Origin: an uncultured bacterium | GTDB lineage: Bacteria; Bacillota; Clostridia; Oscillospirales; Oscillospiraceae | Length of the DNA stretch: 56,681 bases | Direction: 5' to 3' | NCBI GenBank assembly: GCA_946548895.1 | Contig: CAMNQF010000017.1 | Location: 1 to 56,681 of the forward strand | Shown here: positions 1 through 56,681 of the stretch, in pieces | How positions within the stretch are numbered: the stretch's first letter is position 1 | Layout: the number at the start of each line of letters is the position of its first letter | The notes under the pieces: model-generated | Seen by the model: the letters and a program-made list of their open reading frames with translations, nothing else | Database searches by the model: none | What the model was told of the DNA's origin: nothing | Position numbers and translations under genes: made by a program

Positions 1-546
1 GTGGCGGGCCTCGTCCCGGGCCATCTCGTGGACGGTGTCGTGGATGGCGTCCAGGCCGTTCTTCTTGGCGCAGGCGGCCAGGTCGAACTTGCCCTGGGTG
101 GCGCCGAACTCGCAGTCCACCCGCCAGGCCAGGTTCTTGGCGGTGTCGGCGGTCATGTTGGGCTCCAGGTCCTCGCCCAGCAGCTCGGCGAACTTGGCGG
201 CGTGCTCGGCCTCCTCATAGGCAGCCTTCTCCCAGTACAGGCCGATCTCGGGATAGCCCTGGCGGTGGGCAATGCGGGCCATGCACAGGTACATACCCAC
301 CTCGCCGCACTCGCCGTTGAAGTTGGCCATCAGCTGCTCAAAGATGTACTTCTTGTCCTCCTCGCTGATGTCGGGGTTGTTCTTAACGGTCTTGGCGTAG
401 ATGCCGTACTCGTGCTCGGCGGCCAGCTTCATCTCACCCACCTGCTCGGTGAACTTGGAGCCGGCCACATGGCACACGGGGCACTCGGCGGGGGGCTGCT
501 CGCCCTCATAGACATAACCGCACACAGGGCAAATCCATTTTTTCAT
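1..546 (-). CDS. Reverse rubrerythrin / NADH peroxidase-type (3' end outside window)
   Basis: Peroxide-reducing non-haem iron protein of anaerobes, cytoplasmic. The rubredoxin-like iron site comes first (C6, C9, C22, C25 in two CPVC motifs), followed by the rubrerythrin four-helix domain with diiron ligands visible in the GECGE, EEAEHA and DEARH motifs. This is the reversed order compared with classical rubrerythrin. 182 codons are present and the reading frame runs off the left edge, so the last residues are missing. The start ATG has GGAGG 7-8 nt upstream. It lies 25 nt behind the PerR gene on the same strand, so the two are probably one transcript, which fits peroxide-induced expression. 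The family call is firm; the electron donor (NADH via a reductase, or rubredoxin) is not visible here. Confidence 0.9.
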   Translation of the reverse strand, partial: MKKWICPVCGYVYEGEQPPAECPVCHVAGSKFTEQVGEMKLAAEHEYGIYAKTVKNNPDISEEDKKYIFEQLMANFNGECGEVGMYLCMARIAHRQGYPEIGLYWEKAAYEEAEHAAKFAELLGEDLEPNMTADTAKNLAWRVDCEFGATQGKFDLAACAKKNGLDAIHDTVHEMARDEARH

Positions 547-571
547 GATAGTTTTCCTCCAATGTCGTTTT

Positions 572-979
572 TTAAGTTTGGGCGTCCGGCAGCGCTTCCA
601 CGCAGTCCCGGCATAAGCCGCGGACAATGAACTCGCAGCCCTCTACCCGAAAACCATATTGCACGCCCACGCCGTGCAGGTAGCCCGGCCCGGGGGAATG
701 CTCGGGCAGGTCTAAGATGACGCCGCAGCGGTTGCAAATAAAGTGGGAGTGGGGCGTAACCACGCCGTCGTAGCGCTCCTGTCCATTCACCGCGCCCACC
801 CGCCGGAGAAGCCCCCGCTCACACAGGTGGTTCAGGTTGCGGTAGACGGTGCCCAGGCTCAGATCCGGGTACTGGGACTTCATCTCCCGGTAGACCCAAT
901 CCGCTCCGGGGTGGCGGCTGGTCGCTTGAATCAGCGCCAGCATGGCGTCCCGTTTTTTGCTGGTTCGGACATTGTTCAT
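572..979 (-). CDS. perR: Fur-family peroxide regulator, PerR-like
   Basis: Metal-dependent repressor of 135 aa. The N-terminal winged helix (about residues 1-80) is followed by the dimerisation domain. Structural zinc is expected at the CNRC and CRDC Cys pairs. The regulatory metal ligands look like PerR rather than Fur: Asp in RYDG, His-x-His in PHSHF and Asp in VILDL, where Fur usually has Glu. The ATG at 979 was chosen because GGAGGAG sits 8 nt upstream; the longer open frame has no ribosome site and begins with unrelated sequence. It precedes the reverse rubrerythrin by 25 nt, the classic target of PerR, and diverges from a sensor kinase. Autoregulation is likely from the operator-like sequence in its promoter. 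Fur or Zur remain possible but are less likely. Confidence 0.8.
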   Translation of the reverse strand: MNNVRTSKKRDAMLALIQATSRHPGADWVYREMKSQYPDLSLGTVYRNLNHLCERGLLRRVGAVNGQERYDGVVTPHSHFICNRCGVILDLPEHSPGPGYLHGVGVQYGFRVEGCEFIVRGLCRDCVEALPDAQT

Positions 980-1014
980 GGCGCGTCTCCTCCTGCGCAC
1001 CGCGCTAATAGGAA

Positions 1015-1030
1015 TGATTACTGACAATAA
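1015..1030. promoter_or_regulatory. Weak PerR/Fur-box-like sequence
   Basis: Read on the minus strand, TTATTGTCAGTAATCA partly matches the 7-1-7 PerR box (about 9 of 14 defined positions). It lies directly downstream of the -10 box of the perR promoter, where a repressor would block initiation. The match is imperfect, so this is a placement-based suggestion. Confidence 0.35.
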
Positions 1031-1057
1031 AATAGCACAACGGCCTGCGTTTGTAAA
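1029..1057 (-). promoter_or_regulatory. Sigma-A-type promoter of perR-rubrerythrin
   Basis: On the minus strand TTTACA, a 17-nt spacer, then TATTTT. It lies about 50 nt upstream of the perR start codon. Confidence 0.6.
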
Positions 1058-1187
1058 GGGCTTTTTGCAAAAAACCCGGCGGAAATTTTGCCCGGTTTGC
1101 ACCGGCGGGCGCCGCGTGGTATAATCAGTTTAATACCTTTACTTTTGTGCCGCCCTTCCGGGGCGGGGACGCCGGGGAGTGTACGCC

Positions 1188-2432
1188 ATGCTGAAAAAGC
1201 TGCGGTGGAAGTTCGTTTTCATGATTATGGTGCTGCTGGCGGCGGTGCTGGGCACGGCCCTGGCGGTGCAGACCGCCTCCGCCGCCCGGCAGTACCGGGA
1301 GGAGACGGACAGGGTGCTGCGCTGGGCGCTGGACCGGGGGACGGCGGCGCTGGACCCCTTCCGTCCGGACACGGGGGGCGGCTTCACCCGGGATGACGAG
1401 CTGTATACCCTGATCCCCGCCTTCTGCGCCATCGTGGACCGGGGCGGGCGGACGGTGCTGGCCATCAGCTACAACGCCGCCGTGGACGAGGGGGACGTGG
1501 CCCGTGCGGTGGCGGGGGCGCTGGCCGCCGGGACCCCGTCTGGGGAGCTGAAGGACCTGGGCCTGCGTTTTCTCGTGGAATCCGGGAGCCTGCGGCTGAA
1601 CATCGCCTTCGCCAGCCTGGACTGGGAGCGCAGCGCCATCCGTCGGCAGGCGGCCACCGCCGCCCTGGTGCTGGCGGCGGCGCTGGCGGGGTTCTTCGCG
1701 GTGAGCGCGGCGCTGTCCCGGTGGCTGGTGCGTCCGGTGGAGGAGAGCTGGAAGCGCCAGCGGCAGTTCGTGGCCGACGCCTCCCACGAGCTGAAAACCC
1801 CCCTCACCGTCCTGCTGGCGGACGCGGACATCCTGCTCGACCACCCCGGGGACACCATTGAGAACCAGCGCCGGTGGGTGGAGCACCTACGGGGCGAGGG
1901 CCTGCGGATGAAGGGGCTGGTGGAGGACCTGCTGTACCTGGCCCGGGGGGACGCCGCCGGGCTGGCACGCCCCCAGGGCCGGGCGGACCTGTCCGCGCTC
2001 TGCGAGGACTGCGTCATGTCCTTTGAGCCGGTGGCCTTTGAGGCGGGGCTGACCCTGAACAGCCGGATCGCCCCCGGCCTGTCCGCCGCCGGGGACGGGG
2101 AGGAGCTGCGGCGGCTGTGCGCCATCCTGCTGGACAACGCCTGTAAATACTGCGAGCCGGGCGGAACGGTGACCGTCACCCTGGAAAGGACGGAACGGGC
2201 GGTGCTCACCGTCCACAACACCGGGGAACCCATCCCGGCCGAGGCCCAGCCCCACCTCTTCGAGCGGTTCTACCGGGCGGACGCCGCCCGGAGCCGGGAC
2301 GCCGGCGGGTACGGCCTGGGGCTGTCCATCGCCGCCGCCATTGTGGAGCGGCACCGGGGAAAGATTGCCGTCCACAGCGCTCCGGGAGAGGGGACGGCCT
2401 TTACCGTCACGCTGCCGCTGTGCTCCGCATAG
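1188..2432 (+). CDS. Orphan membrane sensor histidine kinase
   Basis: A 414-aa two-transmembrane sensor kinase. TM1 is at about residues 4-28 (KFVFMIMVLLAAVLG), a roughly 100-residue extracytoplasmic loop follows, and TM2 is at about 150-175. The HisKA H-box DASHELKTPLT comes next, then the HATPase N-box (LDNACKYCEPGG) and G-box (GGYGLGLSIAAAIVERHRG). All catalytic motifs are intact. There is no clear HAMP or PAS. ATG 1188 has GGGGAG 8 nt upstream; an in-frame GTG at 1179 is a possible alternative. No response regulator lies next to it: upstream is the divergent perR and downstream a strong terminator, so the gene appears monocistronic and its partner must be encoded elsewhere. Family call firm, signal unknown. 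Confidence 0.85.
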   Translation: MLKKLRWKFVFMIMVLLAAVLGTALAVQTASAARQYREETDRVLRWALDRGTAALDPFRPDTGGGFTRDDELYTLIPAFCAIVDRGGRTVLAISYNAAVDEGDVARAVAGALAAGTPSGELKDLGLRFLVESGSLRLNIAFASLDWERSAIRRQAATAALVLAAALAGFFAVSAALSRWLVRPVEESWKRQRQFVADASHELKTPLTVLLADADILLDHPGDTIENQRRWVEHLRGEGLRMKGLVEDLLYLARGDAAGLARPQGRADLSALCEDCVMSFEPVAFEAGLTLNSRIAPGLSAAGDGEELRRLCAILLDNACKYCEPGGTVTVTLERTERAVLTVHNTGEPIPAEAQPHLFERFYRADAARSRDAGGYGLGLSIAAAIVERHRGKIAVHSAPGEGTAFTVTLPLCSA

Positions 2433-2436
2433 ACAG

Positions 2437-2468
2437 TTCCGGGGCCCGTACGGGCCCCGGAATTTTTT
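2437..2468 (+). terminator. Strong intrinsic terminator after the sensor kinase
   Basis: A perfect 26-nt palindrome (TTCCGGGGCCCG, TA, mirrored arm) directly followed by six T residues, starting 5 nt after the stop codon. Confidence 0.92.
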
Positions 2469-2478
2469 CTCCATCCCC

Positions 2479-2507
2479 TTGACATCCGGCCGCCGTTGTG
2501 CTAACAT
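2479..2507 (+). promoter_or_regulatory. Sigma-A promoter of the metal-efflux operon
   Basis: TTGACA at 2479-2484, 17-nt spacer, TAACAT at 2502-2507, about 43 nt before the arsR-type gene. The operator below overlaps its -10 box. Confidence 0.8.
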
Positions 2508-2525
2508 ATGCACAGTTGTTCATAT
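2506..2525. promoter_or_regulatory. ArsR/SmtB-type operator palindrome
   Basis: ATATGCACAGTTGTTCATAT is a 20-bp inverted repeat with one mismatched pair around a central GT. The ATATG-ACA / TGT-CATAT halves resemble the imperfect 12-2-12 repeats bound by SmtB/CzrA/CadC repressors. It overlaps the -10 box and the expected transcription start, so metal-free repressor would block RNA polymerase. Confidence 0.75.
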
Positions 2526-2550
2526 ATTAGTCAATTGAAAGGAGGGTCCC

Positions 2551-2913
2551 ATGGACGGGAACACTGATATTGAGCGCTGCGGCTGCCTGTTCGTCCACGA
2601 GGACGCCGTAAACGCGGTGCTGGGCGGGATGCCCAGCGACGAAACCCTGTACGACCTGGCGGAGCTGTTCAAGGTGTTCGGCGACTCCACCCGGATCAAG
2701 ATCCTGTACGCCCTGTTCGAGGCGGAGCTGTGCGTGTGCGATATCTCCAAGCTGCTGGGGCTCACCCAGTCGGCGGTGTCCCACCAGCTCCGGGTGCTGA
2801 AGGGGAGCCGCCTGGTGAAGTTCCGCCGGGAGGGCAAGACCGTGTTCTACTCCCTGGCTGACGGGCACGTGCGCAAGATCATCGCCCAGGGGATGGAACA
2901 CGTCAACGAATAA
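2551..2913 (+). CDS. ArsR/SmtB-family metal-sensing repressor (CadC/SmtB-like)
   Basis: A 120-aa winged-helix repressor expected to leave DNA on binding Cd/Zn/Pb. It carries both known sensor sites. The CadC-type thiolate site is represented by N-terminal Cys10 and Cys12 plus Cys61 and Cys63 in ELCVCDIS. The SmtB-type alpha-5 site is represented by Asp104, His106, His117 and Glu120 (DGH...H..E). The recognition helix is LTQSAVSHQLRVL. ATG at 2551 has AAAGGAGG 7 nt upstream. First gene of an operon with the HMA protein (17-nt gap) and the P-type ATPase; an operator overlaps its own promoter, so it is autoregulated. Which metal is sensed in vivo cannot be read from the sequence. Confidence 0.9.
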   Translation: MDGNTDIERCGCLFVHEDAVNAVLGGMPSDETLYDLAELFKVFGDSTRIKILYALFEAELCVCDISKLLGLTQSAVSHQLRVLKGSRLVKFRREGKTVFYSLADGHVRKIIAQGMEHVNE

Positions 2914-2930
2914 GAAAGGAAGTCATCGCT

Positions 2931-3143
2931 ATGAAAAAGACTTTTAAGCTCATCGACCTGGACTGCGCCAACTGCGCCGCCAAAATGGAGGACGCCATCA
3001 AGAAGCTGCCCGGCGTCACCGGCGCCACCGTCAGCTTCCTCACCCAGAAAATGACCATTGAGGCGGACGACGTGGACGCGGTGATGAAGGACGTGGTGAA
3101 GGTCTGCCGCAAGGTGGAACCCGACTGCGAGATCGTGCTGTGA
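2931..3143 (+). CDS. Stand-alone HMA-domain metal-binding protein
   Basis: A 70-aa heavy-metal-associated domain protein with the ferredoxin-like fold pattern and the metal site LDCANCAAKMEDAI (Cys15 and Cys18). The LDCANC form, with acidic Asp before the first Cys and no Met, is typical of HMA domains of Cd/Zn/Pb ATPases rather than of copper chaperones (GMTCxxC). Two extra Cys occur near the C-terminus (CRK, DCE). It sits between the repressor and an ATPase that has no HMA domain of its own, so it most likely acts as that pump's detached metal-binding domain or metallochaperone. AAAGGA lies about 11 nt before the ATG. Confidence 0.88.
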   Translation: MKKTFKLIDLDCANCAAKMEDAIKKLPGVTGATVSFLTQKMTIEADDVDAVMKDVVKVCRKVEPDCEIVL

Positions 3144-3193
3144 GCCGGACCTTCTGGGACCGGGTTGCCTGGCTGTACGACCTGAGCCATTGA
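3140..3193 (+). pseudogene. Remnant 5' end of a SAM-dependent methyltransferase gene
   Basis: A GTG overlapping the HMA stop codon opens a 17-codon frame reading SRTFWDRVAWLYDLSH, then TGA. The FWDRVAxLYDL pattern is the usual N-terminus of small UbiE-like class I methyltransferases, which in Clostridia often sit in ArsR-type metal operons. The overlap of start and stop fits a formerly coupled gene. Nothing of the remaining roughly 180 codons is left, so it looks like a deletion relic. The resemblance is short and by eye; it may also be chance. Confidence 0.45.
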
Positions 3194-3206
3194 AGCAACC
3201 GCCAAA

Positions 3207-3243
3207 GGGGCCCCCGCGAAAGCGCCTCTCAGCTTTCGTGGGG
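3207..3243. repeat. Intergenic palindromic element, copy A
   Basis: Begins GGGGCCCCCGCGAAAGC; arms 3212-3223 and 3232-3243 form a 12-bp hairpin with one G-T pair and an 8-nt loop. A sister copy lies between serC and serA at 6587-6625 with matching changes in both arms. Confidence 0.55.
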
Positions 3244-3352
3244 AGAGGAGAGACAGTGGAGTGAACGAGCTTTCGCCGCAGGCGGAAGCGAGAGATGCGA
3301 AACTTGTCTCGACGAAAGCGGACTGTACATCCGTGTTAGGAGTTGATTTGTT
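3244..3352. other. Structured non-coding stretch before the P-type ATPase
   Basis: No gene. It contains GCTTTCGCC-GCA-GGCGGAAGC, a 9-bp hairpin with one mismatch, enclosed by GAGACA and TGTCTC, and ends with TAGGAG, the ribosome site of the ATPase. Whether it is a regulatory RNA, an mRNA-processing site or a dispersed repeat cannot be decided by eye. Confidence 0.4.
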
Positions 3353-5251
3353 ATGACCAGAAAGCAAAAAAAGACGCTGATCCGCATCATCGTGGCGGCG
3401 GCGCTGCTGCTGTCGGCGGTATTTCTGCCGCCCATCCGAACGCCCTTCGGCGTCCCGCCGCTCACCAACCGGCTGGATGGGGATGTGTTCGCCCTCTCCC
3501 CCATCTGGCTGTATTTCGCGGCCTATTTCACCATCGGCTGGGACATCCTGTGGAAGGCCGTGCGCAACATCGGCCGCGGGCAGGTCTTTGACGAGAACTT
3601 TTTGATGTGCGTGGCCACCATCGGCGCGTTTATCCTGGGGGAGACCTCCGAGGCCGTGGGGGTCATGCTGTTCTACCAGGTGGGGGAGCTGTTCCAGAGC
3701 TACGCCGTGGGCAAGTCCCGGAAATCCATCGCCCAGCTTATGGACATCCGCCCCGACGTGGCCAACGTGGAGCGGGACGGCCAGATCCTGGAGGTGGACC
3801 CCGAGGAGGTGGCGGTGGGCGAGGTCATCGTCATCCGCCCCGGGGAAAAGGTCCCCCTGGACGGCGTGGTGATTGAGGGCTCCTCCGCCCTGAACACCGC
3901 CGCCCTCACCGGCGAGTCCGCCCCCCGGGACGTGGCCCCAGGCGGGGAGCTGCTGTCCGGCTGCGTCAACATCACGGGGCTGCTGAAGGCCCGGGTGGCC
4001 AAAGAGTTCGGCCAGTCCACCGTGGCCAAAATTCTGGACCTGGTGGAAAACGCCGCCGCCAAAAAGGCAAAGGCGGAGAACTTTATCACCCGGTTCGCCA
4101 AATACTACACCCCCGCCGTGGTGTTCGCCGCCCTGGCCCTGGCGGTAATCCCCTCCCTGGCCACGGGGAACTGGTCCATCTGGGTCCACCGGGCCCTCAC
4201 CTTCCTGGTGATCTCCTGCCCCTGCGCCCTGGTGATCTCCATCCCCCTGTCCTTCTTCGGGGGCATCGGCGGAGCGTCGGCCCAGGGCATCCTGGTGAAG
4301 GGCGGCAGCTACCTGGAACTGCTGGCCAAGACGGAGACGGTGGTGTTCGACAAGACCGGCACCCTCACCCAGGGGGTGTTCGAGGTGACGGCGCTGGTCC
4401 CCGCCCCCGGCGTGGAGGAGCACACGCTGCTGGAGGCCGCCGCCCTGGCGGAGGCGCACTCCGGCCACCCCATCGCCCAGTCCCTGCGCCGGGCGCTGGG
4501 CGGGGACACCGATCCCACCCGGGTGACGGACGTGGAGGAGGCCCCCGGCCACGGCGTGTCCGCCCTGGTGGACGGCAGGCGGGTGCTGGCGGGCAATGAA
4601 AAGCTGATGAGGCGGGAAAATATTGACTTCCAGCCCTGCGGTCAGGCGGGCACGGTGGTCTACGTGGCCCAGGACGGCCAATACCTGGGCTGCGCCGTCA
4701 TCGCCGACCAGGTGAAGCCCACCGCCGCCGCCGCCGTCAAGGCCCTGAAGAGCCGGGGCATCCGCACCGTCATGCTCACCGGGGACAGCCAGGCGGTGGG
4801 CCAGGCGGTGGCCGCCCAGCTGGGGCTGGACCAGGTCCACGCCCAGCTGCTGCCCGGCGACAAGGTGGACCGGCTGGAGGAGCTGCTCCGGCGCAAGAGC
4901 CCCAAGGGCGTGCTGGCCTATGTGGGGGACGGCGTCAACGACGCTCCGGTGCTCTCCCGGGCGGACGTGGGCATCGCCATGGGGGCCATGGGGTCGGACG
5001 CCGCCATCGAGGCCGCCGACGTGGTGCTCATGGACGACGACCCCGCCAAGCTGGTCCGGGCCATGGACATCGCCCGGAAGTGCCTGGGCATCGTCAGGCA
5101 GAACATCGTGTTCGCCCTGGGGGTGAAGGCCCTGTTCCTCCTCCTGGGGGCGCTGGGCAAGACCACCATGTGGGGGGCGGTGTTCGCCGACGTGGGGGTG
5201 GCCGTCATCGCCATCCTCAACGCCACGAGGATGCTAAAAGCCAGGCCGTGA
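3353..5251 (+). CDS. Cd/Zn/Pb-exporting P1B-type ATPase
   Basis: A 632-aa heavy-metal efflux pump of the inner membrane. Transmembrane helices lie near residues 10-30, 50-75 and 80-110; the actuator TGES motif is in ALTGESAP. The transport-site motif SCPCALVIS has Cys289-Pro-Cys291, the phosphorylated Asp333 is in DKTGT, the HP signature is in SGHPIAQ, and the ATP site is seen in MLTGDS and GDGVNDAP. The last helices contain Lys (GVKALFLLLG) and Asp (FADVGVAVIAILNA) as in ZntA/CadA, which argues for Zn/Cd/Pb rather than Cu. It lacks the usual N-terminal HMA domain; that domain is encoded separately upstream. TAGGAG 10 nt before the ATG supports the start. A terminator follows. Confidence 0.93.
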   Translation: MTRKQKKTLIRIIVAAALLLSAVFLPPIRTPFGVPPLTNRLDGDVFALSPIWLYFAAYFTIGWDILWKAVRNIGRGQVFDENFLMCVATIGAFILGETSEAVGVMLFYQVGELFQSYAVGKSRKSIAQLMDIRPDVANVERDGQILEVDPEEVAVGEVIVIRPGEKVPLDGVVIEGSSALNTAALTGESAPRDVAPGGELLSGCVNITGLLKARVAKEFGQSTVAKILDLVENAAAKKAKAENFITRFAKYYTPAVVFAALALAVIPSLATGNWSIWVHRALTFLVISCPCALVISIPLSFFGGIGGASAQGILVKGGSYLELLAKTETVVFDKTGTLTQGVFEVTALVPAPGVEEHTLLEAAALAEAHSGHPIAQSLRRALGGDTDPTRVTDVEEAPGHGVSALVDGRRVLAGNEKLMRRENIDFQPCGQAGTVVYVAQDGQYLGCAVIADQVKPTAAAAVKALKSRGIRTVMLTGDSQAVGQAVAAQLGLDQVHAQLLPGDKVDRLEELLRRKSPKGVLAYVGDGVNDAPVLSRADVGIAMGAMGSDAAIEAADVVLMDDDPAKLVRAMDIARKCLGIVRQNIVFALGVKALFLLLGALGKTTMWGAVFADVGVAVIAILNATRMLKARP

Positions 5252-5342
5252 ATCCGCGGGGAGAAGGGGTCTGCATCCTGCCCCGGCGGGAGCGGCGCGG
5301 GCAAATACCGGCCAGTCCGCGGCCCGTGCGGACGAAATACCC

Positions 5343-5371
5343 AAAGCCCCCCTGTACAGGGGGGCTTTTTT
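5343..5371 (+). terminator. Intrinsic terminator of the metal-efflux operon
   Basis: AAAGCCCCCCTG/CAGGGGGGCTTT hairpin with a TA loop and a run of T residues, about 90 nt after the ATPase stop codon. Confidence 0.92.
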
Positions 5372-5385
5372 GGCCTTTCTGGGCA

Positions 5386-5415
5386 TTGACAGAGGGCCTG
5401 AGAAAAACATATAAT
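5386..5415 (+). promoter_or_regulatory. Sigma-A promoter of serC-serA
   Basis: TTGACA, 18-nt spacer, TATAAT (both consensus). The 5' leader holds a GC hairpin with identical arms CCCGCGGG at 5451-5458 and 5470-5477 just before the ribosome site; its role is unknown. Confidence 0.85.
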
Positions 5416-5499
5416 AAGGTACGCTAAAGCGGTAAAATGCAGGATTTGGCCCCGCGGGATGCAAAACGCCCCGCGGGAGCAATCAAGGAGGAAGAGATC

Positions 5500-6585
5500 A
5501 TGGGAACGGAACGCGTTTACAACTTCTCCGCCGGCCCGTCCATGCTGCCCTTAGAGGTGCTGGAGCGGGCGGGGCGCGAGATCACCAACTACCAGGGCTC
5601 CGGGATGTCCGTGATGGAGATGAGCCACCGCTCCAAGGTGTTCCAGAAAATTTTTGACGACACCAAGGCCAGCTTCATCCGGCTGTTCCATGTGCCCGCC
5701 AACTATAAGGTGCTGTTTTTGCAGGGCGGGGCCTCCAGCCAGTTCTCCATGGTCCCCCTGAACCTCATCGGCAGGACCGGGAAGGCGGACTACGCCGTCA
5801 CCGGCAACTTCGCCAACGTGGCCTACAAGGAGGCCAAGAAGTACGGCCAGATTAATCTGGCCGCCTCCAGCGAGGACAAAAACCACACCTACATTCCCGC
5901 CCAGGGTCAGCTGAAGCTGGATCCCCAGGCCAGCTACTTCTATTACTGCGCCAACAACACCATCTACGGCACCGAGTGGCAGTACGTGCCCGACACCGGG
6001 GACGTGCCCATCGTATGCGATATGTCGTCCAACTTCCTGTCCCGACCGGTGGACGTGTCCAAGTACGGGATCATCTTCGGCGGGGCCCAGAAGAACCTGG
6101 CCCCGGCGGGGCTCACCATCGCCGTGGTCCGGGAGGACCTGGCGGGCCATGAGTTGCCCTATACCCCGCTGATGATGAACTACAAGACCATGATCGACAA
6201 GGACTCCATGTACAACACCCCGCCCTGCTGGTGCATCTATATGCTGGGGCTGGTGCTGGAGTGGCTGGACTCCAAAGGCGGCGTGGAGGGCATGGAGAAG
6301 ATCAAGCACGGCAAGGCCGCGCTGCTTTACGATGTGCTGGACAACTCCAGGCTGTTCACCTGCGCGGCGGAGAAGGACAGCCGCTCCGACATGAACGTCA
6401 CCTTCCGCTCCGCCAGCGAGGAGCTGGACGCCAAATTTGTGAAGGAGGCCACGGAGGCCGGGTTCACCAACCTGAAGGGCCACCGCAGCGTGGGCGGTAT
6501 GCGCGCCTCCATTTATAACGCAATGCCTGTGGAAGGGGTCGAGAAATTGGCCGATTTCATCAAAGCGTTTGACAAGAATAACTGA
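5500..6585 (+). CDS. serC: Phosphoserine aminotransferase
   Basis: Converts 3-phosphohydroxypyruvate and glutamate to phosphoserine and 2-oxoglutarate; PLP enzyme, cytoplasmic, fold-type I class V. 361 aa, normal for the family. N-terminus YNFSAGPSMLP and SGMSVMEMSHRS are family signatures; the PLP lysine lies in YGIIFGGAQKNLAPAG; the C-terminal RSVGGMRASIYNAM is also characteristic. AAGGAGG 8 nt before ATG 5500 marks the start; an upstream in-frame ATG is not used. It is followed by serA 75 nt downstream, so two of the three serine-pathway genes form an operon; a serB phosphatase is not in the window. Confidence 0.97.
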   Translation: MGTERVYNFSAGPSMLPLEVLERAGREITNYQGSGMSVMEMSHRSKVFQKIFDDTKASFIRLFHVPANYKVLFLQGGASSQFSMVPLNLIGRTGKADYAVTGNFANVAYKEAKKYGQINLAASSEDKNHTYIPAQGQLKLDPQASYFYYCANNTIYGTEWQYVPDTGDVPIVCDMSSNFLSRPVDVSKYGIIFGGAQKNLAPAGLTIAVVREDLAGHELPYTPLMMNYKTMIDKDSMYNTPPCWCIYMLGLVLEWLDSKGGVEGMEKIKHGKAALLYDVLDNSRLFTCAAEKDSRSDMNVTFRSASEELDAKFVKEATEAGFTNLKGHRSVGGMRASIYNAMPVEGVEKLADFIKAFDKNN

Positions 6586-6586
6586 T

Positions 6587-6625
6587 GGGGCCCCCACGCA
6601 AGCCCGGCGCAGCGGGTTGCGTGGG
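6587..6625. repeat. Intergenic palindromic element, copy B
   Basis: Starts GGGGCCCCCACGCAAGC, 15 of 17 bases identical to copy A at 3207. The arms pair as CCCACGCAA/TTGCGTGGG plus CCC/GGG with a bulged G. The differences from copy A are compensated in the opposite arm, so the hairpin is conserved. Confidence 0.55.
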
Positions 6626-6660
6626 AGGAATCCCATAAACTATCGTTTGAGGTGAAAACC

Positions 6661-7827
6661 ATGTTCCATATCAAGACCATGAACAAGATCTCGGCGGTGG
6701 GCCTGGACCGCCTGCCCGCCGAAAGCTATGCCATCGGGGACGGCGTGGACAACGAGGACGCCATCCTGGTCCGCTCCGCCAAGCTCCACGACTACCAGTT
6801 CCCCGCCAACCTGTGGGCCATCGCCCGGGCGGGGGCCGGGGTGAACAACATCCCCATCGACCGCTGCTCCGAGGCGGGCATCGTGGTGTTCAACACCCCC
6901 GGCGCCAACGCCAACGCCGTGAAGGAGCTGGTGATGTGCGCCATGTTCCTGGCCTCCCGGGACGTGATCGGCGGCGCGGAGTGGGTGAAGGAGCAGGCCC
7001 GCACCCCCGGCGTGGACGTGGCCGCCGCGGTGGAAAAGGGCAAGTCCGCCTTCGTGGGCCCCGAGGTGTACCGCAAGACCCTGGGTGTGGTGGGCCTGGG
7101 CGCCATCGGCGCCCTGGTGGCCAACATCGGCCTCAGCCTGGGCATGGACGTGTACGGCTACGACCCCTACCTGTCCGTGGACGCCGCCCTCCGGCTGGAC
7201 CGCCATATCAAGGTGGTCAAGGAGATGGACACCGTGTTCGCCAACGCCGATTACCTCACCCTCCACCTGCCCTATATGGACGCCACCCGCGACACCGTCA
7301 ACGCCGCCTCCATCGCCAAGATGAAGGATGGGGTGCGGGTCATCAATATGGCCCGGGGCGGCCTGGTGAACAACGCCGACATGATCGCCGCGCTCCAGTC
7401 CGGCAAGGTGGCCCGGTACGTCACCGACTTCCCGGACAACGAGATCACCTTGGTCCCCGGCGTGGTGGCCACCCCCCATCTGGGCGCCTCCACCCCCGAG
7501 AGCGAGGATAACTGCGCCGTCATGGCCGCCAACCAGCTGAAGGACTTCCTGGAGAACGGCAATATCAAGAACTCCGTCAACTTCCCCAACGTCATTATGG
7601 AGCGGTCCGGGGTCCAGCGGCTGTGCGTCATTCACCGCAACATCCCCGCCGTCATCGCCCAGATCACCACCCAGCTGTCCGCGGACGGGGTGAACGTGGA
7701 GAACATGACCAACAAGTCCAAGGGTGAGTACGCCTACACCATGGTGGACACCGGCTCCGCCATAGGCGCCAAGGCGGTCGAGGACATCCGCAAGGTGCCC
7801 GGCGTCATCCGAATGCGGGTTATCTGA
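6661..7827 (+). CDS. serA: D-3-phosphoglycerate dehydrogenase
   Basis: First step of serine synthesis: oxidises 3-phosphoglycerate with NAD+. 388 aa: split substrate domain, central NAD-binding domain (GVVGLGAIGALVANIG, with Asp in YDPY), catalytic Arg in INMARGG, Glu in PDNE and His in TPHLGAST. A C-terminal ACT domain (from about residue 320, RLCVIHRNIPAVIAQIT) may bind serine for feedback inhibition. This is the short type without the extra allosteric domain. ATG 6661 fits GAGGTG 6 nt upstream; an in-frame GTG at 6652 is less likely. Second gene after serC, followed by a strong terminator. Confidence 0.96.
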   Translation: MFHIKTMNKISAVGLDRLPAESYAIGDGVDNEDAILVRSAKLHDYQFPANLWAIARAGAGVNNIPIDRCSEAGIVVFNTPGANANAVKELVMCAMFLASRDVIGGAEWVKEQARTPGVDVAAAVEKGKSAFVGPEVYRKTLGVVGLGAIGALVANIGLSLGMDVYGYDPYLSVDAALRLDRHIKVVKEMDTVFANADYLTLHLPYMDATRDTVNAASIAKMKDGVRVINMARGGLVNNADMIAALQSGKVARYVTDFPDNEITLVPGVVATPHLGASTPESEDNCAVMAANQLKDFLENGNIKNSVNFPNVIMERSGVQRLCVIHRNIPAVIAQITTQLSADGVNVENMTNKSKGEYAYTMVDTGSAIGAKAVEDIRKVPGVIRMRVI

Positions 7828-7854
7828 GGGTCTTTGGGCATAAACGCAAAAGCT

Positions 7855-7889
7855 AACCGGGGGAGAGCGCCTGCTCTCCCCCGGTTTTT
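7855..7889 (+). terminator. Intrinsic terminator of serC-serA
   Basis: AACCGGGGGAGAGC / GCTCTCCCCCGGTT hairpin followed by T residues, 28 nt after the serA stop. Confidence 0.93.
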
Positions 7890-8025
7890 GTGTGCAGGCA
7901 TTCTGCCCGCGGATTTCACGGTTTGGCGGCTCCCCGGCGTTTGCCTCCGCAGGATGATTTTTCATGAAGCTGGCGGCAAAAATGGGGCACACTGTGTACA
8001 GAAATCAGGAAAGGAGCCCCAGCCT

Positions 8026-8973
8026 ATGCCAGCCTCGACACAAGGCGCGGAGCGCATTCATGACATGATTATTGTGGGCGGCGGGCCCGCCGGATATACG
8101 GCGTCGCTGTACGCGGCCCGGGCCGGGCTGGACGCCCTCCTGCTGGAACAGCTGGCGGCGGGCGGGCAGATGGGCCTCACGGAGCGGATCGACAACTACC
8201 CCGGCTTTGCGGACGGAATAGACGGCTTCGCGCTGGGGGAGGCCATGCGCAAAGGCGCGGAGCGCTTTGGGGCTGAAACCCGGCTGGCCTCCGCGCTGTC
8301 CCTGGCGCTGTCCGGCCCGGTCAAGCGGGTGGAGACCGGCAAAGAGGCCCTGCGGGCCAGAACCGTCGTCCTGGCCACCGGGGCCGTCCCCCGGGAGCTG
8401 GGCCTTCCCGGCGAGCAGGAGCTGCTGGGCCGGGGCGTCCACTACTGCGCCGCCTGCGACGGGATGTTCTACCGGGGCCGGACGGCGGTGGTGGTGGGGG
8501 GCGGCAACAGCGCCGCGGAGGACGCCCTCCTCCTGTCCCGCGTCTGTGAGCGGGTGTTTCTGGTCCACCGGCGGGACGCCCTCCGGGCGGAACAGGTCTA
8601 CCGCGCCCCCCTGCTGCGGGCGGAAAACGTGGAGTTCTGCTGGAACAGCGTGGTGGAGGAGCTGCTCCATGACGGCGCGATGCGGGGCGTCCGCCTGCGG
8701 GACGTCCGGACCGGGGCGGAGCGCACGGTGGACTGCGACGGCGTGTTTGTCAGCATCGGCAGGAAGCCGGCCTCCCAGCTGGTGCGGGGCCAGGCCGCCC
8801 TGGACCCGGCGGGCTATGTGGTGGCGGATGAGTCCACCCGGACGGACGTTCCCGGCCTGTTCGCGGCGGGCGACGTGCGGACCAAGGCCCTGCGCCAGGT
8901 GGCCACCGCCGTGGCCGACGGGGCCGCGGCCGCCCACAGCGCCCAGGAGTATCTGGCCGCTTTAGGCCGATGA
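8026..8973 (+). CDS. trxB: Thioredoxin reductase
   Basis: FAD/NADPH disulfide reductase, cytoplasmic, 315 aa. FAD-binding GGGPAGYTASLYAARAG lies near the N-terminus, the redox-active pair Cys141-Ala-Ala-Cys144 in HYCAACDG, the NAD(P)H site in VVGGGNSAAEDALLL with HRRD, and the C-terminal FAD motif in GLFAAGDVR. The start ATG 8026 has AAAGGAG 9 nt upstream; the open frame extends further up but over the serA terminator. No thioredoxin or glycine-reductase gene is adjacent, so it stands alone between two terminators. Close relatives (ferredoxin-dependent flavin thioredoxin reductase) cannot be excluded, but the HRRD motif favours NADPH. Confidence 0.9.
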   Translation: MPASTQGAERIHDMIIVGGGPAGYTASLYAARAGLDALLLEQLAAGGQMGLTERIDNYPGFADGIDGFALGEAMRKGAERFGAETRLASALSLALSGPVKRVETGKEALRARTVVLATGAVPRELGLPGEQELLGRGVHYCAACDGMFYRGRTAVVVGGGNSAAEDALLLSRVCERVFLVHRRDALRAEQVYRAPLLRAENVEFCWNSVVEELLHDGAMRGVRLRDVRTGAERTVDCDGVFVSIGRKPASQLVRGQAALDPAGYVVADESTRTDVPGLFAAGDVRTKALRQVATAVADGAAAAHSAQEYLAALGR

Positions 8974-8980
8974 CCGGCAA

Positions 8981-9012
8981 AGGCGCGCCGCCGGCCCCCC
9001 TGCGGCGCGCCT
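8981..9012. terminator. Bidirectional hairpin between convergent genes
   Basis: AGGCGCGCCGC / GCGGCGCGCCT, an 11-bp perfect stem with a 10-nt loop, between the trxB stop and the lipoprotein stop. The T-tracts are weak. Confidence 0.6.
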
Positions 9013-9021
9013 CCCGTTTGG

Positions 9022-10053
9022 TCAGGACGCGAAAGAGCTGTTGTACAGGTTGATGCAGTCGGAAAGCACCTCGCTCAGGTGAACCACCCCGCCCAGCTGC
9101 CCGTCGTTCTCGATGGAGCGCCCGCTCTCCACCTGGCGGATCATCCAGTCAATGGCGGAGGCCATGCGGTCGATCTGGGTACCAATGTGGTAGGCGTTGT
9201 CCGCGGTCATGGATTCCGCCATCAGCTGGTTGTTGTCCCCGGCGGCGGCCTTATAGGCGTCAATGGTGTCCAGCAGCTCCTGGTACAGCGTGCGGATGGG
9301 CTCCAGGTCCAGCTCCGCGATGTTGGAGTCGCTTACCCCCTGGCTGGCGCACTCGGCGGTGATCTTCTTCACCACGGTGATGGCATGGCTGAAGCCGTAG
9401 GCCAGCAGCTCGCCCTCCTCCTGCATCCGCTTCTCATCGGCCTCCACCCGCTCAATGCTCAACTCCGCCACGGCGTCCATATACTGGTAGGCCAGGTCCT
9501 CAAACAGCGCGGCGTTGGGCTGAATCGCCTGGTGATACTCCTTGGGCTTGGCGTACTGGTCGGCGGCATAGTCATAGTCGCGGTAAATACTGCTGAAGGC
9601 ATCCATCAGGGCGCGCATGGGCTCAATGATCTGGAGCGTCAGCCCATCCAGCTCCTCGAAAGCGGGCTCCAGCCCCGCCACATACTGGGCCTCCTCCAGC
9701 AGGTCCGTATTATATGGGGAGATGTCGTATTTATAGGTATAGTCACTGTCGGAGCGCAAGGCGAATTCATCGGCGTACTCCACTACCTCGTAGTAGCTGT
9801 ACAAGGTGCCCAGCACGTCCACGATTTTGTTGTTCATCTCCACATAGATGTTGTACTTCACTTTGTCCACCAGCTCCGGGTCCAGCGACTCCTCCGGGGC
9901 GCTCTCCGAGGGGGTAGGCTCCGGCGTCGGCTCCGCGCTGGCGGCGGAGCCGTCCTTCTCCCGGTCCTCCGAACCGGCGGGCGCGCACCCGGCGGCCAGC
10001 GCCAGGAGACAAGCCAGCAGCAGGGCCAAGGGCTTCCGCATTCTCTTCATCAT
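9022..10053 (-). CDS. Putative lipoprotein, DUF3829-like
   Basis: A 343-aa secreted lipoprotein of unknown function. Signal peptide with lipobox LALAAGC at about residues 17-23, then a low-complexity Ser/Glu/Pro linker (to about residue 55) and a mostly helical domain with repeated acidic and aromatic positions (YNIYVEMNNKIVDVLGTLY, YYEVVEYADEF). The YxxYxxxxNK-type start of the helical domain resembles DUF3829 lipoproteins, but this is by eye. GGAGG lies 7 nt before the ATG. Expected on the outer face of the membrane. It is monocistronic and converges on trxB. Confidence 0.7.
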   Translation of the reverse strand: MMKRMRKPLALLLACLLALAAGCAPAGSEDREKDGSAASAEPTPEPTPSESAPEESLDPELVDKVKYNIYVEMNNKIVDVLGTLYSYYEVVEYADEFALRSDSDYTYKYDISPYNTDLLEEAQYVAGLEPAFEELDGLTLQIIEPMRALMDAFSSIYRDYDYAADQYAKPKEYHQAIQPNAALFEDLAYQYMDAVAELSIERVEADEKRMQEEGELLAYGFSHAITVVKKITAECASQGVSDSNIAELDLEPIRTLYQELLDTIDAYKAAAGDNNQLMAESMTADNAYHIGTQIDRMASAIDWMIRQVESGRSIENDGQLGGVVHLSEVLSDCINLYNSSFAS

Positions 10054-10146
10054 TTCATTGCCTCCTCATGATTCTTGACTGCCCCGGCGCGGCCGGCCGG
10101 AAGGCAGGCGTTTTATATCAAGTCGGCATTTCCCGCGAGAAGTTAA

Positions 10147-10177
10147 GGGGCGGAACGGCAATCTCCCGTTCCGCCCC
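10147..10177 (-). terminator. Second hairpin downstream of the small membrane protein
   Basis: GGGGCGGAACGG / CCGTTCCGCCCC, a 12-bp perfect stem with a 7-nt loop, without a strong T-run. It backs up the terminator at 10191-10221 or insulates the lipoprotein gene. Confidence 0.5.
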
Positions 10178-10190
10178 GCGGATGGCCGCG

Positions 10191-10221
10191 AAAAACGGGC
10201 GGCGCACTTCCGCGCCGCCCG
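10191..10221 (-). terminator. Intrinsic terminator of the small membrane protein gene
   Basis: On the minus strand a CGGGCGGCGC / GCGCCGCCCG stem followed by TTTTT, 25 nt after the stop codon at 10246. Confidence 0.88.
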
Positions 10222-10245
10222 CCTTTCTGCGTGCCGCTGTCAATT

Positions 10246-10656
10246 TTACGCCTTGACCTTCTTCATATAGAGGGATACCTCGGACACCAGGAAGCTCAAC
10301 ACGATGAGCACGGCGCAGGCGATGAGCTCGGTCATGTGGGTAAAGGGCTCAATGCCGTAAATGGTGTCGGACACCGGCCAGATGATGGCGTGGATATACA
10401 TCATCAGGGCAATGCCGCTCCCCGCGCACAGAAGCACCGGGGCAAAGGGGGCCAGCTTATCCACAAACAGCATCACGCCCGCGATGATGGCCGCGGCGGC
10501 CAGCAGGCCGCACACGGCGGCGTCAAAAATCGGTTCCTTATACTGGATGCCGCTGAACGTGGCGCCGTAGACAGCGGCGGAGACAACGCACAATACAGCG
10601 GCGGCCAGCCCGGCGTAAAACCCGGCGGCCTTGTTCTGCAGAATATTCTGTTTCAT
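10246..10656 (-). CDS. Small four-helix integral membrane protein, unknown function
   Basis: 136 aa with four clear hydrophobic segments (about residues 12-33, 45-66, 71-90 and 105-128) and a positively charged C-terminus (MKKVKA), so both ends are likely cytoplasmic. I recognise no named family. AAGGAG sits 10 nt before the ATG and a good promoter lies about 135 nt upstream. It is divergent from the membrane-anchored GH3 enzyme across an AT-rich 520-bp gap; the shared gap suggests, but does not prove, a link with the glycosidases. Confidence 0.75.
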   Translation of the reverse strand: MKQNILQNKAAGFYAGLAAAVLCVVSAAVYGATFSGIQYKEPIFDAAVCGLLAAAAIIAGVMLFVDKLAPFAPVLLCAGSGIALMMYIHAIIWPVSDTIYGIEPFTHMTELIACAVLIVLSFLVSEVSLYMKKVKA

Positions 10657-10790
10657 GAATCACGAACTCCTTCCATAAAAAAAGAGACATTCATTTTGCA
10701 ATGGCAGGAATTTGAGGTGCGCGGAACAGGCGGGCCGAATTTCGAAACCGCATTTTCAGGAATCGGCACCGCAGCAATGAAGACAAGTTT

Positions 10791-10819
10791 ATTATGGCAT
10801 GAAATTGCCGGTTCGTCAA
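10791..10819 (-). promoter_or_regulatory. Promoter of the small membrane protein gene
   Basis: On the minus strand TTGACG, 17-nt spacer, CATAAT. Confidence 0.65.
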
Positions 10820-10984
10820 TCGGGATTGGGACTAACATATTTCCAGCGTTTCCAGTTCACGGCAAAAAAACGCCTGTTCACGTCTTTTTATTCTTGAACA
10901 GTATTTTTTACTCCGTTAATGAGCAAAATATTCTTCCACGGCAAACGTCAAACCTTATACGACAACTGGTATATTTTCGTAAAC

Positions 10985-11013
10985 TTTCATAAAAGATGAA
11001 AATAGTGTATCAT
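10985..11013 (+). promoter_or_regulatory. Promoter candidate of the membrane-anchored GH3 gene
   Basis: TTTCAT, 17-nt spacer, TATCAT. The -35 box is one arm of the inverted repeat TTTCAT/ATGAAA, a possible operator. The mRNA leader would be about 160 nt. Confidence 0.5.
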
Positions 11014-11180
11014 ATTTTTAGTCAACTGCCTTGCGGCGGCACCCCGCCGAGGCTCCCGGACGCCGTGCGAATGGAGGGCAGGAATGGAGGGCACGGCGGC
11101 ACGGCGAGCAGACCCGGCCGTCTCCGCATGGACAGCCGGGCGGTTGCCAGATTTGGATCGAGGAAAGGATGCTGATATTC

Positions 11181-14100
11181 ATGGGAACTCCCAAGCTTTG
11201 GAAGAAGATCTTTACCAATATCATGGCGGTACTGCTGGTCATCTCGTTCTTTGCCGGCAATATTGCCAACGAATTCGCCGGGCAGATCAATTCCTTCCTG
11301 GGCATCTCCACCACCCGGACAGAGCACACGGGGGAGGGAGACGCCCAGTACGCCCGGTACTTTGAGAGCACGTTCCAGTCTGTCGCGGACCTGAAGGCGG
11401 CGGGCCTGGCCAAGGTCCGCGAGGTGGAGAATGAGGGCGCCGTGCTGCTGAAAAACGACAACGGCGCGCTGCCCCTGTCCGGCAAGGACGTCTCCCTGTT
11501 CGGCGCCACCGCCGTCTCCCCGGTATTCGGCGGCACCGGCTCCGGCGCGGTCTCCTCTGAGAACGCCCCCACCTACCAGCAGGTGTTCACCGAGGCCGGA
11601 TTCAACGTGGTGAACAAGGACCTGCTGGACTGGTACGTGGCGGAGGAGTATGGCCGCGACTTTGACCCGGGCAACATCAACGAGGCCTCCTGGAAACAGA
11701 TTCAGAAGTCTGACGCCGTGGACAGCTTCGGCAAGGGCGAAACCGCCATCTTCGTCATCGGCCGTGTGGGCGGCGAGGCCAACGACCTGAAGAGCGTCAA
11801 CCACGACGACGGCGCCAACGGCGACTACCTCCGCCCCAACAAGAACGAGCTGGCCATCCTGGAGGGCCTGAAGGAGATGAAGGACGCGGGGCAGATTTCC
11901 CACATCGTGCTGCTGCTCAACAGCGCCAACCCCATTTCCGCCCAGTTCATCAACGACGACGCCTATGGCATTGACGCCGCCCTGTGGATCGGTTCCGTGG
12001 GCCAGACCGGCCTGTACGCCGTGGCGGATATCCTGTCCGGCGCGGTAAACCCCTCCGGCTCCCTGCCCGACACCTGGTGGACCGACAACCTGCTGGACCC
12101 CGCCATGGCCAACTTCGGCAGCTACACCTACCAGGGCGCGGACCAGTATTCCTTCAGCTCCACCGGCCGCGTATTTAATATGTACGTGGTGTACCAGGAG
12201 GGCATTTACGTGGGCTACCGCTACACCGAAACCCGCTACGAGGACAAAGTGCTGGGCACCGCCAAGACCGGCAGCTTTGACTACGGCAGCGTGGTGGCCT
12301 ATCCCTTCGGCTACGGCCTGAGCTACTCCACCTTTGAGATGTCCAATATGAAGGTGGAAAAGGCCGGCAGCGGCATGGAGACCTCCTACACCGTCACGGT
12401 GGACGTGAAGAACACCGGCAGCGTGGAGGGCAAAAAGACCGTTCAGATTTACGCCCAGAAGCCCTACACCGATTACGCCAAATCCAACCAGATCGAGAAG
12501 GCCGCCGTGGAACTGGTGGGCTACGGCAAGACCCAGCTCCTGGCCCCCGGCGCCAGCGAGACGGTGACGGTGGAGGTGCCGGAGTACTTCCTCACCTCCT
12601 ACGACGCCCTGGGCACCGGCGTGTTCATCCTGGACGAGGGCACCCACTACCTGACCGCCGCCGACAACGCCCACGCCGCCGTCAACAATATTCTGGCCGC
12701 CAAGGGCAAGACCACCTCCAACGGCATGACCGCCGACGGCGACAAGGACCTGACCTACAGCGTGGACTACAGCTTTGACAGCGAGACCTACGCCAAGTCC
12801 TACGGCACCGGCGCGGACGTGACCAGCCTGTTTGCCGCGGCGGATATCAACCGCTACGAAGGCGCCGGCAGCAACCATGTGGATTATATCACCCGGAGCG
12901 ACTGGGAGGGCACCACCACCCTGTGGTCCCCCAACAGCGACGATGAGAACGACAGCTACGTGCGCCTGAGCATGACCGACCAGATTGCCGCCGACGTGGT
13001 GCTGGACGACGCCGACCTGCCGGAAAACGACGGCGACTGGCCCACTATGGGCTCCACCGACACCGCATATCAGCTGGTCAACCTGATGCGGGACGCGGAG
13101 GACAACCCCATCCCCTACGACGACCCCATGTGGGACGAGCTTCTGGACCAGCTCACCTACAGCCAGCTCAGTGAGCTGTGCGCCGTGGGCCTGCGCATGA
13201 CCGTGGCCGTGTCCGCCATTGGTAAGCCCGAGACCCTGGACCACAATGGCCCCAGCGGCGTGACCCAGAAGTACAGCCTGGGTCCCAATGGCTACGCCAC
13301 CCAGACCAACGACCCCGACAAGGAGCAGACCGGCACCTGCTACCCCTGCAACGGCATCATCGCCGCCACCTTCAATGACCAGCTGGTCCGCGAGGTGGGC
13401 GAACTCATCGGTGAGGACGCCATGTGGGCGGGCTACGCCGGCTTCTACGGCACCGGCCTGAACATCCACCGCACCCCCTACTCCGGCCGCGTATTTGAGT
13501 ATTACTCCGAGGACGGCATCCTCACCGGCCTGATCGCTACCGCCGAGTCGGAGGCCATCCAGTCCAAGGGCGTCTATGTCTACAACAAGCACTTTGTGCT
13601 CAACGACCAGGAGGAGCAGCGTCAGGGCATCGGCACCTGGTGCAACGAGCAGGCCCTCCGTGAGATCTACCTGCGCGCCTTCGAGCTGCCCATTGTCCGG
13701 GCCGACGCCAAGTGCGTGATGACCGCCTTCAACCGCCTGGGCGCGTTCTGGTCCGGGGCTATGCCCGAGCTGATGACCAGCTGGCTCCGCGGCGAGGCGG
13801 GCATGAGCGGCTTTGCCGTCACCGATATGTACGACGGCAGCTATATGTCCAAGCCCCACGAGGTCCTGGCGGGCAACGACATCCCCGACAACTATCCCGG
13901 CGTGACCGGCACCGCGGTGGGCAGCGGCACCAGCGACCTCGGCTTCGAGTTCGCGGAGTACGGCCCCGGCGCCGCCAAGGAGAACGCGCCCATGGCCCGC
14001 GCCATGCGGGAGTCCGCCCACCGCATCCTGTACACTGTGGTCCACTCCCGCGGCATGGACGGCATCAGCTCGGATACCGTCATCATCCAGGTCACACCCT

Positions 14101-14213
14101 GGTGGTCCACCGCCATCACCGCGGTTCAGATTGTCACCGGCATCCTGACCCTGGCGGGCGCGGCCCTCATGATTATGGACATGGCCGGAATCAGCGGCAA
14201 GAAAAAGAAGTAA
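11181..14213 (+). CDS. Membrane-anchored GH3 glycosidase with permuted domain order
   Basis: A 1010-aa beta-glucosidase-type enzyme expected on the cell surface. An N-terminal anchor (IMAVLLVISFFAGNIA) is followed first by the GH3 C-terminal half (EGAVLLKNDNGALPL; GAVNPSGSLPDTWW), then a fibronectin-III-like domain (YPFGYGLSYSTFEMSN onward), and only then the catalytic barrel. The barrel carries KHFVLNDQE (K803, H804) and the likely nucleophile Asp882 in GFAVTDMYDG. A second transmembrane helix with a KKKK tail closes the protein. This C-FnIII-N order is the permuted class known from some ruminococcal GH3 enzymes. ATG 11181 is preferred (AAGGA 11 nt upstream); ATG 11169 is the alternative. 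Substrate not readable; beta-glucoside or xyloside are both possible. Confidence 0.88.
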   Translation: MGTPKLWKKIFTNIMAVLLVISFFAGNIANEFAGQINSFLGISTTRTEHTGEGDAQYARYFESTFQSVADLKAAGLAKVREVENEGAVLLKNDNGALPLSGKDVSLFGATAVSPVFGGTGSGAVSSENAPTYQQVFTEAGFNVVNKDLLDWYVAEEYGRDFDPGNINEASWKQIQKSDAVDSFGKGETAIFVIGRVGGEANDLKSVNHDDGANGDYLRPNKNELAILEGLKEMKDAGQISHIVLLLNSANPISAQFINDDAYGIDAALWIGSVGQTGLYAVADILSGAVNPSGSLPDTWWTDNLLDPAMANFGSYTYQGADQYSFSSTGRVFNMYVVYQEGIYVGYRYTETRYEDKVLGTAKTGSFDYGSVVAYPFGYGLSYSTFEMSNMKVEKAGSGMETSYTVTVDVKNTGSVEGKKTVQIYAQKPYTDYAKSNQIEKAAVELVGYGKTQLLAPGASETVTVEVPEYFLTSYDALGTGVFILDEGTHYLTAADNAHAAVNNILAAKGKTTSNGMTADGDKDLTYSVDYSFDSETYAKSYGTGADVTSLFAAADINRYEGAGSNHVDYITRSDWEGTTTLWSPNSDDENDSYVRLSMTDQIAADVVLDDADLPENDGDWPTMGSTDTAYQLVNLMRDAEDNPIPYDDPMWDELLDQLTYSQLSELCAVGLRMTVAVSAIGKPETLDHNGPSGVTQKYSLGPNGYATQTNDPDKEQTGTCYPCNGIIAATFNDQLVREVGELIGEDAMWAGYAGFYGTGLNIHRTPYSGRVFEYYSEDGILTGLIATAESEAIQSKGVYVYNKHFVLNDQEEQRQGIGTWCNEQALREIYLRAFELPIVRADAKCVMTAFNRLGAFWSGAMPELMTSWLRGEAGMSGFAVTDMYDGSYMSKPHEVLAGNDIPDNYPGVTGTAVGSGTSDLGFEFAEYGPGAAKENAPMARAMRESAHRILYTVVHSRGMDGISSDTVIIQVTPWWSTAITAVQIVTGILTLAGAALMIMDMAGISGKKKK

Positions 14214-14228
14214 CTCCCACACCAACAC

Positions 14229-14263
14229 AAGCACCCGCTCACTGGTTGAGCGGGTGCTTTTCT
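14229..14263 (+). terminator. Intrinsic terminator after the membrane GH3 gene
   Basis: GCACCCGCTCA / TGAGCGGGTGC stem with a short loop and TTTTC, 16 nt after the stop. Confidence 0.88.
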
Positions 14264-14490
14264 ATCTCCAGCGGCGGCTCTGGGGCCGCGTCCCCAAAAA
14301 CCTTTCTGGCCGCATTTTAAGGGGGAATGTGTGGCCCCGCGGAGGCCTGCGGGGCAGGCCAACCCGGCGGTGCGGGCGGGGGCCCATGGGAACCAGAAGC
14401 GGAGGCAATACCGGGAGCGCAGCATCCTGCTGGTCCGAAATGCGCTTGGGCACGGCCAGGGCAGCGGGAGGTCCCCTGACATTGCGCGCA
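14264..14490. other. GC-rich spacer between convergent GH3 genes
   Basis: No gene recognised. It contains a GCCTG/CAGGC hairpin near 14348-14362 and otherwise unremarkable GC-rich sequence; open frames crossing it are antisense to the GH3 genes. Confidence 0.5.
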
Positions 14491-14523
14491 AAACAACGGC
14501 GGCCCGGGAAGCCCGGGCCGCCG
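14491..14523 (-). terminator. Intrinsic terminator of the lipoprotein GH3 gene
   Basis: On the minus strand CGGCGGCCCGGG / CCCGGGCCGCCG with a 3-nt loop, then TTGTTTT. Confidence 0.85.
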
Positions 14524-14558
14524 CTTTGCTGTTTGTTTCAGGACACTGTGGGAAACGC

Positions 14559-17558
14559 TTACTTGGAGAAGATGTAGACGTACTCCCAGGTGGCGCTGGG
14601 ATCGTTCTCAATGTGGCCGTCGGCGTAGCCAACCAGCAGCTGGCCGTCCTTGTTCACAGCGATCACGTCCAGCAGCTCCTCCGCCTCGACGCCGGCGATC
14701 TCTTCAAAGAACACGCCCTCGTCGTCGTCGCGGATCTTGAACTGGTTGGCGCCGAAGAAGTCGCAGTCGCCCTCGCCCTTCACATCGACGGTGGTCCACT
14801 TCTCCCAGTTGGAGGAGCACTTGTACTCGTTGCCGCTGATGCTGGAGTCGAAGCTCATGGTGGCGGACAGGTTCACCGCGTCGGCGTGGATGTAAGCGGC
14901 CTCGTCCACCAGCTTGTTGTTGTCGATGCTCTTCTCCACCTCGAGGAAGCAGGCGTTCTCCTTGACGCTGAGCATCTCGCCGTTGGCGTAGGCGCCGGTC
15001 AGGGTCCACTTGCCCACGAAGGCATCGGGAGTGGCATCGTAGTCAATGACCACGGCGTCGGCGGTGGCGGCGGGAGCAGCAGGCTTATCATCGCCGCCAG
15101 TGGGCTTCTCATCGTTGCCGCCGGAAGGCTTGTTGTTGCTGGGAGCGACAGCCTCAAAGGTCAGGCCGAAGCCGGAGATGTACATATTGCCGTCGGCGTC
15201 CTTGTAGGCGTAAGAGCCGGAGGGGGACGCGTCCAGAACGGCCTTGTCCATGTGCTGGTCCTTCACATAGCCGGGAACATCGTTGGGGGAGACGCACACA
15301 TCCCACACCTCGCCGTCCAGGTCGGTCTCGACCAGGGCGATGACGGAGGCGTCAGCCACCATGGTGATGGGCAGCTTGCCGGTGGGGGCGTGGGTGCCCG
15401 CCACGACCTGGGCGATGGCGTCGTCGGAGGTGCTGAAGGTGCCCAGCAGGACGTCGCAGTAGGGCTCCATGTTGGTCAGAATCCAGGGGCTGGTGGCGAC
15501 GATCTCGCCGATGACCTTGCCGCCGTTGGCGTGGACCGCGTCGGCCACCTTCTTGAACTGCTTCATGTCCTGCACGGTGGTGATGCTTTCAGTCTCATCG
15601 GTGCGCTTGGCGTTGTTGTCGTAGACCGGGGTTTCCACATCCTCCGCCAGGTCCAGAATGGCCAGCTCGCTCCTGCCGGTGCCCACGATGGTGGGGGTCA
15701 CCCGCAGGTAGGCGATGTCGGCGCCGGCGTAGTCGTCCACCACGGTGAAGCCCTGAGCCTGCAGGGCGGCGGTGATGCCTTCCATTTTGGCGTCGCTCTT
15801 CTGGCTGAAGCCCTGAATGTAAACCTTCTTATTGGTGTCCGCCATGGGCAGGGTGCCGCCGCTGTTCTTCATCAGAACCACGGACTTCAGGTGGGTTTCC
15901 TCGGCCAGGGCCTGGACCTTGGGGGTCACCTCGTTGACGGTCTTCACGCTCTCGTCCAGGTCGCGGTAGGGGTTATCCAGGTTGCCGCTCTGGACATGGG
16001 GCTTCAGGCGGTTGGTGGCGGCCCGCTCCAGGTCGGCGCGGGTGATATCGCCGGCGGCCAGGGCCTGGTCCAGCAGCTCGGAGGGATTAGAATCGTCGAC
16101 CATAACGCGCTTGCCGTTTTCATCGGTCTCGTAACGGCCGAACTGAATCACGCCGCAGTCGCAGCCGGCCTTGAGGAACAGGACCATACGATCATAAATC
16201 TCAAGGTCCTCCACGCCCTGCTGGGAGTCCAGGGACAGGGAGTCGGAGTTAATCAGGCCGTCAAAGCCCAGCACCTCACGGAGCAGGCCCAGGAGGATGT
16301 CCTCGTTGAAAGCGTTGCCGCGGCCCTCGTAGCGGATGTCATAGGTCTTGCCGTTGTAGGTAATGGACTGGGGGGCGATGCGGGCGTCGATGATGGGCTG
16401 GGAATAGGCGGGCATGACGCCGGCGGCGCCCGCCTCAAAGGCGGCGATAAAGGGCTTCAGCTGGTAGTCGGCCAGGGAGTTCTCGACGGTGTAGACGCGG
16501 TAGCGGCCGGTCTGGCCGTGGCTCTCGAAGCCATTGAAGGCCGCGCCGTCGCCGGGGAAGTGCTTGATGGTCAGCAGCACGCTGCCCGGCACCATGCCCT
16601 GGTCGCCGTTCTGATAGCCGATGGTCAGGTTCTTGGCGATCTCGGAGGCCATGTCCTCACGCTCGCCATAAGTACCGGCGTTGCGGCTCCAGCGGGGGTC
16701 GGTCACCAGGTCCACCTGGGGGCCGTACAGGCCGTCAATGCCCTTGGCCCACATGACCTCGCGGTCATACTGGGCGTCGGTCAGCACCAGGTCCGCGTTG
16801 CCGTCGCCCAGAGCGGCGGCGGTGACGCCCTCAGTGCCGGGCATACCGTGGGCAATGGGGTTGGTGAAGCTAAAGAACGGCACCGCCACCTCGTTGTGCT
16901 GAATGGCGTAATACTCGCTGTACTGCTCCAGGCCGTTGTTGAACCACACAGCCACCTCGGTCTCCGGGTTGTTGCGGATGACGTAGGTGCGCAGATTGGA
17001 AGTGTTCAGCCACTCCAGGTTGTTGGGGGCGTCGCTGGTGGCGCCGAAGCCGCCGACAGGGGTATAGACCTTCGTCCAGTCGGGGTTGCCGCTGGCATCC
17101 ACCACATCGTCCTTCTTGGTGCTTGCGGGGCTGTAGGCCATGCAGTTGACAACCTGATGGGTCAGCTGGTTGTCGGTGAGGGCCTTGGCCATGGCCTCGG
17201 CGCGGGTCTGGGCGTCCAGCCGCCAGTCCTCAAAGTCGTCCAGCTTCTGGTTGTTGTTCAGGTCGCGGAAATACTTCCCGTCCTCGTGGATCACGCCCAC
17301 CAGGGTTACGCCGATGGTGGGGCCGCCCTCGTTCTCATAAAACACGGGCTCGAGGAACTTGGAAATCAGCTCGTCCTCGCTGCTCACCGTGTAGGGAGCG
17401 GGGATGTACTCGGGCTCCGCAGCCGCGGAGGGCGTGGGAGTGGGGGCGGGGGTGGCGCTGGGTTCCGCGGCGGCGGGCTTACAGCCGCCCAGCAGCCCAG
17501 CCAGCATAGCCGCGCTCAGAGCCGCCGCCATCAGCCGGGACAGGGTCTTCTTCTTCAT
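14559..17558 (-). CDS. Secreted GH3 glycosidase lipoprotein with C-terminal lipocalin-like domain
   Basis: A 999-aa extracellular enzyme. Lipoprotein signal with lipobox LLGGC at about residues 19-23, then a Pro/Thr/Ala linker. An EF-hand-like calcium loop DLNNNQKLDDFE precedes the GH3 barrel. The barrel has KHFPGDGAAFNG and the nucleophile Asp439 in GLINSDSLSL. The GH3 C-domain (SVVLMKNSGGTLPM; GTHAPTGKLPITMV) follows in the classical order. A Gly/Lys/Pro linker leads to about 130 extra residues beginning FVGKWTLTGAYANGEML, which resemble lipocalin-like binding domains. AGGAGG 6 nt before ATG 17558 fixes the start. It converges on the membrane GH3 gene; together they probably degrade beta-linked glucans or glycosides outside the cell. 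The exact substrate is unknown. Confidence 0.9.
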   Translation of the reverse strand: MKKKTLSRLMAAALSAAMLAGLLGGCKPAAAEPSATPAPTPTPSAAAEPEYIPAPYTVSSEDELISKFLEPVFYENEGGPTIGVTLVGVIHEDGKYFRDLNNNQKLDDFEDWRLDAQTRAEAMAKALTDNQLTHQVVNCMAYSPASTKKDDVVDASGNPDWTKVYTPVGGFGATSDAPNNLEWLNTSNLRTYVIRNNPETEVAVWFNNGLEQYSEYYAIQHNEVAVPFFSFTNPIAHGMPGTEGVTAAALGDGNADLVLTDAQYDREVMWAKGIDGLYGPQVDLVTDPRWSRNAGTYGEREDMASEIAKNLTIGYQNGDQGMVPGSVLLTIKHFPGDGAAFNGFESHGQTGRYRVYTVENSLADYQLKPFIAAFEAGAAGVMPAYSQPIIDARIAPQSITYNGKTYDIRYEGRGNAFNEDILLGLLREVLGFDGLINSDSLSLDSQQGVEDLEIYDRMVLFLKAGCDCGVIQFGRYETDENGKRVMVDDSNPSELLDQALAAGDITRADLERAATNRLKPHVQSGNLDNPYRDLDESVKTVNEVTPKVQALAEETHLKSVVLMKNSGGTLPMADTNKKVYIQGFSQKSDAKMEGITAALQAQGFTVVDDYAGADIAYLRVTPTIVGTGRSELAILDLAEDVETPVYDNNAKRTDETESITTVQDMKQFKKVADAVHANGGKVIGEIVATSPWILTNMEPYCDVLLGTFSTSDDAIAQVVAGTHAPTGKLPITMVADASVIALVETDLDGEVWDVCVSPNDVPGYVKDQHMDKAVLDASPSGSYAYKDADGNMYISGFGLTFEAVAPSNNKPSGGNDEKPTGGDDKPAAPAATADAVVIDYDATPDAFVGKWTLTGAYANGEMLSVKENACFLEVEKSIDNNKLVDEAAYIHADAVNLSATMSFDSSISGNEYKCSSNWEKWTTVDVKGEGDCDFFGANQFKIRDDDEGVFFEEIAGVEAEELLDVIAVNKDGQLLVGYADGHIENDPSATWEYVYIFSK

Positions 17559-17873
17559 GATCTTTCCTCCTCTTTTATATTTGAACACAGCCGCGGACGC
17601 CGTTTCGCGCCCCGCGCGCCGCTGTTCTCATGGTGTTGTTTGGGAATATGCCCGTAGATTCCCTGGATTGTCCATCAAAAACTATGAAATATGTATAGAA
17701 TTATACCATATGACGAAGGATAACGGAAGCGATGCCTATTCCGCAAATGTAAATATCTGGCCCGCCGCCTGACGCTTGACAGCACAAGCCCCGCTTTTTC
17801 TGCCGTAAATAGTGATTTGTGCCGTGAATTGCACATCCAGCTCCGCGAAGCGCCTCCGCTTTGGGGATGTCAA
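17559..17873. other. Leader and promoter region of the lipoprotein GH3 gene
   Basis: 315 bp without a gene. It holds the GH3 promoter at 17700 and a leader of about 130 nt. Next to the LytTR stop it holds weak inverted repeats (AAGCG/CGCTT; GCTTG/CAAGC) that may end the upstream operon. No clear U-tract terminator was seen. Confidence 0.5.
17700..17708 (-). promoter_or_regulatory. Extended -10 promoter of the lipoprotein GH3 gene
   Basis: On the minus strand TGGTATAAT, a consensus -10 with the TGn extension; the -35 at 17-18 nt (TTCCGT/TCCGTT) is poor, as is usual for extended -10 promoters. Confidence 0.55.
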
Positions 17874-18578
17874 TTACCCGCGCTCGTCCATATAGTGGAG
17901 GAACCGCTCCTTGATCTCCTTGTGGTGGGATTTCGCGATCTGGATCTTGTCCCCGTTGACCATCAGGTAGTCGCTGTGGACGCTCTGCACATGGTGCATA
18001 TTCACCAGGTAGGAGCGGCTGCACTGGACAAACGCCGGGTCGTTCAGCTTCTCCCGGACCTTGCCCAGCTGGCCCCGCACCCGGTGATCCCCCTGGTCCG
18101 TGTGGTAGACCAGGTCGTGGTCGTACACCTCCACATAGTAGATACTGCTGGTGAGCAGGGCAATGACGCCGTTCTGCGTTTTCAGCGTAATGTACTCGCC
18201 CCGGCGCTTTTCCATATCCTCCAGCACTTTGTCCATAACGCGGTCAATGGTGCTCTGCTCGGCGGGCTTTACCACAAAGTCCACGGCGCTTACCTCATAT
18301 CCGCGGATGGCCAAGTGGGCCATGTGGGTGACAAAAACCAGCTTCGCGTTTTTGTTGACGATCCGCAGGAAGCGGGCCGCGTCCAGCCCATCCATGTCGC
18401 TCAACTGGAGCTCCATAAAAACAATATCGTAGACGGTGCGGCTGCGGATGAACTCCACCCCGCAATCATACCTGTGGATGAGAAAGGCGGTATTTTTTTC
18501 GTTTAAATAGTGCTCCACATACTCCTCAAGCGCCTGTCTCTCCTGCCGGTTGTCGTCTATGATCGCAATCAGAATCAT
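17874..18578 (-). CDS. LytTR-family response regulator with Glu at the phospho-acceptor site
   Basis: A 234-aa regulator. Receiver domain at about residues 1-120 with acidic pair Asp8-Asp9, Thr84 and Lys104 in place. The usual phospho-acceptor Asp is Glu56 (DIVFMELQLSDMDG where DLIFLDIQLPDMDG is expected). The C-terminal LytTR DNA-binding domain (about 135-234) shows the family pattern YYVEVYDHDLVYHT, LNDPAFVQCSRSYLVNMHHV. Glu at this site often mimics phosphorylation, so the protein may be active without a kinase; no kinase gene is adjacent. It is the last gene behind the GH2-MFS-uxuA-SDR operon, 80 nt after the SDR gene. The operon promoter carries a direct repeat fitting LytTR sites, so it probably controls its own operon. 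Confidence 0.87.
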   Translation of the reverse strand: MILIAIIDDNRQERQALEEYVEHYLNEKNTAFLIHRYDCGVEFIRSRTVYDIVFMELQLSDMDGLDAARFLRIVNKNAKLVFVTHMAHLAIRGYEVSAVDFVVKPAEQSTIDRVMDKVLEDMEKRRGEYITLKTQNGVIALLTSSIYYVEVYDHDLVYHTDQGDHRVRGQLGKVREKLNDPAFVQCSRSYLVNMHHVQSVHSDYLMVNGDKIQIAKSHHKEIKERFLHYMDERG

Positions 18579-18614
18579 ACGTCTCGTCCTTTAAGTTTTG
18601 ATCGCGCCGCCGCC

Positions 18615-18642
18615 CCGCCCCGGCCCGCGGCGGCCGGGGCGG
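18615..18642. terminator. GC hairpin between the SDR and LytTR genes
   Basis: CCGCCCCGGCC / GGCCGGGGCGG, an 11-bp perfect stem without a T-run. It may attenuate or stabilise the mRNA between the SDR and lytTR genes rather than terminate fully. Confidence 0.45.
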
Positions 18643-18658
18643 CGGGCGGGAAGCGGGG

Positions 18659-19504
18659 TCACACGCCGGAGTAAGCGGCGAAGCCCGCGTCGATGGGCAG
18701 CACCACGCCGGTAATGGCGGAGGCAGCCTTGTCGTCGCACAGGAAGAACACGCCGCCCAGCAGCTCCTCGCTCTCCACGTAGCGGCCCATGGGGGTGCCG
18801 TTCAGAATCTTGGCGGACCGGGCGGTGGGGGTACCGTCCTCGTTGAACAGCAGCTTCCGGTTCTGGTTGGACACCAGGAAGCCCGGGGCGATGGCGTTGC
18901 AGCGGATGCCGGTGCCCGCGAAGTGGGTGGCCAGCCACTGGGTGAAGTTGGAGATGGCGGCCTTAGCGCCGGAGTAAGCGGGGATCTTGGTCAGCGGGAT
19001 ATAGGCGTTCATGGAGCTGATGTTCAGAATGACGCCGGATTTCTTGGCCACCATGTCCTTGGCGAAGGCCTGGGTGGGCAGCAGGGTGCCCTGGAAGTTC
19101 AGCTTGAACACGAAGTCCACGCCGCCCGCGTCCAGGTCAAAGAAGCCCTTCTGGCCCTCGGCCCACTCGTGCTGGTACTCGTTGTCGGTGGTGGCCCGGG
19201 GATTGTTGCCGCCCGCGCCGTTCACCAGGATGTCGCAGGGGCCCAGGTCGGCCAGCACCTGCTGGTGGACGGCCTCCAGGGCCTCCGGCTCCAGCACGTT
19301 GGCCTTGTAGCCCTCACACACCAGGCCCTCCGCCTTGCACTCGCCGGCCAGTTTTTTCACGGCCTCCTCGTTCAGGTCCAGGGCGGCCACCTTGGCCCCC
19401 GCCTGGGCAAAGGCCTTGGCCATGGTGCCGCACAGCACCCCGCCCGCGCCGGTCACAACGACCACTTTACCAGTAAAATCAACTTTCAAAGGCAGATCCA
19501 TCAT
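18659..19504 (-). CDS. SDR oxidoreductase, fructuronate reductase (D-mannonate oxidoreductase)-like
   Basis: Classical short-chain dehydrogenase, 281 aa. NAD(P)-binding GAGGVLCGTMAKAFAQAG, NGAGGNNPRAT, catalytic Ser in NISSMNAY and the YSGAK pair Tyr/Lys; C-terminal AxPIDAGFAAYSGV closes the fold. The long insertion after NGAGGNNP (DNEYQHEWAEGQKGFFDLDAGG) is typical of the SDR-type D-mannonate oxidoreductases that replace UxuB in Firmicutes. It lies 19 nt after uxuA, so the two would turn fructuronate into mannonate and then KDG. GGAGGA 8 nt before the ATG supports the start. The exact substrate is inferred from context. Confidence 0.82.
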   Translation of the reverse strand: MMDLPLKVDFTGKVVVVTGAGGVLCGTMAKAFAQAGAKVAALDLNEEAVKKLAGECKAEGLVCEGYKANVLEPEALEAVHQQVLADLGPCDILVNGAGGNNPRATTDNEYQHEWAEGQKGFFDLDAGGVDFVFKLNFQGTLLPTQAFAKDMVAKKSGVILNISSMNAYIPLTKIPAYSGAKAAISNFTQWLATHFAGTGIRCNAIAPGFLVSNQNRKLLFNEDGTPTARSAKILNGTPMGRYVESEELLGGVFFLCDDKAASAITGVVLPIDAGFAAYSGV

Positions 19505-19523
19505 GTTCAGTTCCTCCCGTCAA

Positions 19524-20606
19524 TTATTTGTTGTCAAATTTGTCCAGAGAATCCCAGACGCCCAGCATATACATGATGCCCAGGGCGCGGTCGTATAATC
19601 CGTAGCCTGGCCGCACGGTTCCGGGGCCCTCGTTCCACAGGTGGCGGCCGTGGTCCGGGCGGATGTAGCCGTCCCAGCCGGCGTCGTGATAGGCCTTCAG
19701 GATGTCCAGAATGCCCGTGTCGCCGCAGCAGTCCCGGTGGGCCGCCTCGGAGAAGTCGCCGTTCTCAAAGTGCTTGATGTTGCGGATGTGGGCGAAGGCG
19801 ATGCGGTCGGCGTGCTTGCGCACGATGCTGGCCACGTTGTTCTCCGGGTTGGCGTTCAGGCTTCCGGAGCACAGGGTCAGGCAGTTATACGGGTCGTCCA
19901 CCATGCTGAGGAAGCGGTCCACCGCCTCGGCGTCCACCATCAGCCGGGGCAGGCCGAAGATATCCCAGGGGGGATCGTCCATGTGGATGGCCATTTTGAT
20001 GTCGCACTCGCGGCAGGTGGGCATGATGGCCTCCAGGAAGTACTTCAGGTTGTCCCACAGCTTCTCCTTGGTGACGGGCTTATACTTCTCAAACAGCTCG
20101 TCCAGCTTGGCCATCCGCTCCGGCTCCCAGCCGGGGAAGGTCATGTGGTACTTCTCGGTGAAGGACATGACGTACTCCGCCATCTCCTTGGGGTCGTCGT
20201 GGATCTTGGACGCCTCGTAGTACAGCGCCGTGGAGCCGTCCCCCACCGGGTGGAACAGGTCGGTGCGGGTCCAGTCAAACACCGGCATGAAGTTGTAGCA
20301 GATCACCTTTACGCCAAAGGGGGCCAGGTTGCGGATGGTCTGCTTGTAGTTTTCGATGAGCTGGTCCCGGGTGGGCAGGCCGATCTTAATGTCGTCGTGG
20401 ACGTTGACGGACTCCACCACGTCCATGTTGAAGCCGTACTCGTCCAGCTGCTTCTTCACCTCGGCGATCTCCTCGGGCTGCCACACCTCACCGGGCATCT
20501 TGCTGTGCAGCGCCCACACAATGCCCTCCACCCCGGGGATCTGCTTGATGTCGGACAATTTGATCTGATCGTTGCCCTCGCCGTACCAGCGCCAGGTCAT
20601 TTTCAT
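19524..20606 (-). CDS. uxuA: Mannonate dehydratase
   Basis: Dehydrates D-mannonate to 2-keto-3-deoxygluconate, an iron/manganese TIM-barrel enzyme of hexuronate catabolism. 360 aa, normal length. Family signatures: MTWRWYGEGND at the N-terminus, GVEGIVWALH, CYNFMPVFDWTRTDL, KMAIHMDDPPW, CSGSLNANPENN, HIRNIKHF and GYIRPDHGRHLW, which supply the His/Cys/Asp metal ligands. ATG 20606 has AGGAGG about 9 nt upstream; the longer open frame has no support. It sits between a GPH-type sugar symporter and a mannonate-oxidoreductase-like SDR. Glucuronate isomerase (uxaC), KDG kinase and KDPG aldolase are not in the window. Confidence 0.97.
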   Translation of the reverse strand: MKMTWRWYGEGNDQIKLSDIKQIPGVEGIVWALHSKMPGEVWQPEEIAEVKKQLDEYGFNMDVVESVNVHDDIKIGLPTRDQLIENYKQTIRNLAPFGVKVICYNFMPVFDWTRTDLFHPVGDGSTALYYEASKIHDDPKEMAEYVMSFTEKYHMTFPGWEPERMAKLDELFEKYKPVTKEKLWDNLKYFLEAIMPTCRECDIKMAIHMDDPPWDIFGLPRLMVDAEAVDRFLSMVDDPYNCLTLCSGSLNANPENNVASIVRKHADRIAFAHIRNIKHFENGDFSEAAHRDCCGDTGILDILKAYHDAGWDGYIRPDHGRHLWNEGPGTVRPGYGLYDRALGIMYMLGVWDSLDKFDNK

Positions 20607-20671
20607 ATGCGGTCCCTCCTTTTGATTTGTCAATCCAGCTTCACGTTCGCGCTGGGCCGCCAAGCCTGCGC

Positions 20672-22225
20672 TCACGCCCCTGTTTTCACTGTGTCGTCGG
20701 TAATCTCCTTCATGGCCTGCTCCAGGCTCATGCCCTTGGCCACAGCCTCCTTCCGGGCGGCGTTCACCGCCTGGATGGTCTTGACCCGTTCACCGTCCAG
20801 CTCATAGCCCTTCATGGACCACAGGGTCAGCGCCCAGGCCACCATGGGAATGACGCAGAACAGCACAATCACCACTGTCTTCATGCCGGGCACATAGGGT
20901 GTGGACTTGGTGGGCAGGGACTCCAGCCCAATCATGGTACAGGCCACGCCCACCACCGTGGCGGACAGGGAGGAGACCAGCTTATCCACCAGGGAGAACA
21001 AGGTGCCCATGATGCCGGGGATGAATTTGCCGGAGCGGTAGGTCTCATAGTCCGCGCAGTCCGCCACCATGGGGATGGGCATATCGGCGGTGGCGTAGTA
21101 GGCTCCGTAGCCCACCCCGAAGAGCAGGATGAACAGCACGGTGTACAGGTTCAGGGACAGCCCGCCCTCGCCCATGATGGAGAAAGTGAGGCTGGGGTCG
21201 CCCTGGTTCCACATCATCAGAATGACCAGCACGCCGATGTAGCACAAGAAAGCCACCGCCACATACCGGGTCAGGGAGGCTTTCTGGCCCTTCTTCTGGG
21301 AGGTGCGCACAGTGAGCAGGAAGAAGGGCACCGCGAACACGTAGCCCAGCACCATCATAGGCAGGTACAGCCCGTCATAATTGCCCATCATGCACTGGTA
21401 CAGCATAATCAGCACGGACACGTTGGTGGCGATGGACAGCGCCAGCTTGCAGCCGCCGCCGGCCACCATCAGCCGCTGGAGGGGCTTGTTGGCCTTGATG
21501 ATCTGGATATACTCGCTGACTTTCACCTTTTCCTGCTTGCCGCCGCCCAGGCCGAAGTACTTGGGCTGGTCCTTCTCCCAGATGCCGATGATGGCCAGGA
21601 TGGTCAGCACCACGGACACCGCGATGCCGATGGGAGTCATAATGGCAAACCAGGTCTGGTTAAAGTCGCCCGCAAACTCCGGCCGGGCCATGATGGGGCC
21701 CAGGAACTGCATCACGCCCATGCCCGCCAGAGAGCCCACCGTGTTAAAGATGGTGAACAGGGGGCGCTGCTTGGGGTCGTTGGTGAGCACCGCCTGGGCG
21801 GCGCGGGTGACGGAGGTCTGGAAGGTGTAGCCGATGACCCACACGGCGTACAGCCCCACGAACAGCACATAGCGCAGCCACATCATGCTGGCGGGCACGA
21901 AGGGGGTCAGCACATACAGGCAGACCACCGACGCCGCCATGATGATGGAGCCGATAACCATAAAGGGCCGGAATTTACCGAATTTGCCGTTGGTCTTGTC
22001 CATCAGCGCCCCGATAATAGGGTCGGTGACGGCGTCGAACAAGCGCATACCCGTAACCATGACCGAGGCAAAGGTGATGGCAATGCCCAGCACCGCGCTG
22101 CCAAAGGTGGCGATATAGGACAGAATGAGGACATAGTACACGTTGGTGGCGCCGTTATTCAGCGGGAACAGCACCAATTGGTATGGCTTGGCCCGGTTCA
22201 GGCCGGTATTGGGTTCCTGGCTCAT
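20672..22225 (-). CDS. GPH-family sugar:cation symporter (glucuronide/glycoside transporter-like)
   Basis: A 517-aa, twelve-helix major-facilitator-type protein of the glycoside-pentoside-hexuronide family. The family signature MRLFDAVTDPIIGALMDKTN occurs at about residues 60-80, followed by GKFRPFMVIGS; the central loop carries GGGKQEK. The C-terminus is a charged cytoplasmic helix rich in Lys/Glu. It lies between the GH2 glycosidase and uxuA in a five-gene operon, so uptake of glucuronides or related glycosides is most likely. AAGGAGG 7 nt before the ATG supports the start. The co-substrate ion (Na+ or H+) cannot be read. Confidence 0.9.
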   Translation of the reverse strand: MSQEPNTGLNRAKPYQLVLFPLNNGATNVYYVLILSYIATFGSAVLGIAITFASVMVTGMRLFDAVTDPIIGALMDKTNGKFGKFRPFMVIGSIIMAASVVCLYVLTPFVPASMMWLRYVLFVGLYAVWVIGYTFQTSVTRAAQAVLTNDPKQRPLFTIFNTVGSLAGMGVMQFLGPIMARPEFAGDFNQTWFAIMTPIGIAVSVVLTILAIIGIWEKDQPKYFGLGGGKQEKVKVSEYIQIIKANKPLQRLMVAGGGCKLALSIATNVSVLIMLYQCMMGNYDGLYLPMMVLGYVFAVPFFLLTVRTSQKKGQKASLTRYVAVAFLCYIGVLVILMMWNQGDPSLTFSIMGEGGLSLNLYTVLFILLFGVGYGAYYATADMPIPMVADCADYETYRSGKFIPGIMGTLFSLVDKLVSSLSATVVGVACTMIGLESLPTKSTPYVPGMKTVVIVLFCVIPMVAWALTLWSMKGYELDGERVKTIQAVNAARKEAVAKGMSLEQAMKEITDDTVKTGA

Positions 22226-22279
22226 GGACTCTCCTCCTTGATCGTTTTTCAGCTCGCGCTTCTTGTCACGCTCGCGCTT

Positions 22280-24199
22280 CTACACCCAGTTCGCGCTATT
22301 CGAGCTCTTGCCCTGGAGCTTGTAGGCCGGGTTGGGCTCCTCCACCCGGCGCAGGCGGCACCGGTCCATGAACTTGCCCGCCGACGCCTCCAGCTCCACC
22401 TCGCCCTCCAGCGGCACCTGGAACTCGAACACCTTGTCCCCCGTCTTTTCCTCCACCAGCTTGCCGTCGGCGTACAGCGCCACCTTGTCCTGGTTGGAGT
22501 ACACCTTCACCGTGGTCACCGCCTCCGGCCGGTCCACGTACCGGCTGCCGCAGATGTGGACGAAGGGCTCGTCGCTCCACCATGCCTTGTAAATGTAAAA
22601 GCTGTCCTTTTTCGTCTTGCGGTCGAAGGTGACGATGCCTTTGTGGTTCATCCCCGGCTCACCCCCCTGGTCCCGGGCGTCGGCGGCGAAGTCGAACATA
22701 TTCCATAGGTGGGTAGCCCACAGGTAGGGGTGCTTGGCGAAGCACTTCAGCATATACTCGTTGTACACGCACTGGTACTCCTCCGTGTGGTCCCCCCGGC
22801 GGGGCTTGGAGGAGTGGAGGTTGGGCATGGCCTCGCAGCCGTACTCCGAATAGCCCAGGGCCCGGTTGGGATAGCGCAGGTGGAAGAAGCCCATCCACAG
22901 GTCGTTGAGGAACAGCCCCGGCACGTACCAGCCCAGGTACAGGTTCCAGCTCACAATGTCGGTGATGTGGGCGGAGCGGTTGAAGGGCCCGCACATGGCG
23001 TAGCAGGCCAGGGTGGTCAGGCGGGTGGGGTCCAGCTGGTGGTACAGGTCGTTGAGCACCCGGTGGTTGTCCAGCATATCCGCCTTGTCCTTGGTGGAGA
23101 TGGTGATCTCGTTGGACACGCCCCACACCACAATGCAGGGGTGGTTGTAGTTCTGGACCACCAGCTCCTTGGCCTGGGAGATGGTGTTGTCCCGGCCGTT
23201 GGGCATATGCTCGGAGATGTAGGGGATTTCCGCCCAGACCACCATGCCGTACTGGTCGCACAGGTCGTAAAAATACTGGTCGTGCTGGTAGTGGGCCAGC
23301 CGGATGGTATTGGCCCCCACCTCCCGGATCATGGCCATATCCTCGTCGTGGTGCTTTTTGGTCAGGGCGTTGCCGATGCCCTTCCAGTCCTGGTGGCGGC
23401 TGACACCGTGGAGGGGGTAGGGCCGCCCGTTGAGGAAGAAGCCCTTCTTCGGGTCCACGGAGAAGGTGCGCACCCCAAACCGGGTGGACACCAGATCCAC
23501 CGCCGTGCCGTCCACCACCAGCTCCGCCTCGCAGGTGTACAGGTACGGGTCCTTCACCCCGTCCCACAGGCGGACGTTGGCCACCGCCAGGGTGATGTCC
23601 GTGCCGGTGCCCACCGCCACCGTCTTGCCGCCGGCGTCCAGCAGCTTGACCTTCACCTGGGCTCCCTCCACCTGGTGGAAGGTTTCCACCCGCACCCGGC
23701 CGTCCTTCCCGTCCACGCCGGGGGTGACCTTCATGCCGGGGCCGCCGCAGTAATCCATATCGAAGTGGTCCTTGTTCACAATCACCAGCAGCACGTCCCG
23801 GTAGATACCGCCGTAGAAGGTGAAGTCGGCCTTCTGGGGGTACACCCGGTCGTTGCGGCTGTTGTCCACGTGGACGGTGAGGCCGTTCTCCTCCCGGAGC
23901 AAATCCGTCACGTCCCAGCGGAAGGTGGAGTAACCCCCGTCGTGGGAACCCACGGGCTTCCCGTTCAGCTCCACCTTGGCGGAGGCGTTCACCCCCCGGA
24001 ACTCCAGGTAAACCCGCTGGTCCGCCCCGAATTCCGGCTTGGGGAAGGTCTTTTGGTAGACACACGTCCCCCGCCAGTAGTCGTTGCCGCCGTCCTGGCC
24101 GTCCACGTTGTTCCAGGTGTGGGGCAGGTTCACCGTGATTTCCTGCTCTCCCGGCTTTGTAAACCGCCAGTCCTCCATAAGCGCAATCTGTTTTCTCAT
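22280..24199 (-). CDS. GH2 glycoside hydrolase, beta-glucuronidase or beta-galactosidase
   Basis: A 639-aa cytoplasmic enzyme (no signal peptide). Jelly-roll sugar-binding domain (to about 180), immunoglobulin-like domain (about 180-275), TIM barrel after that. The acid/base is Glu364 in GVSNEITIS and the nucleophile Glu452 in GYSEYGCE, 88 residues apart as expected. MNHKGIVTFDRKTKKDSFY occupies the place of the NxK glucuronate-binding motif of gut beta-glucuronidases, but many GH2 beta-galactosidases have NDKG here, so it is not decisive. The neighbouring GPH transporter, uxuA and mannonate-oxidoreductase favour beta-glucuronidase. First gene of the operon; ATG 24199 follows AAGGGGG by 10 nt. 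Confidence 0.85.
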   Translation of the reverse strand: MRKQIALMEDWRFTKPGEQEITVNLPHTWNNVDGQDGGNDYWRGTCVYQKTFPKPEFGADQRVYLEFRGVNASAKVELNGKPVGSHDGGYSTFRWDVTDLLREENGLTVHVDNSRNDRVYPQKADFTFYGGIYRDVLLVIVNKDHFDMDYCGGPGMKVTPGVDGKDGRVRVETFHQVEGAQVKVKLLDAGGKTVAVGTGTDITLAVANVRLWDGVKDPYLYTCEAELVVDGTAVDLVSTRFGVRTFSVDPKKGFFLNGRPYPLHGVSRHQDWKGIGNALTKKHHDEDMAMIREVGANTIRLAHYQHDQYFYDLCDQYGMVVWAEIPYISEHMPNGRDNTISQAKELVVQNYNHPCIVVWGVSNEITISTKDKADMLDNHRVLNDLYHQLDPTRLTTLACYAMCGPFNRSAHITDIVSWNLYLGWYVPGLFLNDLWMGFFHLRYPNRALGYSEYGCEAMPNLHSSKPRRGDHTEEYQCVYNEYMLKCFAKHPYLWATHLWNMFDFAADARDQGGEPGMNHKGIVTFDRKTKKDSFYIYKAWWSDEPFVHICGSRYVDRPEAVTTVKVYSNQDKVALYADGKLVEEKTGDKVFEFQVPLEGEVELEASAGKFMDRCRLRRVEEPNPAYKLQGKSSNSANWV

Positions 24200-24267
24200 C
24201 CTGATAAATCCCCCTTCTCCTCGTTTTTGCGCAATATCACCAATCATTCTCCGCATTACTCCTTGCA

Positions 24268-24296
24268 ATTATGCACAATTTCCCCCGTTTCTTCAA
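24268..24296 (-). promoter_or_regulatory. Promoter of the GH2-MFS-uxuA-SDR-lytTR operon
   Basis: On the minus strand TTGAAG, 17-nt spacer, CATAAT, about 70 nt before the GH2 start. The weak boxes suit an activator-dependent promoter. Confidence 0.6.
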
Positions 24297-24304
24297 GGCA
24301 ATTT

Positions 24305-24335
24305 CCCTAAGTGGTCTTTTTTTCGCCCTAAGTGG
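24305..24335. promoter_or_regulatory. 21-bp-spaced direct repeat, likely LytTR regulator site
   Basis: Two identical 10-mers, CCACTTAGGG on the minus strand, at 24305-24314 and 24326-24335, exactly two helical turns (21 bp) apart. The near one ends 8 bp upstream of the -35 box. Seven of nine positions of CCACTTAGG fit the general LytTR half-site (WMMGTTNRK), and paired half-sites with this period are the LytTR rule. An AraC-type activator is the alternative. Confidence 0.6.
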
Positions 24336-24378
24336 AACGCGGGAACCGTGCCCGCAAGTTTGTTCCCAACGCATAAGA

Positions 24379-24409
24379 GGCTCGTTCAAGCTGGCAAGCC
24401 GAACGAGCC
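24379..24409. terminator. Hairpin between ogt and the GH2 promoter
   Basis: GGCTCGTTC / GAACGAGCC, a 9-bp perfect stem with a 13-nt loop, 21 nt after the ogt stop on the minus strand. The T-tract is poor, so terminator strength is uncertain. Confidence 0.5.
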
Positions 24410-24429
24410 CTTCTTAGTGCGGGAATCGG

Positions 24430-24942
24430 TCAAATTGTAGGTCCCCGCGTTCCGGCGGCCGCCTGCTCCAGGGCCAGCAGCCAGGCTTTTCTGTCAAGCC
24501 CGCCCGCGTACCCCGTCAGGCCGCCACTGCCCACCACGCGGTGGCAGGGTATCATGAGGGAGATGGGGTTGCGCCCCACCGCGCCGCCCACCGCCCGGGC
24601 GGAGGTTCCGCGCCCCTCCCCCCGGCCCAGCTCCCGGGCGATCTCCCCATAGGTGGCGGTCCCGCCGAAGGGGATGCGGCCCAGGGCCGCCCACACCGAC
24701 AGCTGAAACGGGGTGCCCGCCGGCCGCAGGAGCGGCGTAACGCCGGGGTCCCGTCCGCCGAAATACCGGTCCAGCCACCGCGCCGCCTCCGCGAACACGG
24801 GCAGCTCCCGCTCCTCCGGGGCTCCGTCCAGGCCCTGCCCAAAGTACTTCTGCCCGTCAAACCAGAGCCCGGTCAGCGCCGTCCCGTCGCTGGCCAGGGT
24901 CACGCCCCCCAGCGGCGACGGATAATGACAGGTATATTTCAT
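24430..24942 (-). CDS. ogt: Methylated-DNA--protein-cysteine methyltransferase
   Basis: Suicide repair protein that removes methyl groups from O6-methylguanine, 170 aa. The active-site motif is IPCHRVVGSGGLTGYAGG with the acceptor Cys; the upstream winged-helix motif PFGGTATYGEIAREL and the Asn/Arg-containing AVGGAVGRNPISLMI complete the family pattern. The N-terminal half is the short Ogt/MGMT ribonuclease-like domain. GGGAGGGGGAG lies directly before ATG 24942. It follows the MoaB-like gene on the same strand by 83 nt and may be co-transcribed with it. Family call firm. Confidence 0.95.
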   Translation of the reverse strand: MKYTCHYPSPLGGVTLASDGTALTGLWFDGQKYFGQGLDGAPEERELPVFAEAARWLDRYFGGRDPGVTPLLRPAGTPFQLSVWAALGRIPFGGTATYGEIARELGRGEGRGTSARAVGGAVGRNPISLMIPCHRVVGSGGLTGYAGGLDRKAWLLALEQAAAGTRGPTI

Positions 24943-25025
24943 GCTCCCCCTCCCCGGCAAGTTATGGAACGCGCCCCGGGAGCGGCGGCTCCCGAGGCGC
25001 TCCGTGCCATGTGCGCCCGATCCCG

Positions 25026-25502
25026 TCAGGTGGTCTCGTTCATGGTCTGGATGCCCAGCTTCAGGAAGGGCAGGATGTAGGCCAGGCACTGCTGGGCGAT
25101 GTCCGGCGTGCCGGGGAGGTTCACGATCAGGGTTTTTTTGCGGATGCCCGCAGTGGCGCGGGTGAGCACCCCCAGGGGAGAGGCCTTCAGCATATGGGCC
25201 CGCATAGCCTCCGGGATGCCCAGGGCCGGCCGCTCCAGGATCTCCGTGGTGGCCTCCGGGGTGCAGTCCTCCGGGGAGAAGCCGGTGCCGCCGGTGGTGA
25301 CCAGAATGTCCGCCACCCGCTGGTCGCAGATGGTTTTCATGCACTCCACCAAAATTTTGCGCTCGTCGGGCAGCACCTGGTGGCCCGCGATGGTGTAGCC
25401 GGCCTGCTCCAGGGTCTTGACCACGGCGCGGCCGGACAGGTCCGGCTCTTCCCCATTATAACGGGCAGTATTTGCGGTGATGACATATACGCGGTATGAC
25501 AT
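25026..25502 (-). CDS. MoaB/Mog-family molybdopterin-binding protein
   Basis: 158 aa, the whole of a MoaB/Mog domain. The molybdopterin-adenylylation fold is visible from TTGGTGFSPEDCTPEAT and from NLPGTPDIAQQCLAYILP. Proteins of this type adenylylate molybdopterin during molybdenum-cofactor synthesis. None of the other cofactor genes (moaA, moaC, moeA) is in the window, so the role is uncertain. The gene has a near-consensus promoter just upstream and a modest AGAGGG ribosome site. The open frame of the next gene (ogt) overlaps its 3' part in another frame; that overlap is not coding. Confidence 0.88.
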   Translation of the reverse strand: MSYRVYVITANTARYNGEEPDLSGRAVVKTLEQAGYTIAGHQVLPDERKILVECMKTICDQRVADILVTTGGTGFSPEDCTPEATTEILERPALGIPEAMRAHMLKASPLGVLTRATAGIRKKTLIVNLPGTPDIAQQCLAYILPFLKLGIQTMNETT

Positions 25503-25537
25503 GAAAATCCCTCTTTTCCTGAAATAGGTTCTTGTAT

Positions 25538-25566
25538 ATTATAACAATAAATTTCGCGTTTGTAAA
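25538..25566 (-). promoter_or_regulatory. Sigma-A promoter of the MoaB-like gene
   Basis: On the minus strand TTTACA, 17-nt spacer, TATAAT, about 35 nt before the start codon. Confidence 0.82.
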
Positions 25567-25603
25567 GGCTGGTTTTGTAAATATCTTCAATGCCCCCACC
25601 TGT

Positions 25604-25646
25604 AAAAAAAGCGGGGCGGGCCGCCCCTGGGGCGGCCGCGTCCCGC
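25604..25646 (-). terminator. Intrinsic terminator after the MtnK-like gene
   Basis: On the minus strand a long GC stem (GCGGGACGCGGCCGCCC paired with GGGCGGCCCGCCCCGC) followed by seven T residues, a few nt after the stop codon. Confidence 0.9.
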
Positions 25647-25652
25647 CGCGGC

Positions 25653-26894
25653 TCATCGGATGCAGTTTCTATATTCCCGCTCCCCCTCCAGAACGGTTTT
25701 GACCAGGTCCAGGGGGGTGCGGATGCGCTCCCGGCCCATGAGGAACCTGCGGCCCAGGGCGCAGTAGAGCTGAAGGGCGTGGAGCTTGCGCTCCTCATCC
25801 TCTATAATCTCAAACTCCTGGGTGAAGCCGAAGGAGCTGACGCACAGGGTGAACATGGGCATGGCGGCAAAGCCCGCCGCATCAGGGATCAGGCCCTCCA
25901 GGAAGGCGTCCCGGAAGCCGGGGCAGCCGCGGTAGACCGCCTTGGCCTCCCCGTCCCAGTGGGCGGCGAACCGCCGCTGGTAGCTGTCCGCCAGGGCGGC
26001 GATGGAGGCCAGGATGTACTGTTTGAAATCCCTCCGCTCCCCCTCCGACGGGAAGGGCCGGAACACCGCCGAGCAGTACTGGCTCACCAGGCTGGCCAGG
26101 AAATACCCCAGGTCGTAGGCCACGGGCCCCGCGAAGGTGTACTCCATGTCGATGACCTGAATCCGCGCGCCGCCGGCAAAGATGTTGGAGGTGTGCACGT
26201 CGGAGTGGATCAGCGCCTGGGTGCTGTTCATGTACTTATGCCGCAGCAGGTGGGACTGGACCACCACATCGTCCGCGAAAATGTAGGGCAGGAAATGCCG
26301 GGTGAGGGCGGGGCACTGATGGGTGGGGGTGTCCCGGAGGAACAGCCAGTTTTCCATGATGGCCCGCATCCCGGTGTTGACAAACCGGCGGTCCAGCTCC
26401 CGGAACACCTCCGTGTCCAGATAAAACTCGGTGGTGTAGAAGTGGATGTCGCACAGGAACCGGGCCACCCGCTCCGCCAGCCCGCCGATCATCACGCCCC
26501 GGGCCAGCTGGGCCCTGGCGGGCTTGAGATACCCCGCGTCCTCCATCAGGAACACATGGTTTTCCCGGTCGGCGCAGTACACCTGGGGCACGCAGTCCGG
26601 GGCGATGGCCCGGCGCAGCTTCATGGACAGGTACTCCGAATAATTCCGGTCCTGGGGCGGGCTGTAGCTGGAGCCGGCGGCGTCGGCGTCCTCGTCCAGC
26701 CGCATATGGTCCCGGGCCTGCTTGAGGATGAGGGAGCCGCTCTCATTGCGCACCCGGAACACGTAATTGATGAGCCCCTGGGAGTCCTCCGCGTCGTCGC
26801 CGATGGCGGACACGGACACCTGGCCGGAGGTGTCGAAAGCGGGATAGCGCTCCCGCAGGTAGGGGATGATATTGCCCTTGTCCAATACGACCAT
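25653..26894 (-). CDS. APH-fold kinase, S-methyl-5-thioribose kinase (MtnK)-like
   Basis: A 413-aa small-molecule kinase of the aminoglycoside-phosphotransferase/choline-kinase fold. The catalytic loop is LIHSDVHTSNIF and the metal loop IDMEYTFAGPVAYDLGYF, which match MtnK (HGDLHTGSI and DPEFAFYGPMGFD) better than APH or HSK2. SLILKQARDHMRL also resembles the MtnK ATP-site strand. The start ATG 26894 was chosen for GGGAGG 11 nt upstream; the open frame runs 13 codons further to an ATG without ribosome site. No other methionine-salvage gene is near. It follows the PHP phosphatase by 99 nt. The substrate call is moderate. Confidence 0.65.
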   Translation of the reverse strand: MVVLDKGNIIPYLRERYPAFDTSGQVSVSAIGDDAEDSQGLINYVFRVRNESGSLILKQARDHMRLDEDADAAGSSYSPPQDRNYSEYLSMKLRRAIAPDCVPQVYCADRENHVFLMEDAGYLKPARAQLARGVMIGGLAERVARFLCDIHFYTTEFYLDTEVFRELDRRFVNTGMRAIMENWLFLRDTPTHQCPALTRHFLPYIFADDVVVQSHLLRHKYMNSTQALIHSDVHTSNIFAGGARIQVIDMEYTFAGPVAYDLGYFLASLVSQYCSAVFRPFPSEGERRDFKQYILASIAALADSYQRRFAAHWDGEAKAVYRGCPGFRDAFLEGLIPDAAGFAAMPMFTLCVSSFGFTQEFEIIEDEERKLHALQLYCALGRRFLMGRERIRTPLDLVKTVLEGEREYRNCIR

Positions 26895-26993
26895 CTGACC
26901 GCCGCCCTCCCGCAGAATATACTGGTTCAGCATTCAGTATACCGCGGCGGCGGCCGGGGGAACAGCGAATTCTTTGCCCTGTGATGGGTTTTT

Positions 26994-27806
26994 TCAGCTG
27001 TCCAGCTTGCAGAACAGGGGCGTGCGCCGCCGGTAGACGCACAGCCAGCGGAAGCCCAGCTCCCCCAGCAGCGCCAGGGCCTGGGGGAAGGCGGCGGCCA
27101 TAAACTGGGGGCTGTGGGCGTCGGAGCCCAGGGTGAGCACCTCGCCCCCCAGGTCCCGGTACAGCGCCAGCACCTCCCGCCACTGGTCCACCGTGGCCCC
27201 GGCGCTGGTGTTCATCTCAATGCCCTTCCCCTGGTCGACGGCGGCCCGGAACACCTCCGCCAGCCGGTCCCACCAGGGGCGGAGGTCCAGGCCGTACTCC
27301 GGCGGGAGATACCGCAGGGGGTAAATCACATGGCCCAGCACGTCCCAGCCCCTGGTCTGGACCAGCTCCTCCAGCATATCCATATAGTCGTCCAGGATGG
27401 CGGTCCCGTCCTCTTTTTTCGTGCACGCATGGGCGGCGGTGAAGATGCCCCGCCCCCCGGCGGCGGCGCTCTGGCTGTGGAGGGAGCCGATGACAAAGTC
27501 CAGCTCGGGCAGCTCCAGGGAGGCGTCCACGGCGGCGGGGTCCAGCACGCCGTTGCCCACCTCCACCCCCAGGCGGAGCTCCAGCCCGCCCGGGCAGCGG
27601 TCCCGCAGCTCCCGCCACTGGGCCAGGGAGGGCGCCCAGTCGCAGACGGTGGGCAGGCGGTTCCCCTGCTGGTCCAGCAGGTTCCAGTGGTCGGTGACGC
27701 ACAGCTCCCGCACGCCCGCCTCCCGGGCCGCCTGGACCTGCTGGGCCAGGGTGGCGGTGGAGTCGGAGGAGCAGCGGGTGTGGAAATGATAGTCGGAGAG
27801 ATACAT
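26994..27806 (-). CDS. PHP-domain phosphatase, histidinol-phosphatase (HisK)-like
   Basis: A 270-aa metal-dependent phosphoesterase of the PHP superfamily. Metal ligands are visible in DYHFHTRCSSDS (HxH), VTDHWNLL (DH), GVEVGNG (Glu), GSLHS (His), GHVIYPLRY (His) and LGSDAHSP (SDAH). The layout matches HisJ/HisK-type histidinol phosphatase, but no other histidine gene is near, and many PHP proteins act on other phosphates. ATG 27806 was taken; a GTG at 27815, overlapping the stop of the upstream activase gene, is equally possible and would imply translational coupling. It lies in a run of minus-strand genes behind the HgdC-type set. Confidence 0.8.
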   Translation of the reverse strand: MYLSDYHFHTRCSSDSTATLAQQVQAAREAGVRELCVTDHWNLLDQQGNRLPTVCDWAPSLAQWRELRDRCPGGLELRLGVEVGNGVLDPAAVDASLELPELDFVIGSLHSQSAAAGGRGIFTAAHACTKKEDGTAILDDYMDMLEELVQTRGWDVLGHVIYPLRYLPPEYGLDLRPWWDRLAEVFRAAVDQGKGIEMNTSAGATVDQWREVLALYRDLGGEVLTLGSDAHSPQFMAAAFPQALALLGELGFRWLCVYRRRTPLFCKLDS

Positions 27807-27811
27807 GGCCG

Positions 27812-28762
27812 TCACCGCGCCTGCGCGCCCCGCTCGCAGCGGTTGCCCCAGGAGTCGATGAGCTCCTTGCCCCGGTAGACGCAGATGATCTCGCAGTTGT
27901 TGGAGCAGCCGCCGCAGCTGGCCTCCCGGGTGCGGAACTCCATGTCCTCCATGGCGAAGTCGAACTCCCGGCGGTCGCTGCCCCGCCGGGCCAGGATGGC
28001 CACCCCCAGCGCCCCCATCAGGTGGCCGTTGGGGTCCACGATGACCTTGCAGCCCAGGGTGCGCTCAAAGGCGGCCACCACCCCCTGGTTTTTGCTCACG
28101 CCCCCCTGGAACACCACCGGGGAGACGATCTTTTTGCCCTTGCCCACGTTGTTCAGGTAGTTGGCCGCCACCGCGTTGCACACGCCGGCGATGATGTCCT
28201 CCCGGGGGTGGCCCATCTGGATCTTGTGCACCAGGTCGGACTCGGCAAACACGGTGCACCGGGCGGCGATGGGGGTGGGGTGGGTGGAGCGCAGGGCGTA
28301 GTCGCCGATCTCCTCCACCTCAATGCCCAGCCGCTTGGCCTGGCTGGACAGGAAGGCCCCGGTGCCCGCGGCGCACAGGGTGTTCATGGCGTAATCCACC
28401 GCCACGCCGTTCTCCACCAGGATGATCTTGGAGTCCTGGCCGCCGATCTCCAGAATGGTGCGCACGTCGGGATAGAAGGTGGTGGTGCCCACGGCGTGGG
28501 CGGTGATCTCGTTCTTCACCATGGTGGCCCCGGTGATGACGCCCACCAGCTTCCGGGCGGAGCCGGTGGTGCCGGTGGCAACGATCTTGTACTTCTCCTT
28601 GTCGAACTCCCCCTCCAGCAGGCGGACCAGCTCCTTCACCGCGCCGATGGGGTCCCCCTGGGTCCAGATGTACCGGCTGGCCAGGATGTTGTTCTTCTTG
28701 TCGATGATGACGCCCTTGGTGGAGATGGACCCCACGTCGATGCCTAAATACGCGTGTTCCAA
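27812..28762 (-). CDS. HgdC/BadF-type activator ATPase (2-hydroxyacyl-CoA dehydratase activase)
   Basis: A 316-aa member of the ASKHA ATPase fold that injects a high-energy electron into dehydratases. DVGSISTKGVIIDKK is the phosphate-1 loop, EIGGQDSKII the phosphate-2 loop, and VFQGGVSKNQGV the adenosine motif. The [4Fe-4S] bridging Cys are in NTLCAAGTGAFL and ARCTVFAESDLVHK. A C-terminal CGGCSNNC cluster adds further Cys, as in longer family members. It follows the HgdB-like gene by 1 nt and probably forms one unit with the two genes upstream. No full dehydratase (HgdAB, FldBC) or CoA-transferase is in the window. Confidence 0.88.
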   Translation of the reverse strand: MEHAYLGIDVGSISTKGVIIDKKNNILASRYIWTQGDPIGAVKELVRLLEGEFDKEKYKIVATGTTGSARKLVGVITGATMVKNEITAHAVGTTTFYPDVRTILEIGGQDSKIILVENGVAVDYAMNTLCAAGTGAFLSSQAKRLGIEVEEIGDYALRSTHPTPIAARCTVFAESDLVHKIQMGHPREDIIAGVCNAVAANYLNNVGKGKKIVSPVVFQGGVSKNQGVVAAFERTLGCKVIVDPNGHLMGALGVAILARRGSDRREFDFAMEDMEFRTREASCGGCSNNCEIICVYRGKELIDSWGNRCERGAQAR

Positions 28763-28763
28763 A

Positions 28764-29843
28764 TCAGAGTACCTTCTTTCTCATTTCAATCATATCGTAA
28801 AACGCCTCCAGCCGGGTCATCAGGCCAACGTCGCTGGTCTGGGCGTCATAGGTCAGGTAGAGCACCGGCACCTTGTAGTCGGCGCTGATGTTTTGCAGCA
28901 CGGGCATCACGTCGATCTCCGGGGTGCACCCGGCGGACTTGATGTGGACGATGCCGTCAAAGCCCCGCTCGGCGCACTCCCGGGCGTACCAGATGTTGGC
29001 GGTGGAGGTGGGCCCCATGTCGTACCGGCTCAGGTCCCGCACCTTCACCCGCAGGTTCTTCTGGCCGCTGCCGTACCGCAGGAACTGGTTGGTCACGTTC
29101 ATCCAGCGGTGGACCTCCACCCGCATATCCGCCAGCTTCTGCTCCAGCTCCAGGTTGGAGAAGGCGTCCATGGCGGTGTAGAACTCGCCCACGATGCCCA
29201 CCCGCAGGGGCTGCTGGGGCTTGTCCAGCGGGACCGCCCCCAGGGCCGCCTTGGCGGCGCGGTAGCCCGCCTCCACATCGGCCCGGCTCCGGGCGGTGTA
29301 CATGGCGGTGAGGAAGTCCTGATAGGCCCGCTTATACTGGCCCTCCGTGGCATCGAAGCCGCAGTTCCGGTAGTACTCGGCGGTGATGTCGTCCACGTAC
29401 TCCGCCATCCGCAGCCCCTCCATGAACTGGAGCAGGAACCGGGCGTAGTTCACCTTGGGGTTGAACCGCCGGACGACGCGGATATACTCCTTTTTCTTGC
29501 TCATGTCGTAGTCGGACAGGTTGATGAAGTCAAACTGGTAGCCCAGGTCTCGCAGGATCTGCTCCAGCAACTCGCCATAGTACCCCAGGCGGCACAGGCC
29601 GTGGGTCATGAACAGGGTGTCCGCCCCCGCCTCCAGCGCCTCGATCATGCTGCCCAGCATGGTCTTGAAGGGGGTGCACACAAAGTCGGGGCTGTACTTG
29701 GTGCCCAGCTCCATGGTCCGCTTGGTGAGGACGGGAGGCATGACGTACCGGCAGCCCAGGGCCTGCTCGATGATATATTTGAACGCGCAGTTATACTCGG
29801 CGTACCGGGGGAAAGATACGCTCCTGATTTTCGCCTCTGCCAT
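28764..29843 (-). CDS. HgdB-like 2-hydroxyacyl-CoA dehydratase-type subunit (CoA-activase-associated)
   Basis: A 359-aa protein of the 2-hydroxyglutaryl-CoA dehydratase D-component fold. Cys at CRYVMPPVLTKRTMELGTKYSPDFVCTPFK and in the CRLGYYGELLEQILRDLG segment match the cluster-binding positions of YjiM/HgdB-like proteins. HIKSAGCTPEIDVMP also carries a conserved Cys, and PVLYLTYDAQTSDVGLMTRLEAFYDMI is the family C-terminus. Its start overlaps the stop of the preceding gene (TAATG), so the two are translationally coupled. It and the DUF2229 gene are homologous in plan to the C-terminal half of the large CoA-activase proteins. Physiological substrate unknown. Confidence 0.8.
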   Translation of the reverse strand: MAEAKIRSVSFPRYAEYNCAFKYIIEQALGCRYVMPPVLTKRTMELGTKYSPDFVCTPFKTMLGSMIEALEAGADTLFMTHGLCRLGYYGELLEQILRDLGYQFDFINLSDYDMSKKKEYIRVVRRFNPKVNYARFLLQFMEGLRMAEYVDDITAEYYRNCGFDATEGQYKRAYQDFLTAMYTARSRADVEAGYRAAKAALGAVPLDKPQQPLRVGIVGEFYTAMDAFSNLELEQKLADMRVEVHRWMNVTNQFLRYGSGQKNLRVKVRDLSRYDMGPTSTANIWYARECAERGFDGIVHIKSAGCTPEIDVMPVLQNISADYKVPVLYLTYDAQTSDVGLMTRLEAFYDMIEMRKKVL

Positions 29844-30772
29844 TACAGCTTCCCCTCCTTAAAGCGGATGATGTCGATAAAGCTCTCCAGCCGGGTCTCC
29901 ACCCCGGCGGTGCCGCTCTGGCTGTCCAGCACCAGGTTCAGCAGGGGCACGTCCTTCACCCGCCGGGCGATGAGCTCGTTGACCATGGCGTCGGGGCCGC
30001 AGGGGAAGGCGCTGAGAAGGATGATGCCGTCCACGGTCTCCCGGCGCAGGGCGATGCCGCCCAGAATCTCCCGGCTGATTTCCCACTTGCAGGTGGAAGA
30101 CAGCTCCCGGCTGCGCTTCAGCGCCGCGTCCCGGTCCACCAGGTCCGCCCGCAGGGGGATGATGCCCGCCTTTTTCAGGTAATCGGTCACTGTCTTGCCC
30201 ATATAGGGGTCTTCGGCCACATAGCTGTGGGCGGCGATGAGAATCTTCATTCCCTCCCGCCTGCACAGCTGCTCCTGTTTTTGGACTCTCGCCTTGTGCT
30301 GGACCAGTTCCGCCTTTTTCGCCGCCTTATAGGCCCGCTTCGCTTCCTTGGCGGTGCAGCCCAGCTCTTTCCCCATCTCCAGGAAGGCGTCCTCCTCCCC
30401 TTTTTTCTGCTCCGCGTCCACCTCGTAGGACAGGAACTTCTGCCGGCTGTCCCGGAACACATTGCGCACCAGGTCGGGGGTAGACTCAAACCGGGTGCAC
30501 ATGGCCCGCTGCCGCCCGAAATTGCTCACCCGGGGCGCCAGGATGTAGTCGCACCGGCCCACCAGGGCGGCCACGTGGCCCAGGTAGACTTTCAGGGACA
30601 GGCAGGCCTCGTCGATGGCCAGGGCGGTCCCCCGCTCCATGATCTCCCGGTCGGTGGGGGCGCTGACCACAGTCTCCATGCCCAGCTTTTGAAAAAAGGT
30701 TTTCCACAGGGCATAGCAGCGGTAGTACAGCATGGCCCGGGGCAGTCCGATGGTTATCGTTTGTCTCTCCAT
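29843..30772 (-). CDS. DUF2229-type protein (CoA-activase companion)
   Basis: A 309-aa protein of the acyl-CoA dehydratase activase-related family (DUF2229). The N-terminus ITIGLPRAMLYYRCYALWKTFF and the Cys-containing DEACLSLKVYLGH match that family, as does the C-terminal SAFPCGPDAMVNELIARR and LVLDSQSGTAGVETRLESF. A charged Lys/Arg-rich helix (about 125-170) sits in the middle. It is first of a three-gene set with an HgdB-like protein and the activator ATPase; in other bacteria these parts are fused in one protein of about 1400 aa. ATG 30772 is taken; GTG 30778 is the alternative and the ribosome site is weak. Confidence 0.8.
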   Translation of the reverse strand: MERQTITIGLPRAMLYYRCYALWKTFFQKLGMETVVSAPTDREIMERGTALAIDEACLSLKVYLGHVAALVGRCDYILAPRVSNFGRQRAMCTRFESTPDLVRNVFRDSRQKFLSYEVDAEQKKGEEDAFLEMGKELGCTAKEAKRAYKAAKKAELVQHKARVQKQEQLCRREGMKILIAAHSYVAEDPYMGKTVTDYLKKAGIIPLRADLVDRDAALKRSRELSSTCKWEISREILGGIALRRETVDGIILLSAFPCGPDAMVNELIARRVKDVPLLNLVLDSQSGTAGVETRLESFIDIIRFKEGKL

Positions 30773-30857
30773 ATTCACATCACCAAAGCATCTTCAAATT
30801 GAGGGCCGGTGCTCCCGCCGGCCCCCGGCCGCCGCGCCCGGCGCGGCAAACGCAAAT

Positions 30858-30866
30858 ATTATAGCA
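30858..30866 (-). promoter_or_regulatory. Extended -10 promoter of the DUF2229-HgdB-HgdC set
   Basis: On the minus strand TGCTATAAT, consensus -10 with TGn, about 85 nt before the start codon; no good -35 box. Confidence 0.6.
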
Positions 30867-30912
30867 CATCCCCCCGAAAAAATCTATCCCCTCCCGCCCT
30901 GCCCCGGGGTAC

Positions 30913-30941
30913 AAAAAAGCCGCCCCCAGGGCGGCTTTTTT
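30913..30941. terminator. Bidirectional intrinsic terminator after the CdaR-like gene
   Basis: AAAAAAGCCGCCC / GGGCGGCTTTTTT hairpin with a CCAG loop and A/T runs on both sides, 25 nt after the stop codon at 30966. Confidence 0.92.
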
Positions 30942-30965
30942 CATAGGGTTGTATGGACGGGCCCC

Positions 30966-32057
30966 TCAGGACTCAATCCCCCGGGACACCAGGTACTTCT
31001 TCACCATCAGCGCCACCTTGAAGGTGATGGCGTCGTCGAACTCCCGCAGGTCCAGGCCGGTGAGCTTCTTGATCTTCTCCAGCCGGTACACCAGGGTGTT
31101 GCGGTGGACGAACAGCTTCCGGGCGGTCTCGGACACGTTCAGGTTGTTCTCAAAGAACTTGTTGATGGTGAACAGCGTCTCCTGGTCCAGGGCGTCGATG
31201 GGGTTCTTTTTAAACACTTCCCGCAGGAACATTTCGCACAGGGTGGTGGGCAGCTGGTAGATGAGCCGCCCGATGCCCAGGTTCTCATAGTTGATGATGG
31301 ACCGCTCCGTCTCGAACACCCTGCCCACGTCGATGGCCACCTGGGCCTCCTTGTAGGTGCGGGCCAGGTCCCGGATATGGCCCACAATGGTGCCGATGCC
31401 CACCACTGTCTTGATGCCCAGGTCCCGGGTGAGGGCCTCCTGGACGGTCTGGGCGATTTTGTACAGCTCCCGGGCGTCGGCGTTCTCCCCCAGGTGCTTC
31501 ACCAGGGCCACGTCCGTCTCGCTGACGGACAGCACAAAATCGGTCTGCTTGTCGGGGTACAGCCCGGAGATCACATCCACGGCGGACACGTCGGGGGTGC
31601 TGAGCTGGCGCACCAGGATCACCGCCCGGGGCGTCTCGGACACAAAGTGCAGCTCCTTGGCCCGGACATAGATGTCCCCCAGCAGGATGTTGTCGCACAG
31701 GATGTTTTTCACGAAGGCGGCCTTGTCGTTTTTCTCCTCATAGTAATTCTTGGCGCCGTTGAGGGCGATCACCGCCATGGCGCAGATGAGGGAAGCCCGC
31801 TCGTCCTCCCCCCGGACAAAGGCGGCGTAGTCGAACTGGCCGCTCCAGCCAGGCAGCGCCTTGAAAGTGAAGCCGCCGCTGACCACCTGCGCGTCCTGAT
31901 CCGCGGCCAGCAGGGCCGCCGCGCTGGCCCATTTTTCCCCGATGCAGGCCAGCTCGTTGCAGGCCACGACGGTGCCCTGCTCGTCGATGACCCCCACCGC
32001 ACGGTCGGAACAATCCTTCATCTGAAGAACGACGCTCTGAAAGATCCTGCTGGACAT
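30966..32057 (-). CDS. CdaR/PucR-family helix-turn-helix regulator
   Basis: A 363-aa transcription regulator. An N-terminal sensory region (residues 1-110, VGVIDEQGTVVACNELACIG) looks like the diacid-recognition/PAS type of CdaR. A GGDEF-like domain in the middle (about 135-250, TVVGIGTIVGHIRDLARTYKEAQVAI) is followed by the PucR-type C-terminal HTH (NVSETARKLFVHRNTLVYRLEKIK, then FDDAITFKVALM). CdaR-type proteins respond to sugar acids such as glycerate or glucarate. It has its own promoter and a strong terminator, and lies upstream of the DUF2229-HgdB-HgdC set, which may be its target. AAGGAGA 7 nt before the ATG. Target and effector are unknown. Confidence 0.85.
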   Translation of the reverse strand: MSSRIFQSVVLQMKDCSDRAVGVIDEQGTVVACNELACIGEKWASAAALLAADQDAQVVSGGFTFKALPGWSGQFDYAAFVRGEDERASLICAMAVIALNGAKNYYEEKNDKAAFVKNILCDNILLGDIYVRAKELHFVSETPRAVILVRQLSTPDVSAVDVISGLYPDKQTDFVLSVSETDVALVKHLGENADARELYKIAQTVQEALTRDLGIKTVVGIGTIVGHIRDLARTYKEAQVAIDVGRVFETERSIINYENLGIGRLIYQLPTTLCEMFLREVFKKNPIDALDQETLFTINKFFENNLNVSETARKLFVHRNTLVYRLEKIKKLTGLDLREFDDAITFKVALMVKKYLVSRGIES

Positions 32058-32133
32058 TGCGCTTTCTCCTTTCTACGCGGCCGGCACTGACGCACTCCGC
32101 CACTTTGTTGATTTTTCATACACTCGCTTTTTT

Positions 32134-32162
32134 ATTATACCGGGTCTCTTAGGAGAATTCAA
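32134..32162 (-). promoter_or_regulatory. Sigma-A promoter of the CdaR-like gene
   Basis: On the minus strand TTGAAT, 17-nt spacer, TATAAT, about 75 nt before the start. Confidence 0.78.
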
Positions 32163-32206
32163 TAGTTTTCTGAAATTTTTTTGTGGAATCTGCCAAATTT
32201 TTCGTA

Positions 32207-32908
32207 TCAATCACTGAAAATGGCTTCCCGCTCCTGTTCCGTCAGCGGCCGCCAGCCTCCCTTGGGCAGGCTCTCGTCCAGCGCCAGCGGCCCAAACCGC
32301 ACCCGCTTCAGGTAGCGCACCGGCTTGCCCCGGGCGGCCAGCATCCGCTTCACCTGGTGGTATTTCCCCTCATGAAGGGTGATGTGGGCGCTCTCCGCGG
32401 ACAGGAGCTCCAGCTCGCCGGGCAGGCAGGCGTACCCGTCCCCCAGGACCACCCCCCGGCGCACCGCCTCCACGTCGCTCTCATCCAAAGCGCCCTCCGT
32501 CTCCACATAGTACACCTTGTCCACGTGGCGCCTGGGGGACAGCAGCCGGTGGGCCAGGGGTCCGTCGTTGGTGAGCAGCAGCAGGCCCTCGGTGTCCTTG
32601 TCCAGCCGGCCGGCGGGGAACAGGCCGATGTTCTGGTACGCCTCCCCCAGGAGGTCCAGCACCGTCCGCTCTCCCGGCTCACCGGTGGACGACACCACCC
32701 CCGCCGGCTTGTTCATCATCAGGTACACCGGGCCCCGGGGCCCGATGGGCGCGCCGTCCACCGTGACGGCGGCGTCCGCAGCCACCTTCTCCTCCGGGCT
32801 GCGGCACACCGCGCCGCCCGCGGCCACCCGGCCCGCCCGGACCAGCGCCCGGGCCTCCTTCCGGCTCCACCTGCCCGTGTCCGCCAGCCGCTTGTCCAGC
32901 CGCTCCAC
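32207..32908 (-). CDS. 16S rRNA pseudouridine synthase, RsuA family
   Basis: A 233-aa RNA pseudouridine synthase. An S4 RNA-binding domain (residues 1-60, RLDKRLADTGRWSRKEARALV) precedes the catalytic domain with Asp in GRLDKDTEGLLLLTNDG; LMMNKPAGVVSS and HEGKYHQVKRMLAARGKPV are further family motifs. The small size and single catalytic domain suit RsuA (16S U516) rather than the longer RluB. The start is GTG 32908, with AGGAGG 8 nt upstream; the frame extends upstream without a ribosome site. It is a single gene next to a DUF4830 gene on the other strand. Confidence 0.92.
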   Translation of the reverse strand: MERLDKRLADTGRWSRKEARALVRAGRVAAGGAVCRSPEEKVAADAAVTVDGAPIGPRGPVYLMMNKPAGVVSSTGEPGERTVLDLLGEAYQNIGLFPAGRLDKDTEGLLLLTNDGPLAHRLLSPRRHVDKVYYVETEGALDESDVEAVRRGVVLGDGYACLPGELELLSAESAHITLHEGKYHQVKRMLAARGKPVRYLKRVRFGPLALDESLPKGGWRPLTEQEREAIFSD

Positions 32909-33036
32909 GCGGACCCCTCCTCTCCGCCGCCGGCCATACATATCGGGGAAAACCGGCTCATATCCTTATCTATCACCACAAGAGCGCCCCGGGCGCCCCG
33001 GGCACACTTTGAATCAACACGGAAGGTCGTGGTACT

Positions 33037-33561
33037 ATGTTCATCGTCACAGCGCGCCTACCAAAGAAACGGCTCCTGGCGGCGTCCGCCGCCGCCCTGT
33101 GCTGTGTGTTCGCGGTCCTCGCCTTCACCCTCACCCTTGGGGGGCGGGCGGTGGCCGCTTCGGCGGAGGTGAAGAACGTCAAGACCAACGACGACCGGCT
33201 GGCCTACCTCAACGGCCTGGGCTGGCAGGTCTCTCCCCAGCCCCTGGCCACCGAGGAGCTGCTCATCCCGGAGGAGTTCGGCGACAGCTATCAGGGTTAC
33301 CTGAAGCTCCAGGCCGACCAGGGCTTCGACCTCACCCAGTACCGGGGGAAGCGGGTGAAGCGGTACACCTACCAGCTCACCAACTACCCCGCCCAGGACG
33401 AGCCGGTGCAGGTCGCCCTGCTGATCTACCGGGGAAAGGTGGTGGGCGGGCAGGTCCAGTCCTCCTCGGGCAGCTTTGTCCACGGCCTCACCCTCCCGGA
33501 ACCCGCCCCCAGCGCGCAGCCCTCGCCGCCGCAGGGCCAGGCGGACTCCGCCGCCCTCTGA
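33037..33561 (+). CDS. DUF4830-type exported protein
   Basis: A 174-aa secreted or membrane-anchored protein. The N-terminal hydrophobic segment (residues 12-36, LLAASAAALCCVFAVLAF) acts as signal or anchor. The DUF4830 domain runs from about 50 to 155: RLAYLNGLGWQV, IPEEFGDSYQGYLKLQADQGFDL, YRGKRVKRYTYQLTNYP and VGGQVQS are its typical blocks. A Pro/Gln/Ser tail ends the protein. Function of the family is unknown. Divergent from rsuA and followed by a bidirectional terminator shared with nagA. Start ATG 33037 has GGAAGG upstream. Confidence 0.82.
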   Translation: MFIVTARLPKKRLLAASAAALCCVFAVLAFTLTLGGRAVAASAEVKNVKTNDDRLAYLNGLGWQVSPQPLATEELLIPEEFGDSYQGYLKLQADQGFDLTQYRGKRVKRYTYQLTNYPAQDEPVQVALLIYRGKVVGGQVQSSSGSFVHGLTLPEPAPSAQPSPPQGQADSAAL

Positions 33562-33619
33562 CCGATCCCGCCCCGGGCTTTCCTGGACGCACCCGCATCT
33601 TGAGGAACTGCCTGACTTT

Positions 33620-33656
33620 AAAACAAGGGAGGCGCTGCCGCGGCCTCCCTCGTTTT
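33620..33656. terminator. Bidirectional terminator between the DUF4830 gene and nagA
   Basis: AAAACAAGGGAGGC / GCCTCCCTCGTTTT hairpin with one mismatch; A-run on one side and T-run on the other. Confidence 0.88.
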
Positions 33657-33661
33657 GTCTG

Positions 33662-34780
33662 TTAAACCACTTGGCGGCCTTTGAAGAACACGGCCTTTAC
33701 GTTCAGGTCCCGGTCCAGCACCACCGCGTTGGCCCGCTTGCCCGGCTCCAGGCTGCCCACCCGGTCAAAAATGCCGATGGCCTGGGCGGGGGTCACCGCC
33801 GCCGACCGCACCGCGTCCGCCAAGGGGATGCCGAAGGACACCGCGGCCTTCATGCAGGCCATCAGGTCGGTGGCCGACCCGGCGATGGTGCCGTCCGCCA
33901 GGGTGGCCAGGGGCCCCTTTACCGTGACCTCCTGCCCGCCCAGGTCGTACTTGCCGTCGGTCATGCCCGCCGCCCGCATGGTGTCCGAGATGAGCACCAC
34001 CCGGTCCGGGCCGAACATTTTGAACACCGCCCTCACAACGGAGGGGTGGATGTGGATGCCGTCGGAGATCAGCTCCACCCGGGCCCAGGGGGAATCCAGC
34101 GCCGCCCCCACCACGCCGGGGGCCCGGTGGCTGAAGGCGGGCATGGCGTTGAACAGGTGGGTGACCTCCCGGGCGCCCCGGCGGAACGCCTCCAGCGCCG
34201 TGTCGTAGCCGGCGGTGGTGTGGGCCACCGCCACGTTCACGTCCTCGCACACCTCTTGAATAAACTCCATGGCCCCCGGCTCCTCCGGGGCCACGGACAC
34301 CAGCTTCACCAGCCCCTCGGCGGCGTCCATCAGGCGCCGGAGCATGGCCGCGTCCGGGGCGTGAAGCCAGTCGCCGTTCTGCGCGCCCTTCTTCGCCAGG
34401 GACAGGAAGGGCCCCTCCAGGTTGATGCCCACCAGGTCCGCGCCGGGGCGGTTCTCCCGGCGGTGGGCGGCGGCGGTCCGGCACACCTTCAGCAGCCGGT
34501 CCTCCAGCAGGGTCATCCCCGCCGGGCAGATCTGGGTCACGCCCCGGCTCAACTCATACTCCGCCATGGTCTGGAGGCCCTCCGGGTCGCCGTCGGACAG
34601 GTCCGCCCCCCGGCAGCCGTGGAAGTGCACGTCGGTGAGGCCGGGGATCACCCAGCAGCCCGCCGCGTCATAAATCTGCCCGTCCCGGCTGTCCGGGGTG
34701 AGCAGGGGGCCGTCGAAGCACACGTCCCGCTCCACAAACCCCCGTTCCAGGTCAAATACCCTGCCGCCTGTGATTTTCAT
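33662..34780 (-). CDS. nagA: N-acetylglucosamine-6-phosphate deacetylase
   Basis: Removes acetate from GlcNAc-6-phosphate, a TIM-barrel metal amidohydrolase, 372 aa. Metal and catalytic motifs: PGLTDVHFHGCRGAD, NLEGPFLS (Glu), VAHTTAGYDTALEAFRRGAREVTHLFNAM (two His), ISDGIHIHPSVV and LISDTMRAAG (catalytic Asp). The HFHG signature and C-terminal PGKRANAVVLDRDLNVK are typical. The start ATG overlaps the nagB stop by 4 nt (ATGA), so translation is coupled. It is the last gene of the nagB-nagA operon under an RpiR-type regulator. Confidence 0.97.
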   Translation of the reverse strand: MKITGGRVFDLERGFVERDVCFDGPLLTPDSRDGQIYDAAGCWVIPGLTDVHFHGCRGADLSDGDPEGLQTMAEYELSRGVTQICPAGMTLLEDRLLKVCRTAAAHRRENRPGADLVGINLEGPFLSLAKKGAQNGDWLHAPDAAMLRRLMDAAEGLVKLVSVAPEEPGAMEFIQEVCEDVNVAVAHTTAGYDTALEAFRRGAREVTHLFNAMPAFSHRAPGVVGAALDSPWARVELISDGIHIHPSVVRAVFKMFGPDRVVLISDTMRAAGMTDGKYDLGGQEVTVKGPLATLADGTIAGSATDLMACMKAAVSFGIPLADAVRSAAVTPAQAIGIFDRVGSLEPGKRANAVVLDRDLNVKAVFFKGRQVV

Positions 34781-35520
34781 GCTTTTCCAACCTCCGCCGC
34801 CTTGGACATGGCGGCCTCGTCCGCCACCAGGGTGACGTCGGGGTGGAGCTGGAGGATGGACGCGGGCACCTCCGGGGTGACAGGGCCAAAGACAGCCTTG
34901 GCCACCGCCTCCGCCTTATCCGCGCCGCTGACTACCACCAGGATCTTCCGGGCCCGCATGATCGTGCCAATGCCCATACTCAGCGCCTGCCGGGGCACAT
35001 CGTCCGCGCTGGCGAAGAACCGGGCGTTGGCCTCGATGGTGCTCTCGGCCAGGTCCACCAGGTGGGTAGCCACGGGGAACTCGCCGCAGGGCTCGTTGAA
35101 GCCGATGTGGCCGTTGCGGCCCATGCCCAGCAGCTGGAGGTCGGCGTAGCCCAGTCCCTCCACCAGCTTCTCATACCGTGCGCCCTCCGCCGCCGGGTCC
35201 TTGGCCAGGCCGTCGGGCACGTTGGTGTTCTCCGGGCGGATGTCCACATGGTCAAACAGGTTGGCCTGCATAAAATAGCGGTAGCTCTGGTCGTGGTCCG
35301 GGGCCAGTCCGTAGTATTCGTCCAGGTTGACCGAGCGCACCTCGCGGAAGCTCAGGTCCCCCTGCTCATACCACTTGATGAGCTGCTGGTAAGTTCCCAC
35401 AGGGGAGGAACCGGTGGCCAGGCCCAGTACGCAGTCCGGCTTGGACACCACCTGGGCGGCGATGATGGAGGCCGCCCGGCGGCTCATGGCGTTATAGTCC
35501 TTTTCCTGATAGATACGCAT
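34777..35520 (-). CDS. nagB: Glucosamine-6-phosphate deaminase
   Basis: Converts glucosamine-6-phosphate to fructose-6-phosphate and ammonia; 247 aa, normal length. MRIYQEKDYNAMSRRAAS at the N-terminus, LATGSSPVGTYQQL (phosphate loop), VNLDEYYGLAPDHDQSYRYFM with the catalytic Asp, LGMGRNGHIGFNEP (base and ring-opening His) and TMRA/KILVVVSG are family motifs. ATG 35520 is preferred, with AGAGGTG 8 nt upstream; GTG 35529 is an alternative. First gene behind the palindrome-covered promoter, co-translated with nagA. Together they deliver amino-sugar carbon to glycolysis. Confidence 0.97.
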   Translation of the reverse strand: MRIYQEKDYNAMSRRAASIIAAQVVSKPDCVLGLATGSSPVGTYQQLIKWYEQGDLSFREVRSVNLDEYYGLAPDHDQSYRYFMQANLFDHVDIRPENTNVPDGLAKDPAAEGARYEKLVEGLGYADLQLLGMGRNGHIGFNEPCGEFPVATHLVDLAESTIEANARFFASADDVPRQALSMGIGTIMRARKILVVVSGADKAEAVAKAVFGPVTPEVPASILQLHPDVTLVADEAAMSKAAEVGKA

Positions 35521-35646
35521 GACATACACCTCTTACAATCATTGAAGTCCGGCGGCGATCCGCCGGCAGGGTCCGGGTCCATGCGCGGGCGCCGTTTTCC
35601 GTGCGGCACAGGCGCGCCTCCGTCCGGCCCCGGAATCGGACGGTCT

Positions 35647-35668
35647 GGATAAATTGTACAATCTATCC
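35647..35668. promoter_or_regulatory. 22-bp palindromic operator over the nagBA promoter
   Basis: GGATAAATTGT followed by ACAATCTATCC; the arms differ at one position. It covers the -10 box and part of the spacer of the nagBA promoter, where a bound repressor would exclude polymerase. The adjacent RpiR-type regulator is the obvious candidate; GntR-type NagR is the alternative, but none is in the window. Confidence 0.75.
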
Positions 35669-35681
35669 CTATCTTTGTCAA
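35653..35681 (-). promoter_or_regulatory. Sigma-A promoter of nagB-nagA
   Basis: On the minus strand TTGACA, 17-nt spacer, TACAAT. It lies about 135 nt upstream of nagB and 55 nt after the rpiR stop. Confidence 0.83.
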
Positions 35682-35735
35682 CACAGCTTTGGCCGTAAGG
35701 GGCCAAAGTTTCAGGGAATGGCACAGGGCCCGCCG

Positions 35736-36590
35736 TCAGAGGTGCTTATCCGCCAGGGCGTTGGCCACCTGCCTGCGCCGCTCCCGGCAGCCGTCCATGT
35801 CCCGGCGGCACACCTCGTTGAACAGCACGTCGGTGAGGTAGAGCTGGCCCATCCGGGCCGCCACGGAGCCCATCTGGAAGGGGCCCTCTTTGGCGACGCA
35901 CTCCAGCACCAAGTCGGCCAAGGCCGCGCCGGGGGATTTGGGAAAGCGGGTGATGAGGATGGTGGCCGCCCCCCGGTCCCGGGCGATCTTCATCACGTCC
36001 ACCAGGTCCCTGGTGGCTCCGGAATAGGAGAAATAGATGACCAGGTCCCCGGGGGCCAGCATGGCGCACCGAATGGCCTGGAAATGGGAGTCATCCACCG
36101 CGTAGAAGTTGGGCATCGCCGTGGAAAACAGGTGGGCCGCCTCCTGGGCCAGGATCATGGAGCCCCCCAGCCCCATGCACAGCACCCGGTCCGCCGCCAG
36201 CACCATGTCCGCCGCGGCCGCCACGGCCGCCGGGTCCAGGGCGGCCATGGTCTGGGTGACGGCCTCCACGTCCGCCTCGCAGATCTTGCGGCACATCTCC
36301 CCCACCTCGTCCTCCGCCGCGACCTCGCTGTGCAGCGGGCTGGCGGACCGGCTCCCCGCGGCGGAGCTGGCCACCGCCAGCTTGAACGCGCTGTAGCCCT
36401 TATAGCCCATCCGCCGGCAAAAGCGGGATACCGTGGCCTCCGCCACCTCCGCCGCCTCCGCCAATTCTGAGATGGACATGAACTGGCAGTCCTGCCGCTG
36501 GAGCATAATGTGGTCCGCGATTTTCCGCTCCGCGCCGGTCAGATGGTAATACTCCCGGTTGATTCTGGTGAATACATCGCCGTAAGACAT
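35736..36590 (-). CDS. MurR/RpiR-family amino-sugar regulator
   Basis: A 284-aa regulator. The N-terminal RpiR helix-turn-helix (residues 1-77, LTGAERKIADHIMLQ and AEATVSRFCRRMGYKGYSAFKL) precedes the SIS sugar-phosphate-binding domain (about 110-245; GLGGSMILAQEAAHLF, PGDLVIYFSYSGATRDLVDVM). SIS regulators of this type sense amino-sugar phosphates such as GlcNAc-6-P or MurNAc-6-P. It is immediately upstream of nagB-nagA on the same strand; a palindrome sits on the nag promoter, and another sits upstream of its own promoter. AAAGGAGG 6 nt before the ATG. Repressor or activator sign is not readable. Confidence 0.9.
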   Translation of the reverse strand: MSYGDVFTRINREYYHLTGAERKIADHIMLQRQDCQFMSISELAEAAEVAEATVSRFCRRMGYKGYSAFKLAVASSAAGSRSASPLHSEVAAEDEVGEMCRKICEADVEAVTQTMAALDPAAVAAAADMVLAADRVLCMGLGGSMILAQEAAHLFSTAMPNFYAVDDSHFQAIRCAMLAPGDLVIYFSYSGATRDLVDVMKIARDRGAATILITRFPKSPGAALADLVLECVAKEGPFQMGSVAARMGQLYLTDVLFNEVCRRDMDGCRERRRQVANALADKHL

Positions 36591-36660
36591 AAGCTCCTCC
36601 TTTCTGTCCGCCTCCGGCGGGTGCGCGGCATGGCCGCCGCCCGCGCCGTTTCATATCCAT

Positions 36661-36690
36661 ATCATATCTTGTTTCTGGGGTTTCCGTCAA
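36661..36690 (-). promoter_or_regulatory. Sigma-A promoter of the RpiR-type gene
   Basis: On the minus strand TTGACG, 18-nt spacer, TATGAT, about 70 nt before the start codon. Confidence 0.72.
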
Positions 36691-36699
36691 GGGAAAATA

Positions 36700-36712
36700 G
36701 AAATTTTATTTC
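36700..36712. promoter_or_regulatory. Inverted repeat upstream of the RpiR-gene promoter
   Basis: GAAATTTTATTTC, a perfect 5-3-5 inverted repeat 9 bp upstream of the -35 box. GAAAT-n-ATTTC half-sites are a common shape for RpiR-type operators, but the sequence is AT-rich and could be chance. It differs from the nag palindrome. Confidence 0.4.
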
Positions 36713-36842
36713 ATTTCGCGGCACATTTCTTCATAAACCCGGCCTACTTCCGCCATTTTTCCCGGAAAGTGCGGGGAAAATATACATTTTTTAAAGCTCT
36801 GTGCCTTTTTTCCTGGGGTGGAAAAAGATTCCTGTCCCGGGG

Positions 36843-39407
36843 TTATGTTCCGCCGATGGCCTGCCGGATGTCCGCCTCCACCTGCCGGAGCTCAAACTCC
36901 AATTCAGCGGCGGACATACGCACCGCCCCGTGGCCCAAAATAATCATCTGTTCCAGGCCGTCGGAGGTGGCCACCCGCACCCGGTGCTCCCGGCGGTCCC
37001 GGGCCAGGGCGTAGGTGGTCTTTTCGATATACATATCCGCCGTCTCCGCCTCCTTGGTGTACACCACGAAGAGGTCCCCCAGCCGGTCCACGCTGCCCGG
37101 GTTCCCCTTCACCTTGTAGGCGTCGAACACCACGATGACCTTGCACCGCTTCCAGCCCTGGTAGTTGCGCAGCCGGTGGATCAGCCGCTCCCGGGCGCTG
37201 TCCAGGTCCTCCCGGCCCAGGGCCCGCAGGCCGTCCCAGGCGTGGATGATGTTGTAGCCGTCCACCAGCAGGTAGTCGTCCCCGTCCCGGGTTTTGAGCC
37301 CCTTCCAGGGTCTGGGCTTGGGCGGGGCGCTCTTCCGCACCGGGCGGAAAGCGTGGGGCTTCACCGGGCCATAGGCCCGCTCGAAGATGGCCTCCAGCTC
37401 TTTGTCCAGCGCCGCCCGGGACTCGTAGCTCATGGCCTCCCGGCGGGCGGGGGCGGCGTCCCCAGCGGTTTCCGCCCCGGCGGGCCGCCAGCCGCTGTCC
37501 AGGTGCATATGGTCCCGCACCTGGTCCCAGGGCACATTGAACCCCGCCCCGTGGGCGCAGAACACCGAGCCGGAGGGGTTGTCCACGTCCCGGTCCGGGT
37601 CGTAGCCCCGCTCCGCTATGACGGCCTGGGTATTGTGGCAGGGGCGGTAGCCCTCCACCTCGCAGGAAAACCGCCCCCGCCCCCCGGTGTAGGCCGCCAC
37701 CTCCGACCAGTAGCCCCCCGTCTCGGACACCGGGACGGCGCCGGCAATCACCGCCGTCTCCCCCAGGTCCTCCGGGGGGCCGAACTCCGCCCCCATGCGC
37801 TGGAGGTCAGTCATGGCCCGGCCCACGCAGCCTGTGGGCGCCTCCAGCCGGAAGGAGTACCAGGGCTCCAGCAGGACGCTCCCGGCGCACATCAGCCCCT
37901 GGCGCACCGCCCGGTAGGTGGCCTGGCGGAAGTCGCCCCCCTCGGTGTGCTTCAGATGGGCCCGGCCCGTCAGCAGGGTGATCTTCATGTCGGTGATGGG
38001 GGACCCGGTGAGCACCCCCAGGTGGGTCTTTTCCATCAAGTGGGTGAGGATGAGCCGCTGCCAGTGGCCGTCCAGCGCGTTCTGGTCGCAGGCGGTGTCC
38101 AGCACCAGCCCCGCCCCCCGCTCCAGGGGCTCCAATAGCAGGTGCACCTCCGCATAGTGGCGCAGGGGCTCGAAGTGGCCCACCCCCTCCGCCGGGGCGG
38201 CGATGGTCTCCAAATACACGATGCGGCCGGGGCCGAAAGCTGCCCGGACCCCGAACCGCCGCTCCAGCAGCCGGGACAGCACCTCCAGCTGCACCTCCCC
38301 CATGAGCCGCAGCTGGATCTCCCCCAATGTCTCGTTCCACTCCACCTGGAGCTGGGGGTCCTCCTCCTCCAGCTGGCGCAGCTGGCCCAGCAGGGTGTGG
38401 ACGTCCCCCCCTTCCGGGGGCAGCACCTGGCAGGCCAGCACCGGCTCCAGCTGGGGCCCCTCCCAGTCCTCCTCCAGGCCCAGGCCCTGGCCCGCCCGGG
38501 TGCGGCTCAGTCCGGTCGCGGCGCACACCGTCCCCGCCGGGGCCTCGTCCGCCGGGGTGAACTTCGCCCCGGAGTACAGCCGGAGCTGGGTGGCCTTCTC
38601 CTCCCAGCCCGGGCCCCTCACCACGTCCCGCACCCGCAGCGCGCCCCCGGTGACTTTCAGCCAGGTGAGCCGCTCCCCCTTGCCGTCCCGGCTGATTTTG
38701 AACACCCGGGCGGCAAAATCCGATCCCCAGTCCGGCTCCAGGGCAAAGCGGTCCAGGCCGTCCAGCAGGGCGTCCACCCCCTCCACCCGCAGCGCCGAGC
38801 CGAAGTAGCAGGGGAACAGCTTCCGCCCCACAATGAGGGCGGACAGGTCCCCGTCCTCCAGCGTCCCCGCCTCCAGATACCGCTCCATCAGCTCTTCGCC
38901 GCACAGCGCCGCCTGTTCCAGCACCTGCTCCCAATCCCCGGAAAAATCGGCGCAGCCGTCGGACAGCCGGGCGCGCAGCTGCGCCAGCAGCCGCTCCCGG
39001 TCCGTGCCCGGCTGGTCCATCTTATTGACGAACAGGAAGGTGGGCACACGGTGCCGCGCCAGCAGCCGCCACAGGGTTTCGGTGTGGCCCTGGACCCCGT
39101 CCGGCCCGCTGACCAACAGCACGGCGTAGTCCAGCACCTGCACCGCCCGCTCCATCTCGGCGGAAAAGTCCACGTGGCCGGGGGTGTCCAGCAGGGTGAG
39201 CTGGCTGTCCCCCCAGGTGAGCCGCGCCTGCTTGGAAAAAATGGTGATCCCCCGCTCCCGCTCCTGCTGGTCGGTGTCCAGGAAGGCGTCGCCGTGGTCC
39301 ACCCGGCCCAGGCGGCGCACCTCCCCGGCGCGGTACAGCACGGCCTCGGACAGGGTGGTTTTGCCCGAGTCCACGTGGGCCAGCATCCCGATGGTCAGCC
39401 GCTTCAT
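36843..39407 (-). CDS. Tet(M)-like translation GTPase fused to a Rae1/YacP-type NYN endoribonuclease
   Basis: An 854-aa two-part protein. Residues 1 to about 650 are an EF-G/Tet(M)-type ribosomal-protection GTPase: G1 AHVDSGKT (10-17), G2 RGITI, G3 Asp74-TPGH, G4 Asn128-KMD. Later domains read like Tet(M) (LLEPWYSFRLEAPTGCVGRAM; GGYWSEVAAYTGGRG; GSVFCAHGAGFNVPWDQV). After a basic Pro/Lys linker (about 655-705), residues 710-854 are a complete NYN domain of the Rae1/YacP family. It has LLVDGYNIIHAW (D716), VVFDAYKVKGN (D762), YTKEAETADMYIEK (D791) and VATSDGLEQ (D816) with GAVRMSAAELEFEL. Rae1 cuts mRNA in the ribosomal A site, the same site that Tet(M) enters, so a ribosome-targeted nuclease is plausible. 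ATG 39407 follows GAGGAGA by 7 nt; 46 nt after recG. Confidence 0.92.
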   Translation of the reverse strand: MKRLTIGMLAHVDSGKTTLSEAVLYRAGEVRRLGRVDHGDAFLDTDQQERERGITIFSKQARLTWGDSQLTLLDTPGHVDFSAEMERAVQVLDYAVLLVSGPDGVQGHTETLWRLLARHRVPTFLFVNKMDQPGTDRERLLAQLRARLSDGCADFSGDWEQVLEQAALCGEELMERYLEAGTLEDGDLSALIVGRKLFPCYFGSALRVEGVDALLDGLDRFALEPDWGSDFAARVFKISRDGKGERLTWLKVTGGALRVRDVVRGPGWEEKATQLRLYSGAKFTPADEAPAGTVCAATGLSRTRAGQGLGLEEDWEGPQLEPVLACQVLPPEGGDVHTLLGQLRQLEEEDPQLQVEWNETLGEIQLRLMGEVQLEVLSRLLERRFGVRAAFGPGRIVYLETIAAPAEGVGHFEPLRHYAEVHLLLEPLERGAGLVLDTACDQNALDGHWQRLILTHLMEKTHLGVLTGSPITDMKITLLTGRAHLKHTEGGDFRQATYRAVRQGLMCAGSVLLEPWYSFRLEAPTGCVGRAMTDLQRMGAEFGPPEDLGETAVIAGAVPVSETGGYWSEVAAYTGGRGRFSCEVEGYRPCHNTQAVIAERGYDPDRDVDNPSGSVFCAHGAGFNVPWDQVRDHMHLDSGWRPAGAETAGDAAPARREAMSYESRAALDKELEAIFERAYGPVKPHAFRPVRKSAPPKPRPWKGLKTRDGDDYLLVDGYNIIHAWDGLRALGREDLDSARERLIHRLRNYQGWKRCKVIVVFDAYKVKGNPGSVDRLGDLFVVYTKEAETADMYIEKTTYALARDRREHRVRVATSDGLEQMIILGHGAVRMSAAELEFELRQVEADIRQAIGGT

Positions 39408-39453
39408 CACACATTCTCCTCACGGCGGTCTCTCCGCCTGTTTGTAATACCGC

Positions 39454-41532
39454 TCAATGAAATAACTCCGCGTTTTCGTCAAACAGCTGCCGCACCCGCT
39501 TTTTCAGCAGGCGGTGGGCGGGCTTTTTCAGCTCCGGGTCGGCGGCGACCAGCTCCGCCGCCGCCGCCTGGGCCTCCTTCAGCAGCTCCATGTCGGCGGC
39601 AAAGTCGGCCACCTTCAGCTGCGGCAGGCCGTGCTGCCGCTTGCCGAAGAAGTCGCCGGGGCCCCGGAGCCGCAGGTCCTCCTCCGCGATCTGGAAGCCG
39701 TCGTTGGTGGCGCACAGGGCCCGCAGGCGCTCCCGGGCGGCCTCGCTGCGGCTGGACGTCATGAGGATGCACCAGCTCTGGTGCTTCCCCCGGCCCACCC
39801 GGCCCCGGAGCTGGTGGAGCTGGCTCAGGCCAAACCGCTCGGCGTTCTCAATAATCATGAGGGAGGCGTTGGGCACGTCCACCCCCACCTCGATGACGGT
39901 GGTGGACACCAGCACGTCCACCTCCCCCCGGTGAAAGGCGGCCATCACGTCCTCCTTCTCCTTGGGCTTCAGCCTGCCGTGGACAAGGCCCACCCGCAGG
40001 TCGGGGAACACCCGCTCCCGGAGCTCCCTGGCGTAGGCGGTGACGGCTTTCAAGTCCATGCCGGGGGCCTCCTCCCAGCCGCCGCCCCCGTTCTCCTCCA
40101 CCGCGGGGCACACGATATACACCTGCCGCCCCTCGCCCACCTGCTTGCGGACGTAGCCGTACATCCGCTGCCGCTTGTCCTCCCCCACCAGCCGGGTGGA
40201 CACCGGGGTGCGGCCGGGGGGCAGCTCGTCCATGATGGACACGTCCAGGTCGCCGTAAATGATGAGGGCCAGGGTCCGGGGGATGGGGGTGGCGGACATG
40301 ACCAGGACATGGGGCGGGGTTCCCTGTCCCTTCTCCGCCAGGGCGGACCGCTGGGCCACCCCGAAGCGGTGCTGCTCGTCGGCGATGACCATGCCCAGGT
40401 CACGGTACTCCACCCCCTGGGAGAACAGGGCGTGGGTGCCCACAAGGAGGTCGATCTCCCCCGCCGCCAGCGCCGCCAGCAGGGCCTTGCGCTCCTTCCC
40501 CTTCACCGACCCGGTGAGCAGGGCCGTCCGCACCCCGGCGGGGCCCAGCAGGGCCTCCATGGTCCGGGCGTGCTGCTCCGCCAACAGCTCGGTGGGGGCC
40601 ATCAGGGCGCACTGAACCCCGCTTTTCGCCGCCGTCCAGGCCCCGAAGGCGGCCACCGCCGTCTTGCCCGAGCCCACATCCCCCTGGACCAGCCGGTTCA
40701 TGGCCCGGCCGGACCGCAGGTCGGCGGCGATGCCGTCCATAGCCCGGCGCTGGGCCCCCGTGGGGGCGAAGGGCAGCAGGGCGGCGAACTCCTCCACATT
40801 CCCCGCCAGCACCCGGCCCGCGCTCTGATCCCGCCTGCCCTTCAGCTGGGCCAGGCCGCAGGTGAGCACAAACAGTTCCTCAAACACCAGCCGCCGCCGG
40901 GCCATGGCCAGCTCCTCAAAGGAGGCGGGCCAGTGGATGTTTTTCCGGGCGAACTGGGTCTGGCACAGCCGGTGATCCTTCCGCACCTGGGCGGGGAGCG
41001 CCTCGGGCAGGCCGTCCAGGCACCCGTCCACCGCCCGGCGGGTGAGCCCCGCCATCAGGTTGTTGGAAATGCCCGCCGTCAGGGGATACACCGGCAGGAT
41101 CACCCCCGTGTACCGGCCCGCCCCCTCCCGCTCGAAGGCGGGGTTGGTCATGAAAAGCTGGTTTCCCTGCCGCTCCACCGTGCCGTAAAACACGTAGCTG
41201 TCCCCCCGGCGGAGCACCTCCCGGATGTAGTCCTGATTAAAAAAGGTGATGGTCACCAGATCCGCGCCGTCCGCCGCCTTCACTTTCACCAGGGACAGCC
41301 CCCGGCGGATATAGCTCACCCGGGGCGTCTCCGCGATCATGGCGGTGACGCAGCAGGGCTGGCCCTCCGGCGCGTCCCGGAGGGCATGGCTCTCCCGCCG
41401 GTCCTCGTAGCGCTGGGGCAGGTGGTCTAGCGTGTCCCCCAGGGTGCGCAGGCCCAGTTTTTCCAGCCGTTTGGCCCGCTGGGGCCCCACCCCCGGCAGC
41501 TCAATCAGCGGGGTATCCCGCGTCAGCGGCAT
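39454..41532 (-). CDS. recG: ATP-dependent DNA helicase RecG
   Basis: Reverses and rescues stalled replication forks, 692 aa. N-terminal wedge domain with helix-hairpin motif LPGVGPQRAKRLEKLGL and an OB-fold around residues 60-160. The helicase core has Walker A GDVGSGKTAVAAFGAW, motif II IADEQHRFGVAQR (DEQH), motif III MSATPIPRTLAL, and motifs V/VI TTVIEVGVDVPNASLMII and QLRGRVGRGKHQSWCIL. The C-terminal TRG-type wedge helix follows. ATG 41532 fits AAGGTG 6 nt upstream; the longer open frame runs through the divergent promoter region. The Tet(M)-NYN gene follows after 46 nt, so the two may share a transcript. Divergent from the SpoIIQ-like gene. Confidence 0.96.
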   Translation of the reverse strand: MPLTRDTPLIELPGVGPQRAKRLEKLGLRTLGDTLDHLPQRYEDRRESHALRDAPEGQPCCVTAMIAETPRVSYIRRGLSLVKVKAADGADLVTITFFNQDYIREVLRRGDSYVFYGTVERQGNQLFMTNPAFEREGAGRYTGVILPVYPLTAGISNNLMAGLTRRAVDGCLDGLPEALPAQVRKDHRLCQTQFARKNIHWPASFEELAMARRRLVFEELFVLTCGLAQLKGRRDQSAGRVLAGNVEEFAALLPFAPTGAQRRAMDGIAADLRSGRAMNRLVQGDVGSGKTAVAAFGAWTAAKSGVQCALMAPTELLAEQHARTMEALLGPAGVRTALLTGSVKGKERKALLAALAAGEIDLLVGTHALFSQGVEYRDLGMVIADEQHRFGVAQRSALAEKGQGTPPHVLVMSATPIPRTLALIIYGDLDVSIMDELPPGRTPVSTRLVGEDKRQRMYGYVRKQVGEGRQVYIVCPAVEENGGGGWEEAPGMDLKAVTAYARELRERVFPDLRVGLVHGRLKPKEKEDVMAAFHRGEVDVLVSTTVIEVGVDVPNASLMIIENAERFGLSQLHQLRGRVGRGKHQSWCILMTSSRSEAARERLRALCATNDGFQIAEEDLRLRGPGDFFGKRQHGLPQLKVADFAADMELLKEAQAAAAELVAADPELKKPAHRLLKKRVRQLFDENAELFH

Positions 41533-41569
41533 CCCAGTCACCTTCTTCGCCTTTGGCAGTTTTTGATAT

Positions 41570-41599
41570 AGTTTACCACACCTTCCCCGTCGAAAACAA
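41570..41599 (-). promoter_or_regulatory. Promoter candidate of recG
   Basis: On the minus strand TTGTTT, 18-nt spacer, TAAACT, about 40 nt before the recG start. Confidence 0.55.
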
Positions 41600-41627
41600 T
41601 CCCCATTGGATTTTTCCCCTCCGGCTG

Positions 41628-41657
41628 GTATAAATTGTAACGCCCCCGTCCACAATA
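41628..41657 (+). promoter_or_regulatory. Forespore-type (sigma-F/G) promoter candidate of the SpoIIQ-like gene
   Basis: GTATA, 18-nt spacer, CACAATA, close to the sigma-G pattern (GHATR, CATnnTA). No sigma-A boxes are apparent in this position. It fits the forespore expression of SpoIIQ. Confidence 0.45.
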
Positions 41658-41674
41658 GGGCCGGAGGTGTTACT

Positions 41675-42448
41675 ATGAACAGCAAACGAACATGGATCGA
41701 AAAGCTAGGCGATTTCATCTCGGGAAAGGGTTTCTATCTTGTGGTACTCATCTGCGTGGCCGCTATCGCCCTGTCCGGCTACTACCTGGTGCAGGGGGTC
41801 CGGGGCGGCCTGGACAGCGCGCTGGACCAGCCGGTGTCCGGCACCGCCGCCATTCCGGGGCAGCCCTCCGCGGCCCCCACGCCCAAGCCGTCGGTGAGGC
41901 CGTCCGCCAAACCCACCGACCCCCCCACCGCCCACTCGGCCCAGACCAGCGCGCCCCCGGCCATCTCCGCCGCCCCCGCGCCCTCCGCCCAGCCCGCCGT
42001 CTCGGCCGCGCCCGTCCCCACCCCGGCCCCCGCCCCCCTGGTCTTTACATGGCCGGTGAAGGGCACGGTCATCGCCGGGTTCTCGGTGGAGGCCCTGGCC
42101 TATGACGAGACTATGGGCGACTGGCGCACCCACGGCGGGCTGGATATCTCCGCCGCCCTGGGCACCCAGGTGCTGGCCGCCGCCAACGGCACGGTGTCCG
42201 CCCTGTACCAGGACGACCTGATGGGCACTGTGGTGGAAATCGACCACGGCCAGGGCCTGGTAAGCCGGTACGCCAATCTGGCCGCCGTGCCCACCGTCCA
42301 AGTGGGGGACAGCGTGACCACCGGGGCAATCATCGGCTCCGTGGGGGAGACCGCCGCCGCCGAGAGCGGCCGTCCGCCCCATCTCCACTACGCCCTGCTC
42401 AAGGACGGGCAGGCCGTAGACCCCGCCGGGTATCTTCCTGAGCGCTGA
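41675..42448 (+). CDS. SpoIIQ-like LytM/M23 peptidase-domain membrane protein
   Basis: A 257-aa bitopic protein: short cytoplasmic start, one helix (about residues 18-40, GFYLVVLICVAAIALSGYYLV), a Pro/Ala/Ser-rich linker (to about 125) and a C-terminal LytM domain. The zinc ligands HxxxD (HGGLD) and HxH (PHLHY) are both intact, unlike B. subtilis SpoIIQ, which lost the first His, but like the clostridial versions. Linker composition and size suit SpoIIQ, which joins SpoIIIAH across the two spore membranes. A possible sigma-F/G promoter is upstream. GGAGG 8 nt before ATG 41675. A vegetative M23 murein hydrolase is the alternative. Confidence 0.8.
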   Translation: MNSKRTWIEKLGDFISGKGFYLVVLICVAAIALSGYYLVQGVRGGLDSALDQPVSGTAAIPGQPSAAPTPKPSVRPSAKPTDPPTAHSAQTSAPPAISAAPAPSAQPAVSAAPVPTPAPAPLVFTWPVKGTVIAGFSVEALAYDETMGDWRTHGGLDISAALGTQVLAAANGTVSALYQDDLMGTVVEIDHGQGLVSRYANLAAVPTVQVGDSVTTGAIIGSVGETAAAESGRPPHLHYALLKDGQAVDPAGYLPER

Positions 42449-42456
42449 ACCCGCCA

Positions 42457-42492
42457 AAAATCCCCGCCCAGCAGGCGCTGGACGGGGATTTT
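42457..42492. terminator. Bidirectional terminator between the SpoIIQ-like gene and clpB
   Basis: AAAATCCCCG ... CGGGGATTTT hairpin with an inner CAGC/GCTG stem, between convergent stop codons; A/T runs on both flanks. Confidence 0.9.
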
Positions 42493-42502
42493 CCTTTGCG
42501 GC

Positions 42503-45097
<2,595 letters not shown>

Positions 45098-45347
45098 GAT
45101 GGGATTCACTCCTTTTCGAGGAAGCGCGAAGCGTATTCACGCTGCGGATTGGACACGCGGCCGGGTCGCTTTCACTGCGGCTCAGGCAAAACCCGATCCC
45201 GCTTTGCGGGCTCTGGGCTTTTGCCATCGCTTCGCTCCAAGCTCCCCTGCGTGTCTATCCTCCGCGCTCCAATTCGCGCTCCAATCTGTCATTTCACCTT
45301 GTAGTATACCCCATCTTCCCTGGATTTCATGAACTGGGTGTAAACAA
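45098..45347 (-). other. clpB leader region with secondary structure
   Basis: About 250 bp between clpB and CIRCE, no gene. On the minus strand it carries a CCCGC/GCGGG hairpin and a -10-like TATACT at 45303-45308 whose -35 is poor. The stretch 45115-45245 has the look of a dispersed non-coding repeat (GC-rich, short inverted repeats), and a peptide frame in it (starting MAKAQSPQSGIGF) should not be taken as a gene. Confidence 0.45.
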
Positions 45348-45374
45348 TTAGCACTCTCTTTGTTAGAGTGCTAA
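45348..45374. promoter_or_regulatory. CIRCE element (HrcA operator)
   Basis: TTAGCACTC, a 9-bp spacer, GAGTGCTAA: both arms match the CIRCE consensus exactly. It lies upstream of clpB and abuts the stop codon of the amidotransferase gene without a single base between. Confidence 0.97.
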
Positions 45375-46016
45375 TCACCCGCACAGATCCAAAAAAATTC
45401 GGAACAGCGCGCCGCCGTCCACCGTATCCGGCCCGATCATCCGCTCCGGGTGAAACTGGACGGAGAGGATGGGCAGCGCCTCGTGCTCCACCGCCTCCAC
45501 CACCCCATCCTCCGCCCAGGCCGTGGCCCGCAGGCCCCGGCCCAGCGGCCCCAGGCCCTGGTGATGGCTGCTGTTCACCGGGAACACCGGGCCGTACAGC
45601 TGGTGGAGCAGGGTCCCCTTTTCCGCCTGAACCAGGTGGACCTGGTCCCCCTCCTCTTTTCGGTGAAAGGGGACCAGCCCGGGGCCCAGGTCCTGGATCA
45701 GCCCGCCCCCCAGCCACACGTTGACCACCTGATGTCCCCGGCAGACGGCCAGTACAGGCTTTCCCGCCCCGCAAAAGGCGTCCAGCAGGGCCAGCTCCGC
45801 CCTGTCCCGGGCCCGGTCGATCCCACGGGAGCCCCGGTTTTCCTGCCCGAACAGGGCGGGGTCCATGTCGCCCCCGCCGGCCAGGAGCAGCCCGTCATAG
45901 CCCAGGTCCGGGGCAGGGAGATACCGGGCGTCCCCCGCGCCCCCGGCGGCCGCCAGGGCGGCCAGGTAGTTGGCGGCATCCCCGCCGCCGGTGGAAATCA
46001 AAATTCTGGGGCTCAT
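45375..46016 (-). CDS. Class I glutamine amidotransferase (PuuD/peptidase C26-like)
   Basis: 213 aa, gamma-glutamyl-GABA hydrolase-like. Triad: nucleophile Cys in LAVCRGHQVVNV, His and Glu in SVQFHPERM; the oxyanion loop is in LLLAGGGDMDPALFGQ. PuuD-type enzymes hydrolyse gamma-glutamyl-GABA or related amides, but the family covers many substrates and no putrescine genes are here. The protein is shorter than typical PuuD (about 250 aa), as in many clostridial members. AAAGGAG lies 9 nt before the ATG; three 97-bp repeats fill its leader. Ends directly at the CIRCE element. Confidence 0.85.
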   Translation of the reverse strand: MSPRILISTGGGDAANYLAALAAAGGAGDARYLPAPDLGYDGLLLAGGGDMDPALFGQENRGSRGIDRARDRAELALLDAFCGAGKPVLAVCRGHQVVNVWLGGGLIQDLGPGLVPFHRKEEGDQVHLVQAEKGTLLHQLYGPVFPVNSSHHQGLGPLGRGLRATAWAEDGVVEAVEHEALPILSVQFHPERMIGPDTVDGGALFRIFLDLCG

Positions 46017-46045
46017 TCGGCATTTCTCCTTTAGATTTGTGCCCG

Positions 46046-46320
46046 CTGACCGCTCCCGCCCCGTGGCCGTCGGGATACGGGATGTTATGCGGCACCGCGG
46101 TGACGGTTTAAAGCTCTTTTTGCCTGCTTTTGATCCGCGGCCACTGACCGCCCCATCTCGTTGCCGTCGGAATACGGGATGTTATGCGGCACCGCGGTGG
46201 CGGTTTAAAGCTCTTTTTGCCTGCTTTTGATCCGCGGCCACTGACCGCCCCATTTCGTTGCCGTCGGAATACGGGATGTTATGCGGCACCGCGGTGGCGG
46301 TTTAAAGCTCTTTTTGCCTA
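46046..46320. repeat. Three tandem copies of a 97-bp repeat
   Basis: Copies start at 46046, 46144 and 46241 (CTGACCGC); the first has one extra base and more changes, and the third is cut after about 80 bp. Each unit contains TACGGGATGTTATGCGGC and the palindrome CACCGCGGTG, with T-rich CTCTTTTTGCCT at the end. On the minus strand each unit reads TTTAAA, 17 bp including the palindrome, CATAAC, a weak promoter-like layout. It lies between the flippase 3' end and the amidotransferase start. Confidence 0.9.
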
Positions 46321-46391
46321 CTTTTTCTCTCGAGAAAAAGTAGGGCGAGAAAAAGTGGGGTGGGAAAAAGTAGGGTGGGAAAAAGTGATCC
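46318..46391. repeat. 15-bp minisatellite with terminal palindrome in the flippase 3' end
   Basis: Four 15-bp units of the form G(A/G)GAAAAAGTRGGGY start at 46332, 46347, 46362 and 46377. Units are in phase with the codons of the flippase gene and give the peptide repeat TFSHP/TFSRP. The stretch ends in a 12-bp palindrome (CTACTTTTTCTC / GAGAAAAAGTAG) at 46318-46343 which contains the stop codon. Confidence 0.85.
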
Positions 46392-47865
46392 CCTGAGCCA
46401 GCAGGGCGGCGGCGTACACCGCCAGCCCCAGCAAGGCGCACGCCAGCGCCGACCACCCCTGGCCGCACCCCGCCCCCAGCATCACACGGAACAGCAGGTT
46501 GCACCACAGCCCCATGAGGACCGCCGCCAGCAGGGGGCGGACAAACCACTCAAACAGCTTGGGCCGCAGCGCCGCCGCCCGAAGCACAGAGGCCAGGTTC
46601 AGCGCCATTCCCACCAGGCCGGAGGCCGCGTACCCGGCGGCAAATCCCGCCAGCCCCCACCGGGGCACGGTAAAAAAGGTGAAGGCCAGCTGAACCGCGT
46701 CGCTGAGAATGGCGTTGCGGGCGGCCTTTCCCTGGAGGCCCAAGCCGTTCAGCGCCCCGGACAGCACCGACTGCCAGCATCCCAGCAGGGTACCGGCGGC
46801 CAGGGGAAACATCAGCTCCCCCACCCGCTGATCCTGAAACAGCGCCCGGCCCAGCGCGGGCCCGATGACGGTGAGCAGGGCCATGGCCGGGGCCATCAGC
46901 AGGGAGGTGGCCGACATCACCCGGTCCAGGAATCCCGCCGCCGCCCGCTTATCCCCCTGGGCCGTCCGCCGGGACAGGTCGGGCACCATTACCAGGCACA
47001 GCGCGCCGATAAACCCGGTGGGCAGGCCCAGCAGGGGCAGGGTCATGCCGCTGAGCACCCCGAATTCCGCCATGGCCTCGGACAAGGTCATGCCGCCCTC
47101 CACCAACTTGGCGGGGATGAGCACCGCGTTGGCCGACCCCAGCAGGGTGCCCAGCAGGGAGGTTGCCCCCACGGGGACGGCAATGGACATCAGCCGGCGT
47201 CCGCTGACCTGTTCCCCCAGTTCCCCAGGGGGAAAGCGCCGCCAGTGCCGCCGGAACAGCAGGGTGAGGGCGCAGGCGGAAAACACCTCGCACAGCACCA
47301 TCCCCAGCACGATGAGACCCACCGTCTCCTCGGCGGACCGGGGCAGCAGGACCAGCAGCAGGCCCAGCACAGCCCCCGCCCGGATGAGCTGCTCGGCGGT
47401 CTCCACGGCGGCGGGGGGGCGCACCCGCCCGATGCCGTAAAAGCAGTGCTTGTGGAGGTTCTCTACCCCGGTAAGCAGCACACAGGGCGCCAGCAGTACG
47501 ATCCCCAGCCGGGTCCGGGCGTCTCCCAGGAGGTAGACGGAGATGGGGTCGGACAAGGCCATCACCGCCAGCCCCAGGGGGACGGCCATCAGGAAAAAAT
47601 TTTTCAGCGCGCGCCGCAGCACCAGCCGCACCGTGCCGCTGTCCCCCAGGGCGTGGTGCCGGGCGGACAGGGTGGACACCGCCACCGTCAGCCCCACGGC
47701 GGTCACCGACATGAGCATGGAATACACCGGCATGACCAGCTGGTACAGCCCCATGGTCTCCGCCCCGATGAGCCGGGACAGGGCCATGCGGTATAGAAAG
47801 CCCACCACCTGGGAAAACAGGCCGGTGGCGGTGAGCAGCAGGGTCCCCGCCAGGATCGTGGACAA
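46318..47865 (-). CDS. SpoVB/MurJ-like polysaccharide flippase (MOP superfamily)
   Basis: A 515-aa membrane protein with about 14 hydrophobic segments. The N-terminus TILAGTLLLTATGLFSQVVGFLYRMALSRLIGAETMGLYQL, with Gly and Arg positions of the oligosaccharide flippase family, fits the SpoVB group (spore cortex lipid-linked precursor) or related MurJ-like exporters. The start is uncertain: GTG 47883 has no ribosome site, while a TTG at 47865 follows AAGGGGGG by 7 nt and was chosen. The natural C-terminus seems to end near AALLAQG; the following TFSHP repeats come from a 15-bp minisatellite and are unusual. Lies just downstream of the walRKHI operon. Confidence 0.8.
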   Translation of the reverse strand: MSTILAGTLLLTATGLFSQVVGFLYRMALSRLIGAETMGLYQLVMPVYSMLMSVTAVGLTVAVSTLSARHHALGDSGTVRLVLRRALKNFFLMAVPLGLAVMALSDPISVYLLGDARTRLGIVLLAPCVLLTGVENLHKHCFYGIGRVRPPAAVETAEQLIRAGAVLGLLLVLLPRSAEETVGLIVLGMVLCEVFSACALTLLFRRHWRRFPPGELGEQVSGRRLMSIAVPVGATSLLGTLLGSANAVLIPAKLVEGGMTLSEAMAEFGVLSGMTLPLLGLPTGFIGALCLVMVPDLSRRTAQGDKRAAAGFLDRVMSATSLLMAPAMALLTVIGPALGRALFQDQRVGELMFPLAAGTLLGCWQSVLSGALNGLGLQGKAARNAILSDAVQLAFTFFTVPRWGLAGFAAGYAASGLVGMALNLASVLRAAALRPKLFEWFVRPLLAAVLMGLWCNLLFRVMLGAGCGQGWSALACALLGLAVYAAALLAQGITFSHPTFSHPTFSRPTFSREKK

Positions 47866-47883
47866 AGGCTCGCCCCCCTTCAC

Positions 47884-47905
47884 AGGATAGCTCTACGCCT
47901 ATCCT
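47884..47905. repeat. Short hairpin at the flippase gene start
   Basis: AGGATAG / CTATCCT, a 7-bp perfect inverted repeat with an 8-nt loop at the 5' end of the gene. It could reduce translation from the GTG start. Confidence 0.45.
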
Positions 47906-47967
47906 ATGAAGAGGGGCTTGTCTGACATTCGTTCCAAACTCCCGCGCCGGCCGCTTCTCCACGCTTC

Positions 47968-48798
47968 TTATTCCGCCAGCCGGGTGAGGGTCCCCGTGAC
48001 GCAGTCCAAATAGTATTTAGCGGTGTCGGTTGTCACCAGCCACACCGGCGCCAGCCGCACGCCGCCGGACAGGGACTGGGCCGTCCCCCGGTAGCCCGCC
48101 TCCATGGACTGCAGGTCAGAGCACACATCGCCGGCGGCGGCAATTTCCTCGGAAAAACGCATCAGCGCCGTGGGCAGGGTGAGAACCTGCCCGGCCTCCT
48201 CCGTCCCCTGTCCGGCGGCAATCAGCGTCCCGTGGACGGCGTTCAGCGCGCCGCGCTCATACACAAACTCCACCTCGCAGGAGAACACCGGCGCGCCGTT
48301 CCACAGCTGCCGGAACCGCACCCGCGTCCGCCCGTCCTCCTCGGCCAGCCCGGTTTGCTCCGCCTCAATTCCCATTTCCTCCAGCAGGCCGGCGGCGTGG
48401 CGCTCCGGGTGGCTGGCCTGCCAGCGGGAATGGTCCGCCAGTTCCGCGGACAGCTCCCCGCCCGCCCGGACGTTCAGCTCCCCCGTCTCCTCGCGGTAGC
48501 GGTACAGCCCGCCCCCCCGGTTGTCCGCCCGGGCGGTCTTGCCCAGCAGGGCCTGGGCCATTTGGAGCTCCCGGTCCAAGTCCCGTTCCACCATCGTGGG
48601 GGCCAGCCCGCCGGCAGGGACGGCAGCCTCCAGATTTACGTCAATGCCGCCCTTTTTCAGCACCTGCGCCGTCTGCTCCAGCGCCGTCCTCTCGTAGCGG
48701 GCCGACTCCTCCCAGCGGGTCCCCGCCAGCACCAGCAGAAAGCCGTTGACCAGCAGCAGCACCAGGATGATGAGATTTTTCAGCTTTGGCCACTCCAT
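47968..48798 (-). CDS. YycI/WalI-like regulatory membrane protein
   Basis: A 276-aa protein with one N-terminal helix (residues 6-25, LKNLIILVLLLVNGFLLVLAG) and an extracytoplasmic domain of the YycI type (WNGAPVFSCEVEFVYERGALNAVHG). YycI and YycH modulate the WalK sensor in the membrane. The longer open frame upstream is antisense noise; AAAGGAG 9 nt before ATG 48798 fixes the start. It follows the YycH-like gene by 16 nt at the end of the wal operon. Sequence conservation in this family is low, so the call rests on operon order as much as on sequence. Confidence 0.75.
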   Translation of the reverse strand: MEWPKLKNLIILVLLLVNGFLLVLAGTRWEESARYERTALEQTAQVLKKGGIDVNLEAAVPAGGLAPTMVERDLDRELQMAQALLGKTARADNRGGGLYRYREETGELNVRAGGELSAELADHSRWQASHPERHAAGLLEEMGIEAEQTGLAEEDGRTRVRFRQLWNGAPVFSCEVEFVYERGALNAVHGTLIAAGQGTEEAGQVLTLPTALMRFSEEIAAAGDVCSDLQSMEAGYRGTAQSLSGGVRLAPVWLVTTDTAKYYLDCVTGTLTRLAE

Positions 48799-48814
48799 AT
48801 CCACCCGGCTCCTT

Positions 48815-50080
48815 TCACGCCGCCACCCAGTCGGGGGATACCTCCGTCCCGCCCCCGTCCCGGTATTGGACCGCCAGCTCCCGCCGCTCCGAGGTGTAAT
48901 CGGGCAGCATGGCCGCCGCCTTGTCGATGGGCAGCAGCAGGGCCTGCCGGCCGTTGGCGGCGTAGCTGCGGAAGCGGAGGGTGAACTGGACGATATAGCC
49001 GTCCCGCACCCAGAACTCCGCCGCCCAACCCTCGCCGCCCAGGTAGACGGCGCTGCCGTCCAGCAGGTAGCCGAAGCGGACCCGCAGGCCGTTGTCCGTC
49101 GCCTTGGCGGACATGAGGTACAGGCGGGCCTCGCCGCACAGCGCCCCCAAGGTGCGCTCCGCCAGAACCCGGGCCCCGTCCACCCCGGCGGCCAAGCTGT
49201 ACCCCACGGGGTATTTCTCGCCCTGGGCCGCCCGGTAGGCCACCGTGCCGTTGTCGTACACCACCAGGCGGTCCCCGCCGTCGGGGTACACCTCGCCACC
49301 GCTCACCGGGGCGTGGTTGGGGCCGGTGAAGGACAGGGCCTCCAGCACCGCCGCCTTCTGCGCCTCCCCCGCCAGGGGGAGGGAGGCGGCATAGCAGGCC
49401 CCCTCCGCCCCGCCCTCCGTGACCAGGGTGTAGGGAGCCAGCCGGTCCTCCAGCACCGGGCTCTCAAAGGCAAAATAGGCCCCGTTGGGCACGGCGCTTT
49501 CCGTCGCCGGATCCAGGTGGAGGGTCTGGGTCAGGGCGGTGGCGCTATAGAAAAACTGCCCGCCGTCCGCCTCCTGCCAGCATAGGATCACCTGGTCCCC
49601 CTCCCCGGCGCACAGCAGCACCCGGCGGGCGGACCCGTCCAGCGCCCCTCCCTCCGGCCCCTGGAGCCAACGCTCCAGGGCGGACAGGGGCACGTCGCCC
49701 AAAAAATCGAAATAGATCCCCTTACCACCCAAAAGCCGCCGCCAGCGGGCCTCCTCCAGGGGCTGAGGCCGCCCCGCGGAGGCCAGCGCGTCCCCCAGCA
49801 GGGCGCCCAGGGGCGGGAACTGCTCCTCCAGCCGCTTCTCGTCATACTGAATGCCGCAGCGCCCGCCCGCCCCGGTGATGGCCAGCCGGGCGGGGAGCAT
49901 GGCCGCCGCCGCGCCGCCGGCGGCGGCGCCCGCGCCGGGGCTCTCCTGCGGGGCCAGCAGGTCCAGCACGCCGCTGTCCCGCACCAGCGGCGTCACGGAC
50001 AGCAGGTAGGCGGCGGACAGGGTGAGCAGCACAATCAGCGCGTCCTTCCCCCACTCGATCCAACGGCGCTTATTCCTCAT
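48815..50080 (-). CDS. YycH/WalH-like regulatory membrane protein
   Basis: A 421-aa protein with one N-terminal helix (about residues 13-30, ALIVLLTLSAAYLLSVTPL) and a large extracytoplasmic part. It overlaps the walK stop by 11 nt. By position it corresponds to YycH, which together with YycI restrains WalK. Domain borders are weak by eye; FRSYAANGRQALLLPIDKA and RLVVYDNGTVAYRAAQGE are the more conserved-looking blocks. Starts with ATG 50080. Confidence 0.72.
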   Translation of the reverse strand: MRNKRRWIEWGKDALIVLLTLSAAYLLSVTPLVRDSGVLDLLAPQESPGAGAAAGGAAAAMLPARLAITGAGGRCGIQYDEKRLEEQFPPLGALLGDALASAGRPQPLEEARWRRLLGGKGIYFDFLGDVPLSALERWLQGPEGGALDGSARRVLLCAGEGDQVILCWQEADGGQFFYSATALTQTLHLDPATESAVPNGAYFAFESPVLEDRLAPYTLVTEGGAEGACYAASLPLAGEAQKAAVLEALSFTGPNHAPVSGGEVYPDGGDRLVVYDNGTVAYRAAQGEKYPVGYSLAAGVDGARVLAERTLGALCGEARLYLMSAKATDNGLRVRFGYLLDGSAVYLGGEGWAAEFWVRDGYIVQFTLRFRSYAANGRQALLLPIDKAAAMLPDYTSERRELAVQYRDGGGTEVSPDWVAA

Positions 50081-51542
50081 GTCCGCCCTCCTCCCGGGGC
50101 CCCCGGATGGGCAGCTCCATGCGGATGGTCAGGCCGGGTTCCTCCTTGTCCACCAGGTACAGCCCGCCCTCGTGGCGGAGCATGATCTCCTGGGCGATGG
50201 ACAGCCCCAGCCCCGTGCCGCCGGACTGGCGGGAGCGGGCCTTGTCCACCCGGTAAAACCGCTCGAAAATGCGGTCCCGGTCCCCGGCGGGGATGCCGAT
50301 GCCGTTGTCGTCCACCTCCATCCACACCTTCTCCCCCGCCCGCCCGGCGGACAGGACGATATGCCCCCCGTCGGGGGTATATTTGATGGCGTTGGACACG
50401 ATGTTCATCATCACCTGCATGATCCGTTCCCGGTCCGCCCGCACCTCCGGGAGGTCCTCCGCCAGGCGCAGCTCCACCGTGTGGGCATGGTTCTGGGCGT
50501 CCATGAGGACGGCCTGATAGGTGTCGTCCACCGCCTGGGCGAAGGGGAACCGGGTGAGCCGCAGCTCACTGCGCCCGGAGTCGAACCGGGACAGGGTGAG
50601 CAGGTCCTGGAGGATGTGGGCCATACGGTCGGACTCGTTGAGGATAACCCCCAGGAACCGGCTCTCCATCTCCGGCGGCAGCTCTCCCACCCCGCCGGCC
50701 AGGGTCTCGGCGTAGCTGGTGATGTTGGTCAGGGGGGTGCGCAGCTCGTGGGACACGTTGGCCACAAAGTCCTTGCGCTGCTGCTCCGCCTTCTCCAGGT
50801 CGGCAATGGTGGTCTCCAGCTGCTGGGCCATGGCGTTGAAGCTCTCGGTGAGCTGGCCGATCTCGTCGCTGGAGGTGATTTCCAGCTTCCGGGAGAAGTC
50901 CCCCCGGGCCACCTCCTCAATGCCGTTGGTGAGCCGCTGGAGGGGGTCCACCATGGTCTTGGCCAGCAGGAAGGACAGCAGCACGGAGATGATGAGGCCC
51001 AGCGCCAGCGCCTCCACGATGAGGGAAAACATCTCGGCGTTGAGGCTCCGGGCTGTCTCCCGGTTGTCCAGAATATAGACGATATAGGGCTGCCCGCCCC
51101 GGGTGATGGGGATGGCGGCGTCCATATAGTCGGCGGTGACGCTGCTGTCAAAGCCCGGTTCTCCCAGGAGGGCGGTGGAGATGTTGGGGGTGATGGCCAC
51201 GCCCCCCTCCGGCTCCGGGGCGGACCCCCCCAGGCAGCGCCCGGTGGTCCCGTCCAGCACAAAGAAGTTGCGGTCCCGCCTGTCCACCCCCAGGGCGCCC
51301 GCGTAGGCGAACAGCACCTCTTCCATCATGGCCGCGCCGTCCTCCTCGTCCGGGGTGGCGGTCTGTAGGTCCCGGATGAAGTCCACGTTCCTCTGGCCGA
51401 AGGCGTCGGCCACCTGGCCGTAAAACTTGTCAATATAGTAGCCGGTGACGGAGTTCATCAGGAACGCGCCCACCACCACCATCAGCGACACGATGAGCAG
51501 GATGATGATGAGCACCAGCTTGATATGCAGGCTGCGGCGCAT
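50070..51542 (-). CDS. walK: WalK-like sensor histidine kinase
   Basis: A 490-aa kinase governing cell-wall homeostasis. TM1 near the N-terminus (about residues 7-32, KLVLIIILLIVSLMVVVGAFL), an extracytoplasmic sensor region of about 150 residues, TM2 (about 175-198, ALALGLIISVLLSFLLAKTM), HAMP (DPLQRLTNGIEEVARGDFS), then HisKA (ANVSHELRTPLTNITSYAETL) and HATPase (NIVSNAIKYTPDGG, GGTGLGLSIAQEIM). The PAS domain normally found between HAMP and HisKA in B. subtilis WalK is not visible. A GGGGGAAG lies upstream of ATG 51542; the walR stop is 14 nt upstream. The partner regulator is walR. Confidence 0.88.
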   Translation of the reverse strand: MRRSLHIKLVLIIILLIVSLMVVVGAFLMNSVTGYYIDKFYGQVADAFGQRNVDFIRDLQTATPDEEDGAAMMEEVLFAYAGALGVDRRDRNFFVLDGTTGRCLGGSAPEPEGGVAITPNISTALLGEPGFDSSVTADYMDAAIPITRGGQPYIVYILDNRETARSLNAEMFSLIVEALALGLIISVLLSFLLAKTMVDPLQRLTNGIEEVARGDFSRKLEITSSDEIGQLTESFNAMAQQLETTIADLEKAEQQRKDFVANVSHELRTPLTNITSYAETLAGGVGELPPEMESRFLGVILNESDRMAHILQDLLTLSRFDSGRSELRLTRFPFAQAVDDTYQAVLMDAQNHAHTVELRLAEDLPEVRADRERIMQVMMNIVSNAIKYTPDGGHIVLSAGRAGEKVWMEVDDNGIGIPAGDRDRIFERFYRVDKARSRQSGGTGLGLSIAQEIMLRHEGGLYLVDKEEPGLTIRMELPIRGPREEGGHEE

Positions 51543-51556
51543 GGGCGCTTCCCCCT

Positions 51557-52258
51557 TTATATGCCGAAGGCGTAGCCCAGCCCCCGGCGGGTGACGATAA
51601 ACCGGGGCTCGGCGGGGTCGTCCTCCAGCTTTTCCCGCAGGCGGCGGATGGCCACGTCCACCGCCCGCACGTCGCCCACATAGCCGTCGTAGTTCCACAC
51701 CTGCTCCATCAGCGACTCCCGGGAGACCGCCTGCCCCCGGCTAGACGCCAGGGTCCTCACCAGCTCGTATTCCCGCTGGGTCAGGTCCAGGGGTTCCCCG
51801 TCCTTATATACCAGCATGGCGTCCAGGTCCACCTGCACCCGGCCCAGCTCCAGCCGGTTGGCGGCGCTCTGAGGGGCGGCCTGGGCCAGCATCTCCGTCC
51901 GGCGGATGTTGCTCTTCACCCGGGCCAGCAGCTCCCGCATGGAAAAGGGCTTGGTGATATAGTCGTCCGCCCCCAGCTCCAGCCCCAGGACCTTATCCGT
52001 CTCCTCCTCCCGGGCGGTGAGCATGATGATGGGGGTGGCCCGACCCTGCTCCCGCAGGGTGCGGCACACCTGAAAGCCGTCCATCTTGGGCAGCATCAGG
52101 TCCAGCAGGATCAGGTCCGGGTCCTGCTCCAGGGCCAGGCGCAGCCCCGCCGCCCCGTCCAGGGCCTCCAGCGTCTCATAGCCCTCCCGGGCCAGGTTGA
52201 AGGTGAGGATGTCCACAATATTCCGCTCGTCCTCCACCACCAGGATCTTCTTACCCAT
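51557..52258 (-). CDS. walR: WalR-type OmpR-family response regulator
   Basis: A 233-aa regulator. Receiver with acidic residues at the start (VVEDERN), phospho-acceptor Asp53 in DLILLDLMLP, Thr in IMLTAR and Lys in YITKPF; C-terminal winged-helix with QREYELVRTLASSRGQAVSRESLMEQVW and GLGYAF. Its start overlaps the nudix stop by 8 nt (frames differ), indicating translational coupling with the preceding gene; GGGAGGA lies 7 nt before the ATG. First regulator of a nudix-walR-walK-walH-walI unit that would control cell-wall hydrolase genes. Confidence 0.9.
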   Translation of the reverse strand: MGKKILVVEDERNIVDILTFNLAREGYETLEALDGAAGLRLALEQDPDLILLDLMLPKMDGFQVCRTLREQGRATPIIMLTAREEETDKVLGLELGADDYITKPFSMRELLARVKSNIRRTEMLAQAAPQSAANRLELGRVQVDLDAMLVYKDGEPLDLTQREYELVRTLASSRGQAVSRESLMEQVWNYDGYVGDVRAVDVAIRRLREKLEDDPAEPRFIVTRRGLGYAFGI

Positions 52259-52799
52259 GGGCTTCCTCCCGCATCAGGCGGTCCGCCCGGAACAGGGCGG
52301 CCACCGTCTTGGCGTCGTTGATCCGCCCGTCCGCCGCCTGGGCCAGCGCCTCCCGGAGCGGCATTTTGAAGGGCTCCAGGTACTCGTCCTGGTCCAAATG
52401 GCGGTCCCCAAAGGTCAAATCCCGGGCCAGAAACAGGTACAGCATCTCGTCGGTGTACCCCACGCTGGGCATGATGTAGCCCAGGGCGTCCCAGCGGCCC
52501 GCCTCCGCGCCGATCTCCTCCTTCAGCTCCCGCCTGATGGCGTCGAAGGGATCCTCCCCCGGTTCCAGCTTGCCCGCCGGAATCTCCGTGACCACCTTGT
52601 GGTAGGGATAGCGGAACTGCCGCTCCAGGTAGACGTTTCCCTCCCTGTCCAGGGCCGCCACCGCCGCCCCGCCGGGGTGGTGGACAAACTCCCGGATGGA
52701 GGTTCCCCCTCCGCTCAATTCCACCTCGTCGCGGTAAACCTTCAGCAGCCGCCCGTCAAAAATCTGCTGGCTGGCCAGCGTTTTCTCCATCAACTCCAT
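52251..52799 (-). CDS. NUDIX hydrolase, ADP-ribose pyrophosphatase (NudF)-like
   Basis: A 182-aa NUDIX enzyme. The box GKLEPGEDPFDAIRRELKEEIG fits GX5EX7REUXEEXGU; EFVHHPGGAAVAALD and YPYHKVVTEIPAG are typical of ADP-ribose pyrophosphatases. GGGAGG is 9 nt before ATG 52799; the upstream frame runs into the divergent gene. It overlaps walR by 8 nt. Coupling to a Wal operon is not usual and may be only positional. Substrate specificity beyond the NudF group is not readable. Confidence 0.9.
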   Translation of the reverse strand: MELMEKTLASQQIFDGRLLKVYRDEVELSGGGTSIREFVHHPGGAAVAALDREGNVYLERQFRYPYHKVVTEIPAGKLEPGEDPFDAIRRELKEEIGAEAGRWDALGYIMPSVGYTDEMLYLFLARDLTFGDRHLDQDEYLEPFKMPLREALAQAADGRINDAKTVAALFRADRLMREEAHG

Positions 52800-52899
52800 G
52801 GTCAGATACCTCCCGGCATATGATATAAGCTTTTTTATTCTACCACAGCACGGCGAAAATAGAAAGGTAAAAGTCAGATTTTCCCGGGAAATTGAGGGA

Positions 52900-52928
52900 T
52901 TGCCATTTCCCGCGGAATCCTCTATAAT
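52900..52928 (+). promoter_or_regulatory. Sigma-A promoter of the DUF815 gene
   Basis: TTGCCA, 17-nt spacer, TATAAT, 22 nt before the start codon. Confidence 0.8.
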
Positions 52929-52950
52929 ATTCCCGTAAGAGGTGATTCCC

Positions 52951-54144
52951 ATGAATGTAAACACAGTGCTTTGCGCCCTGCGGGGCGTGACGGCCTATAA
53001 AGACGTGCTGGACCGGCCGGTGATGGAGGCGGCCCTGCGGCTGGTCACCTGCGCCGCCCAGGGGGACGGCCTGGGCGGGCTGGAGGCGTACACCGACCTG
53101 TTCTACCGCCTGCGGGTGGAGGGCCAGCCGGGGCTGGGCCACTGGCTGGGGGAGGCCCTGCGGTGGTCGGAGGGCCCCTATCCCCTGCTGGCGGGGCGGG
53201 GCGGGCTGGACCCGGCCCTGGAGCAGGCCGCGCGGCTGGACGTGTCCGCTTTTGAACTGCTGGCCAGCGTGGACTGCGACAAATGGCTGGCCCATCTGGG
53301 CCGCCTGCTGGACAGCGGCTATCAGGGGGTGCTCACCTCCCTGCCCCGTTGGCAGCGGGGGGTGCCCTTCTCCTTTGAGCAGCTCACCGCCGCCTACCGG
53401 GAGGAGGGCGCGGGCCAGTTCGCCCGCTACCGGGCCTTTGTCTGGGAGAACGGGGCCCTCATCCCAGTGGAACACCCCGACTGCCCCTCCTCCGGCCAGC
53501 TGCTGGGCTACGACGGGCAGCGGGCCGAGGTGGAGCGCAACACCCGCGCCCTGGTGGAGGGGAAATACGTGAACAACGTCCTCCTCTACGGCGAGAGCGG
53601 CACCGGCAAATCCGCCACGGTGAAGCACCTGCTCACCCTGCCCGGCATGGGGGAGCTGCGGCTCATCGAGGCGGACAAGGAAAACCTCAGCGGCCTGCCC
53701 GCCCTGATCCGGGCGCTGGACGGGCGGCGGCAAAAGTTCATTGTGTTCATCGACGACCTCACCTTTGACCGGGACGACCCGACTTATTCGGTACTTAAAA
53801 CCATCCTGGAGGGGGGCGTGGAGCGCCGACCCCGGAACGTGGCCATCTACGCCACCTCCAACCGGCGGCACCTGGTCCGCCAGACCATCTCCGAGCGGGC
53901 GGGGGACGAGATGGACCGCTCCGAGACCATCCGGGAGAAAACCTCCCTGGCGGACCGCTTCGGCCTGCGGGTGCTGTTCCAGGGGCTGAACAAGGCGGAA
54001 TTCCTGGCCCTGGTGGATATGCTGGCGGCACAGCACGGCGTGGACCTGCCCCGGGAGGATCTTCACGCCCGGGCCGTGGCCTGGGAGCGGTTCCATGGGG
54101 CCCAGACCCCCCGGACCGCCCTGCAATTCATCCTGTCGCTGTGA
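52951..54144 (+). CDS. DUF815-type AAA+ ATPase
   Basis: A 397-aa ATPase of the DUF815 family. The N-terminal half (about residues 1-190) is family-specific and mostly helical; the AAA core has Walker A LLYGESGTGKSATVKHLL and Walker B FIVFIDDLTF; sensor-1 is NVAIYATSNRRHL. Family members of this kind occur widely in Clostridia; the biological role is not settled. AAGAGGTG lies before ATG 52951, and the promoter directly upstream gives a short leader. It is monocistronic and ends in two consecutive hairpins. No partner gene is apparent. Confidence 0.88.
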   Translation: MNVNTVLCALRGVTAYKDVLDRPVMEAALRLVTCAAQGDGLGGLEAYTDLFYRLRVEGQPGLGHWLGEALRWSEGPYPLLAGRGGLDPALEQAARLDVSAFELLASVDCDKWLAHLGRLLDSGYQGVLTSLPRWQRGVPFSFEQLTAAYREEGAGQFARYRAFVWENGALIPVEHPDCPSSGQLLGYDGQRAEVERNTRALVEGKYVNNVLLYGESGTGKSATVKHLLTLPGMGELRLIEADKENLSGLPALIRALDGRRQKFIVFIDDLTFDRDDPTYSVLKTILEGGVERRPRNVAIYATSNRRHLVRQTISERAGDEMDRSETIREKTSLADRFGLRVLFQGLNKAEFLALVDMLAAQHGVDLPREDLHARAVAWERFHGAQTPRTALQFILSL

Positions 54145-54147
54145 CAT

Positions 54148-54187
54148 GGGGCGGCGCGCGGATCACAGGTCCCGCGCCGCCCATTTT
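54148..54187 (+). terminator. Intrinsic terminator of the DUF815 gene
   Basis: GGGCGGCGCG ... CGCGCCGCCC hairpin, then ATTTTCC, right after the stop. Confidence 0.82.
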
Positions 54188-54193
54188 CCGCCG

Positions 54194-54217
54194 CCGCCAC
54201 TGCTGGTGGCGGTTTTT
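54194..54217 (+). terminator. Second terminator in tandem
   Basis: CCGCCAC / GTGGCGG with a 5-nt loop, followed by TTTTT. Confidence 0.82.
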
Positions 54218-54231
54218 CCAGAGAAAGCTGG

Positions 54232-54260
54232 TGGACTGCCACCGCGTTTCGCGGTAAGAT
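54232..54260 (+). promoter_or_regulatory. Promoter candidate of the XRE gene with palindrome in the spacer
   Basis: TGGACT, 17-nt spacer, TAAGAT. The spacer contains the inverted repeat ACCGCG-TTT-CGCGGT (54241-54255), a possible autoregulatory operator. Confidence 0.5.
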
Positions 54261-54283
54261 AGCATAGAAAGGAGGCCGGTATC

Positions 54284-54814
54284 ATGACCTTTGGAGAGAG
54301 ACTCCAGCAGGTACGGAAAGCGGCGGGGCTGTCCCAGGAGCAGTTGGCCGGGCTGGTGGGAATGTCCCGCCAGGCGGTGTCCAAGTGGGAGACGGACCAG
54401 GCCGCGCCGGACATCGACAAGCTGGCCCTGCTGTGCGGGGTACTGGGGGTGTCCGCCGACGCGCTGCTGGGCCGGGAGGCCCCACTCCCCCAGGCGCCGC
54501 CCCAGGGGGCCGGCCTGGAGGACTGCGTGCGGATGAACGGGGCGAAGCGGTGCTTCACCGCCGGATGGATCACCGCCCTGGTAGGCGTGGTGCTGCTGGT
54601 GGCGGAGCTGTTCTCGCTGATCGTGATCCAGTTTGCGGACGCGGAGATCCACCACAGCTGGCGCAGCAATGCTATGGGGTATGCGAAAGACGGGCCCATG
54701 CCGGTGATTTTCGGCGTCACCATTGCCGTGATTGCCATGGGGGCCCTCCTGGCGGCGGGCGGCCTGATGGCCATGGCCGGGAAACGCTTTCCTAAAAAGC
54801 ACAAAACGCCTTGA
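54284..54814 (+). CDS. XRE-family regulator with membrane helices
   Basis: A 176-aa protein. Helix-turn-helix of the XRE/Cro type at residues 1-65 (LSQEQLAGLVGMSRQAVSKWETDQAAPDI), a proline-rich linker, then two strongly hydrophobic segments (about 95-115 and 140-162) and a Lys-rich tail. Membrane-tethered XRE regulators of this shape are common in Firmicutes; the target is unknown. AAAGGAGG 8 nt before the ATG. It may bind the palindrome in its own promoter. Confidence 0.88.
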   Translation: MTFGERLQQVRKAAGLSQEQLAGLVGMSRQAVSKWETDQAAPDIDKLALLCGVLGVSADALLGREAPLPQAPPQGAGLEDCVRMNGAKRCFTAGWITALVGVVLLVAELFSLIVIQFADAEIHHSWRSNAMGYAKDGPMPVIFGVTIAVIAMGALLAAGGLMAMAGKRFPKKHKTP

Positions 54815-54821
54815 CGAAGGA

Positions 54822-54843
54822 CCCCCCGGCATAAACCGGGGGG
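54822..54843. terminator. Hairpin between convergent genes
   Basis: CCCCCCGG / CCGGGGGG, an 8-bp perfect stem with a CATAAA loop, between the XRE stop and the TtcA-like stop. The U-tract is weak. Confidence 0.55.
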
Positions 54844-54852
54844 CCGCCTGCC

Positions 54853-55617
54853 CTATTCCTCCTGGCCGGGGGCGTAGTCCGCCCCGTACCGCTTGATGCC
54901 GTGCTCCAGCGGCCCCCATGCGGGCAGCGGCAGCCGCTGCATGGCCCCAAACACGTAGTCCTTCAGCTTGGGGTAGTCCCTGGACAGCTTCGCCACCAGC
55001 TCCTTCACCTCCTGCCTCCGGGTGGCGCCGTCCGCCGGGCAGGGGTTGTGGACCACAGGCAGGCCGTACCGCGCCGCCGCGTTGCGCAGCACCCCCTCCC
55101 CGCAGTACAGCAGGGGGCGGATCTGGGTGATCCCCGTGCGGTCCAGATAGGTCACGGGCTGGAAACAGGACAGCCGCCCCTCGTAGAACAGGGACAGGAA
55201 AAAGGTCTCCACCGCGTCGTCAAAGTGGTGGCCCAGCGCCACCTTGGAGATGCCCAGCTCCTTCAGGGCGTTGTGCATGGCCCCCCGGCGCATTTTCGCG
55301 CACATGGAACAGGGATTCTTCTCCTTCCGGTACTCAAATATGACGCGGAATATCTCCGTCTGAATCAGGTGGTACTCCACCCCCAGCTCCCGGCACAGCG
55401 CCGCCACCGGCCCGAAGTCCATCTCCGCCGGGCCCGGGTGCACCGTCACCGCGTGGAGCTCGAAGGGCAGCGGGTAAAACTCCCGCAGCTTCGCCATGGC
55501 GTACAGCAGCACCAACGAGTCCTTGCCGCCGGACACCCCCACCGCGATCTGATCTCCCGCCTCAATCATGCGGTAGTCCTCCACGCACCGGCGCATATGG
55601 GACAAAATCAGCCGCAT
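54853..55617 (-). CDS. TtcA-like tRNA 2-thiocytidine synthetase
   Basis: A 254-aa PP-loop ATPase of the TtcA group. PP-loop GVSGGKDSLVLLYAMAK; CSMC in NPCSMCAKMRRGAM and the third Cys in VVHNPCPADG supply Fe-S ligands, as in TtcA. It would thiolate C32 of tRNA. GHHFDDAVETFFL is the shared motif with TilS, but the absence of TilS C-terminal domains and the Cys pair favour TtcA. ATG 55617 with GAGGGGG upstream is preferred over GTG 55638. Confidence 0.88.
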   Translation of the reverse strand: MRLILSHMRRCVEDYRMIEAGDQIAVGVSGGKDSLVLLYAMAKLREFYPLPFELHAVTVHPGPAEMDFGPVAALCRELGVEYHLIQTEIFRVIFEYRKEKNPCSMCAKMRRGAMHNALKELGISKVALGHHFDDAVETFFLSLFYEGRLSCFQPVTYLDRTGITQIRPLLYCGEGVLRNAAARYGLPVVHNPCPADGATRRQEVKELVAKLSRDYPKLKDYVFGAMQRLPLPAWGPLEHGIKRYGADYAPGQEE

Positions 55618-55737
55618 TACCGCCGCCCCCTCTCTCACGAAAGCAAAATATTAAAACGAGCGTTCAGCCGTTTAACGGCGTATCCGAGCGTTTAAACGAG
55701 TATTTTTAAAATATTTCAAAAAAATCCCCGTTTCCCG

Positions 55738-55766
55738 TTGACACGGCCGCTTTTCCGCATTATAAT
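55738..55766 (+). promoter_or_regulatory. Sigma-A promoter of rplM-rpsI
   Basis: TTGACA, 17-nt spacer, TATAAT, both boxes consensus. Confidence 0.92.
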
Positions 55767-55771
55767 ACACC

Positions 55772-55798
55772 ATGCTCCCCGCTGTAAAGGGGGAGCAT
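55772..55798 (+). promoter_or_regulatory. Hairpin in the rplM leader
   Basis: ATGCTCCCC / GGGGAGCAT, a 9-bp perfect stem with a 9-nt loop, beginning about 6 nt after the -10 box, hence at the very 5' end of the mRNA. It occupies the place of the L13 autoregulatory leader known in Firmicutes, but the match to that RNA was not tested. Confidence 0.55.
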
Positions 55799-55841
55799 TC
55801 CCATGCTTCGTACAAATTCGAGATAAATGGAGGAAACCAGA

Positions 55842-56273
55842 ATGTCCACCTTTATGGCAAACAAGGCCAACATTCAGCGCAAGTGGTACGTGCTGGACGC
55901 CGCCGGCAAGCCGCTGGGCAAAACCGCCGTCGCCGCCGCCACCATCCTGCGGGGCAAGCATAAGCCCGAGTACACCCCCCACGCCGACTGCGGCGATTTC
56001 GTCATCGTCATCAACGCGGAGAAGGCGGTGCTCACCGGCAAGAAGCTGGAGCAGAAGTACTACCGCACCCACTCCGGCTGGGTGGGCGGCCTCAAGGAGA
56101 CCAAGTACCGCCTGCTGATGCAGCAGAAGCCCGAGCTGGCCGTGCGGCTGGCCGTGCGGGGGATGATGCCCCGGAACATCGTCACCAAGGACTCTCTCAC
56201 CCGGCTGAAGGTCTACCGCGGGGCGGAGCACCCCCACGCCGCCCAGAAGCCCGAGACCTGGACCGTGGAATAA
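55842..56273 (+). CDS. rplM: Ribosomal protein L13
   Basis: Large-subunit protein, early assembly factor; 143 aa. [62 protein letters not shown] and AVRGMMPRN are the conserved blocks (given in parts). GGAGG 9 nt before ATG 55842; an upstream in-frame ATG is ignored. First gene of the rplM-rpsI operon, with its own consensus promoter and leader hairpin. Confidence 0.98.
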
Positions 56274-56287
56274 GGAGGTAACGGATC

Positions 56288-56681
56288 ATGTACAAGAGCA
56301 AGAAGCCTTATCACTACGGCACCGGCCGCCGGAAGTCCTCCGTGGCCCGGGTGCACCTGTTCCCCAACGGTTCCGGCAATATCACCATCAACGGCCGGAG
56401 CATTGAGGAGTATTTCGGCCTGGAGACCCTGAAAATGGTGGTCCGCCAGCCGCTGAACACCACCAACACCGTGGGCAAGGTGGACATCACCGCCACCGTG
56501 ACCGGCGGCGGCGTGTCCGGCCAGGCCGGCGCCCTGCGGCACGGCATCGCCCGGGCCCTGCTGGAGATGGACCCCGAGTTCCGCCCCGCGCTGAAGGCCG
56601 CCGGGTTCCTCACCCGCGACCCCCGCATGAAGGAGCGCAAGAAGTACGGCCTCAAGGCCGCCCGCCGCGCGCCTCAGTTCA
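56288..56681 (+). CDS. rpsI: Ribosomal protein S9 (3' end outside window)
   Basis: Small-subunit protein near the P site. 131 complete codons: [52 protein letters not shown]. The frame is open at the right edge; only the last few residues (the family ends in SKR) are missing. It starts 14 nt after rplM with AAGGAGG 8 nt before the ATG, as usual for rplM-rpsI. Confidence 0.98.

Follow-up and report, generated by a model that had tools for sequence, protein, structure and literature searches.

The window, by which we mean the whole stretch of 56,681 nucleotides analysed here, carries on its minus strand a gene that encodes a translational GTPase and a Rae1/YacP-type NYN domain in one uninterrupted frame of 855 codons plus a stop (Table 1). 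Reading of the frame found neither a stop nor a frameshift between the two parts, and the matches of relatives span both of them. The preliminary description of this locus as a GTPase joined to an NYN domain in a single frame was therefore borne out, with the frame open throughout and both domains complete. Translation may start at a GTG at 39410 (span 36843–39410) or at the adjacent ATG at 39407 (span 36843–39407, as in the preliminary description). Residues are numbered with the GTG as residue 1, unless they are said to be counted from the ATG, which makes them one lower. The G motifs AHVDSGKTT, RGIT, DTPGHVD and NKMD were intact, and these motifs, together with domains G and II–V (domain II slightly below its cut-off), place the GTPase part in the EF-G/EF2 family.

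Table 1 Coordinates of the fusion gene, its parts and the upstream gene in the window.
Feature	Position	Strand	Evidence or remark
Whole fusion gene	36843..39410	−	Single open frame; Pfam; alignment of 103 distinct fusions
G domain, residues 4–222	38745..39401	−	Pfam GTP_EFTU, 2e-49
Domain II, residues 232–308	38487..38717	−	Pfam, 26.5 bits, slightly below the 27-bit cut-off
Domain III (EFG_III), residues 322–393	38232..38447	−	Pfam
Domain IV (EFG_IV), residues 396–509	37884..38225	−	Pfam; conservation
Domain IV tip GRAHLKHTEGGDFRQA, residues 482–497	37920..37967	−	Alignment; conservation
Domain V (EFG_C), residues 512–594	37629..37877	−	Pfam
Family-specific C-terminal element, about residues 581–640, overlapping the end of domain V	37491..37670	−	Alignment
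Linker, residues 641–712	37275..37490	−	Low-confidence model; poor conservation
NYN_YacP/Rae1 nuclease domain, residues 713–851	36858..37274	−	Pfam match 714–851, 1.9e-45
recG	39454..41718	−	Upstream of the fusion gene, 43-base gap

Fusions for comparison were drawn from 20 loci of further genomes, the best 80 of 591 relatives (titled GTDB records; the 591 may include relatives without the NYN domain) and a few more. The 104 fused sequences gave 103 distinct ones, a set to which loci L205 and L159 do not belong.

The nuclease domain matched the NYN_YacP profile (PF05991) with 155.3 bits against a cut-off of 24.6, and Rae1 of Bacillus subtilis at 2e-24 with 43% identity. The diagnostic block YTKEAETADMYIEK was present in the translation, as had been described. 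The predicted NYN model (pLDDT 90.6) matched the Rae1 structure 5mq8_A in Foldseek with an E value of 4e-10 and TM scores of 0.83/0.72. Acidic residues D717, D763, D792, E796 and D817 were invariant in 103/103 distinct fusions, N720 was likewise retained in all 103, and the acidic active-site residues were common to the fusion and four standalone Rae1s in the alignment. The preliminary description had named the likely acidic residues D716, D762, D791 and D816, in the numbering from the ATG; their positions were right, and they proved invariant in 21/21 aligned fusions and then in all 103, none of the relatives having lost them.

The tail of the domain differed from that of B. subtilis Rae1, which ends in FEKWRRGDLD. 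One study lists the tail substitution R166P with suppressors that act like a loss of rae1 function (PMC6613710), and a W164L mutant of Rae1 has been crystallised. The WRR tail was found in 0/103 fusions and in 16/26 standalone Rae1s; it is thus not universal in standalone Rae1 and does not define Rae1/YacP. Its absence from all fusions suggests that docking of the nuclease may differ from that of B. subtilis Rae1, and would fit a handing over of recruitment to the GTPase. This last argument is suggestive only, since WRR occurs in 16 of the 26 standalone Rae1s and some Lachnospiraceae fusions have a tail that looks, by eye, loosely similar to that of Rae1.

To compare the distributions of fused and standalone Rae1, we scored YacP over the Pfam cut-off in 398 genomes of the source phylum, each at least 90% complete. 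YacP was found in 215 genomes, lying in a frame of GTPase length in 28 and unfused (mostly 160–220 residues) in 187, and none of these 215 genomes carried the fusion and a standalone Rae1 together. The placement in frames covered all 219 phylum genomes with any YacP match. Two YacP matches were seen in two phylum genomes, as two standalone frames in G498 and as two fragments in G591. Only four of the 187 genomes with unfused YacP carried the unfused GTPase, so that Rae1 in general can do without it. In the source order, YacP was present in 101/295 genomes, 99 of which also had the C-terminal element of the fusion GTPase (G275, with a frame break, among them); the other two were partial, reaching the contig end in G107 and having a 78-residue frame in G215. 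A profile search of the source genome (a draft of 116 contigs, 95.94% complete) gave no second YacP, which settles for this draft a point that the preliminary description had left to be checked.

A tree built by a quick method over 148 columns, from 26 standalone NYN domains and 53 fused ones (the window and every second fused locus), had a single branch between the two groups, with an SH-aLRT of 100. The standalone loci were best-scoring ones and no random draw; a 27th, L053, missed the motif filter. Given this single dividing branch, the GTPase and the NYN domain were most likely joined once, a conclusion that rests mainly on the NYN tree since many forks of the GTPase tree were unsupported. 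The simplest history would be a single fusion, after which the free rae1 gene was lost. The fusion stands in for standalone Rae1 in many Clostridia. The mutual exclusion of the two forms across the sampled genomes fits a ribosome-directed Rae1 function. We give about an even chance to the reading that the protein is a Rae1 fixed to its own translational GTPase and brought to vacant A sites through a flexible linker.

Behind domain V, the GTPase carries an element of ~50 residues (GYxPCHN...GYDPxxD..NPxxSVFCxHGAGF.V.WDxV..YMH) that marks the fusion GTPase family and in which C591, Y603, D608, S615, F617, G621 and W628 were invariant. The element was found in 113/295 genomes of the source order and 34/398 of the source phylum, and it also occurred in relatives without the NYN domain. 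These NYN-less GTPases, 633–695 residues long, made up 14 of the 113 element carriers in the order; among the 34 carriers of the phylum sample there were six, and 4/6 of their genomes also had a separate YacP. Their presence in 14/295 order and 6/398 phylum genomes suggests that the GTPase family has a role of its own, apart from the nuclease. The GTPase tree held 18 NYN-less rows, of which 14 grouped together and the other four fell among or beside fused rows, with at least four changes between fused and NYN-less rows and many forks unsupported; L198, which has a DSYN motif, was classed as fused by hand. The linker was mostly of low confidence in the model and predicted to be disordered, and its length in relatives ranged from 64 to 148 residues (median 80). 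Mean conservation over the 103 fusions was highest in domain IV (0.80), followed by the NYN domain (0.68), the G domain (0.67) and the linker (0.27).

A long, variable and poorly conserved linker, the existence of NYN-less GTPases mostly in one clade, and the usual occurrence of standalone Rae1 without the GTPase would all be expected if the chain simply held two separate activities, namely an EF-G/Tet-like GTPase with its own job and an ordinary Rae1 that cuts without control by GTP and is at best anchored to the ribosome in a general way. However, the fusion persists across many families, standalone Rae1 was beside it in none of the sampled genomes, and the NYN-less form is a minority in both samples. 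We consider independent activities rather unlikely.

The relation of the GTPase to tetracycline resistance proteins was examined by structure match, profile and phylogeny. The best PDB match of the GTPase was TetO (262 bits), with EF-G nearly equal (254 bits); the structural alignment covered residues 1–626. Scores against two Tet profiles were well short of their cut-offs, with 398 against 775 for tet_protect and 271 against 1100 for the second (NF012153, NF033148). In a 19-row tree, three Tet rows formed their own clade (100/100), the 13 rows of the fusion GTPase family formed another (93/94, not starred), and the two were joined at 91/94 (not starred), while EF-G, EF-Tu and a LepA-like protein fell apart from both; the row L211_own is an EF-Tu frame, with no EF-G-like frame in that row. 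By sequence, the fusion GTPase appears as a separate clade beside, not inside, Tet(M)/(O), and by score as a Tet-side family and not a Tet resistance protein. The domain IV tip differed as well. The fusions have GRAHxKHTEGGDFRQ where Tet(O) has GLYYSPVSTPADFR / YYSPVSTPADFR in the alignment, so that GRAHxKHTEGGDFR replaces the Tet-type loop III GLYYSPVSTPADFR, and no YSPVS loop was seen. The label "Tet(M)-like" of the preliminary description is thus loose. Its "Tet(M)-like C-terminal domains" hold in part only, TetO being the best PDB match but EF-G nearly equal in score, and residues from about 595 to 640 being a family-specific element. Other EF-G-sized matches exist in the source genome (called EF-G by eye).

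A tetracycline resistance protein with an added RNase, as suggested in Atkinson 2015 (PMC4342817), would agree with TetO as the closest solved homologue and with the adjoining Tet clade. It would also agree with the NCBI annotation of an NYN-less relative as a TetM/TetW/TetO/TetS resistance protein. One fusion has the generic database label "translation factor GTPase family protein". Against resistance stand the low tet_protect score and the domain IV tip unlike that of Tet, although Tet(M) is reported to tolerate some loop III substitutions (PMC4750697). In addition, the source genome encodes on another contig a canonical Tet protein with the classical loop YYSPVSTPADFR (1247.7 bits, the cut-off being 1100), the fusion and the chromosomal nuclease (standalone Rae1) exclude each other, and the neighbours of the fusion are not conserved. 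Nothing specific favoured the antibiotic-blocked ribosomes of the preliminary description. We regard a resistance function as improbable; the evidence speaks for a housekeeping part in the quality control of ribosomes.

Standalone and fused genes had different neighbours. The rRNA methyltransferase gene rlmB lay within 1.5 kb of standalone rae1 in 25/26 loci and within about 5 kb of the fusion in 0/20 fused loci, and rlmB of the source genome adjoins ftsH, with no rae1 beside it. Under another reading, the protein would be an RNase that matures rRNA or tRNA and is carried to ribosomes or their precursors. This was the first proposal for YacP-like NYN domains, cited in Atkinson 2015 (PMC4342817), and the place of standalone rae1 beside rlmB would favour it. 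However, B. subtilis Rae1 is described as cutting mRNA in the A site (PMC10100781, PMC6613710), and conservation in the fusions is highest in domain IV, which in EF-G and Tet touches the A site with the loops of its tip (PMC4342817). A maturation RNase therefore seems to us as improbable as a resistance protein, and a Rae1 carried to the A site by its GTPase remains the preferred reading.

The preliminary description had set standalone Rae1 beside rlmB-type genes and the fusion behind recG, both of which were found. The recG gene is perhaps co-transcribed with the fusion gene in the window. As a functional partner it was rejected, since a direct search located it at only 2/103 further fused loci, lying upstream in L082, a close relative, and roughly 2 kb downstream in L084; the adjacency is incidental. 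Across 79 loci (the window and 78 that span 9 kb or more), the most frequent neighbour family among the top 22 groups was seen in 10. Two "phage" records with a full-length fusion are unverified faecal contigs that read as bacterial DNA, and a phage gene was rejected; 6/10 scanned neighbours on such contigs had a Pfam match, including tRNA synthetases, FeoB and a carbohydrate kinase, with only 2/6 on L218. A "plasmid" copy (H1) belongs to a 518 kb Monoglobus record, and a mobile element was rejected likewise. No PADLOC model of anti-phage defence matched. In 10 fused loci, Rfam gave no attenuator or riboswitch belonging to the gene, the sole T-box there lying about 1.7 kb upstream in L077. A TATAAT-like box was present 10–80 bases upstream in 62/91 loci, compared with 47.5 ± 4.4 in shuffles and 41/91 at 160–230 bases, which would be a weak promoter-like signal.

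Relatives matched the fusion nearly end to end. Each of the best 80 of 591 loci had a match starting at or before residue 56 and ending at or after residue 832, and these 80 included Intestinimonas butyriciproducens, Ruminococcus flavefaciens FD-1, Anaerovorax odorimutans, Fusibacter sp. 3D3 and Neglectibacter sp. X58. The G-motif residues, described earlier as intact, were near-invariant over the 103 fusions (K17 in 102, T56, D75, G78 and D132 in 103, and N129 in 96). Compared with its closest relative L082 (84% identical), the fusion gene had a dN/dS of ~0.30 overall in this one pair, with ~0.19 in domain IV (the lowest), 0.21 in the NYN domain, 0.32 in the G domain and 0.28 in the linker. 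Purifying selection thus appears to act on the GTPase half and the NYN half alike. The linker value was no higher than that of the G domain, and dN/dS alone separates the parts poorly. A sequence artefact, frame error or chance one-strain fusion, for which one could cite only a copy with a frame break (G275) and a locus with a cut or interrupted frame (L159), has a negligible chance and is refuted by the end-to-end relatives, the 103 distinct fusions and the purifying selection.

In the fusion, recruitment to the ribosome, for which standalone Rae1 has to rely on itself, would come from the GTPase. We infer ribosome binding, cutting and GTP control by the fusion as follows. The GTPase part would bring the protein to the ribosomal factor site, its GTP form binding stalled or slow ribosomes whose A site is vacant, and domain IV, the most constrained part, would probe the decoding centre. 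After GTP hydrolysis domain IV would withdraw, and the tethered NYN domain, at high local concentration, would enter the A site next and cut the mRNA, leaving the truncated message for decay and ribosome rescue. Domain IV and a Rae1-type nuclease would probably compete for one A site; as both parts would act there, a hand-over is likelier than simultaneous docking. The long tether may serve such a hand-over after GTP hydrolysis, or be a plain anchor that raises the local concentration of nuclease.

A ribosome-directed nuclease is reasonable as a general idea. More tentatively, and with somewhat less than even confidence, we propose that the test of the decoding centre by domain IV may license mRNA cutting, which would make the fusion a GTP-gated single-protein surveillance nuclease replacing free Rae1 in much of Clostridia. 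Here a nuclease is coupled to a relative of factors that enter the A site, and in many lineages this form is kept over free Rae1. The single polypeptide makes it testable whether GTP hydrolysis or the domain IV tip licenses cutting. Also at stake is annotation, with tetracycline resistance or generic GTPase labels on one side and ribosome quality control on the other.

Rae1 was reportedly described as a ribosome-dependent endonuclease by Leroy in 2017, later than the 2015 report of Atkinson. The preliminary description had left open how far the architecture was recorded, and it had already been printed in 2015. That report describes Tet proteins with a YacP-like NYN domain in ten Clostridiales species and considers RNase-based resistance or the cutting of rRNA as possible functions (PMC4342817). 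The domain order is that of our fusion, with the YacP-like NYN domain behind a Tet-like GTPase and Clostridiales as hosts, and judged from this likeness the proteins very likely belong to the same family. No other paper naming such a fusion, and no binding, cleavage or genetic data on any fusion, were found in a literature search whose coverage left out preprints and most subscription journals. The present analysis adds that the fusion and standalone Rae1 exclude each other in the sampled genomes, that the join most likely arose once, that the GTPase clade is separate and has NYN-less sisters, that domain IV is constrained, and how broad the family is. Taken jointly, the first four of these points favour delivery of Rae1 by a GTPase as the best reading open to test.

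Compared with Tet(M)/Tet(O), the fusion has the same EF-G-like domain order and the same DFR motif after the domain IV tip, but it is only ~31% identical, scores about half the family cut-off, and has an extra C-terminal element and an NYN domain. Residues 158–213 of EF-G (the G' region) have no counterpart in the fusion in the alignment. B. subtilis Rae1/YacP (PDB 5MQ8, 5MQ9), proposed to act on mRNA in the ribosomal A site (PMC10100781, PMC6613710), shares the NYN fold and the invariant acidic residues with the fusion, whereas the fusion nuclease sits behind a translational GTPase, away from rlmB and without the WRR tail.

The fusion protein carries a family-specific element, assigned to no known domain, at the C-terminal end of its GTPase part, in which two cysteines and two histidines were conserved among the 103 distinct aligned fusions: C591 in all 103, C618 in 101, H620 in 97 and H636 in 99. 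These residues perhaps form a metal site. In the linker, the motif D.EL..IFERTYG recurred across many relatives and corresponded to the main predicted helix in the structure model, where the rest of the linker was of low confidence. This segment is possibly a binding motif.

Locations of features in the fusion and of related genes
Feature	Sequence	Position	Strand	Residues	Locus
Family-specific C-terminal element	window	37503-37658	minus	about 585-636	
Short linker motif	window	37368-37418	minus	around 665-681	
Canonical Tet protein gene	window's genome, contig C54	8214-10034			L209
NYN-less GTPase family member	Ligilactobacillus salivarius 275 kb plasmid NZ_CP062072.1				L201

Several individual records deserve comment. 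One fusion copy had its NYN domain divided between two frames (genome G275, contig C45, 40759-41180), which we read as a pseudogene or a sequencing error. The fusion was also present in two records deposited as bacteriophage, MT835514.1 (L205) and MT835563.1 (L218). Its recognisable neighbours in both were bacterial-type genes, and the records are probably mislabelled bacterial contigs. Among the GTPases lacking the NYN domain, those of genomes G106 (L183) and G144 (L182), which differ in family code, were identical across the aligned region, suggesting contamination or recent transfer; G106 also encoded a second NYN-less GTPase of different sequence.

The window's genome also encodes a canonical ribosomal protection protein of the TetM/TetW/TetO/TetS family, which is distinct from the fusion. 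The plasmid-borne NYN-less GTPase, 47% identical to the window's GTPase, lies close to an IS1380 transposase on a plasmid typed as mobilizable. Its annotation reads TetM/TetW/TetO/TetS resistance protein, yet it scored 381 bits against tet_protect, the curated Tet ribosomal protection profile, whose cut-off is 775 bits.
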